This document shows positions 1 to 64,000 of a stretch of 64,000 nucleotides of DNA, one piece after another (position 1 is the stretch's first letter; each line of letters starts with the position of its first letter). This stretch comes from Actinoplanes ianthinogenes (GTDB taxonomy: Bacteria > Actinomycetota > Actinomycetes > Mycobacteriales > Micromonosporaceae). The notes under the pieces are model-generated. The model was not told the origin of the DNA and did not search any database. It worked only from the letters and a program-made list of their open reading frames with translations. Location: contig NZ_AP023356.1 of assembly GCF_018324205.1 (NCBI RefSeq), forward strand, positions 3,551,501-3,615,500, written 5' to 3'. Made by a program: the position numbers and the translations under genes.

Positions 1-335
1 ACCAGGCGCGGGAAGGTCTGGTCCGACGAGCCGTACTTCTCCTGGCCGGCCGTCAGGTGGTTGCAGCTGCCGTCCACGGTCCGCAGGCCCATCGAGAGCA
101 GCGGGCTGGCCAGCTGGTGGGGTCCGGTGCCGAGCAGCGCGCCACACGGGCCGGTGGCGCTGGTCGTATTGGCGACATGCGCCTCAGCGATCTTGATCTG
201 CTTGAGGATGTAGGCCAGATCGGCCTCGGTGACGGTGAATCCCTGACCGATCGGTGCGGCCTGCGCGGCGGGCGCCACCAGGACCGCGGTGACCAGCATG
301 GCCACCATGACGACGACGGAACGGAGCTTCGGCAA
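1..335 (-). CDS. Secreted haem peroxidase family protein, N-terminal part (runs off the window edge)
   Basis: Only the first 111 codons are in the window; the rest lies to the left. The chosen TTG start at 335 has GGGAGGG about 8 bases upstream. Translation gives a signal peptide (MPKLRSVVVMVAMLV, then APAAQAA) followed by a stretch with LAYILKQIKIAEAHV and GLRTVDGSCNHL then SSDQTFPRL. The GLRTVDG-x-NNL…FGAADxxFPRL pattern is, from memory, typical of the start of bacterial animal-type haem peroxidases, so a secreted haem peroxidase is likely. The haem ligands would lie outside the window and cannot be checked. It follows the multicopper oxidase and the 255-aa protein on the same strand after a 200-bp gap, so it may share their regulation or have its own promoter. 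An internal ATG nine codons later would lose the charged n-region of the signal peptide. Confidence 0.65.
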   Translation of the reverse strand, partial: MPKLRSVVVMVAMLVTAVLVAPAAQAAPIGQGFTVTEADLAYILKQIKIAEAHVANTTSATGPCGALLGTGPHQLASPLLSMGLRTVDGSCNHLTAGQEKYGSSDQTFPRL

Positions 336-535
336 CGGACGCCCTCCCAGGACGACGCGAGATGCCCGTTTAGCACGGGAATTTCGTACATGTTGGGATG
401 GGCGGCTGAGGTCCAGCTTTAGCCGAACTGAAGCAGGCCACCCCGCTTCGCGAGATGGCCTGTTTCCGGTGCGTTCTTCACTTGCTGTCCGCTTCACGCA
501 CGGTCCGCTTGCTGCTTCCGTACGCAAAAACGCGG

Positions 536-1303
536 TCAATGTCCTTGATGTTCTCCGGTGGCATTGAGCTCGGGGACGCCGTTGGAGAGGTCGACACCCT
601 CCCCCGGCGACGTGGCCGAGACGGTCACCCGATCGGCCGAGGTCCCGGCCGCCCGCGCCATCGCCTCCCGGACCTTGCCGATCTCCCCGTCGCTGAGCAG
701 TGGCCCGAAGTAGCCGACGGTCAGCCCGGCCGGCTGCACGGTGGTCACGTAGTGGTTGAGCGAGTCGCTCAGGATGCCCTCGGCGTCCTCGCGCTGCTTG
801 GCCTGCTCCGGCGTCACGCCGGTGGTCATCACCGCGAACGTGACGTCGTGCACCAGCACGTTCTGGGTGATGTAGAAGGCCACGTCACCCGGCTGACGGT
901 CGCGCATGAAGGCCTCGGCGCGCTGCACCGGGACGCCCTCCGGCAGCACGACCGCGACCTCCGGCACCAGGTAGGTGAGCATCTCCTTGCTGAAGACCGC
1001 GAACGACACGTCGGTCAGCTCGCCGATGCCGTCCGCCTTCGCCGCGGCGCGCAGCTCGGCGCGGACGTGCTCGCGGTCGGCGTCCCGGGCCGGGTGCACG
1101 GCGATCGCCGCCCGTTTGCGCACCATCGGCCCGTCGAACGTGGTGGTGGCCCAGTCGTCCCCGGCGTCGTCACTGATCGTGGCGGCCTGCGCCGGCGTCC
1201 CGGCCGGGGGCGTGGCGAACCACCCACCCGACCAGGCCGCCACGCCGACCGCGACCAGCACCATGGCCAGCGTCAGCGCGATCCCGCGCAGCTTGCCCGG
1301 CAT
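536..1303 (-). CDS. Membrane-anchored protein of unknown function, coupled to a multicopper oxidase
   Basis: 255 aa. Residues 5–27 form one hydrophobic segment, an uncleaved anchor or signal peptide; the rest looks like an extracytoplasmic globular domain of about 215 aa. No family was recognised. Its ATG overlaps the TGA of the upstream multicopper oxidase by one base (shared A at 1303), so translation is probably coupled. The C-terminal half contains DVAFYITQNVLVHDVTFAVM and a long helix-like stretch rich in A, E and R. There are no cysteines and no obvious metal-binding motif. The gene lies between an exported oxidase and a secreted peroxidase, which suggests a role at the cell surface in the same process, perhaps as accessory or anchor. 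That role is inference. Confidence 0.75.
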   Translation of the reverse strand: MPGKLRGIALTLAMVLVAVGVAAWSGGWFATPPAGTPAQAATISDDAGDDWATTTFDGPMVRKRAAIAVHPARDADREHVRAELRAAAKADGIGELTDVSFAVFSKEMLTYLVPEVAVVLPEGVPVQRAEAFMRDRQPGDVAFYITQNVLVHDVTFAVMTTGVTPEQAKQREDAEGILSDSLNHYVTTVQPAGLTVGYFGPLLSDGEIGKVREAMARAAGTSADRVTVSATSPGEGVDLSNGVPELNATGEHQGH

Positions 1304-2976
1304 CAGGTGCCCAGCGGGTAGCTGGGCGCGTAGGTCACCGGAACCTCGACCTCGGTCTCGTCCCAGGCCGGGTCCGCGGTGATCGGATTGTTGGTCTCCA
1401 GGTCACCGACCGCGAACTGGATCATCATGTCGCTGTCCTCGTGGACCAGGTTGTGACAGTGCGTCATGTACCGGCCGCCGGCGTTGCCGTCGCCGGTGGT
1501 GAACTGCATGAGCGCCGTGACCGTCTCGTTCTCGCCCAGGTAGAAGACGTCCTTGCCGCCGCCCTCCCACGGATGCGCCTTGCCGTTGGAGGTGGTGTTG
1601 CGCGCGATGATCTGCGCGTCGATCAGGTGGATGTGGAACGAGTGGAACCAGCCGCCGGACTCGTTGACCAGGTCCCAGATCTCCACGTCGTACGGCTTGG
1701 GGTTGCCCAGGACCCGGGTGAACTCGGAGCGCTCGACGTCCGCCCAGGTCTCCCCGTTGACGGTCCACTCGCTGTTCTTGCGCTGCACGCGCAGCCGGCG
1801 CCGGGCGGTGGCCATGTCCGGGGTCAGCTTGTTGACCTCGATCGCGCCCCGGTTGGCGAACGGCTGCGGGCCCAGGTCCAGCGCCGTGGGGATCTGGTAG
1901 GTGTCGGCCGGACCGGAGTCGGCGACCACCTCGAACTGCATGATCTTGCCGGTGTTGGCGAAGTCGACGTTGTTCTTGTTGCTCAGGTTCTGCAACTCGA
2001 TCTTCTGGCCGACCTTGTACTTCCGGAAGTCGATCAGCACCTCGTAGCGCTCGGCGCCGCCCTGCCGCCAGGACTGCACGGCGTTCACCTTCGGCGTCAT
2101 GCCGGCGTCGTTGCCCACCACGTAGAACGGCTCGCCGGTGCTCAGCGCGAACCGGAAGGACCGGGAGATGGTGGCCGCCAGCACCCGGAACCGGTACACC
2201 CGCGGCTTGACCTTCATCTTCGGCCACGGCACGCCGTTGACCAGAATGACGTCGCCCATGTAGCCGGCGTTGCCGTCCGGCTCGAAGGACGCCGAGCCGT
2301 CGGCGTTGAACGAGATGTCGCTGACGATCAGCGGCACGTCGAACTCACCCTGCGGCAATTGCGCCGTCTCGTAGGGATCTTTCAGGTGGTACTGGGCGGC
2401 CAGGCCGGCGTACACGTTCTGCGCGGTGTCCCCATGGTTGTGATCGTGGTACCAAAGGGTCCGTCCCTGCTGCCAGTTCGGGTACTTGTATCGCTTCACC
2501 TGACCGGGTTTTGTCTGATCATTGGCGTACCCGTCGTACTGCGGCAGAGAGGCGGAGCCGTGCAGGTGGGTGACGGTGCTGAACGGACGGCCGTTGAGCG
2601 TGTTCGTGCTCGGCAGGGCGTTGCAGATCCGGACCTCGGTCCGGGTGCCCTGCTGCACCCGGATGGTCGGGCCCGGGAAGATGCCGTTGTAACCGGCGAT
2701 CGTGGTGGTCAGGCCGGGGAGGATGCTCGCGCGTCCGAGCTTCTGGGTGAGCCGGTACTTCTGGAACGGGCCCTTCTCGTCCACGCCCTCCTCGGCCGGC
2801 ATCAGCACCGGCGGCCGGCGGAACAGGTTCGTGTACGGCGTGGGCATGTTCTTGGACGAGAGCTTGCTGGACAGCCCCAGCGCCTCGCCGCCGGCGGTCA
2901 TCACGATCAAGCCACCGCCACCGACCGCCAGCGCGCCCTTCAACAGGTCGCGCCGGCTCAGACTCCCACGTGCCAT
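1303..2976 (-). CDS. Tat-exported multicopper oxidase (CotA/bilirubin-oxidase-like)
   Basis: 557 aa. The N-terminus carries a twin-arginine signal (SRRDLLKG, residues 7–14, then a Gly/Ala-rich hydrophobic stretch), so the folded copper enzyme is probably exported by Tat. The four copper-binding motifs are present and in order: HLHGS at about 137, WYHDHNHG at 175, HSFHIHL at 445 and HCHNLVHED at 506, the last including the Cys that ligates type 1 copper. Length fits three-domain laccase-like oxidases of the CotA, bilirubin oxidase and phenoxazinone synthase type, which oxidise phenolic substrates and reduce O2 to water. The substrate cannot be read from the sequence. RBS GAGGTG lies 5 bases before the ATG. 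It is first in a run with the 255-aa gene and the peroxidase, and is divergent from the SARP-like regulator 68 bp away. Confidence 0.93.
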   Translation of the reverse strand: MARGSLSRRDLLKGALAVGGGGLIVMTAGGEALGLSSKLSSKNMPTPYTNLFRRPPVLMPAEEGVDEKGPFQKYRLTQKLGRASILPGLTTTIAGYNGIFPGPTIRVQQGTRTEVRICNALPSTNTLNGRPFSTVTHLHGSASLPQYDGYANDQTKPGQVKRYKYPNWQQGRTLWYHDHNHGDTAQNVYAGLAAQYHLKDPYETAQLPQGEFDVPLIVSDISFNADGSASFEPDGNAGYMGDVILVNGVPWPKMKVKPRVYRFRVLAATISRSFRFALSTGEPFYVVGNDAGMTPKVNAVQSWRQGGAERYEVLIDFRKYKVGQKIELQNLSNKNNVDFANTGKIMQFEVVADSGPADTYQIPTALDLGPQPFANRGAIEVNKLTPDMATARRRLRVQRKNSEWTVNGETWADVERSEFTRVLGNPKPYDVEIWDLVNESGGWFHSFHIHLIDAQIIARNTTSNGKAHPWEGGGKDVFYLGENETVTALMQFTTGDGNAGGRYMTHCHNLVHEDSDMMIQFAVGDLETNNPITADPAWDETEVEVPVTYAPSYPLGT

Positions 2977-3044
2977 CGGTCACCTCTTCTTCGCATGGCT
3001 TGCACAGGGATCAGCACCGTAGAAACACGCACTGAGGGGTTCCG

Positions 3045-4826
3045 TTGGCGATGCTGAGGTCGTCTTCTCAAGTCCGGCGCGGATCGGGCGATCTCCAGAA
3101 CGTGGGACTGCGCGTCAGCGTTCTTGGACAACTCACCGTCACCGACGGTGCGGGCGCTGTGCTGCCCGCCGGTGAGCTGCCGCGCCGTGCCCGTCAGGTG
3201 CTGGCCGTGCTGGCCGCCCGGCACGACCGGATCCAGTCGAAGGACGCGCTGGCCGACGCGGTGTGGGGCGAGGACCTGCCGGGCAACCACGCGGGCGCGC
3301 TGGAGCACTACGTCTCGGTGATCCGCCGCCGGCTTCAGCCGCAGGGCTCCCCGGCGAACTGGTTCATCGTGACCCGCAGCGGCGGCTACCTGTTCGACAC
3401 CGGCCGCGCCTGTCTCGACCTGGCCGACCTGCGGCAGCTGCTGCGCAAGCTGGACTCGCTGCCGCCCGGCGAGCAGCGGCTGCCGGTGCACGAGCAGATC
3501 CTGGAGCTGGCCCGGGAGCTGCCGTTCCCGGAGGACCCGTACGCCGACTGGGCCGACCCGGTCCGCGCCGAGGTCTCCGTCGCCGCGGTGAACGCCCTGC
3601 TCAAGCTGGCCGACGCGGCCCTCGCCCAGGACGCCCCGCGCTCGCTGCGGCTGGCCCAGGAGGCGATCGAGCTCAACCCGTTCCTGGAGTCCAGCTATCA
3701 GGCCGCGATGACCGCGGCGGTGGCGATGGGCCGCCCGGACGACGCGCTGCGCATCTTCGAGCGCTGCCGGCAGGTGCTGGACAGCGAGCTGGGCGTGGCG
3801 CCCTCGGCCGAGCTGGCCCAGATCAAGCGGGAGGTGCTGGCCAGCCGGTCGACCGAGGCGCCACCGCCGGCCCCGCCGCCGGTCGCCGCCCCCGCGCCGC
3901 ACGTCCCGGTCGTGCCCAGCGAGCGTTTCCTGGGCCGGGTCGCCGAGATCCGTCTGATGCTGGAGCCGGAGACGCCTCCGGTGGTGCACATCGTCGGGCC
4001 GAGCGGCACCGGCAAGTCGGCGTTCCTGACCGAGCTGGGCCGGCACGCGCCGGGCCGGGTCGGGATCGGGGACGCCGGGCCGGCCGTCGGCGTGCTGCGC
4101 CTGGCCTGGCTGCGCAGCGCGCTGACCGACCTGGACGCGAAGCCCGAGGCGATCGAGGCGGTCGAGCGGGCGCAGCCCGACCAGCCGCTGGACCAGGCCG
4201 CCCTGGAACTGATCGCGACCACCTTCGACCGAGCCGAGCAGGTCTACCTGGCCGTCGACGACGCCCGGGACCTGGACGCGGCCAGCGTCGCGGAGCTGGC
4301 CTGGCTGAGCCGGCACTGCCCGGCGCTGCGGCTGGTGCTGGCCTACGAGTACCCGTCGCAGATCGCCGGGCGGCCGGTCGCCGGGCTGGGCACCCCGGTG
4401 GTGCTGCGGCTCAGCCCGCTCACCGCCGAGGAACTGGCGCCGCTCGGCGACCCCGGCCTGCGTGAGCTGACCGGCGGGATCCCGGCCCTGGTCGCGGTGG
4501 CCCGGCGGTCGCACGAGGTGGCGAGCGCGGTGGCCATGCAGATCGCCCGCCGGCGTACCGAGTGGATGCCGTCGCTGGCCTGGGAGGTGCTGCGGGTCAC
4601 CGCGGTGCTCGGCGACCTGGGCGCCGCCGAGCTGGCGACGCTCACCGGGCAGCCGGTCACCGACGTGCTGGCCGCCGTCGACGCCCTCGTGCACGCGTGC
4701 CTGCTGAGCGAGGGCCCGAACGGGCAGGTCGGGCACGCGAGCACGCTGGTGCGCGAGGCCGTGGCCGCTCAGGTCTCCGCCGCGACCGGGATCTACCTGC
4801 GCAAACAGTTGGCGGCGGCCTCCTGA
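3045..4826 (+). CDS. SARP/AfsR-like transcriptional regulator with BTAD and ATPase domain
   Basis: 593 aa. Residues about 22–105 look like an OmpR-type winged helix (LRVSVLGQLTV … ALEHYVSVIRRRL … GGYLFD). A bacterial transcriptional activation domain follows (about 110–265, ending ELGVAPSAELAQIKREVLA), then a Pro/Ala linker and an AAA-type ATPase with Walker A GPSGTGKS near residue 318 and a possible Walker B at VYLAVDDARD. This is the AfsR/SARP-regulator layout but shorter, with no C-terminal TPR block. Translation may start at TTG 3045 or ATG 3051; GAGGGG at 3034–3039 serves either. Divergence from the multicopper oxidase with a shared 68-bp upstream region suggests it controls that cluster, which is inference. 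A terminator hairpin overlaps its stop codon. Confidence 0.85.
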   Translation: MAMLRSSSQVRRGSGDLQNVGLRVSVLGQLTVTDGAGAVLPAGELPRRARQVLAVLAARHDRIQSKDALADAVWGEDLPGNHAGALEHYVSVIRRRLQPQGSPANWFIVTRSGGYLFDTGRACLDLADLRQLLRKLDSLPPGEQRLPVHEQILELARELPFPEDPYADWADPVRAEVSVAAVNALLKLADAALAQDAPRSLRLAQEAIELNPFLESSYQAAMTAAVAMGRPDDALRIFERCRQVLDSELGVAPSAELAQIKREVLASRSTEAPPPAPPPVAAPAPHVPVVPSERFLGRVAEIRLMLEPETPPVVHIVGPSGTGKSAFLTELGRHAPGRVGIGDAGPAVGVLRLAWLRSALTDLDAKPEAIEAVERAQPDQPLDQAALELIATTFDRAEQVYLAVDDARDLDAASVAELAWLSRHCPALRLVLAYEYPSQIAGRPVAGLGTPVVLRLSPLTAEELAPLGDPGLRELTGGIPALVAVARRSHEVASAVAMQIARRRTEWMPSLAWEVLRVTAVLGDLGAAELATLTGQPVTDVLAAVDALVHACLLSEGPNGQVGHASTLVREAVAAQVSAATGIYLRKQLAAAS

Positions 4827-4840
4827 GGGAGACCGCCGCC
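4811..4840. terminator. Hairpin terminator between convergent genes
   Basis: GGCGGCGGCCTCC (4811–4823), loop TGAG, then GGAGACCGCCGCC (4828–4840): 13-bp arms with one mismatch. It includes the stop codon of the SARP-like gene and lies 20 bp from the stop of the opposing PKD gene, so it can stop transcription from both sides. There is no clear U-run, as is usual in high-GC actinobacteria. Confidence 0.7.
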
Positions 4841-4860
4841 AGTATTGCCGTGCCGGGTGC

Positions 4861-6990
4861 CTAGTTGGTGACGGTGACCGCCTGGGCGAGCGCCACCCCG
4901 CCGGTCGAGGTGACCAGGCTGATCGTCCGGACCGCGCCCGGCTGCGGGCCGGTGACCCGGATGCTGAACGCGCCGGTGGCGTCCACCGGGCCGGTCCCGA
5001 TCACCCGGCCGGTGAGGGTGTCACCCAGCACCGCGGTGATCCGCTGCCCGGCGATCAGGCTGCTGGTGCCGCTGATCCGCCATTCGTTGTTCCCGGTCCG
5101 GTAACGGGTCGTGATCCCACCGGGGAAGCTCTCCGCCGCCGGCCGGACGGTGACCCGGTCGGTGGTGGCGCCGCTCGGGTTGGTCACGGTCAGCTCGAGC
5201 ACCACCGGGTCGTTGTTGTAGACGAAGGTGGCGTTCGGGCCGGGCGACGCGGGCAGCGCCTGCACCGGGAAGGTGAAGCCCGGCTTCGCCGAGGCGGCGC
5301 CCACGAGGGTCACGGCCGGGCCGGACACCTGCTTCCAGGCGTACGTCTCGACTCCGGTCGACGCGGACCCGTCCAGGGTGACCGCCTTGCCGCGGACCAC
5401 GGTCTGGTCCGCTCCGGCCTCCGCGGTCGGCGTGGCGGCCGCGGTCACCGTCACGGACACCGTGGCCGGCAGGCCCTCGCCGCCCGGACCGGTCACGATC
5501 AGCTGGAACGCGTAGTCACCGGGCTCGGTCGGCACGAACGACGCCGACGCCGTGGTGCCGCCGGTCAGGGTCACCGCCGGGCCGGCGGTCTGGGTCCACC
5601 GGTACGAGTCGATCTCGCCGGTCGACCCGGTGCCGTCCAGCTTGACGACCTGGTTGACCACCGAGGTCCGGTCCGCGGTGGCCCCGGCGACCGGAACACC
5701 CGGGCCGAACACGGCACCCGAGCCGGTCAGGGACGCGGTGGCGACGCCGCCGCTCGACGAGGTCACGGTGATCGCGGCCGGGGGCGCCTTCACGCCGGTG
5801 AACGGCTGACCGGTGATCGGGCCGTACCCGGTCACGCTCAGCACGCCCGGGGTGTCGTCCCGGTCGCTGCTGCTCGCGGCCACGGTCAGGGTCTCCGCGT
5901 CGGCGTCGTACTCGGCCTTGGTGACCTGCACGACGTCGACCAGCTTGCGGGTCTTCTTGGCCATCGGGCGGTCCTGGGCGTTGACCACCTCGATGGTGGG
6001 GTTCGCCGGCAGCGACCCGGTCAGCGGGAACCGGCCGTAGTAGTGACCGTCGCCCGAGCCGCGCAGCCGGGTGCCGCGAATGCCGAGCGCCGGGTTGTTG
6101 GCGACCTCGATGACCTGGTCGGGCTCGCTGGTGGCGTACACCTCGACCACGCCCTTGCCGTCCGAGCCGGTGGTGTAGGTGGCCTGGTCGACGTCGACGC
6201 CGGCGTTGGTGGCGTACCGGCCCTGGACGCTGAAGGTGTCGGTGAAGCCGACCTGGGAGAGCGTCGCGCCGGTCCGCGGGTCGAGCTCCTCGATCCGCAC
6301 GAAGTTGGTGCCGTACGGGCTGCCGACCACCTTGTGCTCGACGCCCGGGTCGCCGGTGTAGCCGGCCGGGGCGGCCGGGCCGACCGACGGGTCCCACTTC
6401 AGGAACGGGCCGACCCGGCCGTTCAGCACCTGGCCGAACGCGCCGGGCGTGGTGCCGGCGTCCTCGGTCATCCGGACGCCCTTGTCGTCGGCGGTGAGGT
6501 CGTCGATGCCGTACGGATGGGTGATCCGGAACCGCTTGCCGGCGGCGGCCGGGAACCGGATGCGGACCCGGCCGAAGACCATCTGGTCACCCGGCACGAC
6601 CGCGTCGTTGGCCCAGGCACCCTCGACGTTCAGGCCGATCACGGCCTTGGAACCGTCGTTGAGGGTCAGCGTGGCGTCGACCAGCTGGTAGAAGAACTCG
6701 CCCGGGAAGTTGTCCGGGTAGGAGACCGGCAGGTCGGGGTTGGGCACCTCGTCCGGCAGGGTGGCGCAGAGCGGGTCGTCCAGGGTCGTGCAGGCCTCCA
6801 GGCGGGCGCCGGTGCTGTCCCGGTACCAGGAGGGGAAGCCGTGCTCGGCGATCGGGCCGACCTGGGTGAGCCGGCCGTCGCGGGCGGTCGGCGGAGTGAC
6901 CACGGTGGCGTTGGCGCTCCCCGCGAGCGGCGCGACAACCGCCAGCGTCACCCCGGCGGTGATCGACCATCGCAGCAGATGGTTTTTCAT
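4861..6990 (-). CDS. Secreted multi-domain protein with PKD/Ig-like repeats
   Basis: 709 aa from ATG 6990, which has GAGGAGT 4 bases upstream. Signal peptide: MKNHLLRW, hydrophobic core, cleavage near GSANA-TVV. The N-terminal ~370 residues form an unrecognised domain (starts WYRDSTGARLEACTTLDDP; Ala/Val/Gly-rich). Then come an Ig-like stretch and two PKD-type domains, each with the pattern VxLDGTGSTG…YRWTQTAGPAVTL and VTLDGSASTG…YAWKQVSGPAVTL. The last ~90 residues resemble another β-sandwich (ITTRYRTGNNEWRISG…). There is no sortase signal or C-terminal TM, so it is probably free or wall-associated. PKD domains usually serve in adhesion or spacing, so this may be a surface or matrix protein. 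It is divergent from a LacI regulator that may control it. A perfect inverted repeat lies in its leader. Confidence 0.8.
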   Translation of the reverse strand: MKNHLLRWSITAGVTLAVVAPLAGSANATVVTPPTARDGRLTQVGPIAEHGFPSWYRDSTGARLEACTTLDDPLCATLPDEVPNPDLPVSYPDNFPGEFFYQLVDATLTLNDGSKAVIGLNVEGAWANDAVVPGDQMVFGRVRIRFPAAAGKRFRITHPYGIDDLTADDKGVRMTEDAGTTPGAFGQVLNGRVGPFLKWDPSVGPAAPAGYTGDPGVEHKVVGSPYGTNFVRIEELDPRTGATLSQVGFTDTFSVQGRYATNAGVDVDQATYTTGSDGKGVVEVYATSEPDQVIEVANNPALGIRGTRLRGSGDGHYYGRFPLTGSLPANPTIEVVNAQDRPMAKKTRKLVDVVQVTKAEYDADAETLTVAASSSDRDDTPGVLSVTGYGPITGQPFTGVKAPPAAITVTSSSGGVATASLTGSGAVFGPGVPVAGATADRTSVVNQVVKLDGTGSTGEIDSYRWTQTAGPAVTLTGGTTASASFVPTEPGDYAFQLIVTGPGGEGLPATVSVTVTAAATPTAEAGADQTVVRGKAVTLDGSASTGVETYAWKQVSGPAVTLVGAASAKPGFTFPVQALPASPGPNATFVYNNDPVVLELTVTNPSGATTDRVTVRPAAESFPGGITTRYRTGNNEWRISGTSSLIAGQRITAVLGDTLTGRVIGTGPVDATGAFSIRVTGPQPGAVRTISLVTSTGGVALAQAVTVTN

Positions 6991-7006
6991 CGGACTCCTC
7001 GGTTTT

Positions 7007-7027
7007 GTCAAGGTGCGCCACCTTGAC
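7007..7027. promoter_or_regulatory. Perfect inverted repeat in the leader of the PKD-protein gene
   Basis: GTCAAGGTG (7007–7015), CGC, CACCTTGAC (7019–7027): 9-bp arms with no mismatch. It lies 17 bp before the ATG of the minus-strand gene and only a few bases from its ribosome binding site. It could be a repressor operator or, in RNA, a hairpin near the RBS. An additional short palindrome GTAAG-G-CTTAC lies at 7108–7118. Which protein binds is unknown. Confidence 0.5.
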
Positions 7028-7161
7028 GGGCCGGACCGAGGACCGGCTCTCGGAAAACTGAGTGATTCCTGAGTCCTCTCTGGCAAATCCCTTGGGGCCG
7101 GAAATCCGTAAGGCTTACCCGACGACGCCCCCGAGAGGGTTCTCGATTGATCTCCCGCCGA

Positions 7162-7175
7162 CTTAACCGGTCAAG
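7162..7175. promoter_or_regulatory. Candidate LacI-family operator
   Basis: CTTAACCGGTCAAG is palindromic at 12 of 14 positions around a central CG, the usual layout of LacI-family operators. It lies 57 bp upstream of the LacI gene, between it and the divergent PKD gene, so autoregulation and control of the neighbour are both possible. Confidence 0.4.
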
Positions 7176-7231
7176 TACACTCACTACACACGTCGGCTGG
7201 CTAAACTCGGCGGGACCTGAGGAGACTGAGT

Positions 7232-8248
7232 TTGAAACGGCCCACGATCGCCGACATCGCCCGGCGAGCGGGCGTGTCCAAAGGCGCCGTGTCCTACGCC
7301 TTGAACGGGCAGCCCGGTGTCTCCGAGGCCACCCGCAAACGGATCCTCGCCATCGCGCAGGAGATCGGCTTCAACGCCAACAGCGCCGCCCGCGCGCTCT
7401 CCGGGGCACGGGCCCGCGCCGTCGGCCTGACCCTCTGCCGGCCCGCCCGGATCCTCGGCATCGAGCCCTGGTTCATGGGCCTGATCAGCGGTTTCGAGGC
7501 CGAGCTCGGCGCACAGTCCTACGCCCTGACGCTCCAGGTGGTGGCCACCCCGGAGCAGGAGGTGGAGGTCTACCGCCGCTGGTGGGGCGAGCGCCGGATC
7601 GACGGCGTGATCGTCACCGACCTCCGCGAGCACGACATCCGCATGCCGGTGCTCCAGCAGCTCCAGCTGCCCGCCGTCGTGCTCGGCGGCTCCGGCGACG
7701 CCGGCGGGGTGACCCAGATCTGGTCCGACGACGGCGGCGCGATCACCGAGGCGGTGCGCTACCTGGTGGCGCTCGGCCACTCCCGGATCGCCCGGGTCAG
7801 CGGCATGCCCGACCTGCTGCATACCCAGGTCCGCACGAGCGCGTTCAACGACGTCTGCGCGTCGCTGGGGCTGGGCGACGCGGTGACCGTGCCGGCCGAT
7901 TACACCGGCGAGGAGGGCAGCCGGGCCACCCGGCGGCTGCTGATCGGCGGCGACCGGCCGACCGCGATCATCTATGACAACGACGTGATGGCGGTGGCCG
8001 GGCTGGCCGTGGCGCAGGAGATGGGGCTGTCCGTGCCGGGCGACCTGTCGATCGTGGCCTGGGACGACTCGCCGCTGTGCAGCCTGGTGCACCCGTCGCT
8101 GACCGCGCTCAGCCGGGACGTCTCGGGTTACGGCGCGCAGGCCGCGCGGGAGCTGCTGAACGCGATCGACGGCAAGAAGGTGGGGAACGTCAAGGCGCAG
8201 ACGGCGCACCTGACGCCGCGCGGGAGCACCGCCCCACCGCGCTCCTGA
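7232..8248 (+). CDS. LacI-family transcriptional regulator
   Basis: 338 aa. The N-terminal helix-turn-helix is typical (TIADIARRAGVSKGAVSYAL, residues 5–24; hinge helix near SAARALSGARARAVGLTL), followed by a periplasmic-binding-protein-like sensor domain (…DGVIVTDLR…, …PTAIIYDNDVMAVAGLAVAQ…, …DLSIVAWDDSPL…). Start is TTG 7232 with TGAGGAG 7 bases upstream. The ligand is probably a sugar or related small molecule but cannot be read. No sugar-use genes sit next to it; the nearest partner is the divergent PKD surface protein, with a candidate operator between. It converges on the GGDEF-EAL gene. Confidence 0.92.
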   Translation: MKRPTIADIARRAGVSKGAVSYALNGQPGVSEATRKRILAIAQEIGFNANSAARALSGARARAVGLTLCRPARILGIEPWFMGLISGFEAELGAQSYALTLQVVATPEQEVEVYRRWWGERRIDGVIVTDLREHDIRMPVLQQLQLPAVVLGGSGDAGGVTQIWSDDGGAITEAVRYLVALGHSRIARVSGMPDLLHTQVRTSAFNDVCASLGLGDAVTVPADYTGEEGSRATRRLLIGGDRPTAIIYDNDVMAVAGLAVAQEMGLSVPGDLSIVAWDDSPLCSLVHPSLTALSRDVSGYGAQAARELLNAIDGKKVGNVKAQTAHLTPRGSTAPPRS

Positions 8249-8326
8249 GCCGGGGTTTCACGGGGCTCCCCGCCGTACCGTAAGCATTTGATCCGGCGTC
8301 TTTGATCTTTTGGGCGCGCGGCGCGC

Positions 8327-10930
8327 TCATCGGCCGCGGTCCGCGCGATGGCTTTCCAGGTACGCCTCGATGCGCTCGGCCGGCGCCGGGTTGGCCAGCG
8401 CGAAACCCTGCCCGAGCCGGCACCCCGCCGCGAGCGCCCGCTCGATCTGCTCCGGCGTCTCCAGTCCCTTCGCCACGATCTCCAGCCCGAGCCGCCGGGC
8501 CAGCCCGACCACCACCTGCAACACGCCCGCCTCGGACGCCTCGCCGGCCAGCGACGCGTTCAGCTTCAGCATGTCCACCGGCAACCGCCGCAGGTGTGCC
8601 AGCGACGTCTGGCCGGAGCCGAAGTCGTCCAGCGCGGCCCGCACGCCGAGGCGCCGCAGCCCGGTCAGCGCCGCCACCACGGCCGGCACGTCCTCGGCGA
8701 TCCAGGTCTCGGCGACCTCGACGACCAGCCGCTCCGGGGCGATGCCGTGCCGGCGCAGCGTAGTGCTCACCTGCTCGGGGAAACGGGCGGTGAGCAACTC
8801 CTTGGGTCGAATGTTGACCGCCAGCCAGAAGTCCTCGTCGCCGCCGGCCCAGCCGCTCAGTTGCCGGCAGGCCGCGTCCAGCGCCCACTCGTCCAGCTCG
8901 GCGGTGACGCCCAGCGCCGCGGCGATCGGCAGGAACTCGCCCGGCATGATCGTGCCGAGCTCCGGGTGCCGCCAGCGCAGCAGCGCCTCGACCCCGGCCG
9001 GATGGCCGTCCCGCAACCCGGTCACCGGCTGGAAGACCAGGTCCAGCTCGCCCCGGCCGGCCGCGCCGAGCAGCTGCCGTTCCAGCTCCATCCGGCGGTG
9101 CAGCTGGAGCTCGACGTCCGGGTCGTACCACTCCACCCGGTCCCGGCCGAGCTGGCGGGCCCGCTGCCGGGCCAGGTCGGCGTGCCGCAGCACCTCGTCC
9201 GGGTCGGCCGAGTCGGCCAGCTCGGCCAGGCCCACCGTGGTGTGCAGGATGACGTCGGCACCGGGCAGCCGGCAGGGCTCGCCGAGGACGGCCACGATCC
9301 GGGTGGCCAGCGCGTAAGCCTGCACCGCCGAGTCCGGGGTGAGCACCGCGAACTCGTCGCCGCCGAGCCGGGCCGGCACGTCCTCGCCGCCGGTCAGCCC
9401 GCGCAGCCGGCGGGCCACCTCGGTCAGCACCGCGTCGCCGACCTCGCGGCCGCGGGTGTCGTTCACCTCGGCCAGCCCGTGCAGGTCGACCACCAGCAGG
9501 GTGCCGCGCCGGCCGGGCCGCTCGTGGAAGGTGTGCAGGTCCCGCATCAGCGCCCGCCGGTTGGCCAGGCCGGTGAGCTGGTCCAGGAACGCCAGTTTGT
9601 GCAGCGTGCGCTCCAGGTGCCGGCGCTCGCCGACGTCCCGCACGTGCACCACCAGCGCGGCCACCTCGGGCACCGCGCGCTGGTCGGAGATGGTCGACTC
9701 GGTGTCCCGCCAGAGCCGGGTGCCGTCCCGCATCCGGGCGTTGACCAGCACCGGCGGACCGCCGTCGTGCTCACCGGCGAGGACCGAGCCGATCACCGCG
9801 AGCGCGTCCTCGGTGTCCTCCGGGTGGATCAGCTCCGGGAACGGCCGGCCGACCACCTCGGCGTCGCGCAGCCCGAACAACCGGGCCGCGGCGGGCGACT
9901 GCCACTGCACGGTGAGCCGCTCGTCGAGCACCAGGGTGAGGTCGGTGGCGCCGGCGACCAGCGAACGGAAGTGCGCCTCGGCCACCCGCAACCGGCCCGC
10001 GTACCGCCGGATGTCGTGGACCACCAGTAGCTCGCGCAGGACCAGCACGGTGACCATCACCAGGCCGAAGACGATCGCCTCGGTGTCGAAGCCCGGCCCG
10101 GTCAGCAGGTGCCAGGCCGCGGCGATCACGCCGACCGCGGCCGGGATGCCGAGCAGCGGATAACTCGCCAGGTACTGATCCGGGTTGCGCGGCGTCGCGG
10201 GCGGTGGCGGCAGGTCGCGGCGGGAGCCACCGGCGGCGGCCGCGGCCAGGCCGGCCACCATCGGCAGACCCAGCAACGGCACGGCCGGTCCGGTCACGCC
10301 CAGCGCCAGCACCTCGGCCAGCGCAGCGAGCGCGATCAGCACCACCGCCGCCCCGAGGCCGCACCAGACCGCGGGCACGGGGCGGGGCCGGGCCCGCAGC
10401 ACCACCACGGTCACGATCGAGACACCGGCCGCGGTGATCAGCAGGGCCGGCAGCGCGGCCGGGCGGGGCTGCCCGTCGGGCGGAATCAGGTAGGCCGCGA
10501 AGCCGAGGCTGACGCCGAGCCCCAGGCCGTCGAACCCGCGGCGCAGCCGGACCGGCCAGGTCCGCGCGGCGCCGGGCAGCAGCGCGGCGCCCACCACGTA
10601 GCACCCGGCGGCGACCCCCAGGCCCACGCTCACCCAGGTGACCGTGCCGGCCGGGGACCACCACGGGACCAGCACGGTAAGTGCGGTGGCCAGCGCGCCC
10701 ATCCCGACGAAACCGGCGCCCCGGCAGGCGGCGAAGGCCCGCTCGGTGTGGTGGATGGCGAGCGCCGTGTCGACCAGATAGGCCGTGGCGCAGAGACCGG
10801 TGACGCCGACCGCGAGGGCCAGCGCGACCGGGCCGGGCAGCAGGCCGGCGGCGCCGGCGAACAGCACCAGCGCTGCCAGCGGTGCGACGGTGAGAAGCAC
10901 CAGCCGGCCGGTGTCCCGGGGCACAGCCAC
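8327..10930 (-). CDS. Membrane PAS-GGDEF-EAL protein (cyclic-di-GMP turnover)
   Basis: 867 aa from GTG 10930, with AGAGGA 6 bases before it. The first ~305 residues hold about nine to ten hydrophobic segments, a polytopic membrane sensor. A PAS domain follows (about 320–430; FRSLVAGATDLTLVLDERLT), then GGDEF (RLGGDEFAVL, about 520) and EAL (GVEALLRWRHP, about 647). The diguanylate-cyclase signature is intact. In the EAL domain the residues usually needed for catalysis appear to be kept (EALL, VNI, EVAE, DDFGSG, LK, AKGLE, QG), but the usual Asp after LK(I/L) is Asn (VDMLKLNASL). It may therefore make or degrade c-di-GMP, or both. The gene stands alone between LacI (convergent) and the PH-domain gene (divergent). 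Confidence 0.9.
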   Translation of the reverse strand: MAVPRDTGRLVLLTVAPLAALVLFAGAAGLLPGPVALALAVGVTGLCATAYLVDTALAIHHTERAFAACRGAGFVGMGALATALTVLVPWWSPAGTVTWVSVGLGVAAGCYVVGAALLPGAARTWPVRLRRGFDGLGLGVSLGFAAYLIPPDGQPRPAALPALLITAAGVSIVTVVVLRARPRPVPAVWCGLGAAVVLIALAALAEVLALGVTGPAVPLLGLPMVAGLAAAAAGGSRRDLPPPPATPRNPDQYLASYPLLGIPAAVGVIAAAWHLLTGPGFDTEAIVFGLVMVTVLVLRELLVVHDIRRYAGRLRVAEAHFRSLVAGATDLTLVLDERLTVQWQSPAAARLFGLRDAEVVGRPFPELIHPEDTEDALAVIGSVLAGEHDGGPPVLVNARMRDGTRLWRDTESTISDQRAVPEVAALVVHVRDVGERRHLERTLHKLAFLDQLTGLANRRALMRDLHTFHERPGRRGTLLVVDLHGLAEVNDTRGREVGDAVLTEVARRLRGLTGGEDVPARLGGDEFAVLTPDSAVQAYALATRIVAVLGEPCRLPGADVILHTTVGLAELADSADPDEVLRHADLARQRARQLGRDRVEWYDPDVELQLHRRMELERQLLGAAGRGELDLVFQPVTGLRDGHPAGVEALLRWRHPELGTIMPGEFLPIAAALGVTAELDEWALDAACRQLSGWAGGDEDFWLAVNIRPKELLTARFPEQVSTTLRRHGIAPERLVVEVAETWIAEDVPAVVAALTGLRRLGVRAALDDFGSGQTSLAHLRRLPVDMLKLNASLAGEASEAGVLQVVVGLARRLGLEIVAKGLETPEQIERALAAGCRLGQGFALANPAPAERIEAYLESHRADRGR

Positions 10931-11139
10931 GACAAGTCCTCTGCGTTCGTGCCCGGGGAAGGCGGCTCCCGGCGGGCGGGGGCGGAACAAGAGGTCGTTG
11001 CACCCGCCCAACGACGGCGGGCGGGGTAGGTTACGGGTCGGTAGGAAATCGGCCTCTTCCCGGATCGTCGACCATGGACGGACGCCGGTCAACTCGGGCC
11101 TGTGGAAAACCCGCACCGGTCGGGTGGGAGGATGGGAAC

Positions 11140-11541
11140 GTGAGCCAGCGTCCCGTAGTCCGCGTCCGCAAGTCCGGCACCGCTCTGGTGGCCGCCGTGA
11201 TCGCGTTCGTCGGCGCCGTGCCCCTGGCCGGCGTTTCCTGGACGTTCGCTCCGGTGCTGCTGATCCCGATCGTCGTGTTCGCCTGGGCCTGGCGGGCCGG
11301 CACCGACGTCTACCCCGACCGGCTGCGGGTCCGCGCCCTGTTCGGCGGCAACGTGGTGCCCTGGAGCCGGATCGTCGAGCTCGCCCCGGACCAGCGCGGC
11401 CGGGTGTCCGCCCTGCTGGACAACGGCAATGTGATCCGGCTGACCGCCGTCACCCGGGAGAACCTGTCGCTGGTGCTGGCCGCGGCGGGCAAGGCCCCGG
11501 CCGACGAGGACGCCGCCGACGCCGCCGACGCGGAGTCGTAA
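11140..11541 (+). CDS. Small PH-domain membrane protein
   Basis: 133 aa from GTG 11140, preceded by GGGAGGATGGG. Two hydrophobic segments (about 13–32 and 36–52) are followed by a short β-rich domain (VYPDRLRVRALFGGNVVPWS…VSALLDNGNVIRLTAVTRENL), matching the small actinobacterial bacterial-PH proteins. The tail is Asp/Ala-rich. The role of this family is not known to me; it is probably a membrane protein with a cytoplasmic PH-like fold. It is divergent from the GGDEF-EAL gene; TGTGGAAAA at about 11101 lies in the shared upstream region. Confidence 0.75.
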   Translation: MSQRPVVRVRKSGTALVAAVIAFVGAVPLAGVSWTFAPVLLIPIVVFAWAWRAGTDVYPDRLRVRALFGGNVVPWSRIVELAPDQRGRVSALLDNGNVIRLTAVTRENLSLVLAAAGKAPADEDAADAADAES

Positions 11542-11611
11542 CCGGCTCCCCGGGAACTGTCAGGGGCCACGGTTACCCTGGTCGGCAGACAAGCTAGGGG
11601 GTGGTTCAGCC

Positions 11612-12775
11612 GTGCGTTCCCGCCGGGGCCGTGCCGCGGTCGCGACATGCGCCGTCGTGCTGGCGCTGACCTCGGGGTGCAGCTTCGGCCCACCCGGGCC
11701 CGACCAGGCCGGCACCGCGCCGAACCTGCCGGGGCCGTCGATCGCCGCCACCGCGAGCGCCAGTCCCGGTGGCGAGCAGGAGGTCGCCGTCACCGTGCTG
11801 GCCAAGGGTCTCGACGTGCCCTGGGGCATCGCCTTCCTGCCGGACGGGTCGGCCCTGGTCACCGAGCGGGACACGGCCCGGATCCTGAAGGTGGGCCCCG
11901 GGTCGGACGCCGACGGCCTCCAGGTCGGCGAGGCGGCCCGGCTCGCCGAGGTGCGCGCCTCCGGCGACGGCGGCCTGCTCGGCATCGCCGTCTCGCCGAA
12001 ATACGCGTCCGACAAGACCGTCTTCGTCTACTACTCCACCGCCACCGACAACCGCGTCGGCAAGCTGGTGCTGGGCAAGCCGGTGCAGCCGATCGTCACC
12101 GGCATCCCCCGCTCCGTCCAGCAGAACGGCGGGGCCCTGGCCTTCGGCCCGGACGGCTTTCTGTACGCCGGCACCGGCGACGGCACCCCGGCCGGCGCCC
12201 AGGCGCAGGATCCGAAAAGCCTCGGCGGCAAGATCCTGCGGATGACCACGGCCGGCAAGCCCGCACCGGGCAACCCGGTGCCGACGTCGCTGGTCTGGTC
12301 CTCCGGCCACCGCAACGTGCAGGGCCTGACCTGGGACAAGACCAAGCGGATGTTCGCCACCGAGAACACCCAGCCCAAGTTCAGCGAGCTGAACGTGGTG
12401 CAGAAGGGTAAGAACTACGGCTGGCCGAAGGCCGACGGCGCCGCCACCGGCAAGAAATTCGTCAACCCGCTGATGAGCTGGCCGACCGACCAGTCCTCGT
12501 GCGGCGGGGTGGCAACCCTGGACACCCTGGTGGCCACCGCCTGCCTGCTCGGCAAACGCATCTACATGATCGACGTCACCGGCAACGGCACCGTCCTGGG
12601 CAAGGCGCAGGAGCTGCTCACCGACAAGTACGGCCGGCTGCGCGCGCTGGTCGCCGCACCGGACGGCTCGCTCTGGGTGAGCACCTCCAACCAGGAGGAC
12701 GCCGGCGAGCCGGATCCGGAGGACGACCGCCTGATCAGGCTCGTCTTCTCGGACGGCGGCGCCGGCCGGAGCTGA
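11612..12775 (+). CDS. PQQ-type soluble aldose sugar dehydrogenase-like lipoprotein
   Basis: 387 aa from GTG 11612. A lipoprotein signal ends in LTSGC (Cys near 23). The mature part is a six-bladed β-propeller of the glucose/sorbosone dehydrogenase family (YliI/Asd type): GLDVPWGIAFLPDGSALVTE, GDGGLLGIAVSP, GALAFGPDGFLYAGTGDG, SSGHRNVQGLTWD, then FSELNVVQKGKNYGWP. Members bind PQQ and Ca2+ and oxidise sugars outside the cytoplasm; some actinobacterial homologues have no proven activity. It is followed by the metallophosphoesterase after 49 bp on the same strand, so the two may be co-transcribed. Confidence 0.88.
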   Translation: MRSRRGRAAVATCAVVLALTSGCSFGPPGPDQAGTAPNLPGPSIAATASASPGGEQEVAVTVLAKGLDVPWGIAFLPDGSALVTERDTARILKVGPGSDADGLQVGEAARLAEVRASGDGGLLGIAVSPKYASDKTVFVYYSTATDNRVGKLVLGKPVQPIVTGIPRSVQQNGGALAFGPDGFLYAGTGDGTPAGAQAQDPKSLGGKILRMTTAGKPAPGNPVPTSLVWSSGHRNVQGLTWDKTKRMFATENTQPKFSELNVVQKGKNYGWPKADGAATGKKFVNPLMSWPTDQSSCGGVATLDTLVATACLLGKRIYMIDVTGNGTVLGKAQELLTDKYGRLRALVAAPDGSLWVSTSNQEDAGEPDPEDDRLIRLVFSDGGAGRS

Positions 12776-12824
12776 GACGGTCATGACTGTTTCACGCGAG
12801 CCGGGGCGGGGCAGGTGAGCCGCG

Positions 12825-14435
12825 ATGAGTGATCTCTCCGGACGCCTGCACGCCCTGGCCGCCCGGTCCGCCCGGGTGTGGCGGCACCGCTGGTTCCGGC
12901 GCGTCCGGGTTGCCGCCGCGGTCGGGGTCGTCAGCCTCACCGCCGCGATGATCGGGGTGATGCTGTTCGCGCACGCCGGGATCAACGTGGGACCGTTCCG
13001 CGCCGAGATGTCGATCAGCCCCAGCCTGGCCGGCGGCACCGAGGTGGACATCCCGCCGCTCGGCTCGCTGCACCTGGACAGCCATCGGGGCACCCTGCAC
13101 CTGAAGGTGGCGCTCGGCTCGCTCGACCAGAGCCGCACCGAGGAGCTGATCGACAACCCGACGGCGATCAGCTCGGCCGGCGACCGCGCGGTCGACGAGG
13201 TCACCGCCGGGGTGACCCGCCTGGCGCTGCGGATGGTCGGGCTGGCCGTGCTGAGCGCGATCCTGGCCGCCGCCCTGATCTTCCGCAACGTGCGGCGCAC
13301 CGCCGCGGCCGGGCTGACCGCGCTGGTCGCCAGCACCGGCAGCATCGCCCTGGCCGCGGCCACCGTCCGGCCGGACGCGATCAGCGAGCCACGTTACGAG
13401 GGCTTGCTGGTCAACGCGCCGGCCGTGGTCGGTGACGCCCGGCGGATCGCGGACAACTACGGGCGGTACGCCGAGCAGCTCCAGCAGATCGTCAGCAACG
13501 TGAGCCGGATCTACACCACCGTGTCGGCGCTGCCGGTCTACGAGCCGGCCGGCAACACCACCCGCATCCTGCACGTGTCCGACCTGCATCTGAACCCGGC
13601 CTCGTGGGGCCTGATCCGCACCGTGGTGGAGACCTTCGACATCGACGCGGTGATCGACACCGGCGACATGGTCGACTGGGGCAGCAGCGCCGAGACGGGC
13701 TTCGCCGCGTCGATCCCGTCGATCAAGGTGCCGTACATCTATGTGCGCGGCAACCACGACTCGATCAGCATCCAGTCCGCGGTGGCCCGCCAGCGCAACG
13801 CGATCGTGCTGGACGACAAGATCACCACGGTGGACGGGGTGACCATCGCCGGGATCGGCGACCCGCAGTTCACCCCGGACAAGAGCGAGACCAACAAGGC
13901 CGGCGACAACTCCGGCACCGAGCTGCTCACCGCCACCGGCGAGCGGCTGGCCACCACGATCCGCGACTCCGGCAAGAAGGTGGACATCGCCCTGGTCCAC
14001 GACCCGGAGATGGCGCCACCGCTGTCCGGCGTGGTGCCGCTGGTCCTGGCCGGGCACAGACACGCCCGCTCGGTCGCGATGCTGCCGGCCCCGGCGGCGC
14101 CGACACCGGACGCGTCGGCCTCGCCGTCGCCCTCGCCGTCGCCGTCCAGCGGGGCGGTGGAGGGGCCGATGCCGACCCGGTTGATGGTCGAGGGTTCCAC
14201 CGGCGGGGCCGGGTTGCGCGGGCTGGAGCACGAGGAGCCGACGCCGCTGTCGCTGTCGGTGCTGTACTTCGACGAGAACCACACGTTGAAGGCCTACGAC
14301 GACATCCAGCTGGGTGGTACCGGGCAGTCCAACGTCGAGATGCAGCGGAAGGTGATCGGGCTGGGGGACGAGGCGCCTACGCCTACGCCGGCTTCCGGGG
14401 CTTCCTCGACGCCGGTGAGCCAGCCGAGCCGCTGA
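12825..14435 (+). CDS. Membrane-bound metallophosphoesterase
   Basis: 536 aa. Hydrophobic segments at about 25–47, 137–158 and 163–185 anchor the N-terminal part. The calcineurin-like phosphoesterase domain begins near 245 with HVSDLHLNP (DxH), then DTGDMVDW (GD), RGNHDS (GNHD, near 308), LVHDP and AGHRHA (GHxH, near 409). All metal-binding motifs are present, so a two-metal phosphoesterase is expected. Its substrate is unknown. A low-complexity Pro/Ser insert (PSPSPSPS) follows the last motif, and the extreme C-terminus is also Pro/Thr/Ser-rich. The 3′ end runs into the tandem repeat array, which may serve as its terminator region. Confidence 0.9.
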   Translation: MSDLSGRLHALAARSARVWRHRWFRRVRVAAAVGVVSLTAAMIGVMLFAHAGINVGPFRAEMSISPSLAGGTEVDIPPLGSLHLDSHRGTLHLKVALGSLDQSRTEELIDNPTAISSAGDRAVDEVTAGVTRLALRMVGLAVLSAILAAALIFRNVRRTAAAGLTALVASTGSIALAAATVRPDAISEPRYEGLLVNAPAVVGDARRIADNYGRYAEQLQQIVSNVSRIYTTVSALPVYEPAGNTTRILHVSDLHLNPASWGLIRTVVETFDIDAVIDTGDMVDWGSSAETGFAASIPSIKVPYIYVRGNHDSISIQSAVARQRNAIVLDDKITTVDGVTIAGIGDPQFTPDKSETNKAGDNSGTELLTATGERLATTIRDSGKKVDIALVHDPEMAPPLSGVVPLVLAGHRHARSVAMLPAPAAPTPDASASPSPSPSPSSGAVEGPMPTRLMVEGSTGGAGLRGLEHEEPTPLSLSVLYFDENHTLKAYDDIQLGGTGQSNVEMQRKVIGLGDEAPTPTPASGASSTPVSQPSR

Positions 14436-14948
14436 CCGCGGCCGGTGGGTGGTCGGTCAGCAGGTCAGGGTGGGGCGGTCAGCAGCTCGGGGTGAGGGCG
14501 CTCAGCAATCCCGGCGTGGCCGCTCAGCGATCCGGCGCGCTGGCGGTCAGCGGTCCGGGCACAGGACGGTCCAGGCGTGGGGCGGTCAGCGACCCCGGCG
14601 CACCAGCGGTCAGCGGTCCAGGCACAGAATGGTCCGGGCACAGGACGATCCGGGCGCGGGGCGGGCAGCGACCCCGGCGCACCAGCGGTCAGCAGTCCGG
14701 GCACAGGATGATCCGGGCACACGACGATCCGGGCGCCGGGCGGGCAGCGACCCGGCGGGCCGGCGGTCAGCGACCCCGGCGGGCCGGCGGTCAGCGGTCC
14801 AGGCACAGGATGGTCCGGGCACAGGACGGTCCAGGCGTGGGGCGGTCAGCGACCCCGGCGCGCCAGCGGTCACCGGTCCGGGCACAGGATGGTCCGGGCA
14901 CAGGATGGTCCGGGCGTGGGGCGGTCAGCGACCCGGGCGCGCGGACGA
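14436..14948. repeat. Noncoding tandem repeat array (63/79-bp units with a 16-bp sub-repeat)
   Basis: This 513-bp gap between two convergent genes is filled with imperfect repeats built from GGTCAGCGGTCCGGGCACAG and GCGGTCAGCGACCCCGGCG. Units beginning at GGTCA(G/C) start at 14545 (63 bp), 14608 (79 bp), 14687 (78 bp), 14765 (24-bp partial), 14789 (79 bp) and 14868 (about 79 bp); a degenerate part precedes them. The 79-bp units equal the 63-bp unit plus one extra 16-bp GGTCCGGGCACAGGA(C/T) copy. Units 14608 and 14789 differ at only about six positions. Because 79 and 78 are not multiples of three, no reading frame is kept through the array, so it is not coding. It ends at the stop codon of the TPR gene. 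Confidence 0.9.
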
Positions 14949-16073
14949 TCAGCGGTTTGGGCGCCGTTGGTAGAGGCCGGCGGTGAAGGCGGCGGACAGG
15001 ACGGCGGTCAGGAGCGGCACGAAGATCGCGCCGGGCAGGTGGGTGCCGGCCAGGAGGACGGGGACGGTGGCGAAGGCCGACGCGAGGATGGGTGTGGCCA
15101 CGAAGGCGCCGCCCGGGAGGGGCCGGAGCACCAGGCCGCGGCTGCCGACCGCCCAGCGGAGGATCGCGGCGAACAGGGGCAGGACGGCCACCGCGGCGAA
15201 GGCGCCGTAGATCGCGGCCGGGGGCGAGCCGGCCAGCGCCAGCGCCAGGACGCCGAGCACCAGCGCGGCCGGGAACGCGCCGGCCGTGACGAGCGGCAGT
15301 ACGCGAACGAGCGACGACGTATCCGCGGCGATCACGCGCAGGGCCGCCGGATGGCCGGGGGCAATGGTCAAGGCGATCCGGGCGGCGGCCACGGCGGCTT
15401 CGGTACGGCCCTGCTGGTTCAGCAACTCGGCGAGCAGTGCGTGACCGTCCGCGCTGCTCGGGTCCAGCTCGGCCGATCGGGTCGCGGACTGTTCCGCCTC
15501 GGCGATACGGCGCAGGTAGTAGAGGGCGAGCGCACGCATCCGGTGCCCCGCGGCGCTGTCGGGCTCCCGTTCCAGGGACTGGTCGGCGGCTGCCAGCGCC
15601 GCCACATGGTGGCCGAGCCCGATCCGCGCCCCGGCGAGCCGGTGCCAGGCCCGGGCATCCGCCGGGTACTCCCGCAGGAACTCCTCCAGCAGGCGGACCG
15701 CGTCCGCGAATCGTTCCTCGTGCACGGCGACGTGGGCGGCGGCGACCAGCGGCTGCTCCCCTTCGGCCCGCCAGTGGGCCGCGTCGGGCACGGTCGCGGC
15801 GTGCGGCTCCGGCGGCGCGTAGGGCATCGGCAGGACCGGCGTCTCGGCGACGTAAGGGGCCGGCGGTGCGGCGGGCAGGCCGGAGGGCGCGGGCCACGCG
15901 GGGACCTCCGGGGCCGGCCCTGCCATCGGCCCGGGCAAAGCCGTCGAACCAGGCGCCCGCGGGACAGCCGAGGGCGAGACAGGCGTGACCGGGACAGGTG
16001 TGGTCGCCGCGGGTGGCGCGGAGGACTCGGGAACGGGTGTGGCGCCGGGGCTGGACGGTGGGACGTCGGTCAT
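14949..16073 (-). CDS. TPR-repeat membrane protein with Pro-rich N-terminus
   Basis: 374 aa. Residues 1–95 are Pro/Ala-rich and probably disordered. Residues about 105–240 contain tetratricopeptide-like helices (RFADAVRLLEEFLREYPADA, AWHRLAGARIGLGHHVAALA, EAEQSATRSAELDPSSADGH, RTEAAVAAARIALTIAPGHP). The C-terminal ~115 residues hold about four TM segments. The layout suggests a membrane-attached protein-interaction module facing the cytoplasm; no enzymatic motif was seen. It ends at the repeat array and is preceded by gatB and its terminator, so it is probably transcribed separately. Confidence 0.78.
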   Translation of the reverse strand: MTDVPPSSPGATPVPESSAPPAATTPVPVTPVSPSAVPRAPGSTALPGPMAGPAPEVPAWPAPSGLPAAPPAPYVAETPVLPMPYAPPEPHAATVPDAAHWRAEGEQPLVAAAHVAVHEERFADAVRLLEEFLREYPADARAWHRLAGARIGLGHHVAALAAADQSLEREPDSAAGHRMRALALYYLRRIAEAEQSATRSAELDPSSADGHALLAELLNQQGRTEAAVAAARIALTIAPGHPAALRVIAADTSSLVRVLPLVTAGAFPAALVLGVLALALAGSPPAAIYGAFAAVAVLPLFAAILRWAVGSRGLVLRPLPGGAFVATPILASAFATVPVLLAGTHLPGAIFVPLLTAVLSAAFTAGLYQRRPNR

Positions 16074-16145
16074 GGCGGGTTCCCGGTCATCGAGATGGGC
16101 GAACGACCGCCGACTCTAATCGACCGCCACGATTGTCCGGAACGG

Positions 16146-16183
16146 CACCGCCCGGCCCCGTGGAGCCACGGGACCGGGCGGTG
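16146..16183 (-). terminator. Strong hairpin terminator after gatB
   Basis: 18-bp arms CACCGCCCGGCCCCGTGG (16146–16163) and CCACGGGACCGGGCGGTG (16166–16183), with one mismatch and a two-base centre. It lies 16 bp beyond the gatB stop and before the start of the TPR gene. Confidence 0.75.
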
Positions 16184-16198
16184 AACGTACGAAAAAAA

Positions 16199-17698
16199 TC
16201 AGGAAGCGCCGAGCCGGGACAGGATCAAGTCGCGGACGGTCTTGGCGTCGGCCTGGCCTCGCGTGGTCTTCATGACCGCGCCCACCAGCGCACCCGCCGC
16301 GGCGACCTTGCCGTCACGGATCTTGGCGGCGATGTCCGGGTTCGCGGCGATGGCCTCGTCGACCGCGGTCTGCAGCGCGCCGGTGTCGGAGACCACCTCG
16401 AGGCCGCGGGCGGCCATCACCTCGGTCGGCGAGCCCTCGCCGGCCACCACGCCCTCCAGCACCTGCCGGGCGAGCTTGTCGTTGAGCTTGCCGTCGTCGA
16501 CCAGTTTCTGCAGCTCGGCGACCTGGGCCGGGGTCGCGCCCACGGACGACAGCTCGATGCCCAGCTCGTTGGAGCGGCGGGCCAGCTCGCCCAGCCACCA
16601 CTTGCGGGCGCCGGCCGGGGAGGCGCCGGCCGCGATGGTCTCCTCGATCAGCTCGATGGCGCCGGCGTTGACCGCCGACTGCATCTCGACCTCGGAGATG
16701 CCCCAGTCCTCGCGCAGACGGGCCCGCTTGACGCTCGGCTTCTCCGGCAGCTCGGCCTTGAGCTGGGCGACCCACGCCGGGTCCGGCGCGATCGGGACCA
16801 GGTCGGGCTCGGGGAAGTAGCGGTAGTCGGTCGCGGTCTCCTTGGAGCGGCCCGGGCTGGTGTCGCCCCGGTCCTCGTGGAAGTGCCGGGTCTCCTGGAA
16901 GATCCGGCCGCCCTCGTCGAGGATCCCGGCCTGGCGGATGACCTCGGAGCGGACCGCGCGCTCGACGGAGCGCAGCGAGTTCACGTTCTTGGTCTCGGTG
17001 CGGGTGCCCCACTCCTCGCCCGGCCTGTTCAGCGAGGTGTTGACGTCGCAGCGCATCGAGCCCTGCTCCATCCGGACGTCGGAGACGCCCAGCGCGCGGA
17101 TGATGTCGCGCAGCTCGGCGACGTAGGCCTTGGCGACCTCGGGAGCGAGCGCGCCGAGCCCGGGGACCGGCTTGGTGACGATCTCGACGAGCGGGATGCC
17201 GGCCCGGTTGTAGTCGACGAGCGACTCGGTGGCGCCGTGGATGCGACCGGTGGCGCCGCCGACGTGCAGCGTCTTGCCGGTGTCCTCCTCGATGTGCACC
17301 CGCTCGATGCCGATCCGGTACTCCTTGCCGTCCACGGTGACGTCGACGTAACCGTCCACGCAGAGCGGCTCGTCGTACTGCGACGTCTGGAAGTTCTTCG
17401 GCATGTCCGGGTAGAAGTAGTTCTTCCGGGCCATCCGGCACCACTGCGCGATGTCACAGTTCAGCGCGAGGCCGATCCGGATCGTGGCCTCGATGGCGGC
17501 CCGGTTCATCACCGGGAGCGCGCCGGGCAGGGCCAGGCAGACCGGGCAGACCTGAGTGTTCGGCTCGGCGCCGAAGTCGGTCTTGCAGCCACAGAACATC
17601 TTGGTCTGGGTGCCCAGCTCGACGTGCGTCTCCAGGCCGATGACCGGCTCGTAACGGCTCAGGGCGTCGTCGTAGGACGGCAGCGCGATCGTGGTCAT
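16199..17698 (-). CDS. gatB: Asp-tRNA(Asn)/Glu-tRNA(Gln) amidotransferase subunit B
   Basis: 499 aa, full length for GatB. N-terminus [20 protein letters not shown] followed by a zinc-type cluster (FCGCKTDF … [14 protein letters not shown]), the GatB cradle domain, and a C-terminal helical/YqeY domain (…[24 protein letters not shown]…). With GatA and GatC it converts misacylated Glu-tRNA(Gln) or Asp-tRNA(Asn) to the correct amide form in the cytoplasm. Here it is separated from gatC-gatA by a convergent M1 peptidase gene, so it must have its own promoter upstream of 17698. Confidence 0.97.
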
Positions 17699-17756
17699 GT
17701 GCTTCGGCTCCGGCTCACTGCAACATCGGACATGGCATCGGGTTGTCGGACTACCG

Positions 17757-17769
17757 GACTAGCCTAGTC
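17757..17769. promoter_or_regulatory. Short palindrome between gatB and the M1 peptidase gene
   Basis: GACTAG-C-CTAGTC, 6-bp arms with a one-base centre, in the divergent region of gatB and the peptidase. Further on, G6 (17790–17795) and a C8 run (from about 17806) face each other. A regulator site is possible but nothing identifies it. Confidence 0.25.
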
Positions 17770-17845
17770 GCCCGGTATGACGCTCCGTCGGGGGGTTTAC
17801 GCACGCCCCCCCCACGGCGAAGGATCTTCGCGATAGCGTCTGGTC

Positions 17846-19291
17846 ATGCATCGATTTCTCGCCGTAGTGGCCCTCGCCGCGACGGTCCTGTGCGCGGCGT
17901 GCACGGATGACCCGGAGAAACCCGCGCCGGCGACCGAGCCGTCGTCCGCGCCGCCCGCCGCTCCCGCCGCCGACTACGCGGCCTGGGCGGCCGGTCGCTC
18001 CACCCCGGTCGCCGACACGCTCTATCCCGAGCACGGCAACCCGAAGATCGACATTCTCGGGTACGACCTGAAGCTCGACTGGCAGCCCCCGAAGAAGCTG
18101 CTCACCGGCACCGCGACGATCCGCCTGCGCCCGGTCGCCGCAGCCACCGAGATCAGCCTCGACTTCGCGAACCTGACCGTCGACAAGGTGACCGTGGACG
18201 ACTCCTCGGCGTCTTTCACCATTGCCGAGCAGAAGCTCACCGTGCCGGCCACGCTCGTCGCCGATCAGCCCGTCACCCTGGTGGTCGACTACCACGGCAC
18301 GCCCAAGGAGGTCAGCTTCCCGTCGCACCGCGACGACGCCAAGGAGGGCGTGGGCCTGCGCCCGGCCAAGAACGGCGGCATCTGGACCATGCAGGAGCCG
18401 TGGGGCGCGATGACCTGGTACCCCGCCAACGAACTGGTCTCCGACAAGGCGCTGTACGACATCGCGGTGACCGTCCCGGCCGGCTGGGCCGCGGCGGCGA
18501 GCGGCACGCCCGGGCCGGTCGAGGGGAACACGTACCACTACACCTCGAAGGTGCCGGTGGCCGCGTACCTGACCACGCTGGCCGTGGACAAGTACAAGAA
18601 GGTGACGCAGACCGGCCCGCACGGGCTGCCGCTGACCTACTGGGTGCTGCCGAAGACCGACGACAAGCTGCTGACGTCGCTGAAGAAGTCGCCGGAGATC
18701 CTCACCTGGCTGGAGCAGAAGCTCGGCAAGTACCCGTTCGAGACGGCCGGCGCCCTGATGAACGGCTCGATCTCGGCGATGGAGACCCAGCAGATGCTGA
18801 GCATGGGCCGGTCGCTGAAGTGGGATCCGGCCTTCTTCGAGGAGACCCTGGCCCACGAGTACGCCCACCAGTGGTTCGGCGACGCGGTCACCCCGGCCAC
18901 CTGGACCGACCTGTGGCTCAACGAGGGCTTCGCGCAGTACATCCAGTTCCTGTACGAGCAGAAGGTGCAGAAGTTCAGCGACGCCCAGCTGGAGGTCTTC
19001 CTCCGCCAGCGGGACGCCGAGCTGCGCAAGAAGGTCGGCCCGCCCGGCAAGCCGAAGGCCGCCAACTTCGCCGAGAGCAACGTCTACCTCTGCGGGGCGG
19101 CGATGCTGAAGGAACTGAACGACGCGCTCGGAGACAAGAAGTTCTTCGCGCTGATGCAGGCCTGGGTGGCCGAGCACCGGGGCACCAACCAGGACCGGGC
19201 GGCCTTCATCGCCTTCGTCAGGACGAACACCGGCAAGGACTTCAGCAAGCTCATCAACGCCTGGCTGGACTCCCCGAAGACCCCGGCGTGA
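17846..19291 (+). CDS. M1-family zinc metallopeptidase lipoprotein
   Basis: 481 aa. A lipoprotein signal (VVALAATVLCAAC, Cys near 18) predicts a membrane-tethered extracytoplasmic enzyme. The M1 N-terminal β-domain (DILGYDLKLDW…TATIRLRPVA…) is followed by a catalytic domain with AMET (the GxMEN-like exopeptidase loop, near 311–314) and HEYAHQWFGD…NEGFAQY, giving HExxH near 337 and the third zinc ligand Glu near 360. At 481 aa it is much shorter than aminopeptidase N, as in other small lipoprotein M1 enzymes. No clear Shine-Dalgarno precedes ATG 17846; TAGCGT at 17834–17839 could be a −10 box giving a leaderless mRNA. Its stop lies inside a terminator shared with gatA. Confidence 0.92.
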   Translation: MHRFLAVVALAATVLCAACTDDPEKPAPATEPSSAPPAAPAADYAAWAAGRSTPVADTLYPEHGNPKIDILGYDLKLDWQPPKKLLTGTATIRLRPVAAATEISLDFANLTVDKVTVDDSSASFTIAEQKLTVPATLVADQPVTLVVDYHGTPKEVSFPSHRDDAKEGVGLRPAKNGGIWTMQEPWGAMTWYPANELVSDKALYDIAVTVPAGWAAAASGTPGPVEGNTYHYTSKVPVAAYLTTLAVDKYKKVTQTGPHGLPLTYWVLPKTDDKLLTSLKKSPEILTWLEQKLGKYPFETAGALMNGSISAMETQQMLSMGRSLKWDPAFFEETLAHEYAHQWFGDAVTPATWTDLWLNEGFAQYIQFLYEQKVQKFSDAQLEVFLRQRDAELRKKVGPPGKPKAANFAESNVYLCGAAMLKELNDALGDKKFFALMQAWVAEHRGTNQDRAAFIAFVRTNTGKDFSKLINAWLDSPKTPA

Positions 19292-19303
19292 GCCGCCGGG
19301 GTC
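19279..19303. terminator. Bidirectional hairpin terminator
   Basis: GACCCCGGCG (19279–19288), loop TGAGC, CGCCGGGGTC (19294–19303): a perfect 10-bp stem. It includes the stop codon of the M1 peptidase gene and lies 8 bp before the stop of the opposing gatA. Confidence 0.75.
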
Positions 19304-19310
19304 TCCGGAC

Positions 19311-20774
19311 TCAGAGCGCCGGCGGGGTGAACGTGCCGACCGCGGACTCCAGGGCGCCGGCGACCCGGTACATCCGGTCGTCGGCCAAGGTCGGGGCCAT
19401 GATCTGGAAGCCGACCGGCAGCCCCTCGGAGAGACCGCACGGGACCGAGATGGCCGGGCCGCCGTACAGGTTCGTCGGGATGGTGAACAGGTCGGCCAGG
19501 TACATCTGGTACGGGTCGCTGGTCCGCGAGCCGAACGGGAACGCGACGAACGGCGTGGTCGGCGAGACCAGCACGTCCACCTTCTCGAAGGCGGCCTCGA
19601 AGTCGCGGGTGATCAGCGTCCGGACCTTCTGCGCCTGACCGTAGTAGGCGTCGTAGTAGCCGCTGGACAGCGCGTACGTGCCGATGATGATCCGGCGCTT
19701 GACCTCCGGGCCGAAGCCGGCCTCGCGGGTCAGCGACATGACCTCCTCGAGCGAGTGCTGGCCGTCGTCGCCGGCGCGCAGGCCGTAGCGCACGCCGTCG
19801 AAGCGGGCCAGGTTGGACGAGCACTCGCTGGGGGCGATCAGGTAGTAGGCCGGGAGGGCGTACTGGAAGTGCGGGCAGGACACCTCGACGACCTCGGCAC
19901 CCAGCTTGACCAGCGCCTCCAGGGACTCCTTGAACGCGGCCACGACGCCCGGCTCGGAGCCGTCACCGGCGAACTCCTTGACGATGCCGAGCTTCACGCC
20001 GGTCAGGTCGCCCTGCAGGCCGCGGCGGGCGGCGGCGACCACGTCCGGCACCGGCTGCGCGATCGAGGTGGAGTCGCGCGGGTCGTGGCCGGCGATCACC
20101 GCGTGCAGCAGGGCGGTGTCCTCGACGGTGCGGGCGCACGGGCCCGGGGTGTCGAGGGACGACGAGAAGGCGATCAGGCCGTACCGGGAGGTGCCGCCGT
20201 ACGTCGGCTTGGCGCCGACCGTGCCGGTGACCGCGCCGGGCTGGCGGATCGAGCCACCGGTGTCGGTGCCGATCGCGAGCGGGGCCTCGTAGGCCGCGAG
20301 CGCCGCGGCCGAGCCGCCACCGGATCCGCCCGGGATCCGGCCCAGGTCCCACGGGTTGTTCGTCGGGCCGTACGCCGAGTACTCGGTGGACGAGCCCATC
20401 GCGAACTCGTCCATGTTGGTCTTGCCGAGGATCGGCATGCCGGCGGCCTTGAGCCGCTCGACGATGGTCGCGTCGTACGGCGGTTTCCAGCCCTCGAGGA
20501 TCTTCGACGCGGCGGTGGTCGGGATGCCCTTGGTGGTCACCACGTCCTTCACCGCGATCGGCACCCCGGCCAGCGGGCCGGTGATCTCACCGTCGTCGAC
20601 CTTTTTCGCCGCGGCGAGCGCACCCTCGCGGTCCACGTGCAGGAACGCGTGCACCCGCTCCTCGACGGCCGTGATCCGGTCGAGGTGGGCGGTGGCGACC
20701 TCGACGGCCGACACCTCACGCTTCGCGATCATCCCGCTCAGGGCGGCCGCGCTCAACTTGGTCAGGTCGCTCAC
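19311..20774 (-). CDS. gatA: Asp-tRNA(Asn)/Glu-tRNA(Gln) amidotransferase subunit A
   Basis: 487 aa, normal for GatA. Amidase-signature residues are visible: Lys in [14 protein letters not shown] (about 78), the Gly/Ser-rich stretch [20 protein letters not shown] with the cis-Ser, and the nucleophile Ser in [10 protein letters not shown] (about 175). It releases ammonia from glutamine for tRNA amidation with GatB and GatC. GTG start at 20774 with AGGAGGA 6 bases before it. gatC ends two bases upstream, so the two are one transcription and probably one translation-coupled unit. Confidence 0.97.
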
Positions 20775-20776
20775 GG

Positions 20777-21076
20777 TCAGTCCTCCTCGTCCAGGATGCG
20801 CGGCACCCGGAACCGGCCCTCGTACGCATCCGGCGCCCCGGAGAGGGCGGCGTCCTGCGTGAGGCTCGGCTGGGGAACGTCGTCGCGGTACACGTTGGTC
20901 AGCGGCACCGAGTGCGAGGTCGGCGGAATGTCCTCCGCGGCCACCTCACCGACCCGGGCGACCGATTGCAGGATCACGTCGAGCTGCCCCGCGAATCGAT
21001 CGAGCTCCTCTTCGGTCACGGCGAGCCGCGACAGGCGCGCCAGGTGCGCTACCTCTTCGCGGGAGATGGCGGCCAT
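20777..21076 (-). CDS. gatC: Asp-tRNA(Asn)/Glu-tRNA(Gln) amidotransferase subunit C
   Basis: 99 aa from ATG 21076 (GAGGGGG upstream). Typical Gat[21 protein letters not shown] near the N-terminus, then [14 protein letters not shown] and a C-terminal PRILDEED. It stabilises GatA and bridges it to GatB. It is the first gene of gatCA. An upstream in-frame GTG/ATG extension lacks a ribosome binding site and is not used here. Confidence 0.96.
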
Positions 21077-21121
21077 CCTGCCCCCTCGTTCTGTTTGTGC
21101 GTCTGCCTGCAAACCCAGAGT

Positions 21122-23146
21122 CTATTTCGCCGGGATCCACGGGCCGCGAAGAACCCCGGGCCGGATCGGCCGGTACCGGGAAAGCCACTCGGCGAGCTCC
21201 GGAGCGGGCATCGGCCGGGCGTGGAACCAGCCCTGCGCGGCGTGGCAGCCGGCCGCCGCGAGCAGCCGCCAGGTCAGCTCGTCCTCCACCCCCTCGGCGA
21301 CCGCGCGCAGGCCGAGCGACTCGGCCAGCCCGATCACCGACCGGACGATCGCGGCGTCGCCCGGGTCGTCGGCCATGCCCAGCACGAACGAGCGGTCGAT
21401 CTTCACCTCGGCGAGCGGCAGCCGGCGCAGGTGCTGCAACGACGAGTACCCGGTGCCGAAGTCGTCCAGCGAGATCGCCACGCCCATCCGGTCCAGCCGG
21501 GTGATCGTGTCCAGCACCCGGTGCGGGTCGGCCATCAGCGCGCTCTCGGTGATCTCCAGCTGGAGCAGGTCCGCGGGCACCTCGTACTCCCGCAACAACT
21601 CGCCGACCCGGTCGGCGATGTCTCCGGCGTGCAGATCGCGGGCCGACACGTTGACCGCTGCCCGCAACGGCCTTCCTCCGGTACGCCAAGCCGCCAGCTG
21701 GGCCACCACCTCGTCCAGCACCCGGGCCGTGAGCAGCCGCATCACCGGCGTCGGCTCGGCCACCCGGAGCAGTTCCTCCGGCCCGACCAGGCCGCGTTTC
21801 GGGTGCCGCCAGCGCAGCAGCGCCTCCACCCCGACCACCTCGCCGGTCGCGATGGCGATCTGCGGCTGGTAGTAGAGCACTATCCCGTCGTCGGGCGGGT
21901 CGCGCCGGAGCGCCGCGCGCAGGTCGGCGAGCAGGGCGAGACGGTCCGGGGAGGTGTGCGGCGCATCCGGGCCGTGCACCGCGACCTGGTCGCCGCGCTG
22001 CTTCGCCTCGTACATCGCGGACTCGGCCTCGCGCAGCAGGGTGGCGCCGTCGCGCCGGCCGGACTGGAGCGCGATCCCGATCGAGGCGGTCAGCTCGACC
22101 GGGGTGCCGTCCAGCGGGAACGGGCGGCTCAGCGCCTCGGACAGGTGCTCGGCGATCCGGCGGGCCGAGGCGGCGCCCTCGACCCGGGTGGCGAGCACCG
22201 CGAACTCGTCGCCGCCGAGCCGGACCACCAGGTCGTGCCGGGGCACCGCGGCGGTCAGCCGGTCGGCGACCCGGGCCAGCAGGCGGTCGCCGGCGCCGTG
22301 GCCGAGCGCGTCGTTGACCGTGCGGAACCGGTCCAGGTCGAGCAGGAGCAGGGCGCGCTGCCGGTCCGGGCCGCGTTCGGACATGGTGGACTGCAGGGCG
22401 CGCCGGTTGGGCAGGCCGGTGAGCGGGTCGACCCGGGTGGCCCGCTCGGACTCGCCGGCCCAGCGGACCATCCGGTGCACGGCGTGCAGGGCCAGCAGGG
22501 CCATCGGCAGCAGGGCCGGGCTGACCCGCGCGGCGACCAGCAGGACCGGGGCGAGCAGCAGCAGGGCCGCGGTCGCCATCAGGTCCGCGCGGGCGCGGCG
22601 CCGATGACGGGTACGCCGTTCCGAGGCCCACCGCCCCACCACCGCCGCCACCGTGTAGCGCGCCGCGATCCAGGCGGCCGCCGCGGCGCAGGTCAGCGCC
22701 GCGTCCCGGAGATCGGGGCGGGGATCCATCCGCCAGGCGATCAGCCCGGCCACGATCGACGCGGCGCCCAGCCCGGCGGCGTGCTGCACGGCCAGGTGGA
22801 TCGTGCGGGGCACCGGGTGGCGCATCCGCACCCCGGCGACCGTCACGGCCACCAGCTGCACCGCCAGCGCCGGCACGAAACCCCAGGCGAGGGCGATCGC
22901 GAAGGTGAAGCAGATGGACGGCAGGATCACCCGGCTGGCCCGCCGCCCGGGCAGCGGCTGCGGCCGGGCGTCGGCGACCACGGCGAGGACCGCCATGATC
23001 CAGTACGCCGGGGGCAGCGCACGGAACGTCCCCGGTGCGGCCGCCCAGAGCGCCAGGTCGGCGGCCACGGTCAGACCCGTGGTGACGATCAGCGCACGCC
23101 GTCGCCGGGGCCCGGAGGCAGCCGTAAGCGGGCGAACGGCATCCAT
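21122..23146 (-). CDS. Membrane GGDEF-EAL protein (cyclic-di-GMP cyclase/phosphodiesterase)
   Basis: 674 aa from ATG 23146, with GGAGG 7 bases before it. About seven hydrophobic segments fill residues 12–235, with no obvious PAS domain. GGDEF (RLGGDEFAVLAT) is near 310. The EAL domain has the full set of usual residues (GVEALLRWRHP near 439, VNVS, EITES, DDFGTGYSS, VKIDRSF, AEGVE, QGW), so both domains look competent. It is a second c-di-GMP enzyme in the window, unlike the first in having a canonical VKID. It sits between ligA and gatC on the same strand, with 134 bp to ligA, so is probably transcribed on its own. Confidence 0.92.
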   Translation of the reverse strand: MDAVRPLTAASGPRRRRALIVTTGLTVAADLALWAAAPGTFRALPPAYWIMAVLAVVADARPQPLPGRRASRVILPSICFTFAIALAWGFVPALAVQLVAVTVAGVRMRHPVPRTIHLAVQHAAGLGAASIVAGLIAWRMDPRPDLRDAALTCAAAAAWIAARYTVAAVVGRWASERRTRHRRRARADLMATAALLLLAPVLLVAARVSPALLPMALLALHAVHRMVRWAGESERATRVDPLTGLPNRRALQSTMSERGPDRQRALLLLDLDRFRTVNDALGHGAGDRLLARVADRLTAAVPRHDLVVRLGGDEFAVLATRVEGAASARRIAEHLSEALSRPFPLDGTPVELTASIGIALQSGRRDGATLLREAESAMYEAKQRGDQVAVHGPDAPHTSPDRLALLADLRAALRRDPPDDGIVLYYQPQIAIATGEVVGVEALLRWRHPKRGLVGPEELLRVAEPTPVMRLLTARVLDEVVAQLAAWRTGGRPLRAAVNVSARDLHAGDIADRVGELLREYEVPADLLQLEITESALMADPHRVLDTITRLDRMGVAISLDDFGTGYSSLQHLRRLPLAEVKIDRSFVLGMADDPGDAAIVRSVIGLAESLGLRAVAEGVEDELTWRLLAAAGCHAAQGWFHARPMPAPELAEWLSRYRPIRPGVLRGPWIPAK

Positions 23147-23280
23147 GCGACCTCCACGACTGGCCTCGATCACCGATCGCCTACACCATAGATCCACATG
23201 GTGCGAATGCCGTGAAACCGCTTACCCGTTATTGAAACGGCATAAGATACCAACCCCCCATTTCACCCATTCGGGGGAGG

Positions 23281-25632
<2,352 letters not shown>

Positions 25633-26628
25633 TCACACCTCGGAGATCCGGCGACCCGCCTCGTGACACGCCTTCAGCAGCGCTCGCACGTAACCCGGAG
25701 TCGCCCCGGCGAGCCCACAGGCCGGCGTGACGACGACCTGCCGGGGCAGCCGCGCGGCCGGGAAACCGAGGCGCTGCCAGAGCTTCTGCACCCGCTCCGC
25801 GATCTGCTTGGACTCGGGCCGCTTGCCGCCCACCGGCCGGGTCGGCGCGGCGCCGACGAACAGGCCCAGGTCCGCCTCGATCGCCTCGCCGATCGGGTCC
25901 AGGTCCTTGATCAGCGAGAGGTCGAAGGCCGCGGCGGCGGCTTTGGCGTCCCGGATCACCTGGAGCGGCAGGTCCGGCGCGCAGCAGTGCACCACGACCG
26001 GGGCGCCGACCGCCTCGGTCACGGTCCGCAGCCGGGCCGCGGCGTCCGGCCCGTCCACCGCCTTGTACGCGCTCAGCCCGCTCTCGGTCGGCACCTGCCC
26101 GGCCAGCACGGCCGGCAGCGACGGCTCGTCCAGCTGCAACAGCACGGTCGCGCCGGGCAGCCGTTTGCGCACGTCGGCGACGTGCCGGTGCAGCCCCTCG
26201 GCGAGCGAGTCGGTGAGGTCCCGGACCGCGCCCGGGTCGCGCAGCAGCCGCCCGCCGATCGGCAGGTCGATCGAGGCCGCCAGGGTCCACGGCCCGGCCG
26301 CCTGGATCTTGACGGTGCCGGTGAAGCCGTCGCCCTGCTCGGTGAGCTGGTCGAGGTCACGTTCCAGCAGGTCGGCCGTACGCCGCAGGTCCTTGCCCGG
26401 CCGACCGGCCACCTGCCAGCGGCCGGCGTAGAGCTGAACCGGCAGCTCGACCAGGAACCCGGCGCCGCGGCCGATGATGTCCGCCCCCGGGCCGCGCTCC
26501 GGCAGCTCCGGGAGGTGGGGCAGATCGGGCAGCTCGCCGAAGACGATCCGCTGGGCCTCGGCGATGTCGGTGCCGGGCAGCGAGCCGATACCGCTGGCCG
26601 CCCCGGCCGGCCAGGGGAAGTCAGGCAT
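25633..26628 (-). CDS. Cobalamin-independent methionine synthase-like protein
   Basis: 331 aa, matching the short C-terminal (MetE-like) half only. Motifs: GIGSLPGTD near the start, [23 protein letters not shown] (His and Cys of the zinc site) and [11 protein letters not shown] (final Cys ligand). It may transfer a methyl group to a thiol such as homocysteine, but full-length MetE has an extra N-terminal domain that is absent, so substrate and donor are uncertain. Its ATG overlaps the end of mnmA by 8 bp, so the two are co-translated. Actinobacteria often keep this gene between mnmA and ligA. Confidence 0.85.
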
Positions 26629-27709
26629 GGGCCGACGCCCGGGTGCCGGCGGTGATGGTGGCCGAGCCGAGCACGATGTCGCCGTCCGGATCCGGCTTGT
26701 AGGCGACGATGGCCTGCCCCGGAGCGACGCCGCGGGCCGGAGTCTCCAGGATCGCGGTCAAGCCCGAGGACGACACCGTCACGGACGCCGGCACCACCTC
26801 GCCGTGCGCCCGGAGCTGAACCTCGCAACGGACATCTGCCGCATCCTCGTGCCAGATCGGCCGAGCCGCCTCCACCGTGTCCACCTCGAGGTCCTCGCGC
26901 GGGCCCACCGTCACCGTATTCGTCACGGGAGTGATGGAAAGCACGTAGCGCGGACGGCCGTCGGCGGCCGGAACTCGCAGGTCAAGCCCCTTCCGCTGAC
27001 CGATGGTGAACCCGTAGGCCCCGTTGTGGGTCCCCAGTTTCGCCCCGGTCCGCCCGTCCACGATGTCACCGGGCGCCGACCCGAGCCGCCCCTGGAGGAA
27101 CCCCCGGGTGTCACCGTCGGCGATGAAGCAGATGTCGTGCGAGTCGGGCTTGTCCGCGACGGCCAGGCCCCGGGCGGCGGCCTCGGCGCGCACCCGCTCC
27201 TTCGTCCAGTCGCCGAGCGGGAACATCGCCCGGTCCAGCTGCTCGCGGGTCAGCACGGCCAGCACATAGGACTGGTCCTTGGCCAGGTCGACGCTGCGGC
27301 GCAGCAACCCGTCGGCGCCGAGCCGGGCGTGGTGCCCGGTGACCACCGCGTCGAACCCGAGAGCCACCGCCCGGTCCAGCACCGCGGCGAACTTGATCTT
27401 CTCGTTGCAGCGCAGGCACGGGTTCGGCGTGCGGCCGGCCGCGTACTCCTCGACGAAGTCGTCGACCACACTCTCGTGGAACTCGTCGGCCATGTCCCAC
27501 ACGTAGAACGGGATGCCGATCACGTCGGCGGCGCGCCGCGCGTCCCGCGAGTCCTCCAGCGTGCAGCACCCGCGGGCGCCGGTGCGGTAGGTCTGTGGAT
27601 TACGGGCCAGCGCCAGGTGCACACCGGTGACGTCGTGCCCGGCCTCCTTGGCCCGGGCGGCGGCGACCGCGGAGTCGACACCACCGGACATGGCCGCAAG
27701 AACTCGCAT
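26621..27709 (-). CDS. mnmA: tRNA 2-thiouridylase MnmA
   Basis: 362 aa, normal length. ATP-pyrophosphatase loop [11 protein letters not shown] at residues 7–17, catalytic Cys in [16 protein letters not shown] (about 100), second Cys in [13 protein letters not shown] (about 197). It thiolates U34 of Lys, Glu and Gln tRNAs, taking persulfide sulfur from a cysteine desulfurase. The cysteine desulfurase gene lies 9 bp upstream, which gives the sulfur donor directly. RBS GGGGGC precedes the ATG. Confidence 0.97.
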
Positions 27710-27718
27710 GCCCCCAGC

Positions 27719-28894
27719 CTATCTGGGGGTCTTCCAGGCACCGGCCCGGCGGGCGCGCTCGACCGCGCCGGGCAGCGCGCCGAGCAGCGCGTCCAGGTCC
27801 GCCTCGGTGCTGTCGTGGCCGAGCGAGAAGCGCAGCGACGAGCGCGCCCGGGCGTCGTCCGCGCCCATCGCCAGCAGCACGTGGCTGGGCTGCGCCACCC
27901 CGGCCGAGCAGGCCGAGCCGGTCGAGCAGTAGATCCCCTGCGCGTCCAGGAGCAGCAGCAGGGCGTCACCCTCGCAGCCGGGGAAGGAGAAGTGCGCGTT
28001 GCCGGGCAGCCGGTGGTCCGGATCACCGTTGTAGATCGCGTCCGGGATCGCCGCGAGCACCCGCCGGACCAGCTCGTCGCGCAGCGCCGCGACCCGGTCC
28101 GCGTACTCCAGCCGGGCCCGCACGGTCGTCTCGACCGCGACCGCGAACGCCACCACGCCCGGGGTGTCCAGCGTCCCGGACCGCACGTCGCGCTCCTGCC
28201 CGCCGCCGTGCAGCAGGGGGGTGCAGGCCACGTCGCGGCCCAGCACCAGCGCGCCGACACCGACCGGGCCGCCCAGCTTGTGCCCGGTCAGGGTGAGCGC
28301 GGCCACGCCGCTGTCCGCGAAGTCGACCGGCACCTGCCCGACCGCCTGCACCGCGTCGGTGTGGAACGGGATGCCCGCGCCCGCCGCGATCGCGGCCAGC
28401 TCGGCGACCGGCTGCACCGTGCCCACCTCGTTGTTCGCCCACTGCACACTGACCACGGCGATCTCCTCGCCGTGCGCGCGCACCAGCTCGGCGAACCCGG
28501 CCGCATCGACCCGGCCGGCGCCGTCCACCGGCAGATACGCCACCTCGGCGCCCTCGTGCCGCCCCAGCCAGTCGACCGCGTCCAGCACCGCGTGATGCTC
28601 CACCGCCGAGGCCACCACCCGGCGCAGCGCCGGGTCGGCGTCCCGGCGGGCCCAGAAGACGCCCTTGGTGGCCAGGTTGTCCGCCTCGGTCCCGCCGCCG
28701 GTGAAGACCACCTCGGAGGGCCGGGCGCCGATCACCGCGGCGATCCGCTCGCGGGACTCCTCGACCATCCGGCGGGCGCCACGACCGGCCGCGTGCAGGG
28801 AGGACGGGTTGCCGATCTCCCGGGCCGCGGCCGCGTAGGCGTCCAGCGCGGCGGAGAGCATCGGCGTGGTCGCCGCGTGATCGAGGTAGGCCAT
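27719..28894 (-). CDS. Cysteine desulfurase (IscS/NifS family)
   Basis: 391 aa from ATG 28894. PLP enzyme: N-terminus [16 protein letters not shown]-binding Lys in [11 protein letters not shown], catalytic Cys in [15 protein letters not shown] (about 326). It releases sulfur from L-cysteine as a persulfide. Its position just before mnmA suggests it feeds tRNA thiolation. The in-frame extension upstream of 28894 is less likely because the family starts at [12 protein letters not shown] is weak (GTGGGA); TAGAGT 7 bases before the ATG could be a −10 box of a near-leaderless mRNA. Confidence 0.95.
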
Positions 28895-29124
28895 TTTTCC
28901 CACTCTAGAATGTGCTGCTCGAAACAAGCATCCACGCCCACCCCGCGAGCACCATCAAGATCTTCATTTACGCGCGTCCGCTCGGGTACGGATCGCACGC
29001 TCCCGCGCGGGCCGGGCACGGCGATCTGGCCGCTGGCGCGTCCATAACGATCGCCGCACCCTTCATTCTCCGCGGGTGGTCACCGAAACCCGCGCGCGGC
29101 CCCGGGCGTACCGAAAAACGCCGA

Positions 29125-29152
29125 ACGGCCCGGCGGAGAACCGCCGGGCCGT
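29125..29152 (-). terminator. Hairpin terminator after etfA
   Basis: ACGGCCCGGCGG (29125–29136), loop AGAA, CCGCCGGGCCGT (29141–29152): a perfect 12-bp stem, 14 bp past the etfA stop. The remaining gap to 28895 shows nothing else clear. Confidence 0.8.
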
Positions 29153-29166
29153 GACCAGGGACTGCC

Positions 29167-30099
29167 TTACTTGCGCTTGCGGATCTCGTCCGCGGCCTGC
29201 GGGACGACCTTGAACAGGTCGCCGACCACGCCGAAGTCGGCGAGCTCGAAGATCGGGGCCTCGGGGTCCTTGTTGACCGCGACGATCGTCTTCGAGGTCT
29301 GCATGCCGGCCCGGTGCTGGATCGCGCCGGAGATGCCGAGCGCGACGTAGAGCTGCGGGGAGACGGTCTTGCCGGTCTGGCCGACCTGGAACTGGTGCGG
29401 GTAGTAGCCCGAGTCGACCGCCGCGCGGGACGCGCCGACCGCGCCGCCGAGCAGGTCGGCGAGCTCCTCGACCAGCTTGAAGTTGTCGGCGTTGCCGACG
29501 CCGCGGCCACCGGAGACGACGATGCCGGCCTCGGTGAGCTCGGGACGCGAGCCCTTCTGCTCGGCGACCCGCTGCGTGACGGTGGCCAGCTTGTCCGAGT
29601 CGCTGACCGCGACGGTGAGCGCCTCGACGGCCGGAGTGGCCGGCGCGGCGACCGGGGTGGTCGAGTTCGGCCGGATGGTGACGATCGGCAGGCCCTTGGT
29701 GACCTTGGACTTGACGATCGTGGAGCCGGCGAAGACGACCTGGGTGGCGGTGCCGTCGGCGGCCAGGTCGACCGCGTCGGTCAGCAGGCCGTTGTCCAGC
29801 TTGACCGCCAGACGACCGGCGATCTCCTTGCCCTCCTGGGTGGAGGCGAGCAGCACGGCGGCGGGCTGCACGTTCTTGACCAGCTCGGCGATCGCGGTGG
29901 CCTTGGGGGCGGCCCCGTGGTCCTCCACGTCCGCGCCGGACGCGGTGTAGATCTTCGCCGCACCGAACTCGGCGAGCTTGGCCTGGTCGGCCTCGCCGAA
30001 CACGACGGCGGACACCTCGCCGAGCCCGCGAGCGATGGTCAGCATCTCGAGCGTGACCTTCTTGACGCCGGCCTCGACGACAACGAGTACTTCAGCCAT
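29167..30099 (-). CDS. etfA: Electron transfer flavoprotein alpha subunit
   Basis: 310 aa from ATG 30099 (AAGGGG upstream). N-terminal [20 protein letters not shown]; the FAD-binding C-terminal part contains [53 protein letters not shown] and [20 protein letters not shown]. With EtfB it collects electrons from acyl-CoA and related dehydrogenases and passes them to a quinone reductase. It is 14 bp behind etfB. Confidence 0.97.
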
Positions 30100-30113
30100 G
30101 ACGAGACCCCTTC

Positions 30114-30893
30114 TCAGACGAACTTCTCGGTGGCGAGGTACGCGACGAGCTGCTCGCCGCCGGTGCCCTCGTCGGTGACCTTCGCGCCGCCGGAGCGGGC
30201 CGGACGCTTCGACCACTCGAGCACGGCGCTGGTGGCGCCGGCCGAGCCGACCTCGTCGGCGGAGACGCCGAGGTCGGCCAGGGACAGGCTCTCCAGCGGC
30301 TTCTTCTTGGCGGCCATGATGCCCTTGAAGGACGGGTACCGCGGCTCGTTGATGGTGTCCCAGACGCTGACGATCGCCGGGGTCGCGGCGGTGACCACCT
30401 CGTAGCCCTCGTCGGTCTGCCGCTCGATGGTCAGCTGCGCGCCGTCCACGGTGAGCTTGCGCGCGCCGGTCAGCGCGGCCACGCCGAGGCGCTCGGCCAG
30501 CATGTGCGGGACGACCTGCACGCGGCCGTCGGTGGACTCGGCGCCACACAGGATCAGGTCGGCGTTCAGCCGGCCGAGGGCGGCGGCGAGCACCTTGGAG
30601 GTGGCCACCGCGCAGGAGCCGTGCAGGGCGTCGTCCTGCACGTGGACGGCCTTGTCGGGGCCCATGGAGAGCGCCTTGCGGATCGACTCGGTCGCGCCGG
30701 ACGGGCCGACCGTCAGCACGGTCACCTCGCCGCCGTGCGCCTCCTTGATCTTCAACGCCTCCTCGATGGCGTACTCGTCCATCTCGTTGATGACGTTGCT
30801 CGCCGAGCCACGCTCGACGGTGTTGTCGCTCGCGCTCAGGGTGCGCTCGGCACCGGAGTCGGGCACCTGCTTCACCAGTACGACGATGTTCAT
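30114..30893 (-). CDS. etfB: Electron transfer flavoprotein beta subunit
   Basis: 259 aa. MNIVVLVKQVPDSGAERTLS, NVINEMDEYAIEEALKIKEA and the AMP-binding stretch DLILCGAESTDGRVQVVPHM are typical of EtfB. Forms the heterodimer with EtfA. RBS AGGAGGG is 11 bases before the ATG. Promoter probably in the gap 30894–31063. Confidence 0.97.
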   Translation of the reverse strand: MNIVVLVKQVPDSGAERTLSASDNTVERGSASNVINEMDEYAIEEALKIKEAHGGEVTVLTVGPSGATESIRKALSMGPDKAVHVQDDALHGSCAVATSKVLAAALGRLNADLILCGAESTDGRVQVVPHMLAERLGVAALTGARKLTVDGAQLTIERQTDEGYEVVTAATPAIVSVWDTINEPRYPSFKGIMAAKKKPLESLSLADLGVSADEVGSAGATSAVLEWSKRPARSGGAKVTDEGTGGEQLVAYLATEKFV

Positions 30894-31063
30894 CGCGCTA
30901 TTGACCCTCCTGTATTGAACGCACCGTTGCGATCGAGCCGGTCCGTCGGCCGGCCTTGCCTGGCCGCGGACATGTCAGAAAGGTTACCCGCCAGTAGCTT
31001 TGCTGTTGCCGGCCACCCAGAGTGACACACCTCACTAGCATCTGCCGCAGGAGGTTTCATGAC

Positions 31064-31249
31064 ATGTCCGGCACGGTTAACCTGACCGGCACCCATCCTC
31101 TCGCAAACCGAGGGGAAGCGGAGCCGCACGCCCACGGCCGATCCGATCCCGACTCTCCGTGGTGCCGCTGTGGCCAGCTACGGGAGACCTGCGTGAGTGA
31201 CGAAGTACGCAATCTCTGGCACCACCTTCTTGACCCGTCCGGTCAATAA
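31064..31249 (+). CDS. Small hypothetical protein with a WCRCG motif
   Basis: 61 aa starting ATG 31064, preceded by a perfect AGGAGG at 31049–31054 (9-base spacing). Sequence is hydrophilic, with His/Arg/Asp-rich middle and SPWCRCGQLRETCVSDEVRN, giving three cysteines in CxC-x5-C. There is no TM or signal. It could bind a metal ion, but this is inference. The end overlaps the longer start option of the following DUF202 gene by 52 bases out of frame. An overlapping ATG at 31059 opens only an eight-codon frame. No homologue is recognised, so whether it is a true gene rests on the strong RBS. Confidence 0.5.
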   Translation: MSGTVNLTGTHPLANRGEAEPHAHGRSDPDSPWCRCGQLRETCVSDEVRNLWHHLLDPSGQ

Positions 31250-31256
31250 TCGGCGA

Positions 31257-31643
31257 GTGTTCGGTGGCCTGCGACAGTGGTTCGACCCGGAGAGCGCCCA
31301 TACCGAGGGCACCACACCGGACTATCGGTTCTCGCTGGCCAACGAACGGACCTTCCTGGCCTGGATCCGCACCGGGCTCGCGCTGATCGCCGGCGGACTG
31401 GCCTGTGCCCAGTTCCTGCCGCCGCTGCCGATCGCCCGGTTACGAGAGATCATCGCGATCGCGCTGCTGGTGCTCGGCGGCGTGGTCGCGCTACGTGCGG
31501 TGGATCACTGGGCCCGGGCCGAGCGGGCCATGCGGCTCGGCATCGACCTGCCCCGCTCCCGGTTCCCGGCGGTCCTGGCGATCACCGTGGCGATCGGAGC
31601 GGTGCTGCTGGTCGCCGCGGTGCTGTACCGGGTCGTCGCGTGA
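31257..31643 (+). CDS. DUF202-family small membrane protein
   Basis: 128 aa from GTG 31257. Signature DYRFSLANERTFLAWIRTGL (residues about 22–41), then TM segments LIAGGLACAQFLPPL, IIAIALLVLGGVVALR and VLAITVAIGAVLLVAAVLY. Function of the family is not established. A longer start at GTG 31197 (20 more residues) has a better RBS (GGGAG) but overlaps the small Cys ORF; the shorter form matches the usual N-terminus of DUF202 proteins and would need leaderless translation, with AATAAT at 31245–31250 as a possible −10. Coupled to the next gene by a GTGA overlap. Confidence 0.82.
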   Translation: MFGGLRQWFDPESAHTEGTTPDYRFSLANERTFLAWIRTGLALIAGGLACAQFLPPLPIARLREIIAIALLVLGGVVALRAVDHWARAERAMRLGIDLPRSRFPAVLAITVAIGAVLLVAAVLYRVVA

Positions 31644-31945
31644 CCACCCGCGACCCCGGGGCCTCGCCGGAGCGCACCCGCCTGGCCTGGCGGCGCACCG
31701 GCCTGTCCGCCGCCGCGGTCGCCCTGCTCGCCGCCCGCCCGGCCGTCCATCCCGGCGCCGGCCCGGCCGAGTGGCTGATCGCCGGCGCCGCGCTGGGCGG
31801 CTGGGCGGCCCTGGCGGCCCTCGCCCTGCACCGCGCACCCGGCCTGCGAGCCCGTCCACCCCGGCCCGCGCCCCGCTCGATCAGGGCCTACGCGCTGATC
31901 ACCGCGGCTCTCGCGGTCCTCGGCGGGCTGGTTGTCATGCTCTGA
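31640..31945 (+). CDS. Second DUF202-like small membrane protein
   Basis: 101 aa from GTG 31640, overlapping the previous stop by four bases. It keeps ERTRLAWRRTGLSAAAVALL, a shortened DUF202 pattern, and has three hydrophobic segments. The pair of short and longer DUF202 proteins in tandem is common in actinobacteria and suggests a two-component membrane complex; function unknown. Confidence 0.8.
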   Translation: MTTRDPGASPERTRLAWRRTGLSAAAVALLAARPAVHPGAGPAEWLIAGAALGGWAALAALALHRAPGLRARPPRPAPRSIRAYALITAALAVLGGLVVML

Positions 31946-31983
31946 TCGTCGCCGGAGGGCGTCGGGCGGGGCATCATTGCCCC

Positions 31984-32316
31984 ATGGTCCGGTTGTTCAT
32001 CTTCTTGGCCGCGGTCGCGCTCGTCCTGCTGATCCTGGCGCTCATCGCCTGCCTGTCGGCGGATCGCGTGCGTGGCATGCCGCGGCTGCTCTGGGTCCTG
32101 GTCGTCGTGCTGATCCCGCTGGCCGGGCCGATCGCGTATTTCCTGTGGGGCCGCCCGGCGAGCCCGGCCGCCCGGCGCCCGGCCACCCGGCCGTCCTCGC
32201 CGGACGACGACCCGGACTTCCTACGCTCGATGGACACCGAGCAGTCCCGGCGGGAGCGGGAGCTGCTCGCCCAGTGGGAGCGCGAGCTGCGTCACGACGA
32301 CGAGCAACAGCAGTAA
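31984..32316 (+). CDS. Small membrane protein with PLDc_N domain
   Basis: 110 aa. Two TM segments (about 4–25, 34–54) with LLWVLVVVLIPLAGPIAYFL and WGRP, the N-terminal domain found before phospholipase-D/cardiolipin synthase domains but without the catalytic part. The tail is charged (RRERELLAQWERELRHDDEQ) and probably helical. Follows the DUF202 pair by 38 bp. No known role. Confidence 0.8.
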   Translation: MVRLFIFLAAVALVLLILALIACLSADRVRGMPRLLWVLVVVLIPLAGPIAYFLWGRPASPAARRPATRPSSPDDDPDFLRSMDTEQSRRERELLAQWERELRHDDEQQQ

Positions 32317-32335
32317 CTTTGTGCAGATCGCGCGA

Positions 32336-33943
32336 TCAGGCCAGCACGGAGCTGCGCGGGTAGGCGTCGGCCGGATCGGTCAGCACGTTGACCAGATAGG
32401 GGACCCCGGCGTCGAAGGCCCGCCGCAGCGCCGGCCCGACCTCGGACGCCTTCGCCACCGTCTCCCCCGCGCCGCCCAGCGCCCGGACCACCTCGTCGTA
32501 CCGGATCCCCGGCTGGAGATCGGCCGCCACGTCGAAGCCGTACATGGCCCGCATCGGGTGCTTCTCCAGCCCCCACATCCCGTTGTTGCCGACCACCAGC
32601 ACCACCGGCAGCCCCTGCCGGACCAGTGACTCCACGTCCATCAGGGAGAACCCGGCGGCGCCGTCGCCCAGCAGCACGCAGATCTGCCTGCCGGGGTAGG
32701 TGACCCGGGCCCCCATCGCGTAGCCCAGGCCGGTGCCCAGGCAGCCGTACGGACCCGGGTCGAGCCAGGTCCCGGGCTGGGCCGGCTCCAGGAACCGCCC
32801 GGCGTACGAGACGAAGTCCCCGCCGTCCCCGATCGTCACCGCGTCCGGCGCGAGAACCTTGCGCAGCTCGCCGTAGATCCGGGCCGGCTTGATCGGGTCG
32901 CTCTCGGCGGCCATCAGCTCGACGTCGCGGAACCGGGCGGCGTCCTCGGCCACCCGCAACCCGGCGATCCACTCCTCGTGATCACCGGTCGTCGCGGCCA
33001 GCCCGCGCAGAATCACCCGGAGGTCGCCGACCGGCGAGACCGCCGGAGTGACATGTGTCGCACGCTGCTCGGCCGAGTCGACGACGTGCACCACCCGGGC
33101 CGCCCCGAAGTCGCCGAAGCCCAGCCGGAAGTCCAGCGGGGTGCCCACCACGGCGACCACGTCGGCCTGGCCGAGGGCGACCCGGCGGGCCCGGGCGAAG
33201 GCGAGCGGATGCCCGGGCGGGAGCGCGCCGCGACCCATCCCGTTGGTGAAGACCGGGACCCGCAACGCCTCCGCGGCGGCCCGCAGCTCGGCGATCGCGT
33301 CACCGGTCCAGACGTCCGAGCCGGCCACGATCACCGGGCGATCCGCGTCCCGCAGCAACACGGCCGCGCGGGTCACCTCGTCCGGATCGGGCTCCAGGAC
33401 CGGCACGGCCGGGACGCCCGGGTCGGCCGCCGCCGAGGTGGAGAAGATCACGTCGAGCGGCAGATCCAGGAAGGCCGGGCCGCGGTGCGGGGTGAGCGCG
33501 GCGGTCAGGGCCGCGCCGATCTGACCGGGGATCTCGGCGCAGTCGGTGACCGTGGCGGCGTACTTGGTGACCGGGGCGACCAGCGGGACGTGGTCGAGCT
33601 CCTGGAGGCTGCCCGCGCCCCAGCGGAAGGCGGGTGCCCGCCCGCCCAGCACCAGCACCGGCGAGCCGTTGAAGTGGGCGCTGGTCAGGCCGGAGATGCC
33701 GTTGGTCACCCCGGGACCGGCGGTGAGCACGGCCAGGCCCGGCCGGCGTCGCAGCTTGGCCACCGCCTCGGCGGCGAAGACCGCGGACTGCTCGTGCCGC
33801 ACGTCGTAGAGGCCGAACCCGGACTCGTGGGCGGCCGCGTAGAGCGGGAAGACGTGACCGCCGGAGAGGGTGAACATCTCGGTCACCCCGAACGCCCGGA
33901 GCGCCGCCAGCGCCAGCTCCCCGCCGTGCCCCTCGATCGGCAT
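32336..33943 (-). CDS. Thiamine-diphosphate enzyme, acetolactate-synthase-like
   Basis: 535 aa with the three domains of the IlvB/POX family. Catalytic Glu in VRHEQSAVFAAEA (about 50), GPGVTNGISGL, and ThDP/Mg motif GDGAAGFSLMDVES … VVGNNGMWG. It could make acetolactate or act as another 2-oxo-acid decarboxylase; the catalytic subunit alone has no small regulatory partner nearby, so it may not serve in valine biosynthesis. It starts 12 bp after the Hsp70-like gene stop, so the two are probably co-transcribed. Confidence 0.85.
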   Translation of the reverse strand: MPIEGHGGELALAALRAFGVTEMFTLSGGHVFPLYAAAHESGFGLYDVRHEQSAVFAAEAVAKLRRRPGLAVLTAGPGVTNGISGLTSAHFNGSPVLVLGGRAPAFRWGAGSLQELDHVPLVAPVTKYAATVTDCAEIPGQIGAALTAALTPHRGPAFLDLPLDVIFSTSAAADPGVPAVPVLEPDPDEVTRAAVLLRDADRPVIVAGSDVWTGDAIAELRAAAEALRVPVFTNGMGRGALPPGHPLAFARARRVALGQADVVAVVGTPLDFRLGFGDFGAARVVHVVDSAEQRATHVTPAVSPVGDLRVILRGLAATTGDHEEWIAGLRVAEDAARFRDVELMAAESDPIKPARIYGELRKVLAPDAVTIGDGGDFVSYAGRFLEPAQPGTWLDPGPYGCLGTGLGYAMGARVTYPGRQICVLLGDGAAGFSLMDVESLVRQGLPVVLVVGNNGMWGLEKHPMRAMYGFDVAADLQPGIRYDEVVRALGGAGETVAKASEVGPALRRAFDAGVPYLVNVLTDPADAYPRSSVLA

Positions 33944-33955
33944 CTCGCCCTCCGT

Positions 33956-36373
33956 CTACGGATGCACCAGGCTCACGATCTGCTTGAACACCTCGACGGC
34001 GTCCTGTTTCCAGCTCTTGCCCGGATCCCCGTACCCGTAGGCCACGATCAGCGCGGCGATCGGTACACAGATCATCGTCAGCAGGCTGAGCAGCACCTGG
34101 AAGAAGCGGAGCAGCCGGCTCTTGCGCCGCTTCGGCTTCGGCGCCGGCTGCCGCTTCTGCTCGGCTTGCTTCGGCCGGGCCGGCTTGGGAGCCTTCCTCG
34201 GCTGCTGCTGGGGCACGCTCGGCGGGCGCGGCGCGGCGACCACGGCCCGCCCGGACACCGGGCGCGCCTGCCCGGTCACCGGAGAGACCGGCCGGGCATG
34301 CGCCACCACCGGGTTCGCCGGCCGCGACGGGGCCGCTTTCGGTGCGGGTTGATTTTTGCGTACGCCGGGAGTGCGCACCTCGTGCTGCGGCGGACTGGTC
34401 GGCATCGTGGCGTCCGGGTCGTGCCGCCAGTGCGGGGGCTCGGCGTCCGGCCACGGGTCGACCGGTGGGCGCATGTGCGGGGGGACCACGAGCTCCGGAC
34501 GGATCTCGGTCTCCCGGTTGTCCACGTCGGGCTCACGGGCGGTCTTGCCCTGCGATGTCGCCGGGGCGGCGGCCCGATCGAGCGGGCGGCGGCCGGACGG
34601 CTCGTCCCCGGACTCCGGCAGCGGTCCGGCGGCCGCACCCGGCACGCGGGGCGGCAACGAACCGGCTGCGGCACCCGGCACCCGCGCAGGCAGCGAACCG
34701 GCACCACCCGGCGCCTGGGCGGGCAGTGACCCGGCAATAGCGCCCGACGCCCCGGCAGCAGCCCCTGATACCTGCGCGGCCGACGACCCCCCAGCAGCCC
34801 TCGGCGCCTGGGCGGGCAACGACCCGGCAGCAGCACCCGGCGCCTGCGCGGCCGGCAACCCGGCAGTAGCGCCCGGCGCCTGTGCGGCCAGCGACCCGGC
34901 AGCAGCACCCGGCGCCTGCGCGGCCGGCGATCCGGCAGACCCGCCGGACGCCTGGGCAGACGTGCCCGGGAGCCGTGCGGGCGGCGGGCCGGCAGCAGCC
35001 CCCTGGCCTCCGGCCGTCAGCGCCGAGCCGGCCGCCTCCGGGATCGATTGCGCCTCAACCGGCTGGGTCATGATCGGAAGGTCCGATTTATCGGACCTGC
35101 CGGATGCGCCGACCGGCGGCGGCGTCGTCGGCTCACTGAAGTCCCGCACCACCGGCGCCGGCCCGCTGAAGTCCCGCACCGCAGGCGTCGTGAGCTCGCT
35201 GAACTCGGACGCCACCGGCATCGCCGGCCCACCGAACTCCGGCAACGACCGCGACGGCAGCCGCAACTCGGCCGTCGGTCCGGGCGCCGCCGGCTCCGAC
35301 GCCAGCAACGCCGCCCCGGCCAGGATGCTCCCCTCGGCCACCACCAGCTCCGGCTGCTCGATCACCACCGGCGGCTCCCCCAGCTCCCGGTGCAGCAGCG
35401 TCGCCACCAACGGGATCCGGCTGGCCCCGCCGACCAGGAACACCCCGGCCAGCCGCCCGGCCGGCAGGTCCGCGAACGTCAGCAGGTTCCGCGTGATCCG
35501 GACGGTCTGCTCCAGCACCGGCCGGGCGACCTGCTCCAGCTCGTCCCGGGTCAGGTGCACCTCGGTGTCCAGCAGCGGCACCACGAAGTCGGCGGACTGC
35601 GCCCGGGACAGCCGCTCCTTGGCGATCCGCACGTCGTCCCAGAGCTGCCGGCGGGCGCGGCGCTCCTCGACCGTGGACGGCTCCAGCAGCCGCTGCCAGG
35701 CGTCCGACTGCATGTGCTCGACCAGCGCCGCGTCCACGTCCAGGCCGCCCAGGTCGTCCCGCCCGTCGACGGCGAGCACCTCGAAGCCGGTGGCGGTCCG
35801 CGAGACCAGGCTGGCGTCGAAGGTGCCGGCTCCGAAGTCGTGCACCATCAGCACCGAGCCGATCGGCACGTCCCGCCCGAGCACCTCGGCGAAGTAGGTG
35901 GCCGCCGCGACCGGCTCGGCGACCAGCCGGGCGCCGGACAGCCCGGCCCGGGCGGCCGCCTCGGCCAGCAGGGTGCGCCGGGTGGCGCCCCAGGTCGCGG
36001 GGCAGGTGAGCGTGGTCTCCGGCCGATACGGCCCGACGGCGCGATGCCACTCCTCGACCACCCGGGCGAGCACCGCGGTGATCAGGTCCACGACGTCGAA
36101 CTCCCGCTCGCCGAGCAGGACCAGGCCGTCGTCGACCCGGCGTTTCGGGTTCGGCTCGAAACGGGCGGGCTCCAGGCGGGCACTGTGCACCGCGTCCCGC
36201 CCGACCAGCAGGCTGCCCGCGGCGTCCGCGAAGACGGCGGACGGCAGCAGGGGCGAGCCGTCGACCAGGATCGGCCGCGCGCGCCCATCCGGCCACCGCG
36301 CGACGGCGACGGTGTTGGAGGTGCCGAAGTCGATGCCGAGGGCGTACTTCGGACCACCCTGGTCGATGGACAT
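33956..36373 (-). CDS. Membrane-anchored Hsp70-like ATPase without substrate-binding domain
   Basis: 805 aa. Residues 1–370 form an Hsp70-type nucleotide-binding domain: GIDFGTSNTVAVA (phosphate 1), VHDFGAGTFDAS (phosphate 2), FLVGGASRIPLVATLL (adenosine). No β-sandwich substrate-binding domain follows. Instead there is a long disordered region with FSE-L and Pro-rich stretches, a block of 12-residue AQAPGAAAGSLP-type repeats (about 460–580), basic Pro/Lys-rich sequence, and one TM near 765–785 (FFQVLLSLLTMICVPIAALI) before a short C-terminal tail. The ATPase should face the cytoplasm. Partner unknown. Precedes the thiamine-diphosphate enzyme gene by 12 bp. Confidence 0.88.
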   Translation of the reverse strand: MSIDQGGPKYALGIDFGTSNTVAVARWPDGRARPILVDGSPLLPSAVFADAAGSLLVGRDAVHSARLEPARFEPNPKRRVDDGLVLLGEREFDVVDLITAVLARVVEEWHRAVGPYRPETTLTCPATWGATRRTLLAEAAARAGLSGARLVAEPVAAATYFAEVLGRDVPIGSVLMVHDFGAGTFDASLVSRTATGFEVLAVDGRDDLGGLDVDAALVEHMQSDAWQRLLEPSTVEERRARRQLWDDVRIAKERLSRAQSADFVVPLLDTEVHLTRDELEQVARPVLEQTVRITRNLLTFADLPAGRLAGVFLVGGASRIPLVATLLHRELGEPPVVIEQPELVVAEGSILAGAALLASEPAAPGPTAELRLPSRSLPEFGGPAMPVASEFSELTTPAVRDFSGPAPVVRDFSEPTTPPPVGASGRSDKSDLPIMTQPVEAQSIPEAAGSALTAGGQGAAAGPPPARLPGTSAQASGGSAGSPAAQAPGAAAGSLAAQAPGATAGLPAAQAPGAAAGSLPAQAPRAAGGSSAAQVSGAAAGASGAIAGSLPAQAPGGAGSLPARVPGAAAGSLPPRVPGAAAGPLPESGDEPSGRRPLDRAAAPATSQGKTAREPDVDNRETEIRPELVVPPHMRPPVDPWPDAEPPHWRHDPDATMPTSPPQHEVRTPGVRKNQPAPKAAPSRPANPVVAHARPVSPVTGQARPVSGRAVVAAPRPPSVPQQQPRKAPKPARPKQAEQKRQPAPKPKRRKSRLLRFFQVLLSLLTMICVPIAALIVAYGYGDPGKSWKQDAVEVFKQIVSLVHP
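34640..34970. repeat. 36-bp repeats inside the Hsp70-like gene
   Basis: About eight to ten degenerate copies of a 36-bp unit, approximately GCACCCGGCGCCTGCGCGGC plus GGGCGGCGACCCGGCAGCA-like sequence, coding on the minus strand for 12-residue AQAPGAAAGSLP segments. Boundaries are approximate. Confidence 0.8.
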
Positions 36374-36414
36374 GAGCGAAGTCTAGGCGGTGCCTGTGAC
36401 AGGTAGGGCCACCG

Positions 36415-37188
36415 TCACTGTCCGGTGAACTTCGGCTTCCGCTTCTCGACGAAAGCGGTGGTGCCCTCCACCCGATCGTCGGTGGCGAACAGTCCGGCGA
36501 ACAGGTGCGACTCCAGCGCCAGGCCGGCCGCCAGGTCCATGCTGAGCCCGGCGTCGATGGCCTGCTTGGCGGCGCGCAGCGCGAGGGCGGGCCCGGTCAC
36601 GTAGGGCTGGACCAGCTCGACAGCCGTCTCGTACACCCGGTCGGCCGGGACCACCCGGTCGGCGAGCCCGATCCGCTCCGCCTCGGCCGCGGTCACCATC
36701 CGGCCGGAGAAGATCAGCTCCTTGGCCCGGGCCGGGCCGACCAGGCGGGCCAGCCGCTGGGTGCCGCCGGCGCCCGGGATGATGCCCAGCTTGATCTCCG
36801 GCTGGCCGAGCTTGGCGTCCTCGGCCACCACCCGCCAGTCGCAGGCCAGGGCCAGCTCGCAGCCGCCGCCCAGGGCGAACCCGGTGATCGCGGCCACCAC
36901 CGGCTTGGGGATCCGGGCGACCGCGTCGAACGCCCCGGAGAGCGCCGCGGCCCGGCCCACCATGTGCTGATAGCTGACTGTCGTGAACTCGGTGATGTCG
37001 GCGCCGGCGGCGAACACCTTCGCCCCGCCCCAGACCACCACGGCACGCACCGCGGGATCGCCGGCCGCGGCCGTCGCCGCCGCCCGCAACTCCTCCTGCA
37101 CCTGGGTGTTCAGCGCGTTCATCGGGGGTCGTTCGAGCCGGATCGTCCCGATCCCGTCCGCGATCTCCAGCCGTACGAACTCGCCCAC
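36415..37188 (-). CDS. Enoyl-CoA hydratase/isomerase family protein
   Basis: 257 aa from GTG 37188 with CGGAGG 9 bases before it. Crotonase fold: ALNTQVQEELRAAATAA, oxyanion loops (FAAGADITEF, GFALGGGCELALACDWRV), catalytic Glu in QPEIKLGIIPGAGGTQRL (two acidic positions typical of hydratases are present, GCE and the Glu in PEI). Likely hydrates enoyl-CoA in fatty or branched-chain acid degradation, though exact substrate is open. No operon partner; upstream of it the DUF6232-like gene is divergent. Confidence 0.92.
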   Translation of the reverse strand: MGEFVRLEIADGIGTIRLERPPMNALNTQVQEELRAAATAAAGDPAVRAVVVWGGAKVFAAGADITEFTTVSYQHMVGRAAALSGAFDAVARIPKPVVAAITGFALGGGCELALACDWRVVAEDAKLGQPEIKLGIIPGAGGTQRLARLVGPARAKELIFSGRMVTAAEAERIGLADRVVPADRVYETAVELVQPYVTGPALALRAAKQAIDAGLSMDLAAGLALESHLFAGLFATDDRVEGTTAFVEKRKPKFTGQ

Positions 37189-37266
37189 GCCGAACCTCCG
37201 TTGGTTGCCGTTTCGCAGCCAGCCTACGACGGGTACCGACTAGATTGGGTCCCCTGGGGAGGACAG

Positions 37267-37728
37267 ATGACCACGTACTACCGGGACCCGGACGTGCTGA
37301 TCACTTCGTCCGGGATCCATATGAACGGCCGCGACTTCCGCCTGCCCGAGCTGATCCAGGTGTGGCACACCAAGGGCGCCCGGTCCTGGTCGGTGATCGC
37401 CAAGCGGGGTGCCTTCGGGCTCACCATTCTGCTGCCGCTGCTGGTCGGCGCGCTCGCCGTCGGGCTGGCGCTGGCGCTACGCATCGATCTCTCGCACACG
37501 ATCGCGATGGTGATCGGCGGGGTGCTGATCGGGCTGGCCGTGGTGCCGGTCGCCGACCTGATGCTGGAGCGGGTCGACCGGTCATACGACCAGGGCAGCC
37601 GGACCATCGAGATCTGGGGCCGGGTGCGCGGCGGCGAGGTGCTGCTGCTGCGGACCACGAACGCGCAGCGGTTCGGCCGGATCTACCGCGCGCTGCAACG
37701 GGCCATGGAGCCGGCGGTGCGCCGCTGA
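37267..37728 (+). CDS. Small membrane protein, DUF6232-like
   Basis: 153 aa from ATG 37267 with GAGGAC just upstream. Starts MTTYYRDPDVLITSSGIHMN, has two TM segments (about 52–74, 80–98) and a C-terminal cytoplasmic part (SRTIEIWGRVRGGEVLLLRT, then …RIYRALQRAMEP). It resembles actinobacterial proteins with an Ig/PH-like fold around a two-TM hairpin. Function unknown. Confidence 0.72.
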   Translation: MTTYYRDPDVLITSSGIHMNGRDFRLPELIQVWHTKGARSWSVIAKRGAFGLTILLPLLVGALAVGLALALRIDLSHTIAMVIGGVLIGLAVVPVADLMLERVDRSYDQGSRTIEIWGRVRGGEVLLLRTTNAQRFGRIYRALQRAMEPAVRR

Positions 37729-37745
37729 CTGGTTAGAGTGCCCGG

Positions 37746-38114
37746 ATGAACAGTGCCCGTTCGAACAAGGATGCCGCGGCATTGGCCGGGTTGCTCGCCA
37801 CCACGGGCGTACTGCATTTCGTGGCGCCGAAGCCGTTCGACGCGATCGTGCCGAAGTCGTTGCCCGGGTCGGCGCGGCAATGGACGTACCTCAGTGGTGT
37901 CGCCGAATTGGCAGTGGCCGCGGCCGTCGCGCATCCCCGCACCCGGCGGATCGGCGGTCTTGCCGCCGCCGCGCTGTTCGCCGGCGTCTTCCCGGCGAAC
38001 GTCAAGATGGCCTGGGACTGGCGGCACGCCTCGCCCGCCAAGCGCGCGATCGCGTTCGGCCGCCTCCCGTTGCAGGCCCCGCTGATCGCCTGGGCCCTGC
38101 GGGTATCTCGCTGA
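37746..38114 (+). CDS. DoxX-like small membrane protein
   Basis: 122 aa with four hydrophobic segments. GVLHFVAPKPFDAIVPKSLP and GVAELAVAAAVAHPRTRRIG are typical of the short DoxX-like family. It starts 17 bp after the previous gene, so co-transcription is likely. Proposed family roles (oxidoreductase partner) are not proved. Confidence 0.75.
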   Translation: MNSARSNKDAAALAGLLATTGVLHFVAPKPFDAIVPKSLPGSARQWTYLSGVAELAVAAAVAHPRTRRIGGLAAAALFAGVFPANVKMAWDWRHASPAKRAIAFGRLPLQAPLIAWALRVSR

Positions 38115-38157
38115 TTCCACCGAAAAGGCCGTCCGCATTCGGCACGATCGAATCACC

Positions 38158-38700
38158 ATGAGAGCGACGCGGATACGGCCCACCGGGATCGAGCGCACCT
38201 TCGGTGACCACGAGATGATCGTCACCAAGACCGATCCGCGTGGCGTGATCACCTACGCCAACGACGTCTTCCTGCGCGTCTCGGCGCTCACCGAGGCCGA
38301 GGCGGTCGGGCAGCCGCACAACCTGATCCGGCATCCGGACATGCCCCGCGGCGTGTTCAAGCTGCTCTGGGACGCGCTCGGGGAGCAGCGGGAGATCTTC
38401 GCCTACGTGCTGAACCTGGCCGCCGACGGCGCGCACTACTGGGTCCTGGCGCACGTCACGCCCAGTTACGACGCCGGCGGCCGGGTGGTCGGTTACCACT
38501 CCAACCGGCGTCGCCCGGCCCCGGCCGCGGTCGCCGCGATCAGCGATCTGTACGCGAAGGTCCGCGCCGCCGAGTCTCGCCACGATCACACCCCGGACGC
38601 CGTCGCGGCCGGTCACCAGGCGCTCCAGGACATCCTCGCCGAGCGCGGCATGGAGTACGACGAGTTGGTCTGGTCGCTGACCAACGGCGGTGGTCGATGA
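38158..38700 (+). CDS. Aer-like PAS domain protein (redox/FAD sensor, stand-alone)
   Basis: 180 aa. One PAS domain, residues about 15–125: [20 protein letters not shown] and [19 protein letters not shown]. The N(L/I)-RHPDMP-x2-x-F motif is that of FAD-binding PAS domains in Aer aerotaxis receptors. The last ~50 residues are helical and polar. It has no TM and no signalling domain; the next gene, overlapping by four bases, encodes a receptor-type signalling domain. The two may act as one split aerotaxis receptor, which is inference. Confidence 0.85.
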
Positions 38701-39590
38701 GGGCGGCCGACGACCCGCTGGCCGTGATCACGGAGACCTGCCGGCGGATGACCGCCGGCGACTTCGAGGCCCGGCTCGCCCCGATCGGCGAGAGCGAGTC
38801 CGCGCAGGCCGCCCGGACCGCGCTGAACGGCCTGCTGGACCGGCTGGACGCGTTCGCCCGGGAGGCCGGCGCCGCCTCCGCCGCGGCCGCCGACGGCCGC
38901 TTCTACCGGCGCTTCCTGACCACCGGGTTGCAGGGCACGTTCCGGCTGGCCGCCGAGCAGATCAACGAGTCGGTCAGCGCGATGCGCCGCAACGCCGACC
39001 AGATCGCCGAGGCGACCCGGGCCCGGCACGCGCTGGCCGACGAGCTGGAGTCCGCCGTGCTGACCGTTTCCGAACAGGTGGCGACCGCGGCCACCGAGAT
39101 GGGCGCGTCGGCGAACGGCCTGGCCACCTTCGCCCGCGGCGCGGTCGCCGACGCCGAGCGCGGGCTCGGCACGGTCACCTCGCTGCGCACCGCGTCCGAG
39201 GAGATCCGGCACGCGGTCGACCTGATCAACCAGGTGGCCTCGCAGACCCGGCTGCTGGCGCTCAACGCGACCATCGAGGCGGCGCGGGCCGGCGAGGCGG
39301 GCCGCGGCTTCACCGTGGTGGCGAACGAGGTGAAGACCCTCGCGAACGAGACCAGCGCGTCCAGTGAGGAGATCATGGGCCAGGTCAACACGGTGCAGCA
39401 GGCCGCGGCCGACGCGGTCGGCGTGCTGGAGGCGGTGAGCCGCAGCTTCCGTGAGATCAACAACCTGATCGACGGGATCGCGGTCGCGGTGGACGGCGGC
39501 GGCGCCGCCGGCACCACCGGATTGTCCCAGCTGGCCGAGGTGTTGCGCGCCGAGGTGACGCGTTTCCTGACGACCGCCCGCCAATCCTGA
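38697..39590 (+). CDS. Soluble chemoreceptor-like signalling protein
   Basis: 297 aa, ATG at 38697 overlapping the PAS gene stop (ATGA). No TM, HAMP or sensor domain. Long α-helical coiled-coil with the hairpin tip [32 protein letters not shown] of methyl-accepting chemotaxis proteins (residues about 184–213). The N-terminal ~110 residues are helical with Ala-rich stretches. It probably forms a trimer-of-dimers type receptor tip that contacts CheA and CheW elsewhere in the genome. Stop is only three bases from that of convergent rbsK. Confidence 0.88.
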
Positions 39591-39593
39591 GGA

Positions 39594-40496
39594 TCAACCC
39601 CGGAAGATCGCGTCGATCTCGTCGCGGGACGGGAGGGCGTTGCTGGCGCCGACCTTGCGGACGCAGGCAGCTCCGGCGGCGTTTGCCCAGCGCACGGCCT
39701 CGATGAGGTCGCGGCCCTCGGCCCAGGCGACGGCGAGCGCACCGGTGAAGGCGTCGCCGGCGGCGGTGGTGTCGGCGACCTCGACCCGATAGGCGGGGAC
39801 CTGCTCGTCGCGGCCCTCGCGGTCGGCGTATCGGGAACCCGCGCCGCTGAGTGTCAGCACCACCCGGGGCACCAGGGCCAGCAGCGCCGCCATGTCCGAA
39901 GCTGATCCTCCGGTGATGGCCCGCGCCTCGGTCTCGTTCACCACCAGCAGGTCGACCTGGTCGAGCAGGCCGGGCGGCAGGTCCATGGCGGGCGCGGCGT
40001 TCAGCACCGTACGGGTGCCCGCGGCCCGGCCCGCGGTCAGCGCCGCCGCCACCGTGGCCAGCGGGATCTCCTGCTGGCAGAGCAGCACGTCGGCGCCGGC
40101 GACGCAGGCCCGCTCCTCGTCGGTGAGGTCGAGGAAACTCCGGTTGGCCCCCGGGCTGACCAGGATCGAGTTCTCCCCCGCCCGGTCCACCATGATCACC
40201 GCAACGCCCGAGGACCCGTAACTGGTCCGCAGGTGGGTGGTGTCCACCCCGGTGGCGGCCAGGCGGGAACCGAGCGTCACCCCGAACGCGTCAGACCCGA
40301 TCGCGCCCAGGAACGTCGTGTCGCCACCGGCCCGCGCCGCCGCGATCGCCTGATTGGCGCCCTTACCGCCCGGGGTCATCACGAAGTCGTCGCCGAGCAC
40401 GGTCTCCCCGGGCCGGGGCAGCTTCTCCGCCAGCCCGACCAGGTCCATGTTGGCGCTGCCGACGACAGCGATCTTCGCGCGTCCCGAAGCGGACAT
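39594..40496 (-). CDS. rbsK: Ribokinase (PfkB family)
   Basis: 300 aa. MSASGRAKIAVVGSANMDLV, substrate motif PGGKGANQAIAAARAGGDT, ATP/catalytic motif DTTAAGDAFTGALAVAWAE with Asp as base. Phosphorylates ribose or a similar sugar at O5. ABC ATPase gene ends one base upstream, so the two are co-translated; no sugar permease accompanies them here. rbsK is chosen from overall pattern; another PfkB substrate is possible. Confidence 0.88.
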   Translation of the reverse strand: MSASGRAKIAVVGSANMDLVGLAEKLPRPGETVLGDDFVMTPGGKGANQAIAAARAGGDTTFLGAIGSDAFGVTLGSRLAATGVDTTHLRTSYGSSGVAVIMVDRAGENSILVSPGANRSFLDLTDEERACVAGADVLLCQQEIPLATVAAALTAGRAAGTRTVLNAAPAMDLPPGLLDQVDLLVVNETEARAITGGSASDMAALLALVPRVVLTLSGAGSRYADREGRDEQVPAYRVEVADTTAAGDAFTGALAVAWAEGRDLIEAVRWANAAGAACVRKVGASNALPSRDEIDAIFRG

Positions 40497-40497
40497 C

Positions 40498-41322
40498 TCA
40501 GGCGGCCCGCGCCGTGTACCGGTCGCCGAACCGGTCCACGACCAGCGGCAGGCCGAACGTTTTCGTCAGGTTCTCCGCGGTCATCACCTCGCCGAGCAGA
40601 CCGGCCGCGACCACACTGCCCTCACGCAGCAGCAGCCCGTGCGTGAAGCCCGGCGGGATCTCCTCGACGTGGTGCGTGACGAGCACCATGGCCGGCGCGT
40701 CCGGGTCCAGGGCCAGCTCGGTCAGGTGCCCGATCAGCACCTCCCGGCCGCCCAGGTCGAGTCCGGCCGTCGGCTCGTCGAGCAGCATCAGCTCCGGGTC
40801 GGTCATCAGCGCGCGGGCGATCTGGGTGCGCTTGCGCTCACCCTCGGAGAGCGTGCCGAACTCCCGGTCCAGGAAGTTGCTCATCCCCAGTTGGGCGAGC
40901 AGCTGCCGGGCCCGGGCCACGTCCTGCGGGTCGTACTCCTCGCGCCACCGGCCGACCACCGACCAGGCGGCGGTGACCACGACGTCGAGCACCTTCTCGT
41001 CCGGCGGGATCCGGTCGGCCAGCCGTCCGGTGGTGATCCCGACCCGGGTCCGCAACTCGTTGACGTCGACCCGGCCCAGCCGCTCACCCAGCACCCACGC
41101 CTGACCGCGGGTCGGGTGCAGCCGGCCGGACGCGATGTTGAGCAGGGTGGTCTTGCCGGCGCCGTTCGGCCCCAGCACCACCCATCGCTCGTCCAGCTCG
41201 ACCTGCCAGGACAAACTGTTGATCAGGTGATTCCCACCACGGACGACGCTGACGCGGTCGAACGCGATGACGGTGTCCTCGTCGGGCGGAACGGTTACGG
41301 CAGCCTCAACCACGCCGTCCAT
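40498..41322 (-). CDS. ABC transporter ATP-binding protein (YlmA-like)
   Basis: About 274 aa from ATG 41322; the start is uncertain because no strong RBS is seen and a GTG lies a few codons earlier. Walker A GPNGAGKTTLLNIASG, signature LSEGERKRTQIARALM, Walker B LMLLDEPTAGLDL, and VTHHVEEIPPGFTH after it. The VTHHxEEI ending and the length fit soluble single-domain ATPases such as B. subtilis YlmA. No membrane partner is present. It is translationally linked to rbsK. Confidence 0.85.
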   Translation of the reverse strand: MDGVVEAAVTVPPDEDTVIAFDRVSVVRGGNHLINSLSWQVELDERWVVLGPNGAGKTTLLNIASGRLHPTRGQAWVLGERLGRVDVNELRTRVGITTGRLADRIPPDEKVLDVVVTAAWSVVGRWREEYDPQDVARARQLLAQLGMSNFLDREFGTLSEGERKRTQIARALMTDPELMLLDEPTAGLDLGGREVLIGHLTELALDPDAPAMVLVTHHVEEIPPGFTHGLLLREGSVVAAGLLGEVMTAENLTKTFGLPLVVDRFGDRYTARAA

Positions 41323-41418
41323 CCAACCATGTACCCACTCCACCGATCCGTCGGCGTGCCGCCGCTCACCCGGCGTGTCCACGCCGCGCCTCCGGCGACC
41401 CCGCCGCGCGCGCCGCCG

Positions 41419-42597
41419 TCAGTCCGTGGTGGACCCGAAGACCTCGTCGCGGACCGCGTCCAGGGCGGTGTGCAGGGCGCCGAACAGCACCGGATCGGTG
41501 TTCACGCCGGTCACCACGACCCGCGGCGAGACCAGGGTGATCTCGGCGACCTCGCGCTCCACCCGCTCGGCCAGCGCCGGCCCACCGGCCCGGCCCACCT
41601 CGCCGGCCAGCACCACCAGCGGCGGGTCGAGCACCAGGCAGGTGGCCGCGACACCGAGGGCGAGGCGGCGGGCCAGTTCGTCGAGGACCGGCTCCCCGGC
41701 CGAACCGGCGGCGACTGCGGCGCGCACCACGTCGGCGGCCTCGGCGCCCCGGAACCCGTACTGCTTCCCGATCGCCTTGACGGCCTCGGCCGCGGCCAGG
41801 GTCTGGAAGGCGCCCTTCACCCCCCGTTTCGAGGCGTTGTGCGGCACGTCGGCGCCACCCACCGGGAGGTAACCGATCTCACCGGCCGCGCCGGTCGCGC
41901 CCTGGTGCAGCCGGCCGTTGATCACGCTGGCCAGACCGACACCACGACCGATCCAGACCAGGGCGAAATCGGACACGCCGGTGGCCGCACCGGTGCTCTG
42001 CTCGGCGACGGCGGCCAGGTTCACGTCGTTGCCGAAGACGACCGGGGTGCTCAGGTCACGGCGCAGGTCGGCGAGCAGGCCACGATGCCAGCGCGGCAGG
42101 TCCCAGGCGAACGAGATCTCACCGGACTGCGGGTCGACCAGACCCGGGGTACCGAGCACCACCCGGCGTACCGACGTGATGTCGGTCCCGGCGTCACTCG
42201 CCGCCTGGACCACCGCCTGGTGCACCACGCCGACCGGGTCGTCGGTGTCCTTGGTGCTCAGCTCGGCGCGGCCGATCACGGCGCCGGTGATGTCCGCGCA
42301 GGCGGCGGCCACGGTGTCCGGGCCGACCTCGACGCCGATCACGTGCGCGCTGCTCGGGGTCACCGCGTACAGCTGCGCGTTCGGCCCACGGCCGCCGGCC
42401 TGCTCACCGACCCGGCGGACCAGGCCGCGCTCCTCCAGCCGCTCCACCAGCTGGGAGGCGGTGACCTTGCTGAGGCCGGTCAGCTCGCCGAGCTGGGCCC
42501 GGGTCAGGGGACCTCGGGTGAGCAGCAGGTCCAGCGCCGCGCGGTCGTTGAGTGCACGCAGCAACCGGGGTGTGCCCGGAAGGCGAGTGGCGGCCAT
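41419..42597 (-). CDS. ROK-family transcriptional repressor
   Basis: 392 aa from ATG 42597, AGGGGA 7 bases before it. Winged helix at about 15–75 (LTRAQLGELTGLSKVTASQL), then the ROK kinase-like domain (VIGVEVGPDTVAAACADITG, GNDVNLAAVAE, GRGVGLASVINGRL). The zinc-binding signature normally GEIGH…CxCGxxGC is not there: it reads GAAGEIGYLPVGGADVPHNA, with Tyr for His and no Cys cluster. It may bind a sugar effector as a regulator rather than act as a kinase. Divergent from the nagZ gene with an operator-like site between, suggesting control by N-acetylglucosamine or a related sugar. Confidence 0.9.
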   Translation of the reverse strand: MAATRLPGTPRLLRALNDRAALDLLLTRGPLTRAQLGELTGLSKVTASQLVERLEERGLVRRVGEQAGGRGPNAQLYAVTPSSAHVIGVEVGPDTVAAACADITGAVIGRAELSTKDTDDPVGVVHQAVVQAASDAGTDITSVRRVVLGTPGLVDPQSGEISFAWDLPRWHRGLLADLRRDLSTPVVFGNDVNLAAVAEQSTGAATGVSDFALVWIGRGVGLASVINGRLHQGATGAAGEIGYLPVGGADVPHNASKRGVKGAFQTLAAAEAVKAIGKQYGFRGAEAADVVRAAVAAGSAGEPVLDELARRLALGVAATCLVLDPPLVVLAGEVGRAGGPALAERVEREVAEITLVSPRVVVTGVNTDPVLFGALHTALDAVRDEVFGSTTD

Positions 42598-42608
42598 GGC
42601 TCGTTCCC

Positions 42609-42630
42609 CTAATACTAAAGATTCTTTCCT
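42609..42630. promoter_or_regulatory. Candidate ROK operator
   Basis: The AT-rich stretch CTAATACTAAAGATTCTTTC includes the palindrome AAAGA-T-TCTTT (42617–42627). It is the only AT-rich patch between the divergent ROK and NagZ-type genes and lies 12–33 bp from the ROK start, so it may be the ROK repressor site and promoter. Confidence 0.5.
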
Positions 42631-42769
42631 GTTACAGTGTCGGCGCTCGACACGCAGCCGCAGCGTAACGGTCGGCAATGTTGCTCGTCCGTACGGTGGC
42701 TATCGACTCCGAGCGATCATGGCAGCTCGCCGCCACCGGTGGCCAGAGCCGCGTCATCGAGAGGACACC

Positions 42770-44254
42770 ATGGCCATCGACCCCGGGCTTCGCCGGCTCG
42801 CCCTGCGCACCCTCCTCGCCGCCTTCCCCGGCGCCTCCGCGCCGGGCTGGGCACTCGACCTGCTCGCCGACGGGCTGGCCGGGCACACCCTGTTCGGCAC
42901 CAATGTCGAGGATCCCGCGCAACTGGCCCGTTTGACCGCGAAATTGCGATCCGCGCGCCCGGACGCCCTGATCGCGATCGACGAGGAGGGCGGCGACGTC
43001 ACCCGGCTGGGTCACCGCACCGGCAGCCCGTACCCCGGAAATTCCGCTCTCGGGGCGGTAGACGACCCGGATCTCACCCGCCAGGTGTACACCGCGATGG
43101 GCCACGACCTGGCCGCCGCCGGCATCAACCTGGACCTGGCGCCGACCGTCGACGTGAACACCGCCGCCGAGAACCCGATCATCGGCACCCGCTCGTTCGG
43201 CGCGGACCCGGCCCTGGTCGCCCGGCACACCGGCGCCGCGATCGAGGGCCTCCAGTCGGCCGGCGTGGCGGCCTGCGCCAAGCACTTCCCCGGCCACGGC
43301 GCCACGGTCACCGACTCCCACCTGGAGCTGCCCACCGTCGACGCCCCCGTCGAGGTGCTGCGCTCCCGCGACCTGCCCCCGTTCGCTGCCGCCGTCGCGG
43401 CCGGCGCGAAGGCCGTGATGAGCGCCCACATCCGGGTCCCCGAACTGACCGGTGACGGCCCGGCCACCTTCAGCCGCGCCGCGCTCGAAGGCCTGCTCCG
43501 CGCCGAATACGGATTCACCGGTGTGATCGTCACCGACGCCCTGGAGATGCGCGGCGCCGCGGGAGCGGCCGGTGGCATCCCCCAGGCCGCCGTCCTGGCC
43601 CTGGCCGCCGGCGCGGACCTGCTGTGCATCGGCGCGATCGTGGACCGGGACCTGGTCCTCGCCATCGCCGACGAGATCGCCGCCGCGGTCCACGACGGCC
43701 GCCTCGCCGCCACCCGCCTGGAACAGGCCGCCACCCGCAACGCCGAGCTCGCCTCCTGGGCCGCCCTCACCCGGATCACCGCCCCGGCGAACGGCGCCGT
43801 CGCCTCCGGCGAGCTCGGGATCCATGCGGCGCGGCGCGCGCTGCTCGTCGAGGGTGACCCGGCCGCGGTCGCCGGCCCGCTGGTCGTGCAACTCTCCAGC
43901 GGGTACTCGATCGCCGAGGGCAAGGTCCCGTGGGGCCTGCGGCCGTTCCTCGGCGGCGCCGAGCAGATCGACGTGCCGGCCGCCGAGACCACCGCCGACG
44001 AGCTGATCGAGCGGGCCGCCGGTCGTCCCGTCGTGCTGGTCGGGCGACGGGTCCACCAGGCTGCCGCCAGTCGCGAGCTCGCCGAGAAGCTGGCCGCCGC
44101 CTGGCCGGCCGCCGTCGTCGAGATGGGCTGGCCCTCGTCCTGGCGGCCGGAGGGCGCCCAGGCCTTCCTGGTCACCCACGGCGCGAGCCTGGCCAGCGGC
44201 CGGGTCGCCGCCGAAGCCCTGGGCCTGGTAACCGAACGTAACGCAGAGGCATAG
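42770..44254 (+). CDS. nagZ: Glycoside hydrolase family 3 β-N-acetylhexosaminidase (NagZ type)
   Basis: 494 aa from ATG 42770, GAGAGGAC before it. N-terminal TIM barrel: ALIAIDEEGGDVTRLGHRTG, AAAGINLDLAPTVDV, CAKHFPGHGATVTDSHLELP (the His-containing catalytic loop), VMSAHIRVPELTGDGPATFS and GFTGVIVTDALEMRGA (nucleophile Asp). A C-terminal domain of about 150 residues follows. There is no signal peptide, so it acts in the cytoplasm, releasing N-acetylglucosamine from muropeptides or similar. The divergent ROK gene fits sugar-dependent control. Confidence 0.9.
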   Translation: MAIDPGLRRLALRTLLAAFPGASAPGWALDLLADGLAGHTLFGTNVEDPAQLARLTAKLRSARPDALIAIDEEGGDVTRLGHRTGSPYPGNSALGAVDDPDLTRQVYTAMGHDLAAAGINLDLAPTVDVNTAAENPIIGTRSFGADPALVARHTGAAIEGLQSAGVAACAKHFPGHGATVTDSHLELPTVDAPVEVLRSRDLPPFAAAVAAGAKAVMSAHIRVPELTGDGPATFSRAALEGLLRAEYGFTGVIVTDALEMRGAAGAAGGIPQAAVLALAAGADLLCIGAIVDRDLVLAIADEIAAAVHDGRLAATRLEQAATRNAELASWAALTRITAPANGAVASGELGIHAARRALLVEGDPAAVAGPLVVQLSSGYSIAEGKVPWGLRPFLGGAEQIDVPAAETTADELIERAAGRPVVLVGRRVHQAAASRELAEKLAAAWPAAVVEMGWPSSWRPEGAQAFLVTHGASLASGRVAAEALGLVTERNAEA

Positions 44255-44669
44255 TCACGCCGTGTAGTCGATGCCGGAAAAATCGGGCAGTCGGTGGATA
44301 AATCGGCTCATACGAACGGGCAGAGCGCACGCTCGGCACTTCTCAGCCCCCGGGTGAGTCACGTAGCGTCATGTCCGCAGGTGGATCTGGGGATGTCGCG
44401 GGATTCGCCGTAGGGAAGTGTGCGACCCGCGACGCAGACGGTGAGCCGGGCGCGGCGGACTTCGGGAGCAGTCCGCCGCAGCCCGGCCCACCAGCCTTCC
44501 GCCCCACCATCTCCGGCCGTCCGCGTTCTTGCGCCGCTCGGCTCGCGCACCGATCTCCTGCACACCCCCGAGTCTCCGCCCGCGAATTTCCGCGGACGAG
44601 TTATCCACATTGCGCGTCTGTCCACAGGGGCCGAGGCATCCGGCCCCTCGCGGCGGCAGAGTTCCGGGC
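44255..44669. other. 415-bp intergenic region
   Basis: Between nagZ and the AbiEi-like gene. No convincing gene. It has two DnaA-box-like nonamers near its right end (described separately). Otherwise I see no hairpin or repeat of note. Confidence 0.6.
44601..44626 (+). promoter_or_regulatory. Pair of DnaA-box-like sites
   Basis: TTATCCACA (44601–44609) and CTGTCCACA (44618–44626), same orientation, 8 bp apart. The first is the exact E. coli-type DnaA box; the second differs by one base from the actinobacterial TTGTCCACA form. They lie 44–69 bp before the AbiEi-like start. DnaA binding is possible but not shown. Confidence 0.4.
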
Positions 44670-45284
44670 ATGGCACAGCTCGACGACATCAGCGACCTCC
44701 AGCGCGGGGTGGTGAGCCGCGATCAGGCTCTCCAGGCCGGCCTCGGTCCGGAGACCGTGCGCCGCCACCTGCGGTCCGGCCACTGGCAGCGGATGATCCC
44801 CGGCATCTATGCGACCTTCCCCGGCCGCCCGCCACCAGGCGCGAGGCGCTGGGCCGCGGTCCTGCACGCCGGATCCGGGGCGATGCTGTGCTGCCACTCC
44901 GCCGCCGAGGAGGCCGGGCTGGCGGCACCCGGCCGCGGCGCGATCCACGTGCTGATCCCGGAGTTCCGGCGGATCAGCCCGATCCTCGGCATCGTCACGC
45001 ACCGCTCCCGGCACGCCGCCGCCCGCCGTGATCCGCTCCGGCTCCCTCCGCAGACCCGCGTCGAGGAGACCGTGCTGGACCTCGCCGCGACGGCCCGCGT
45101 TCCGGCCGACGCCCTGCGCTGGGTCACCACCGCCTGCACCCGCCAACTGACCACCCCGGAGCGGCTGGCCCGGGCGTTGGCGGCCCGCCCGCGCCTGCCC
45201 CGCCGCAAGGCGGTTGGTTCGCTGATCAGGCTCGCCGCCGATGGCCACGTCGCACCGCTGCCGTCATGGCCGCCGACCCGGTGA
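44670..45284 (+). CDS. AbiEi-like antitoxin-type protein, short
   Basis: 204 aa. N-terminal winged-helix region (LQRGVVSRDQALQAGLGPET, VRRHLRSGHWQRMIPGIYAT) as in type IV antitoxin AbiEi and the related DUF559 actinobacterial proteins, then PGARRWAAVLHAGSGAMLCC and TRVEETVLDLAA. Relatives of this kind are usually about 300 aa and go on into a DUF559 endonuclease-like domain; here the frame stops after RRKAVGSLIRLAADGHVAPL, so the C-terminal domain is missing. No AbiEii toxin gene is next to it. It may be a truncated remnant or a free regulator. RBS is weak. Confidence 0.65.
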   Translation: MAQLDDISDLQRGVVSRDQALQAGLGPETVRRHLRSGHWQRMIPGIYATFPGRPPPGARRWAAVLHAGSGAMLCCHSAAEEAGLAAPGRGAIHVLIPEFRRISPILGIVTHRSRHAAARRDPLRLPPQTRVEETVLDLAATARVPADALRWVTTACTRQLTTPERLARALAARPRLPRRKAVGSLIRLAADGHVAPLPSWPPTR

Positions 45285-45311
45285 CCGGCCTGTCGACGTA
45301 AGGCGGCGCGA

Positions 45312-45333
45312 GGCCGCTCCGGTCGGAGCGGCC
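45312..45333. terminator. Hairpin after the AbiEi-like gene
   Basis: GGCCGCTCC (45312–45320), GGTC, GGAGCGGCC (45325–45333): perfect 9-bp stem, 28 bp past the stop. Likely terminator. Confidence 0.6.
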
Positions 45334-45497
45334 GGTGACCGGCAGGCGCAAGCCGCCGCGGTGCTGATACGCCCCCAACAAGTACCGCGGCCGTTCCGGA
45401 AGTCTCGGGAAAGGAGCGAGAAGGACTGCCGGCGGCAACCGGCGGGCCCGGTATTCCGTGCGCCGGGCCGCCCGGGACAGGGACAAGTCCCGGGCAC

Positions 45498-45529
45498 GGT
45501 CGGCCGGGGCAATGACGCCCCGGCCGACC
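45498..45529 (-). terminator. Strong hairpin terminator after the glutamate dehydrogenase gene
   Basis: 13-bp perfect arms GGTCGGCCGGGGC (45498–45510) and GCCCCGGCCGACC (45517–45529) with a six-base loop, 28 bp past the minus-strand stop at 45557. Together with the 45312 hairpin it isolates the two convergent genes. Confidence 0.8.
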
Positions 45530-45556
45530 CTTCACGTCACGGGAAGACCATCGCGA

Positions 45557-48500
45557 TCAGGCCGCCGACGAGGTCTTCACCAGCGTCCTGATCTGCCGCA
45601 GCAGCACCGACAACGCCGCCAGATCAGCCGGCGACTCGTCGACGTCGCCCATCGCGTTCGACGCGCGGGCGATCGACGCCGCGTTGACCTGCTCCCACTG
45701 CGAGACCCGGTCCTCCGGGGCCGCCGACTCCGGCGTCGACTGCAACACCTCCGCCGTGAGCGCCGCCAGCGCCGCGTACAGGTCGTAGCGGAGCGCCATC
45801 CGGGCCAGCGTCTGCCACCGATCCCCGCGCGGGAGGCGGGAGATGTGCGACAGCAGCGTGTCCACGCCGAACCGCTCGGACAGCACGAAGTACACCTGCG
45901 CCACCTCGGTCACGTCCCGGTCGATGGCGGCCGCCGTCTCCAGGATGTCCAGCAGACCGAAGCCGTAGAACACCCGGCTCACCGCGTCGGCCAGTTCGGC
46001 CGGGACGCCCTTGCCGGCCAGCATCGCCACCCGCTCCTCGAACGAGCGCCGCTCGGCGCCGACGAGCACCTCGGAGAGCTGCGGCAGCAGGGTGGCCACG
46101 CCGGGACGGAGCTTGGCGATCTCGCCGACCACGTCGATCGGCGAGCGCCGGGTGCTGACCAGCCAGCGAACCGCCCGGTCGAGCAACCGCCGGGTCTCCA
46201 GCAGCGCCAGCGTCTGCGCGGACGTGGGCACCTTGTTGTCCAGCGACTCGGCGGCCTTCCAGATCTCGCCGAGCCCGTACACGTCCCGGACCACGACGAA
46301 CGCCCGGATCACGTCGGCCGCGGACGCGCCGCTCTCCTCCATGGCCCGGAAGACGAACGACGTGCCACCCCGGTTGACCACCTCGTTGACCAGCGCGGTC
46401 GAGATGATCTCCCGGCGCAGCCGGTGCCCGGCCATCCGGGCGGCGTACCGCTCGCGCAGCGGGGTCGGGAAGTACCGGTGCAGCACCTGGTTGGTCCATG
46501 CCTCGTCGACCAGTTCGTCGGCGAGCACCTCCCGCTCCAGGCTGATCTTCACGTACGCGAGCAGCACCGCGAACTCCGGTGCGCTCAGCCCCTCCCCGTT
46601 CTCGTACCGGAGAGCCAGCTCCTTGTCCGTCGGCAGGGCCTCCAGCTCCCGGTTCAGCTCGCCGCGCTCCTCCAGCGCCTTGAGCATCCGCCGGTGCACC
46701 GGGAGCAGCGAGTGGGCCTGCGCCCGCGCGTTGCCCAGCGCCATCGCCTGCTCGTAGTTGTCCCGCAGCACCAGCGCGCCGACCTCGTCGGTCATCGCCG
46801 CCAGCAGCTCGTCCCGCTCGGGCAGCCCGAGCTCGCCGTCGGTGACCGCCCCGCCGAGCAGGATCTTGATGTTGACCTCGTGGTCGGAGCAGTCCACCCC
46901 GGCCGAGTTGTCGATGAAGTCGGTGAACACCCGGCCGCCCGCGCGGGCGAACTCGATCCGCCCGCGCTGGGTGAGCCCCAGGTTCCCGCCCTCGCCGACC
47001 ACCTTGACCCGCAACTCGGCGCCGTTCACCCGGATCGCGTCGTTGCCCTTGTCCCCGACGTCGGCGTGCGACTCGGAGGCCGCTTTCACATAGGTGCCGA
47101 TGCCGCCGTTGAAGAGCAGGTCGACCGGCGCCTTGAGGATCGCCCGCATCAGCTCGCCGGGGCTGACCGCGGAGACCGACTCGGGCAGGTCCAGGGCGGC
47201 GCGCACCTGCGGGGTGACCGGGATCGACTTGGCGCTACGCGGGTACACCCCGCCGCCCTCGCTGATCAGCTTCGCGTCGTAGTCCGCCCAGGACGAGCGC
47301 GGCAGATCGAAGAGGCGCCTGCGCTCGGCGTACGAAAGGGCGGGGTCCGGATCCGGATCGAGGAAGATGTGCCGGTGGTCGAAGGCGGCGACCAGCTTGA
47401 TGTGCTCGGACAGCAGCATGCCGTTGCCGAAGACGTCGCCGGACATGTCACCGACGCCGACCACGGTGAAGTCCTCGGTCTGGCAGTCGGTGCCCAGGTC
47501 GCGGAAGTGCTTCTTGACCGACTCCCAGGCGCCCCGCGCGGTGATGCCCATCTTCTTGTGGTCGTAGCCGGCCGAGCCGCCGCTGGCGAACGCGTCGCCG
47601 AGCCAGAACTCCTTGCCGACCGAGATCTCGTTGGCGATGTCGCTGAACGTCGCGGTGCCCTTGTCCGCGGCCACCACCAGGTAGGGATCGTCGCCGTCGT
47701 GCCGCACCACGTCCTTCGGCGGCACGATCTTGCCGCTCAGGATGTTGTCGGTGACGTCCATCAGCGCGGTGACGAAGCGCTTGTAGCACTCCACCGCCTC
47801 GTCCCGGTCGCCCGGCTTCTGCTTGAGCACGAAGCCGCCCTTGGCGCCGACCGGCACGATCACCGAGTTCTTCACCATCTGTGCCTTGACCAGGCCGAGC
47901 ACCTCGGTGCGGAAGTCCTCACGCCGGTCCGACCAGCGCAGGCCACCGCGGGCGACCGCGCCGAAGCGCAGGTGCACGCCCTCGAAACGCGGCGAGTAGA
48001 CGAAGATCTCGTACTTCGGGCGGGGCTGCGGGAGGTCCGGGATGGCCTCCGGGTTCAGCTTGAACGCGACGTAGGACTTCGGCCGCCCGTCCGCGCCACG
48101 CTGGAAGAAGCTGGTCCGCAGCGTCGCCTCGATCAGCGTCAGGTACGACCGCAGGATCCGGTCCTGGTCGAGGCTGTCCACCTGGTCGAGCAGCTCGGTG
48201 ATGCGCCCGGCCACCTCGCCCGAGCGCCGGTCCCGCTCCGACTCGCCGATCTGCAGCGCCGGTGAGAAGCGGACCTCGAAGAGCTCCAGCAGCAGCCGCG
48301 CGATCTCCGGGTAGGCGATGAAGGTCGACTCCACGTACCGCTGCGAGAAGACGTTCCCGGCCTGCCGCAGATATTTCGCGTACGCCCGGAGCACCACCAC
48401 CTGCCGCCAGGTCAGCCCGGCCCGCAGCACCAGCTCGTTGAACCCGTCCACCTCGGCCTCGCCCCGCCAGGTGGACGCGAACGCGTTCTCCACCTGCGGC

Positions 48501-50500
48501 CGCACCTCGGCCAGCTCCCGGTGCGCCTTCGGCGGGCGCAACCCGAAGTCGTACAGATAGATGAGCCCGTCCTCGCGCCGGATCTCGTACGGCCGCTCGT
48601 CGCTGACCTGCACGCCCAGCGAGTGCAGCACCGGCAGCACGGCGGAGAGCATCATCGGCTCGCCGAACCGGTACACCTTGAACCGGATGTCGTGGTCGTC
48701 CGGCTGCGGCGCCCCGTCCGGGCCGAGCTTGCGCCGCCGGTACAGGTGCATCTCCAGCTGGCCGGGCTCCTCCAGCAGCTCCAGCTTGGCCAGGTCCTGC
48801 ATGCCCTCGTACGGCGTGTGCCCGTTCTTGTAGCTCTCCGGGTACGCGTGGGCATACCGGGCGAACAGGTCCTTGGCCGGCTCGTCGCCCAGCTTGCGCT
48901 CCAGGACCAGGGAGAAGTCGTCGTCCCACATCCGGGTGGCGTCGGCCAGCAGCTCGGCCAGCGTGTTCGGGTCGAGCTGCCCGGGCGGGTCGGCCGGGTC
49001 GGTGCGCACGATGAAGTGCACCCGGGCCAGCATCCGCTCGGTCACCCGGGTGGTGTAGTCCACCCCGACGCCGTTCAGCTCGCGCAGCAGGATCTCCTGC
49101 ATCCGCAGCCGGTTGCCGGTGGTGAACCGGTCCCGGGGCAGGTAGATCAGGCACGAGATGAACCGGCCGTACCCGTCCCGGCGCAGGAACAGGCGCAGCT
49201 GCCGGCGGCCGGCCATCCGCAGCACGCCGATGACCGCCTCGTACAGGTCATCGGTCTTGATCTGGAAGAGCTCGTCGCGCGGGTACGTCTCCAGGATCTG
49301 GAGCAGGTCCTTGCCCGAGTGGCCGCGCGGCGACAGGCCGGAACGGTCCATCACCTCGGTGACCTTGCGCTTGACCACCGGCAGTTCCCGGACGCTGGTC
49401 CGGTACGCCGAGCTGGAGAACAGGCCCAGGAAGCGCCGCTCGCCGGTGACGTTGCCGTCGGAGTCGAAGACCTTGACGCTGATGTAGTCGAGGTAGGCGG
49501 AGCGGTGCACGGTGGCCCGCGAGTTCGCCTTGGTGATCACCAGGAGCCGCTTCTCCATGGCCCGCTCGTACGCCTCGGGCGCCATGGTGTCCAGCCGCCG
49601 CGGCCGGCTCTCGCCCCGCAGGATGCCCAGGCCGGTGCCGTGCACCGCGGTCAGGACCCCGTCGTCCAGCCGGTACTCGCGGTAGCCCAGGAAGGTGAAG
49701 TGGTCGTGCGCGAGCCACTTGAGCAGCTCGATCGAGTCGGTGACGTCCTTCTCCGGCACCGGCAGCCGCCGGTCCGACCCGCGGGCGGTGGCCAGCTCGT
49801 CGGCGATGACCAGGGCCCGCTGGCGCATCCGCGGCCAGTCCTCGACCGCCTCGCGCACGTCGGTCAGCACCCGGCGGACCTCGTTGAGCAGCTGGTCGCG
49901 GGCGTCGCTGCGGCGGACCGGGTCGATCTCGATCCGGATCCAGCTCTCCACCAGGTCACCCTCGATGGCGTCGTCCGGCTCGACGTCCGCCTCCAGCTCG
50001 CTGAGCGCGCCCAGCGGCTCCCGGCGCACCACGATCAGCGGGTGCACCATCAGGTAGACCTGGAGGTTGTGCGCGGTGAGCAGGGCGATCACCGAGTCGA
50101 CCAGGAACGGCATGTCGTCGGTGACGATCTGGAGCACGGTGTGCGCCTGCGGGCCGCGCGGCTCGGTGAGGTCCAGTTTCAGCTCGCCCGGCAACCTGTT
50201 CCGGGCCAGCTCGCGGTGCTCGACCGCGGCCGTGAACATCTCCTCCGGGGTGTACCCGACCAGCTCCTCGTCGGGGGCGAACCGCCAGAAGCGGTCGACC
50301 AGCGACGCGGTGGTGTGGTCCTCGCCGGCTCGCTCCACCGCCTGAGCGACCAGGCGCTCGGCATTCGGCAGCGGCTCGTCGAGCTCTCCGGAGTCGGTGG
50401 ACGCACCGAGCCGCCCGGTGAGGGCAAGCCCGGGTCCGGGCCCCGGTGAGTCGGGCACGGTCTGATCAGAATCGGTCGCTGCCTCGTCGGCGACAGGCAT
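45557..50500 (-). CDS. NAD-specific glutamate dehydrogenase, large type
   Basis: 1647 aa, the size of the ~180-kDa NAD-GDH family. N-terminal ~450 residues look like ACT-type regulatory domains ([40 protein letters not shown]). The catalytic core starts near 820: [40 protein letters not shown] and, further on, [20 protein letters not shown] with INGGIGTY-type sequence. It deaminates glutamate to 2-oxoglutarate with NAD+, a catabolic role. The N-terminal ~40 residues are low-complexity. Monocistronic; divergent from the PBP gene across 211 bp. Confidence 0.95.
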   Translation of the reverse strand: [1647 protein letters not shown]

Positions 50501-50711
50501 GGTCCGGCGCTCCCCTCACCCACGACACTGTGGGTTCGAACGTGTCGGGCACAGCCTAGAACGCCCGGGCGCGGCACCTTCACACCCAGGGTGTGCCAGC
50601 CCGACAGGTGGGCTGATATGCGAGCTTTCGACCGGTGCGGGGCGGCACGAATGGCCTCCGGCGACTACCGTGCGATCAGCCCAGCAAGACGTACCCACAG
50701 GGGGAAACCTC

Positions 50712-52619
50712 ATGCGCCGCGCCACCGCCGGAATGACCACGCTGCTCCTGCTGACCACAGCGGGGCTGGCCGGGTGCTCCGGGGACGACGACCCCCAGGA
50801 CACCGTCGTGGCCTTTCTCAACGGCTGGAAGAGCGGCGACCTGAGCAAAGTGGGCTTCGTCACGTCCGCCGGCGCGAAGATCGCCGCGGCCGACGTGCTG
50901 ACCGGCATCCAGGGGTTCTACGGCGACCTCAAGGACCAGCCGCTCGCCGTCTCGGTGGCCGGTGACCCGGCGGTCTCCGGCGACCTCGCGACCACCCCGA
51001 TCGACGTGAAGTGGACCCTGCCCGGCAACGTGACCTGGGACTACAAGTCCACCGTCCGGATGACCAAGCAGAACAGCGACGGCTGGCAGGTGATCTGGGA
51101 GCCGGCCGTGCTCCAGCCCGAGCTGGAGGCCGGTGAGAAGTTCCGGCTGCGCCGGGTGGCCGCGCAGCGCGGCACGATCGTGGACGCGAACGGCAAGGCG
51201 CTGGTCGGCCCGCAGGAGGTGGTCGTCATCGGGCTCTACCCCGAGAAGATCAAGGACCTGCCGTCGCTGACGAAGTCGCTGACCGCCGCCTTCACGAAGA
51301 TCGGCGTCGACGTCGATCTCAAGAATCTCAAGGACCGGGTCGCCAAGGCCGACCCGGAGGACTTCATCGACCTGGTCAGCCTGCGCCGGGCCGACTACGA
51401 CAAGATCAGATCTTCGGTACGCCCCCTGCCCGGCACCGTGTTCCGGGAGGAGACCCGTCAGCTCGCCCCGACCCGCGCGTTCGCCCGCGCCCTGCTCGGC
51501 ACGGCGGACGCCGCCACCAAGGACGACCTGGAGAAACGTCCCGCCGAGCTGGCCGTCGGCGACGTGGTCGGGCACGGTGGCCTCCAGGAGAAGTACGACC
51601 AGCAGCTGCGCGGCGCGGCCGGGGTGTCCGTGGTGGTCTCCGCCGAGGCGGCCGACGCGTCGACCGAGGAGAAGCCGATCTTCACGTCCAAGCCGGTGGA
51701 CGGCAAGAACGTCAAGGTCACCATCGACACCGCCACGCAGAACGCCGCCGACCAGGCGCTGGCCAAGCAGAAGCAGCCGAGTTCGCTGGTGGCGCTGCGG
51801 ATCAGCGACGGCGCGGTGCTGGCGGTGGCGAACGGGCCGGACCCGGGCGGGGTGAACACCGCGCTGACCGGGCAGGTGCCGCCCGGTTCGACGTACAAGA
51901 TGGTGTCCGCATACGGGCTGCTGTCGTCCGGGAAGGTCACCGCGGACACCGTGGTGGAGTGCCCGAAGACGCGGACGGTGGACGGGCGTACCTTCAAGAA
52001 CTCGCACGACGAGGAACTCGGCAAGACACCGTTCCACGTCGACTTCGCCAAGTCCTGCAACACCGCGTTCGTCGGCCTGGCGCCGCAGCTGGGCGCGGAC
52101 GGCCTGAAGCAGGCGTCCACGGCGCTCGGCATCGGCGGCACGTGGAACATCGGGGTCGACGTCTTCACCGGAAAGGTCTCCGACGGCGCGAGCGCGACCG
52201 AGCTGGCCGCCGCCACCTTCGGGCAGGGCAGCACCGCGGTCAGCCCGATCGCGATGGCGGCCGCCACCGCGGCGGTGGCCAAGGGCGCCTTCCAGCCACC
52301 CAAACTGGTGCTCGACCCGGCGCCGGCCGCCGCCGGCGCCACCGGCACGCTCGACGCGAAGGCGGTGACCGCGCTGCGGTCGATGATGCGCGAGGTGGTC
52401 ACCGGCGGCACCGGCACCGCGCTGAAGGGCGTCCCGGGCGGCGAGGTCTACGGCAAGACCGGCACCGCCGAGTTCGCGAACGGGTCGGACGAGACGCACT
52501 CGTGGTTCATCGGATACCAGGGTGACGTGGCCTTCGCCGTGATGGTGCAGAAGGGCGGGGCCGGCTCGGAGGCGGCCGTCCCGATCGTCAAGGACTTCCT
52601 CACCACGCTGGCGAAGTAG
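50712..52619 (+). CDS. Class B penicillin-binding lipoprotein
   Basis: 635 aa from ATG 50712 with AGGGGGA upstream. Lipoprotein signal ends TTAGLAGCS (Cys near 22). An NTF2-like MecA_N domain follows (VVAFLNGWKSGDLSKVGFVT), then a PBP dimerisation domain and a transpeptidase with all motifs: STYK near 395, SCN near 448, KTGT near 581. It cross-links peptidoglycan outside the membrane. The MecA_N domain and lipid anchor place it with the Streptomyces/Actinoplanes PBP2a-like group, which may differ in β-lactam affinity; resistance is not implied. Its stop directly abuts that of the convergent arginase-like gene. Confidence 0.92.
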   Translation: MRRATAGMTTLLLLTTAGLAGCSGDDDPQDTVVAFLNGWKSGDLSKVGFVTSAGAKIAAADVLTGIQGFYGDLKDQPLAVSVAGDPAVSGDLATTPIDVKWTLPGNVTWDYKSTVRMTKQNSDGWQVIWEPAVLQPELEAGEKFRLRRVAAQRGTIVDANGKALVGPQEVVVIGLYPEKIKDLPSLTKSLTAAFTKIGVDVDLKNLKDRVAKADPEDFIDLVSLRRADYDKIRSSVRPLPGTVFREETRQLAPTRAFARALLGTADAATKDDLEKRPAELAVGDVVGHGGLQEKYDQQLRGAAGVSVVVSAEAADASTEEKPIFTSKPVDGKNVKVTIDTATQNAADQALAKQKQPSSLVALRISDGAVLAVANGPDPGGVNTALTGQVPPGSTYKMVSAYGLLSSGKVTADTVVECPKTRTVDGRTFKNSHDEELGKTPFHVDFAKSCNTAFVGLAPQLGADGLKQASTALGIGGTWNIGVDVFTGKVSDGASATELAAATFGQGSTAVSPIAMAAATAAVAKGAFQPPKLVLDPAPAAAGATGTLDAKAVTALRSMMREVVTGGTGTALKGVPGGEVYGKTGTAEFANGSDETHSWFIGYQGDVAFAVMVQKGGAGSEAAVPIVKDFLTTLAK

Positions 52620-54095
52620 TCAGACGACGCCCGCCGGGCCCGCCGGGCCCAGACCCGGGGTGTGCAGCGTGAGCGCCCCGGCGGCCGGCGGGTCGGCCGG
52701 GGGCCGCGGGCGCAGCATCCCGGGCCGGGTGGCCGGCAGCGGCTCCGAGTCGAGCAGCGGAGCGGAGCCGAGCGGGCGGGTGAGCAGCCGTATCCCGGGC
52801 GGCTCCGGTCCGTCCTCCGCGGTCTCCCCGGTCCTCTCCTCGGTCTCCCCGGTCTCCCCGGTCTCCTCCGCGAACTGCTCATCGGCGACCGCGACGACCT
52901 CCTCGACCGATGACTCGCCGACCGGGTCGTCCTCGGGCTGAGGCTCCGGTTGCGCCTCAGGGTCGAGGTGCGACTCGGGTTCGGGTTCGAGATGCGGCTC
53001 CGGATCCGGGTCGAGATCCGGCTCCGGCTCAGGGTCCGGCTCCGTGACGACGCCGTTCGGCGAGGACACGACCTCGACCGGCTCGTCCACCACCGGGTCG
53101 ATATCAGGTGCGATCGGGACGGACCGGGCGGCCGGCTGGTTCGCCAGATCCCGCCGAGCCGCGATCAGATCCGGTCGCGGCGTCACCGTCCGCACCGGCG
53201 CCAGCCCACTCACCACCGCCGACGTGATCTCCTCGGCATACCGCCCGTCCGGGTCGTAGTCCGGGTCGAAGACGGTGATCTCCACCCCGAGGCAGTGCGG
53301 CGAATCCACCAGCCCGGTGAGCAGCAGCTCCAGCTCCGGAAAGGCGATGCCACCGGGATCCGGCGCGTCCACCGCCGGCATCACCGCGGGGTCGAGCACG
53401 TCGACGTCCACATGCACCCAGTAACCGGCGCAGTCCACCAGCTGATCGCGGGCCCACTGCGCGCTGCGCGCCGCCCCCTCGGCCCGCAGCATCGGCACCG
53501 GGCGGGTGACGATCCCGGCGGCCTGGAGGTCCAGCCGGTACTCGTCCTGGGCCCGGATGCCGAGCACCACCACGTCGACGTCCCGGAAATAGGGCCGGCG
53601 GCTCTCGATCGCCGCCAGGTCGGCCTGCCCCCGGCCGGTGACCAGGGCCAGGTCCTCCCCCGCGGCCGCGCCGACATAGGACGCGTTGCCGGGGTGCCGG
53701 AAATCGGAGTGACCGTCCACGAAGACCAGCCCGATCCGGCCGCCGACCGCCTCGCCGAGCCGGTGCATGGCCAGCCCGGAGCCGATCAGGATCGAGCAGT
53801 CCCCGCCGAGGATCACCGGGAACTCGCCGTTGTCGATGATCGCGCCGATCCGGTCGGCGAGCGCCCGCGAGTACGCCGCGATCTCCGGGGCGTGCGCGAC
53901 GCCGTCGCCGGGGCGCCAGTCACCCGGGTCGTACCGCGGCGGGGTGAGGCAGCCGGCGTCCCGGGCCGCGAGCCGGGTCAGCAGGCCGTGGTCGCGGAGG
54001 GCGCCGGGCGCCTTGGCACAGCCCGGCACCGACGTCGCGGTCGGCGGGCGCAGGCCGAGATTGGACGGCGCGTCCAGAACGGCGATGCGTCGCAC
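52620..54095 (-). CDS. Arginase/agmatinase-family protein with acidic C-terminal extension
   Basis: 491 aa from GTG 54095 (GGGAGGG upstream). Residues 1–300 are the ureohydrolase fold: ILGGDCSILIGSGLAMHRLG, VFVDGHSDFRHPG and WVHVDVDVLDPAVMPAVDAP. Metal ligands are kept in DGHSD and HVDVDVLDP, but the usual GGDHS is GGDCS, with Cys in place of the first His ligand. Catalysis is therefore uncertain, and substrate could differ from arginine or agmatine. After residue 330 a low-complexity region rich in Glu, Pro and Asp (EPEPDLDPDPEPHLEPEPES …) and Glu/Thr repeats makes a ~160-residue disordered tail, absent from ordinary arginases. Confidence 0.85.
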   Translation of the reverse strand: MRRIAVLDAPSNLGLRPPTATSVPGCAKAPGALRDHGLLTRLAARDAGCLTPPRYDPGDWRPGDGVAHAPEIAAYSRALADRIGAIIDNGEFPVILGGDCSILIGSGLAMHRLGEAVGGRIGLVFVDGHSDFRHPGNASYVGAAAGEDLALVTGRGQADLAAIESRRPYFRDVDVVVLGIRAQDEYRLDLQAAGIVTRPVPMLRAEGAARSAQWARDQLVDCAGYWVHVDVDVLDPAVMPAVDAPDPGGIAFPELELLLTGLVDSPHCLGVEITVFDPDYDPDGRYAEEITSAVVSGLAPVRTVTPRPDLIAARRDLANQPAARSVPIAPDIDPVVDEPVEVVSSPNGVVTEPDPEPEPDLDPDPEPHLEPEPESHLDPEAQPEPQPEDDPVGESSVEEVVAVADEQFAEETGETGETEERTGETAEDGPEPPGIRLLTRPLGSAPLLDSEPLPATRPGMLRPRPPADPPAAGALTLHTPGLGPAGPAGVV

Positions 54096-54128
54096 GACGC
54101 CCTCCCGCTTCCTCGAGAACTGTGGGAT

Positions 54129-55067
54129 CTAGAAGAGTGCGCTGGCCAGTGCGCGCCGCGCGCCCGCCACCGCCGGGTCGTCCGGCCCGGCCACGGCGAA
54201 CAGCGACAGCAGGTGCTTGCGTACGGCGTCACGATCCTCGCCGGAGGTCCGCTTGACCAGAGCGACCAGCCGCGCGTACGCGTCCTCCGCCTGCCCGCTG
54301 AGCACCTCGACGTCGGCGGCCAGCCGCTGGGCCTCCAGGTCGTCCGGGTCGGCGGCGGCCCGGGACAGGATCGACGCCGGGTCCTGCCCGTTGATCCGCC
54401 GATACAGCCCGACCTGCGCGAGGCCGGCCTCGGCGGCCGCGTCGGCGGGCGACTCGGCCAGAATCTTCTTGTACGCCGCCTCGGCCGCGTCCAGGTCGCC
54501 CACCATCAGGGCGTCGTCGGCCGCGTCCAGCCGCGGGTCCTCCGGCGCGGCCGCGCCGGAGCTCACCCCGGCGGCCTTGAGCACCGCGTCGATGTACTGC
54601 TTGACCTGCGCCTCGGACAGCACGCCGGTGAAGCCCTCGACCGGCTGCCCGCCGATCACCGCGAGCACCATCGGGATGCCCTGCACCCGGAACGCCTGGG
54701 CGAGCCGGGGGTTGGCGTCCACATCGACCTTGCCGAGCACCCAGGCGCCCTGGCCCTCGACGGCCAGTTTCTCCAGCACCGGGGAGAGCTGCTTGCACGG
54801 CCCGCACCAGTCGGCCCAGAAGTCGAGGATCACCGGGGTGGAGAGCGAGCGCTCCAGCACCTCGCTCTGGAAATTGCTCTCGGTGACGTCGATGATCGTC
54901 TCCGGCGCGAGGCCCGGCAGGGTGCCGGGAACGGCACCGGCCGGGGCGCTGTCGGAAGCGGCGGGACGGCTCGGCGCGGCCGGCTTGGCCGGCGCCGGGG
55001 CACGCAGCGCGCTGAGATCGACCGCGCCGCGGGTGAAGATCGACGGAGTGGTCCGTGGGTCGCTCAT
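54129..55067 (-). CDS. Thioredoxin-TPR co-chaperone (CnoX/YbbN-like)
   Basis: 312 aa. Disordered Ala/Pro-rich 1–52, thioredoxin domain with WCGPCK at 87–92 (redox-active, unlike E. coli CnoX which lacks one Cys), then TPR-like helices ([40 protein letters not shown]). Holds and protects unfolded or oxidised clients for GroEL or DnaK; this role is known for the family. Starts 62 bp after the preceding SDR gene stop. Confidence 0.9.
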
Positions 55068-55131
55068 GGTTACCTAGTCTCGCACGCAGTCGCGCCTGTT
55101 CGCGCCGCCACCAGGCGGCCGATATCGGAGG

Positions 55132-56061
55132 TCACCGACCGCCGGCCGGGACCGGCTCGCTGAGATAGCGGACGCCGGTCGCCTCCTCGGAGATCCGCCA
55201 GAGCTCGGCGGCGAGCGCCGGGTCGTCGGCGGGCGCCGCCACCGGGTCGAAATGCACCCGGAGATCCGTTTTCCGGACGCCCGGGCCGAGGGCGACGCCG
55301 GTCCGCGCCTGCGCCGCGGTCGCGGCGAACGCCAGCGGCAGGGTGCCCTGCTCGGCGGTGCGCGCCAGCAGGCCGGTGGCGATCATCAGGAACGCCCGCT
55401 GGGCGAATCCCCGCGCGGTGTCGTGCATCGGCGTGGTCGCCATCCCCGGGTGGGCGACGTAGGCACGCACCGGGCTGCCGGCCGCGCGCAGGCGACGGTC
55501 CAGTTCGGTTCCGAAGAGGATGTTGGCCAGCTTGCTCTCGGTGTACACCCGGCCCGGCGAGAAGCGGCGCGAGGCGGTCAGGTCGGTGAACGGATCGCGT
55601 ACCTTGATGCGCTTGTAGAAGTTGGACGTGACCGCCACGATCCGCGGATCGCGGTCCGGCCGGAACAGGTCGAGCAGCAGCCCGGTGAGCGCGAACGCTC
55701 CGAGGTGGTTGGTGGCGAAGACCCGCTCGTATCCCTGCGGCCCGATCTCCCGCCGCTGCGCACCGATGCCCGCGCTGTTGACCAGCACGTCCAGCGCGCG
55801 GCCGTCGGCGTGCATCCGGTCGGCGAAGCGCCGCACCGAGTCGAGGTCGCCGAGGTCCACCTGACGCACCTCGATCGCCCCGGTCAGCCCGGCCCGCACC
55901 CGGTCGGCCTTGGCGGCGTCGCGCACCGCCATGATCACCGAGGCGCCGCGCCGGGCGAGCTGCTCGGTCAGGATCAGGCCCAGCCCGCTGCTGGCGCCGG
56001 TCACCACCACGGTCCGCCCGCTCTGGTCGGGCATGTCGTCGAATCCCCAGGTCACAGCCAT
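55132..56061 (-). CDS. Short-chain dehydrogenase/reductase
   Basis: 309 aa from ATG 56061 (GGAGG upstream). NAD(P) motif TGASSGLGL, NSAGIG and the catalytic YTESK (Tyr-x3-Lys). It belongs to the extended-insertion retinol-dehydrogenase-like SDR type (VFATNHLGAFALTGLL). Substrate unknown. Divergent TetR gene with a palindromic operator suggests substrate-inducible control. Confidence 0.88.
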   Translation of the reverse strand: MAVTWGFDDMPDQSGRTVVVTGASSGLGLILTEQLARRGASVIMAVRDAAKADRVRAGLTGAIEVRQVDLGDLDSVRRFADRMHADGRALDVLVNSAGIGAQRREIGPQGYERVFATNHLGAFALTGLLLDLFRPDRDPRIVAVTSNFYKRIKVRDPFTDLTASRRFSPGRVYTESKLANILFGTELDRRLRAAGSPVRAYVAHPGMATTPMHDTARGFAQRAFLMIATGLLARTAEQGTLPLAFAATAAQARTGVALGPGVRKTDLRVHFDPVAAPADDPALAAELWRISEEATGVRYLSEPVPAGGR

Positions 56062-56083
56062 GACTTCCGCCACCTCCGGCCTT

Positions 56084-56102
56084 AGCGGATTTTTTATCCG
56101 CT
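56084..56102. promoter_or_regulatory. Palindromic TetR operator candidate
   Basis: AGCGGAT (56084–56090), TTTTT, ATCCGCT (56096–56102): perfect 7-bp arms. It lies in the 71-bp space between the divergent SDR and TetR genes, next to both promoters, the usual place for a TetR operator. Confidence 0.75.
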
Positions 56103-56132
56103 GATCTGACGCCGACCGTAGCACGAGAACGG

Positions 56133-56705
56133 ATGAGTTATCCTCTGCGTGTGACTCTTCGCGCCGACTCGGCCCGGGTACGCGCCCGGATGCTCGCCGC
56201 CGCCCGGGCCCGCGTCGACACCGGCGACCTGGAGCTGCCGATGAACGCCGTCGCCAAGGAGGCGGGCGTCGGGGTCGGCACGATGTACCGGCATTTCGCG
56301 ACCCGGCAGGCGCTGCTCGAGGCGCTGGCCGCGCCGAGCCTCCAGGAGCTCGTCCTGGAGGCACACGCCGCCGCGGCGAGTCCGGATGCCGGCGCCGGGC
56401 TGTCGGCTCTGATCCGGGAGACGCTGCGCCGCCAGCTGACCGATCCGGCCCTGGCCCTCGTGCTGGCCTCCGGCGACGTGGAGTGCGCGGACACCCGAGG
56501 GCTCCTGGGCCACCTGATGACGGCGTCGCAGGAGGTGCTCACCCGGGCTCGCGCGCAGGGCGCGATCCGGGCCGATCTCGCGCCGGACGATCTGCGCCGG
56601 CTGACCTGCGGCATCCGGTACGCGGTGAGCAGCGGCAGCGGTGAGGACGCGACCGCCGCCCTCGACCGCTACCTGGAGATCCTGATGCGGGGCCTGCGCC
56701 CCTAG
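56133..56705 (+). CDS. TetR-family transcriptional regulator
   Basis: 190 aa. N-terminal helix-turn-helix with MNAVAKEAGVGVGTMYRHFA (residues about 34–53), then a ligand-binding C-terminal domain. Start ATG 56133 is chosen for length; a GTG 18 bp later is possible. Represses, most likely, the divergent SDR gene through the palindrome between them. Its stop codon interlocks with that of the convergent mutase gene (TAG/TAG over CTAG at 56702–56705). Confidence 0.9.
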   Translation: MSYPLRVTLRADSARVRARMLAAARARVDTGDLELPMNAVAKEAGVGVGTMYRHFATRQALLEALAAPSLQELVLEAHAAAASPDAGAGLSALIRETLRRQLTDPALALVLASGDVECADTRGLLGHLMTASQEVLTRARAQGAIRADLAPDDLRRLTCGIRYAVSSGSGEDATAALDRYLEILMRGLRP

Positions 56706-58375
56706 AAGCGGGCCGGCTCCCGATAGACGCCCCACTCGCCCCGCAGGGCGTCACAGATCTCGCCGAGAGTCGCCTCGGCGCGAGCCGCCTCCAGCATCGC
56801 GGGGATCATGTTCGCCGAGGTCCGGGAGACCGCGACGAGCTCATCGAGGGCGTTCTTCACCCGGCCCTCGTCACGCTCCGCCCGGCGCGCGGCCAGCACC
56901 CGCCGCTGCTCCACCTCGACCTCGTGGGAGACCCGGAGGATCTCCAGCTCCTTGGCGACCGTGCCGGTGTGCGCGTTGACCCCGACGATCCGCTTCTCGT
57001 TCTTCTCCAGCGCCTGCTGGTACGCGAACGCGGCCTCGGCGATGTGCGCGGTGAACCAGCCGTCCTCGATGCCGCGCAGGATGCCGGCGGTGATGCTGCC
57101 GTCGTGCCCGAGCCCGCGGATCCGCTCGAAGATCTCCTCGGCCTCGGCCTCGATCCGGTCGGTGAGCGCCTCCACGTACCACGAGCCGCCGAGCGGGTCG
57201 GCCACATTGACCACCCCGGTCTCCTCCATCAGCACCTGCTGGGTGCGCAGGGCGATCTCGGCCGACTCGTCGGTGGGCAGCGCGAGCGTCTCGTCCAGGG
57301 CGTTGGTGTGCAGCGAGTTCGTCCCGCCGAGGACCGCGGCGAGCGCCTCGACAGCGGTGCGCACCACGTTGTTCACCGGCTGCTGGGCGGTGAGCGAGAC
57401 ACCGGCGGTCTGCGTGTGGAACTTCAGCCACAGTGCTTTCTCGCTGGTGGCGCCGTACTCCTCGCGCAGGTGCCGGGCCCAGATCCGGCGGGCGGCGCGG
57501 AACTTGGCGATCTCCTCGAAGAAGTCGATGTGCGAGTCGAAGAAGAAGCTCAGGCCGGGGGCGAACTGGTTGACGTCCAGGCCGCGGGAGAGGCCGAGCT
57601 CGACGTACCCGAAACCGTCGGCCAGGGTGTACGCCAGCTCCTGCGCGGCGGTCGCGCCGGCCTCCCGGATGTGGTAACCGCTGACCGACAGCGGCTTGTA
57701 CTTCGGGATCTCGCGGGCGCAGTACTCCATCAGGTCGCCGATCAGGCGCAGGTGCGGCTCCGGTGCGAAGAGCCACTCCTTCTGCGCGATGTACTCCTTG
57801 AAGATGTCGGTCTGCAGGGTGCCGTCCAGCTTGCTCAGATCGGCGCCCTGCCGCTCGGCGGCCACCAGGTACATCACGAAGATCGGGACGGCCGGGCCGG
57901 AGATGGTCATGCTGGTGGTGACGTCCTGCAGCGGGATGCCCTCGAACAGCACGTCCATGTCGGCCGCCGAGTCGATCGCCACGCCGCAGTGGCCGACCTC
58001 GCCGAGCGCCTGCGCGTCGTCGGAGTCGCGGCCCATCAGCGTCGGCATGTCGAACGCCACGCTCAGCCCGCCACCGCCGGCGGCCAGGATCATCTTGTAC
58101 CGCTCGTTGGTCTGCCGGGCGTTGCCGAAGCCGGCGAACTGCCGGATCGTCCAGGTCCGCCCCCGGTAACCGGTCGGGTACAGCCCGCGCGTGTACGGAA
58201 ACTCGCCGGGCCAGCCGATCCGCTCGAAACCGGGATGGGTGGCCCCGGCGGGTGGGCCGTAGACCGGCTCCACCTGGTTGCCGGAGAGCGTGGTGAAGTC
58301 GGCGTCCCGCTTGCGGGCGGCGTCGTAGCGGCGCTGCCAGCGCTCGCGCCCGGCCTCGATGTCGGCTGCGTCCAT
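56702..58375 (-). CDS. Coenzyme-B12 acyl-CoA mutase large subunit (methylmalonyl-CoA mutase family)
   Basis: 557 aa from ATG 58375 (another ATG three codons earlier). TIM-barrel half only; no B12-binding domain, so it needs a separate small subunit, as IcmA does. Motifs: GYRGRTWTIRQFAGFGNARQ, GLSVAFDMPTLMGRDSDD, SMTISGPAVPIFVMYL, GYHIREAGATAAQELAYTLA, AQQPVNNVVRTAVEALAAVL. At the place of the Arg that binds the methylmalonyl carboxylate I read Gln (IAQKEW), as in isobutyryl-CoA mutase, while the Tyr of GLYPTGY is like methylmalonyl-CoA mutase. Substrate is probably isobutyryl-CoA or a similar acyl-CoA. meaB and the epimerase are 3–5 kb away. Confidence 0.9.
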   Translation of the reverse strand: MDAADIEAGRERWQRRYDAARKRDADFTTLSGNQVEPVYGPPAGATHPGFERIGWPGEFPYTRGLYPTGYRGRTWTIRQFAGFGNARQTNERYKMILAAGGGGLSVAFDMPTLMGRDSDDAQALGEVGHCGVAIDSAADMDVLFEGIPLQDVTTSMTISGPAVPIFVMYLVAAERQGADLSKLDGTLQTDIFKEYIAQKEWLFAPEPHLRLIGDLMEYCAREIPKYKPLSVSGYHIREAGATAAQELAYTLADGFGYVELGLSRGLDVNQFAPGLSFFFDSHIDFFEEIAKFRAARRIWARHLREEYGATSEKALWLKFHTQTAGVSLTAQQPVNNVVRTAVEALAAVLGGTNSLHTNALDETLALPTDESAEIALRTQQVLMEETGVVNVADPLGGSWYVEALTDRIEAEAEEIFERIRGLGHDGSITAGILRGIEDGWFTAHIAEAAFAYQQALEKNEKRIVGVNAHTGTVAKELEILRVSHEVEVEQRRVLAARRAERDEGRVKNALDELVAVSRTSANMIPAMLEAARAEATLGEICDALRGEWGVYREPARF

Positions 58376-58505
58376 GCGCCCCATACTAGAGGCAGAACTG
58401 AACGATTACTAAGGTCACGATGGACATCAGGACAAGGGTTTTCCCCACTACCGCGCGGTAACCGCAGCGGGAAGAGTGCGGGACGGAACCCTTTCCACCC
58501 CACCG

Positions 58506-58536
58506 ACCCCGGCAGCGCCCGCCACGCTGCCGGGGT
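58506..58536 (-). terminator. Hairpin terminator after the FAD monooxygenase gene
   Basis: ACCCCGGCAGCG (58506–58517), seven-base loop, CGCTGCCGGGGT (58525–58536): a perfect 12-bp stem, 8 bp past the stop at 58545. Confidence 0.75.
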
Positions 58537-58544
58537 TGCCGGTC

Positions 58545-59729
58545 TCAGGCCGCCGGCAGCGGCGGCAGCCGGTATTCGAAGATCCAGGCCTGCGGGTCGC
58601 CGTTGCGGGTCAGCAGCCGGAAGATCACCGGCAGCATCGCGTCCCGGATCACCGCGCCGACCGGCCCCTTCACCTTGTTGCTGTTGCCGCGCCGCCCGTG
58701 CGCGCCGACCTTCTCCACCCGCGGACGACGGACTTTTTCGTACGCCGCCAGAGCGTCGCCGATCGACGCGTGCCCGCGCAGGCTGTGCCCGAGCACGACG
58801 GCGTCCTCCAGGGCCTGCGAGGCGCCCTGCCCGGAGGTCGGCGCCAGGGCGTGCGCGGCGTCGCCGACCAGCACGATCCGGTCGTCGTGCCAGACCCGGA
58901 CCGGGCCCATGTCCTCGGTGTTCCACGGCCCGACCACCTCGCCGCTGAGCCGGATCAGCTCCGCCGCCGGCGACGACGGATCCCCCTCGAACAGCTCGAT
59001 CAGGTGCGCCTTCCACGCCTCGGGGGTGAAGGAGCCGGACTCGACCGGCCGCTTGCTCGGCGGGTTCGCGAACCACCAGACCGAGCCGTCCGGCGCGGTC
59101 GCCCAGCCGAAGAAGGCCCGCCGCCCGAAGGACATCTGCATCACCCCGGGTGGCGGCGCCAGGCGCGGCTCCACCGGCCCGGCGGTGAAACCGCCGGCAT
59201 TGAGCAGGCCGAGGTAGTGCGGCGCGGTCGCGGCCGCATTCAACGACTGCCGGGTACGCGACCGCAGACCGTCCGCCCCGACGAGCAACTCGGCACGCAC
59301 CCGCCCGCCGTCGGCGAACGCCGCCTCGACCCCGTCCGGCCCGGACACCGCCCGGGTCAGCGCGGCGCCGTGCACGACCGGGATGCCCCAGGCCTCAGCC
59401 TCCGCACGCATCGCCGCGTAGAGGTCGGCGCGGCGGATGGTCAGCGTGTCCCGCCCCAGCGACAGCTCGGCGAGCACCCGCCCGGACGCGCCGCGCAGCG
59501 CCATGGCGGGCGTCGCGAAGCCCCGGGCCAGCACCTTCTCCGGCGTCAGGCCGAGCGAGCGGAGCGCGGCCAGCCCGTTCTCCGCGACGGTGAGGAACGC
59601 GCCGCGCTCGTCGGCGACGCCGCGCTCGTGACGCTCGTAGATCACCGGGTCGAACCCGGCGTGACACAGGGCGATGGCCGCCGCGGTGCCGGCGATGCCA
59701 CCCCCGATCACGGCAGCTTCCTTAGTCAT
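58545..59729 (-). CDS. FAD-dependent monooxygenase (class A flavin hydroxylase)
   Basis: 394 aa from ATG 59729. Rossmann motif AVIGGGIAGTAAAIAL, DG motif LLVGADGLRSRTRQ and GD motif IVLVGDAAHALAPTSGQGAS, so a group A flavoprotein hydroxylase using NAD(P)H and O2. Substrate unknown. No Shine-Dalgarno is seen before the ATG, and a second in-frame ATG lies five codons upstream; the start is embedded in a palindrome. Divergent from the PadR gene, which probably controls it. Confidence 0.88.
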   Translation of the reverse strand: MTKEAAVIGGGIAGTAAAIALCHAGFDPVIYERHERGVADERGAFLTVAENGLAALRSLGLTPEKVLARGFATPAMALRGASGRVLAELSLGRDTLTIRRADLYAAMRAEAEAWGIPVVHGAALTRAVSGPDGVEAAFADGGRVRAELLVGADGLRSRTRQSLNAAATAPHYLGLLNAGGFTAGPVEPRLAPPPGVMQMSFGRRAFFGWATAPDGSVWWFANPPSKRPVESGSFTPEAWKAHLIELFEGDPSSPAAELIRLSGEVVGPWNTEDMGPVRVWHDDRIVLVGDAAHALAPTSGQGASQALEDAVVLGHSLRGHASIGDALAAYEKVRRPRVEKVGAHGRRGNSNKVKGPVGAVIRDAMLPVIFRLLTRNGDPQAWIFEYRLPPLPAA

Positions 59730-59754
59730 ATAATGACTATCCATAAAATGACTA
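59724..59754. promoter_or_regulatory. AT-rich palindrome and direct repeats, PadR operator candidate
   Basis: AGTCAT-ATA-ATGACT (59724–59738) is palindromic, and ATATAATGACTA (59728–59739) recurs as ATAAAATGACTA (59743–59754), 15 bp later. The patch covers the start codon of the FAD monooxygenase gene and lies 32 bp before the PadR gene. It is the only AT-rich stretch here. Confidence 0.6.
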
Positions 59755-59785
59755 TGGCCCGTCAAGGGATCGTAGGCTGCTTGGC

Positions 59786-60370
59786 ATGAAGCGCTCCCCA
59801 CTTGCGATGCTGCTGCTGGCGCTGCTGGTGGAGACGCCGATGCACCCGTACCGGATGCAGCAGGTGATCAAGGAGCGCGGCCAGGACCAACTGGTCAACG
59901 TGGCCCAGCGCAACAGCGTCTACCAGGCACTCGACCGCCTGGTCCGGGAGGGACTGGCCCGCCCCGGCGAGACCACCCGGGAGGCCGGCCGCCCCGAGCG
60001 CACGATCTACGAGGTCACCGAGGAGGGCAGCGCGACGCTCCGGCGCTGGCTGCTGGAGATGCTGCCGACCCCGGCCCGCGAGTTCCCCGAGTTCCCGGTC
60101 GCGCTGGCGTTCCTGGCTCTGATCAGCCCCACGGAGACCCGCGAGCTGCTGCACCGGCGCGCCGAGGCGGTCGCGGAGCGGGTCGCCGCGATCGACGCCC
60201 AGGCCCCACCCGGGCTGCCCAGGCTGTTCCTGCTGGAGGACGAATATCGCGCGGCGATGCTCCGGGCCGAGTTGGCCTGGCTGCGGGGGGTGCTCACCGA
60301 CCTGGACAACGGCACCCTGACCTGGGACTGGGCCATGATCCAGGCCACCATGGCCCAGTTCGCCGACTGA
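59786..60370 (+). CDS. PadR-family transcriptional regulator
   Basis: 194 aa. Winged helix MLLLALLVETPMHPYRMQQV, then NSVYQALDRLVREGLARPGE and GRPERTIYEVTEEGSATLRR as usual, followed by a C-terminal helical dimerisation domain (…LLEDEYRAAMLRAELAWLRG…). Such PadR (Vir-C type) repressors control a neighbouring gene on sensing a small aromatic or drug-like molecule. Divergent to the FAD monooxygenase. Confidence 0.92.
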   Translation: MKRSPLAMLLLALLVETPMHPYRMQQVIKERGQDQLVNVAQRNSVYQALDRLVREGLARPGETTREAGRPERTIYEVTEEGSATLRRWLLEMLPTPAREFPEFPVALAFLALISPTETRELLHRRAEAVAERVAAIDAQAPPGLPRLFLLEDEYRAAMLRAELAWLRGVLTDLDNGTLTWDWAMIQATMAQFAD

Positions 60371-60414
60371 ACGCTCCCGTCACCCAGGAGCCTCTGCCCG
60401 GCCGCATGCAGTCC

Positions 60415-60660
60415 AGCTGGCCCCCATGGCCCTATCCCAGCCCCGGATAGGGCCATGAACACCAGCCCGACGCCCCCGGCTGGCCCCCACGGCCCTGCCC
60501 CAGCCCCGAATAGGGCCATGAACACCAGCCCGACGCCCCCGGCTGGCCCCCACGGCCCTGCCCCAACCCCGAATAGGGCCACGAACACCAGCCCCACGAC
60601 CCCGGCTGGCCCTGATGGCCCGATACCCACTCGGAATAGGGCCATGGGCACCAGCCGGGG
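60415..60660. repeat. 63-bp tandem repeat array between convergent genes
   Basis: Four units of 63 bp start at 60415, 60478, 60541 and 60604 (last one partial). Each begins (G/A)GCTGGCCC and carries GAATAGGGCCA-TGAACACCAGCC-type sequence. Units 2 and 3 differ at only a few positions, unit 1 slightly more, unit 4 much more. Because 63 is a multiple of three both strands stay open, but no gene with an RBS is seen. It fills most of the 391-bp gap between the PadR and meaB stops. The rest of the gap is plain GC-rich sequence. Confidence 0.9.
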
Positions 60661-60761
60661 TCTTGGCTTGCGCGGCCGGGCCGGGCGGGGGGGCGGCAGC
60701 GGGTGGGCGTGGCGACCGCCGTGGGCGGCGACCGTGACCAGCGCCGGAGGTCCCGGCGCGG

Positions 60762-61715
60762 TTACAGGCCGGCGAGCAGTTCGTCGGCGGCGGCGTAAGG
60801 GTCGAGCGCGCCGTCCGCGACCTTCGCCGCCAGATCGGCCAGGGCCGTGCCGCCGCGCAGGTCGCCCATCCGGGCGCGCAGCGTGCCCAGCGCCAGCGCG
60901 GAGATCTCCGCCTCGGCGCGGCGTTCGCGGCGGACGCGCAGCTCGCCGCTCTCGGTCATCCAGGCGCGGTGTTTCTCGATCGCGGCGACCACCTCGTCGA
61001 CGCCCTCGCCCTTGACCGCGACCGCGCGGACCACCTGCGGCCGCCACTCGCCGGCGCCGCGCTCGCCGAGCGCCAGCATGCCCTGGATGTCGCGGTAGGT
61101 GTTGTCCGCGCCGGGGCGGTCCGCCTTGTTGATCACGAAGACGTCCGCGATCTCCAGCACGCCGGCCTTGACCGCCTGGATCGCGTCACCCATCCCGGGG
61201 GCGAGCAGCACCAGCGTGGTGTCGGCCAGCGAGGCGATCTCCACCTCGGCCTGCCCGACGCCGACCGTCTCGACCAGCACCACGTCGCACCCGGCGCCCT
61301 CGAGCACCCGGACGGCCTGCGGGGTGGCGGCGGACAGCCCGCCGAGCTGTCCGCGACTGGACATCGAGCGGATGTACACGCCCGGGTCGGCGGTGTGCTC
61401 CTGCATGCGCACCCGGTCACCGAGGATCGCGCCGCCGGTGAACGGGCTGGACGGGTCCACGGCCAACACCCCGACCCGGTGGCCGGCCGCACGCAGCGCC
61501 CGGACCAGCTCGTTCGTCGTGGTGGACTTGCCGACACCGGGGGCGCCGGTGAGCCCGACCACCTGGGCCCGGCCGGCGTAGGGCGCCATCGCCGCGGCGA
61601 CCTCGGGCAGCGCCGGGTCACCGTTCTCCACCAGGCTGATCAGCCGGGCCACCGACCGCGGGTCGCCCTCCCGGGCCTTGCTGACCAGGGAGGGCACATC
61701 GCGGAGTCGGCTCAC
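60762..61715 (-). CDS. meaB: Methylmalonyl-CoA mutase-associated GTPase MeaB
   Basis: 317 aa from GTG 61715, overlapping the thiolase stop by four bases (GTGA). Walker [20 protein letters not shown] (about 51–69), [40 protein letters not shown], and INKADRPG (NKxD, about 195). It loads and protects B12 mutases. The mutase subunit it would serve is the acyl-CoA mutase 2.4 kb away, or another elsewhere. Confidence 0.95.
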
Positions 61716-62890
61716 GACGGTACTTTAATGATCAGAGCGTCGCCCTGACCGCCACCACCGCAGAGACCCGCCGCGCCGGTCCCGCCGCCACGCCGTTTCA
61801 GCTCCAGCGCCAGGGTCAGCACCAGCCGGGCGCCGGACATCCCGATCGGGTGACCGAGAGCGATCGCCCCACCGTTCACGTTGACCTTGTCCTCGTCGAC
61901 CTTCAGCTCACGCATCGACTGGATGACGACCTGGGCGAACGCCTCGTTGATCTCGATCAGGTCGAGCTCCTCGACGCTCATCCGGGCCTTCTCCAGCGCG
62001 TGCTTGATCGCGTTGGCCGGCTGGGACTGGAGCGAGCTGTCCGGGCCGGCCACGTTGCCGTGGGCGGTGATCTCGGCGAGCCAGCTGAGCCCCAACTCCT
62101 CGGCCTTGGCCTTGCTCATCACCACGACCGCGGCGGCGCCGTCGGAGATCGGCGAGGCGGTGGCCGCGGTGATCGTGCCGTCCGGGGTGAAGGCGGGGCG
62201 CAGCTTGGCCAGCGACGCGCCGGTGGTGCCGGGGCGTACGCCCTCGTCGGTCTCGATCGGCCCCTCGGCCTTCTTGTCGCCGGAGGGCAGCGGGACGATC
62301 TCCTCGGCGAACCGGCCCTCGGCCTGCGCCGCGGCGGCCCGCCGGTGGCTGAGCGCGGCCCAGTTGTCCTGCTCGGCACGGGTGATGTTCAGCCGGACGC
62401 CGCTGTTCTCGGTGGACTCGCCCATCGAGACGCCGGCCCACGGGTCGGTCAGCCCGTCGAGGGACATGTGGTCGCGGACGGTGACGTCGCCGAACTTGGT
62501 GCCCTGCCGCTGGTTGATCAGGTGCGGGGAGTTGGTCATCGACTCCATGCCGCCGGCCACCACGATCTCGCACTCGCCGGCCCGGATCAGCTGGTCCGCC
62601 AGCGCGATCGCGTCGAGGCCGGAGAGGCACACCTTGTTGATGGTGAGCGCCGGGGTGGTCATCGGGATGCCGGCCGCCACGGCCGCCTGGCGGGCCGGGA
62701 TCTGCCCGCAGCCGGCCTGGAGCACCTGGCCCATGATGACGTACTGCACCTGGTCGGGGGCGACACCGCCGCGGGCCAGGGCGGCGGCGATGGCGTGCCC
62801 GCCGAGGGCGGTGGCGGGCAGATGTTTGAGGTTGCCCAGCAGGCGCCCCATCGGGGTACGGGCGCCACTGACGATCACGGAGGTGGTCAC
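61712..62890 (-). CDS. Acetyl-CoA C-acetyltransferase (thiolase)
   Basis: 392 aa from GTG 62890. Catalytic Cys in [17 protein letters not shown] (about 88), [12 protein letters not shown], His in [17 protein letters not shown] (about 348) and second Cys in [14 protein letters not shown] (about 378). It condenses or cleaves acetoacetyl-CoA. With meaB downstream and the epimerase divergent, it belongs to an acyl-CoA metabolism unit. Confidence 0.95.
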
Positions 62891-62971
62891 GGTATGTCCG
62901 ATCTGCGACGGCTGGGTACGGAGCGGGTACCCGGGCAGCCTTAACGATGGGTCAGGTCAGAGACTAACGGC

Positions 62972-63469
62972 ATGACGGACCACACATCGAGTGCCACCCA
63001 TCCCGAGAATGTCACATTCTCCGGGGTCGAATTGCTCCGGATCGACCATGTCGGTATCGCGGTGCCCGACTTGGACGAGGCAATCCGGTTCTACCAGGAG
63101 AATCTGGGTTTGCGCTGTGTGCACCAAGAGACCAATGACGAACAGGGCGTCCGGGAAGCGATGCTCGCCGTGGGCGACGGCGCCGGTCCCCGGGTCCAGT
63201 TGCTCGCCCCGGCACGGCCCGACTCGGCGATCGCGAAGTTCCTCGATCGCAGCGGTCCCGGCCTTCAGCAACTCGCCTACACGGTGGCCGACGTCGAGGC
63301 GGCGGCCGACGCGTTGCGGGCGCGCGGCATGCGACTGCTCTACGACACCCCGAAACGCGGCACCGCGGGCTCCCGGATCAATTTCGTTCATCCGAAGGAC
63401 GCCGGCGGGGTGCTCGTCGAGTTGGTGGAGCCCGCCGAACCGGTACACCGGTCGGGTGAATCAGCCTGA
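62972..63469 (+). CDS. mce: Methylmalonyl-CoA epimerase
   Basis: 165 aa, vicinal-oxygen-chelate fold: RIDHVGIAVPDLDEAIRFYQ, QQLAYTVADVEAAADALRA and VLVELVEP. Metal ligands His (IDHVG), His or Gln in the middle and Glu (LVELVEP) fit. Interconverts (R)- and (S)-methylmalonyl-CoA, linking propionyl-CoA carboxylation to the B12 mutase. Divergent from the thiolase-meaB unit over 81 bp. Confidence 0.93.
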   Translation: MTDHTSSATHPENVTFSGVELLRIDHVGIAVPDLDEAIRFYQENLGLRCVHQETNDEQGVREAMLAVGDGAGPRVQLLAPARPDSAIAKFLDRSGPGLQQLAYTVADVEAAADALRARGMRLLYDTPKRGTAGSRINFVHPKDAGGVLVELVEPAEPVHRSGESA

Positions 63470-63523
63470 CGCACGGCCGGGCGGCTGGCAGGATCAGTGC
63501 CATTGAGCAGGGCCGACCGCCCC

Positions 63524-63540
63524 ATCGGCGGGGCGCCGAT
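63524..63540 (+). terminator. Small hairpin after the epimerase gene
   Basis: ATCGGCG (63524–63530), GGG, CGCCGAT (63534–63540), 7-bp stem, 54 bp past the stop. Weak terminator candidate. Otherwise 63470–63718 shows a TACATT near 63654 that could be a −10 box for the next gene. Confidence 0.4.
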
Positions 63541-63718
63541 CACCTGAAGCCCCGACTCAGCAGGTGGCGACGGGACGACACCCGGCCCGCCGGTGAGTGA
63601 CCGCCATCGCCCGAACGGGTCGGCACCCGCCTCCGCTCCAGGTCAAAGCTGATCTACATTGGGGTGCCACAGCCACACGGCCCTTGCATCCCCGCCCCCT
63701 TCTCGCCAGGATGGCGCA

Positions 63719-64000
63719 ATGCCCCAGCAGCAGGATCAGTCCATGGACTTCTTCGACACCGCGAATTCGCAGCACGATTTCACCGTCGTGCTTCGTGGTT
63801 ACGATCGTCAGCAGGTCGACGGACACATCGGCCGCCTGCTCGCCGCCCTCAATCAGGCCGTTCAGGCCCGCGGTGAGGCCGAGCAGCGGATGAATGACGC
63901 CCAGCGCCGGCTCCGCCAGTCGGAGCAGCGGCTGAACGTGCTGGAGCAGAAACTCGCCGACAGCAACAAGCTGCTGGAGGAGAACAACCGGCCGACGCTC
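63719..64000 (+). CDS. DivIVA-like coiled-coil protein, N-terminal part
   Basis: Open to the window edge (94 codons). Starts ATG 63719 with CCAGGATGG upstream. MPQQQDQSMDFFDTANSQHD is followed by FTVVLRGYDRQQVDGHIGRL, which is the DivIVA N-terminal motif (membrane-curvature binding and polar/septal placement in the family), then a heptad-like stretch (EQRMNDAQRRLRQSEQRLNV LEQKLADSNKLLEE). The C-terminal part is missing. Could be a Wag31-type or a DivIVA-domain protein of polar growth. Confidence 0.75.
   Translation, partial: MPQQQDQSMDFFDTANSQHDFTVVLRGYDRQQVDGHIGRLLAALNQAVQARGEAEQRMNDAQRRLRQSEQRLNVLEQKLADSNKLLEENNRPTL

Follow-up and report, generated by a model that had tools for sequence, protein, structure and literature searches.

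A predicted soluble CetB/CetA-type receptor pair with a shortened signalling hairpin in Actinoplanes ianthinogenes and its relatives

The closest described counterparts of the locus analysed here are two-protein receptors of the CetB/CetA type. In Campylobacter jejuni, the domains of Aer are split over two co-transcribed genes; CetA crosses the membrane with two helices, and CetB is tightly associated with it (PMC2628428). In Magnetospirillum gryphiswaldense, overlapping cetB and cetA genes encode a stand-alone FAD-binding PAS protein, CetB2, and a partner without a sensor domain, CetA2, which is membrane-linked with a predicted 38H hairpin; the CetBA2 pair is described as oxygen-repellent (PMC12442639). 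FAD was found in purified CetB2, eight contact residues were named from a model laid over Aer, and substitutions at F67, W71 and N86 made the protein non-functional (PMC12442639, 2025). Escherichia coli Aer (8dik; PMC9668731) is a single polypeptide with a membrane anchor. AerC-type receptors use a soluble FAD-PAS arrangement for aerotaxis and are likewise single proteins, with PAS domains of their own (PMC13401364).

The pair described here lies in a 64-kb stretch (the window) of the Actinoplanes ianthinogenes genome, a single contig of 9.9 Mb. The nearest named loci are those of Actinoplanes and its relatives. The pair consists of the following elements.

38158..38700, plus strand: CetB-like PAS protein, 180 aa, ATG start; 54-91% identity over nearly the full length in relatives, weaker or partial matches apart
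38697..38700, plus strand: ATGA start/stop overlap; a -4 overlap is possible at 57/71 of the relatives' junctions
38697..39590, plus strand: soluble short CetA-like chemoreceptor (MCP) protein, 297 aa, ATG start; PF00015 E 1e-26; adjoins the PAS gene in relatives

In kind, this pair is CetB/CetA and not a new split. A stand-alone PAS protein of the Aer/CetB type carries the FAD-contact residues, and the adjacent MCP gene encodes no sensor domain. A sequence-only reading of this DNA had set the split, apparently cytoplasmic form against standard Aer, a single membrane-anchored protein. The split is not supported as a novelty. Overlapping cetB/cetA genes were already described in Magnetospirillum gryphiswaldense (PMC12442639), as were AerC-type cytoplasmic single-protein FAD-PAS receptors (PMC13401364). 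That reading was right about the four-base overlap of the two frames. Its view that the pair is fully cytoplasmic also agrees with hydropathy, which predicts no membrane segment in either protein (highest 19-residue Kyte-Doolittle means, 1.16 for the PAS protein and 0.93 for the MCP protein). The window pair thus differs from Aer in having two frames and no membrane segment, from AerC-type receptors in being two proteins, and from the membrane-associated C. jejuni pair, the last distinction being drawn from published description and not from compared sequences. The part that differs is the partner. It lacks the membrane anchor of CetA, and we therefore file the pair as a CetBA-like variant rather than with classical CetA. 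The unusual feature, which the earlier reading missed, is a symmetric shortening of the signalling hairpin together with the loss of its methylation sites. We consider it likely that the pair is a cytoplasmic two-protein energy-taxis (aerotaxis or redox) receptor of the CetB/CetA type that acts via the flagellar chemosensory array, without methylation of its own.

The pairing is conserved. The PAS protein is present in 65/120 related genomes, 58 of them in the same genus (67 genomes, this one included). In the loci examined, an MCP gene adjoins every complete PAS gene of at least 54% identity on the same strand (its frame is broken in L045), except at L072, where a complete PAS gene has no partner in the stretch examined; the broken or weaker PAS loci L106, L108, L109, L110 and L111 hold no intact pair. 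With these five (broken or unlike) and L043 and L044 (which overlap L061 and L062) left out of the counts, 76 PAS and 76 MCP proteins remain. The PAS gene precedes the MCP gene at 71 junctions and follows it at 7. The reversed junctions belong to tandem pairs in L061 (G007) and L062 (G029), to an MCP-PAS-MCP arrangement in L046 (G064) and to the MCP-PAS order in L041, L042, L047 and L048; the MCP-PAS order is perhaps a remnant of tandem copies. Among named loci, limited to the 80 best of at least 592 candidates and therefore tilted towards near relatives, the partner adjoins the PAS gene on the same strand in 79, downstream except in L118 and L120. At the remaining locus, L182, the contig stops just past the PAS gene. 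In L116, a 170-aa orphan chemoreceptor with little beyond the tip (3224-3736) has neighbours that by eye belong to tryptophan breakdown (tryptophan dioxygenase, kynureninase).

An ATG or GTG start that overlaps the PAS stop by four bases is possible at 57 of the 71 PAS-then-MCP junctions of relatives, and a one-base overlap at 6 more; the script favoured overlapping starts wherever present, so these are possible starts, the true ones being unproved. As judged from these junctions, overlap of the two genes exceeds chance. A single PAS+MCP polypeptide was found at none of the 71, the PAS frame ending at most four bases past the MCP start, or earlier. We rejected the idea of a frameshifted fused Aer, since relatives keep two frames and the PAS and MCP parts are each conserved separately. 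Two loci (L108:1428-2903, L109:1185-2882) hold single frames in which a PAS of this type, more remote at 41-46% identity, is joined to about 290 aa that the MCP profile does not match; one of the two genomes, G077, has no CheA match.

Upstream of the pair lies a MauE/DoxX-like gene and downstream a convergent gene for a pfkB-family sugar kinase. The former encodes a small protein just 5' of the PAS gene (window 37746-38114; PF07291 E 5e-5, below the cut-off; DoxX by eye). Such a gene lies at most 400 bases upstream in 39/77 related loci (a count that takes in L043 and L044, repeats of parts of L061 and L062) and in just 5/80 named loci, all five near relatives of Actinoplanes; we therefore rejected it as a required third part. 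Farther upstream, an Hsp70-like protein (window 33956-36373) has, by eye, an extended Ala/Pro/Gly repeat region and a hydrophobic stretch at its C-terminus. An alignment of 66 upstream regions, in which kinship was ignored, shows a poorly conserved background with A at -14 in 43/66, A at -11 in 49, T at -10 in 43 and A at -3 in 52. It points to one candidate element.

38143..38148, plus strand: -10-like hexamer CACGAT, possible near-leaderless promoter, suggested by the alignment

With AnnAT at -14 to -10 and A at -3 (window 38143-38157), the PAS mRNA may be almost leaderless. Inspection by eye for a FliA-type promoter gave nothing convincing.

The MCP signalling domain (PF00015; residues 137-252 of the window protein) was present in 24/24 aligned family members. 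The structural model and the alignments divide the partner as follows.

38715..38846, plus strand: HAMP-like unit 1, roughly residues 7-50; in the model, a connector of 14 residues joins helix 7-19 to a helix that starts at 34
38847..39017, plus strand: HAMP-like unit 2, roughly residues 51-107; in the model, a helix runs to 66 and another starts at 81, joined by a 14-residue connector of low confidence that holds one short (four-residue) helix
39018..39266, plus strand: shortened N arm of the signalling hairpin; 113 residues from HAMP landmark to tip Asn, against 155 in 8/8 membrane-bound relatives
39243..39335, plus strand: kinase-contacting tip, 31 residues; core invariant or near-invariant
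39267..39494, plus strand: shortened C arm, residues 191-266; 107 residues from tip Asn to C-terminus, against 149 in 7/8 and 146 in 1/8 membrane-bound relatives
39495..39584, plus strand: Gly-rich linker and terminal helix, residues 267-296; loop 267-275, helix 276-296 (model); conserved GLS.lAevLr.Ev.rf

The earlier description of this protein as a chemoreceptor tip without a sensor stands in its second half only: it is sensorless, and the tip-only view is rejected, as the model has helix-connector-helix twice ahead of a shortened hairpin. Residues 1-107 are probably two HAMP units in series, as modelled. PF00672 matches unit 1 weakly (E 0.12 here; with E up to 1 it is matched in 8/24 family members, 7.1e-5 being the best value); unit 2 has no Pfam match and is assigned from the model and a conserved GRFhRR.L..G..G. 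Among the best structural matches of the model are two soluble hairpins, those of a Thermotoga maritima chemoreceptor (3g67; 198 residues at 3.1 A, Z 14.4) and of Bacillus subtilis YfmS (9a72; 172 residues at 1.9 A, Z 13.5), in a list where unrelated helical proteins reach Z 12-13. We know of no CetB partner for either receptor. At the tip (window 39243-39275), the residue after QT is Arg in 67/76 family members, otherwise Gln (5) or Lys (4); it is Asn in most receptors of this genome and in the aligned membrane-bound and acidobacterial relatives.

The hairpin sets the window partner apart from its relatives. Three architectures occur among 79 named loci: 8 membrane-bound (the label given to loci with a hydrophobic stretch in the CetA frame), 9 soluble with a full-length hairpin and 62 soluble and short. 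The membrane-bound form is confined to Pseudomonadota. The soluble full-length form comprises five Nocardioides-like loci, two from Acidobacteriota, one from Planctomycetota and one unplaced, and the soluble short form is all Actinomycetota, three Nocardioides included, except a single record that carries the label Bacillus and clusters with Blastococcus. On the PAS tree, a quick unrooted one with many open forks, these labels require 4 changes; shuffled labels need 16.4 on average. The N arm is 155 residues long in 8/8 membrane-bound and 162 in 8/9 soluble long forms. In 64 short sequences it measures 113 in 53, 109 in 8 and 116 in L166, a broken MCP frame counted as short by default (the landmark was not found in L136 and L140), and in 76 nearer relatives it is 113 in 72 and 109 in 4. 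The C arm is 149 (7) or 146 (1) residues in membrane-bound forms, 141-149 in soluble long forms and mostly 105-111 in short ones. With arms of 113 and 107 residues, the window protein therefore lacks 42 residues (six heptads) per arm relative to the membrane-bound form, a shortening that keeps the coiled-coil register. This difference was measured against other alphaproteobacterial relatives and not against CetA2 itself. A short hairpin occurs in 0/8 membrane-bound forms; L178, counted as soluble long by its C arm, breaks the symmetry with 112 and 141 residues.

We took [ASTG]2-x2-[EQ]2-x2-[ASTG]2 as a strict consensus for methylation sites. Counting from the tip Asn, 8/8 membrane-bound forms have it at -68 and again at +72 or +73, and 7/9 soluble long forms have it at one or more of these places. 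In the soluble short sequences, 0/64 have it at -68 or +72/73, and 5 match elsewhere. The window MCP protein has no match, as opposed to 22/29 of the other receptors of this genome with a recognised tip; 1/76 family members has one. In the alignment, the -68 site falls within the segment missing from the N arm; in the C arm, the site sits at the margin of the gap and reads AVDGG here and AVEEQ-like in long forms. The placement of the deletions within the arms depends on a MAFFT alignment of a repetitive coiled coil; only the arm lengths and the absence of the motifs are firm. Since both the motifs and the region are absent, we infer that the shortened hairpin has lost its adaptation sites; the lost consensus is good, not final, evidence for a receptor that would not be methylated. 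The same genome holds two more short receptors without membrane segments or methylation motifs, L019 and L197, with by eye a GAF-like domain before the hairpin.

Which array such a receptor would join is the point on which the likeliest alternative turns. The genome has 33 MCP, two H-kinase_dim (CheA), 11 CheW-domain, 3 CheR and 6 CheB matches. The MCP protein of the pair is the sole MCP match within the window, where a profile search found no CheW, CheA, CheR or CheB. A flagellar cluster at 4.168-4.163 Mb encodes, in order, a CheA with two CheW domains, CheW, CheB and CheR, about 29 kb from flagellin (4.134 Mb), and fits the F5 pattern described for later-branching Actinobacteria in section 8 of PMC10746217. 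Hairpin classes here are arm lengths, and the full-length 38H hairpin of the F5 partner class is not seen in the window partner. A CheA (PF02895) match is present in 64/65 PAS-positive and 21/55 PAS-negative genomes (Fisher p 2.4e-14, with kinship ignored and 58/65 from one genus; a CheA without a PF02895 match would escape these counts). In the CheA-less PAS-positive genome, G077, the match is no pair but a PAS of 46% identity within a frame of 565 aa. In 25/65 PAS-positive genomes the CheA match is single, and the pair therefore does not need a second CheA. Because PAS presence tracks CheA and these 25 have one match, the flagellar, F5-like CheA is likely the partner of the pair. Nine of the 67 same-genus genomes, this one included in the total, have CheA and flagellin matches and no PAS match; the receptor is therefore dispensable.

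Alternatively, the same receptor could serve a different array, one confined to the cytoplasm, or a Che system other than the flagellar one. The genome offers candidates: a CheA cluster at 3.237-3.243 Mb, with a second CheA, a three-CheW-domain frame and an MCP frame without membrane segments at 3.23-3.24 Mb, and a che-like cluster near 0.93 Mb, with CheW, CheR, CheB and MCP matches at 0.928-0.935 Mb. Length also speaks for this alternative, since receptors of the same length class tend to feed one array (PMC10746217) and the stretch that follows the tip Asn, 107 residues in the window partner, is about 144 residues in most receptors of this genome whose tip is recognised. Against it stand the 25 genomes with a single CheA match; in three of them (G017, G018 and G062, coordinates compared by eye) the distance from CheA to flagellin is about 35-37 kb. 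With no membrane anchor, a receptor would presumably not have to match the tip-to-membrane distance. We regard a separate array as unlikely and keep the flagellar array as the preferred site of action.

The identity of the cue rests on the PAS protein, for which the following features were mapped.

38221..38514, plus strand: PAS fold of the Aer/CetB type, about residues 22-119; Pfam PAS E 3.6e-9, Aer 8dik by sequence and by Foldseek
38317..38346, plus strand: ten-residue stretch H54-P63, part of the predicted FAD pocket; H54 and R58 invariant in 76/76, contacts in Aer (PMC9668731) and CetB2 (PMC12442639)
38521..38685, plus strand: C-terminal tail of three predicted helices, residues 122-176, with a conserved YDE.vW; pLDDT by block 68-93

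The earlier reading had pointed to an RHPDMP motif of FAD-type Aer domains, and the comparison supports that prediction: IRHPDMP occupies residues 57-63, and the best solved-structure match by sequence is E. coli Aer (8dik, E 3.6e-25). Aer is also the first Foldseek match (E 3.7e-8), with a low TM-score (0.40) and an rmsd of 8.3 because the PAS model is middling (pLDDT 73). All eight FAD contacts named for CetB2, H54, N55, R58, F67, W71, N86, V100 and R117, recur in the window protein with identical letters and numbers (PMC12442639), and the contacts H53, R57, W70, N85 and R115 of the Aer crystal structure stand one or two numbers below their counterparts here (PMC9668731). H54, R58, F67, W71, N86 and R117 are invariant in 76/76 family members; at position 100, 68 members have V and the other 8 have I. 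These residues argue that the PAS protein would bind FAD. The family profile spans the C-terminal tail even at loci with a membrane-bound partner.

The pair could instead be a taxis receptor for another cue, with a PAS protein that senses something other than redox state through another flavin or ligand. PAS domains bind many ligands, as noted in PMC12442639, position 55 varies in the family (N in 57, S in 19 of 76), and LOV (flavin photoreceptor) domains match the PAS protein by sequence, far more weakly than Aer does. The six invariant Aer/CetB2 contacts weigh against this alternative. So does the absence of the LOV cysteine motif, in whose place stands NLIRHPDMP. On balance a non-redox cue seems quite improbable, and energy sensing remains our reading. 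Finally, a decaying receptor, whose short hairpin no longer controls CheA and which survives by chance, is very hard to credit: PAS or MCP frames are broken or partial at L045, L106, L110, L111 and L166 (some possibly through assembly errors), but MCP identity is 61-96% in most same-genus loci (41-47% in L094, L099, L101 and L103), tip residues are invariant and the same short length recurs across many actinobacterial families.

In the mechanism that we propose, the CetB-like PAS protein would hold FAD and report its redox state, as its residues suggest. It would dock on the HAMP-like N-terminal part of the CetA-like partner, by analogy with CetBA work and from the gene pairing. Through its conserved tip, the short hairpin of the partner would then alter CheA activity within the flagellar chemosensory array. 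This change may alter the swimming of motile cells, which in Actinoplanes are zoospores, so that the pair would serve taxis. No CheR/CheB tuning of its own is expected, because the partner lacks the methylation sites of its long relatives; adaptation would rely on neighbouring receptors. More tentatively, the actinobacterial two-protein energy receptor may have left the membrane and then lost six heptads per arm and the methylation sites of both arms, to become an adaptation-free receptor that joins an array of longer ones. Joining such an array would be possible because, having no membrane tie, it would be free of the length match of anchored receptors.

A literature search, with most subscription journals outside it, turned up no soluble CetA, no CetBA pair from Actinobacteria and no redox-taxis receptor for actinobacterial zoospores. 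As a compact, fully soluble sensor-receptor pair, this system would lend itself to reconstituting PAS-to-HAMP signalling in trans in vitro, a difficult task with membrane-bound CetA. Related receptors with and without the adaptation region, served by the same kind of sensor protein, provide a natural test of the purpose of that region. For the organism and its relatives, the analysis proposes a redox-taxis receptor that zoospores of Actinobacteria may use.
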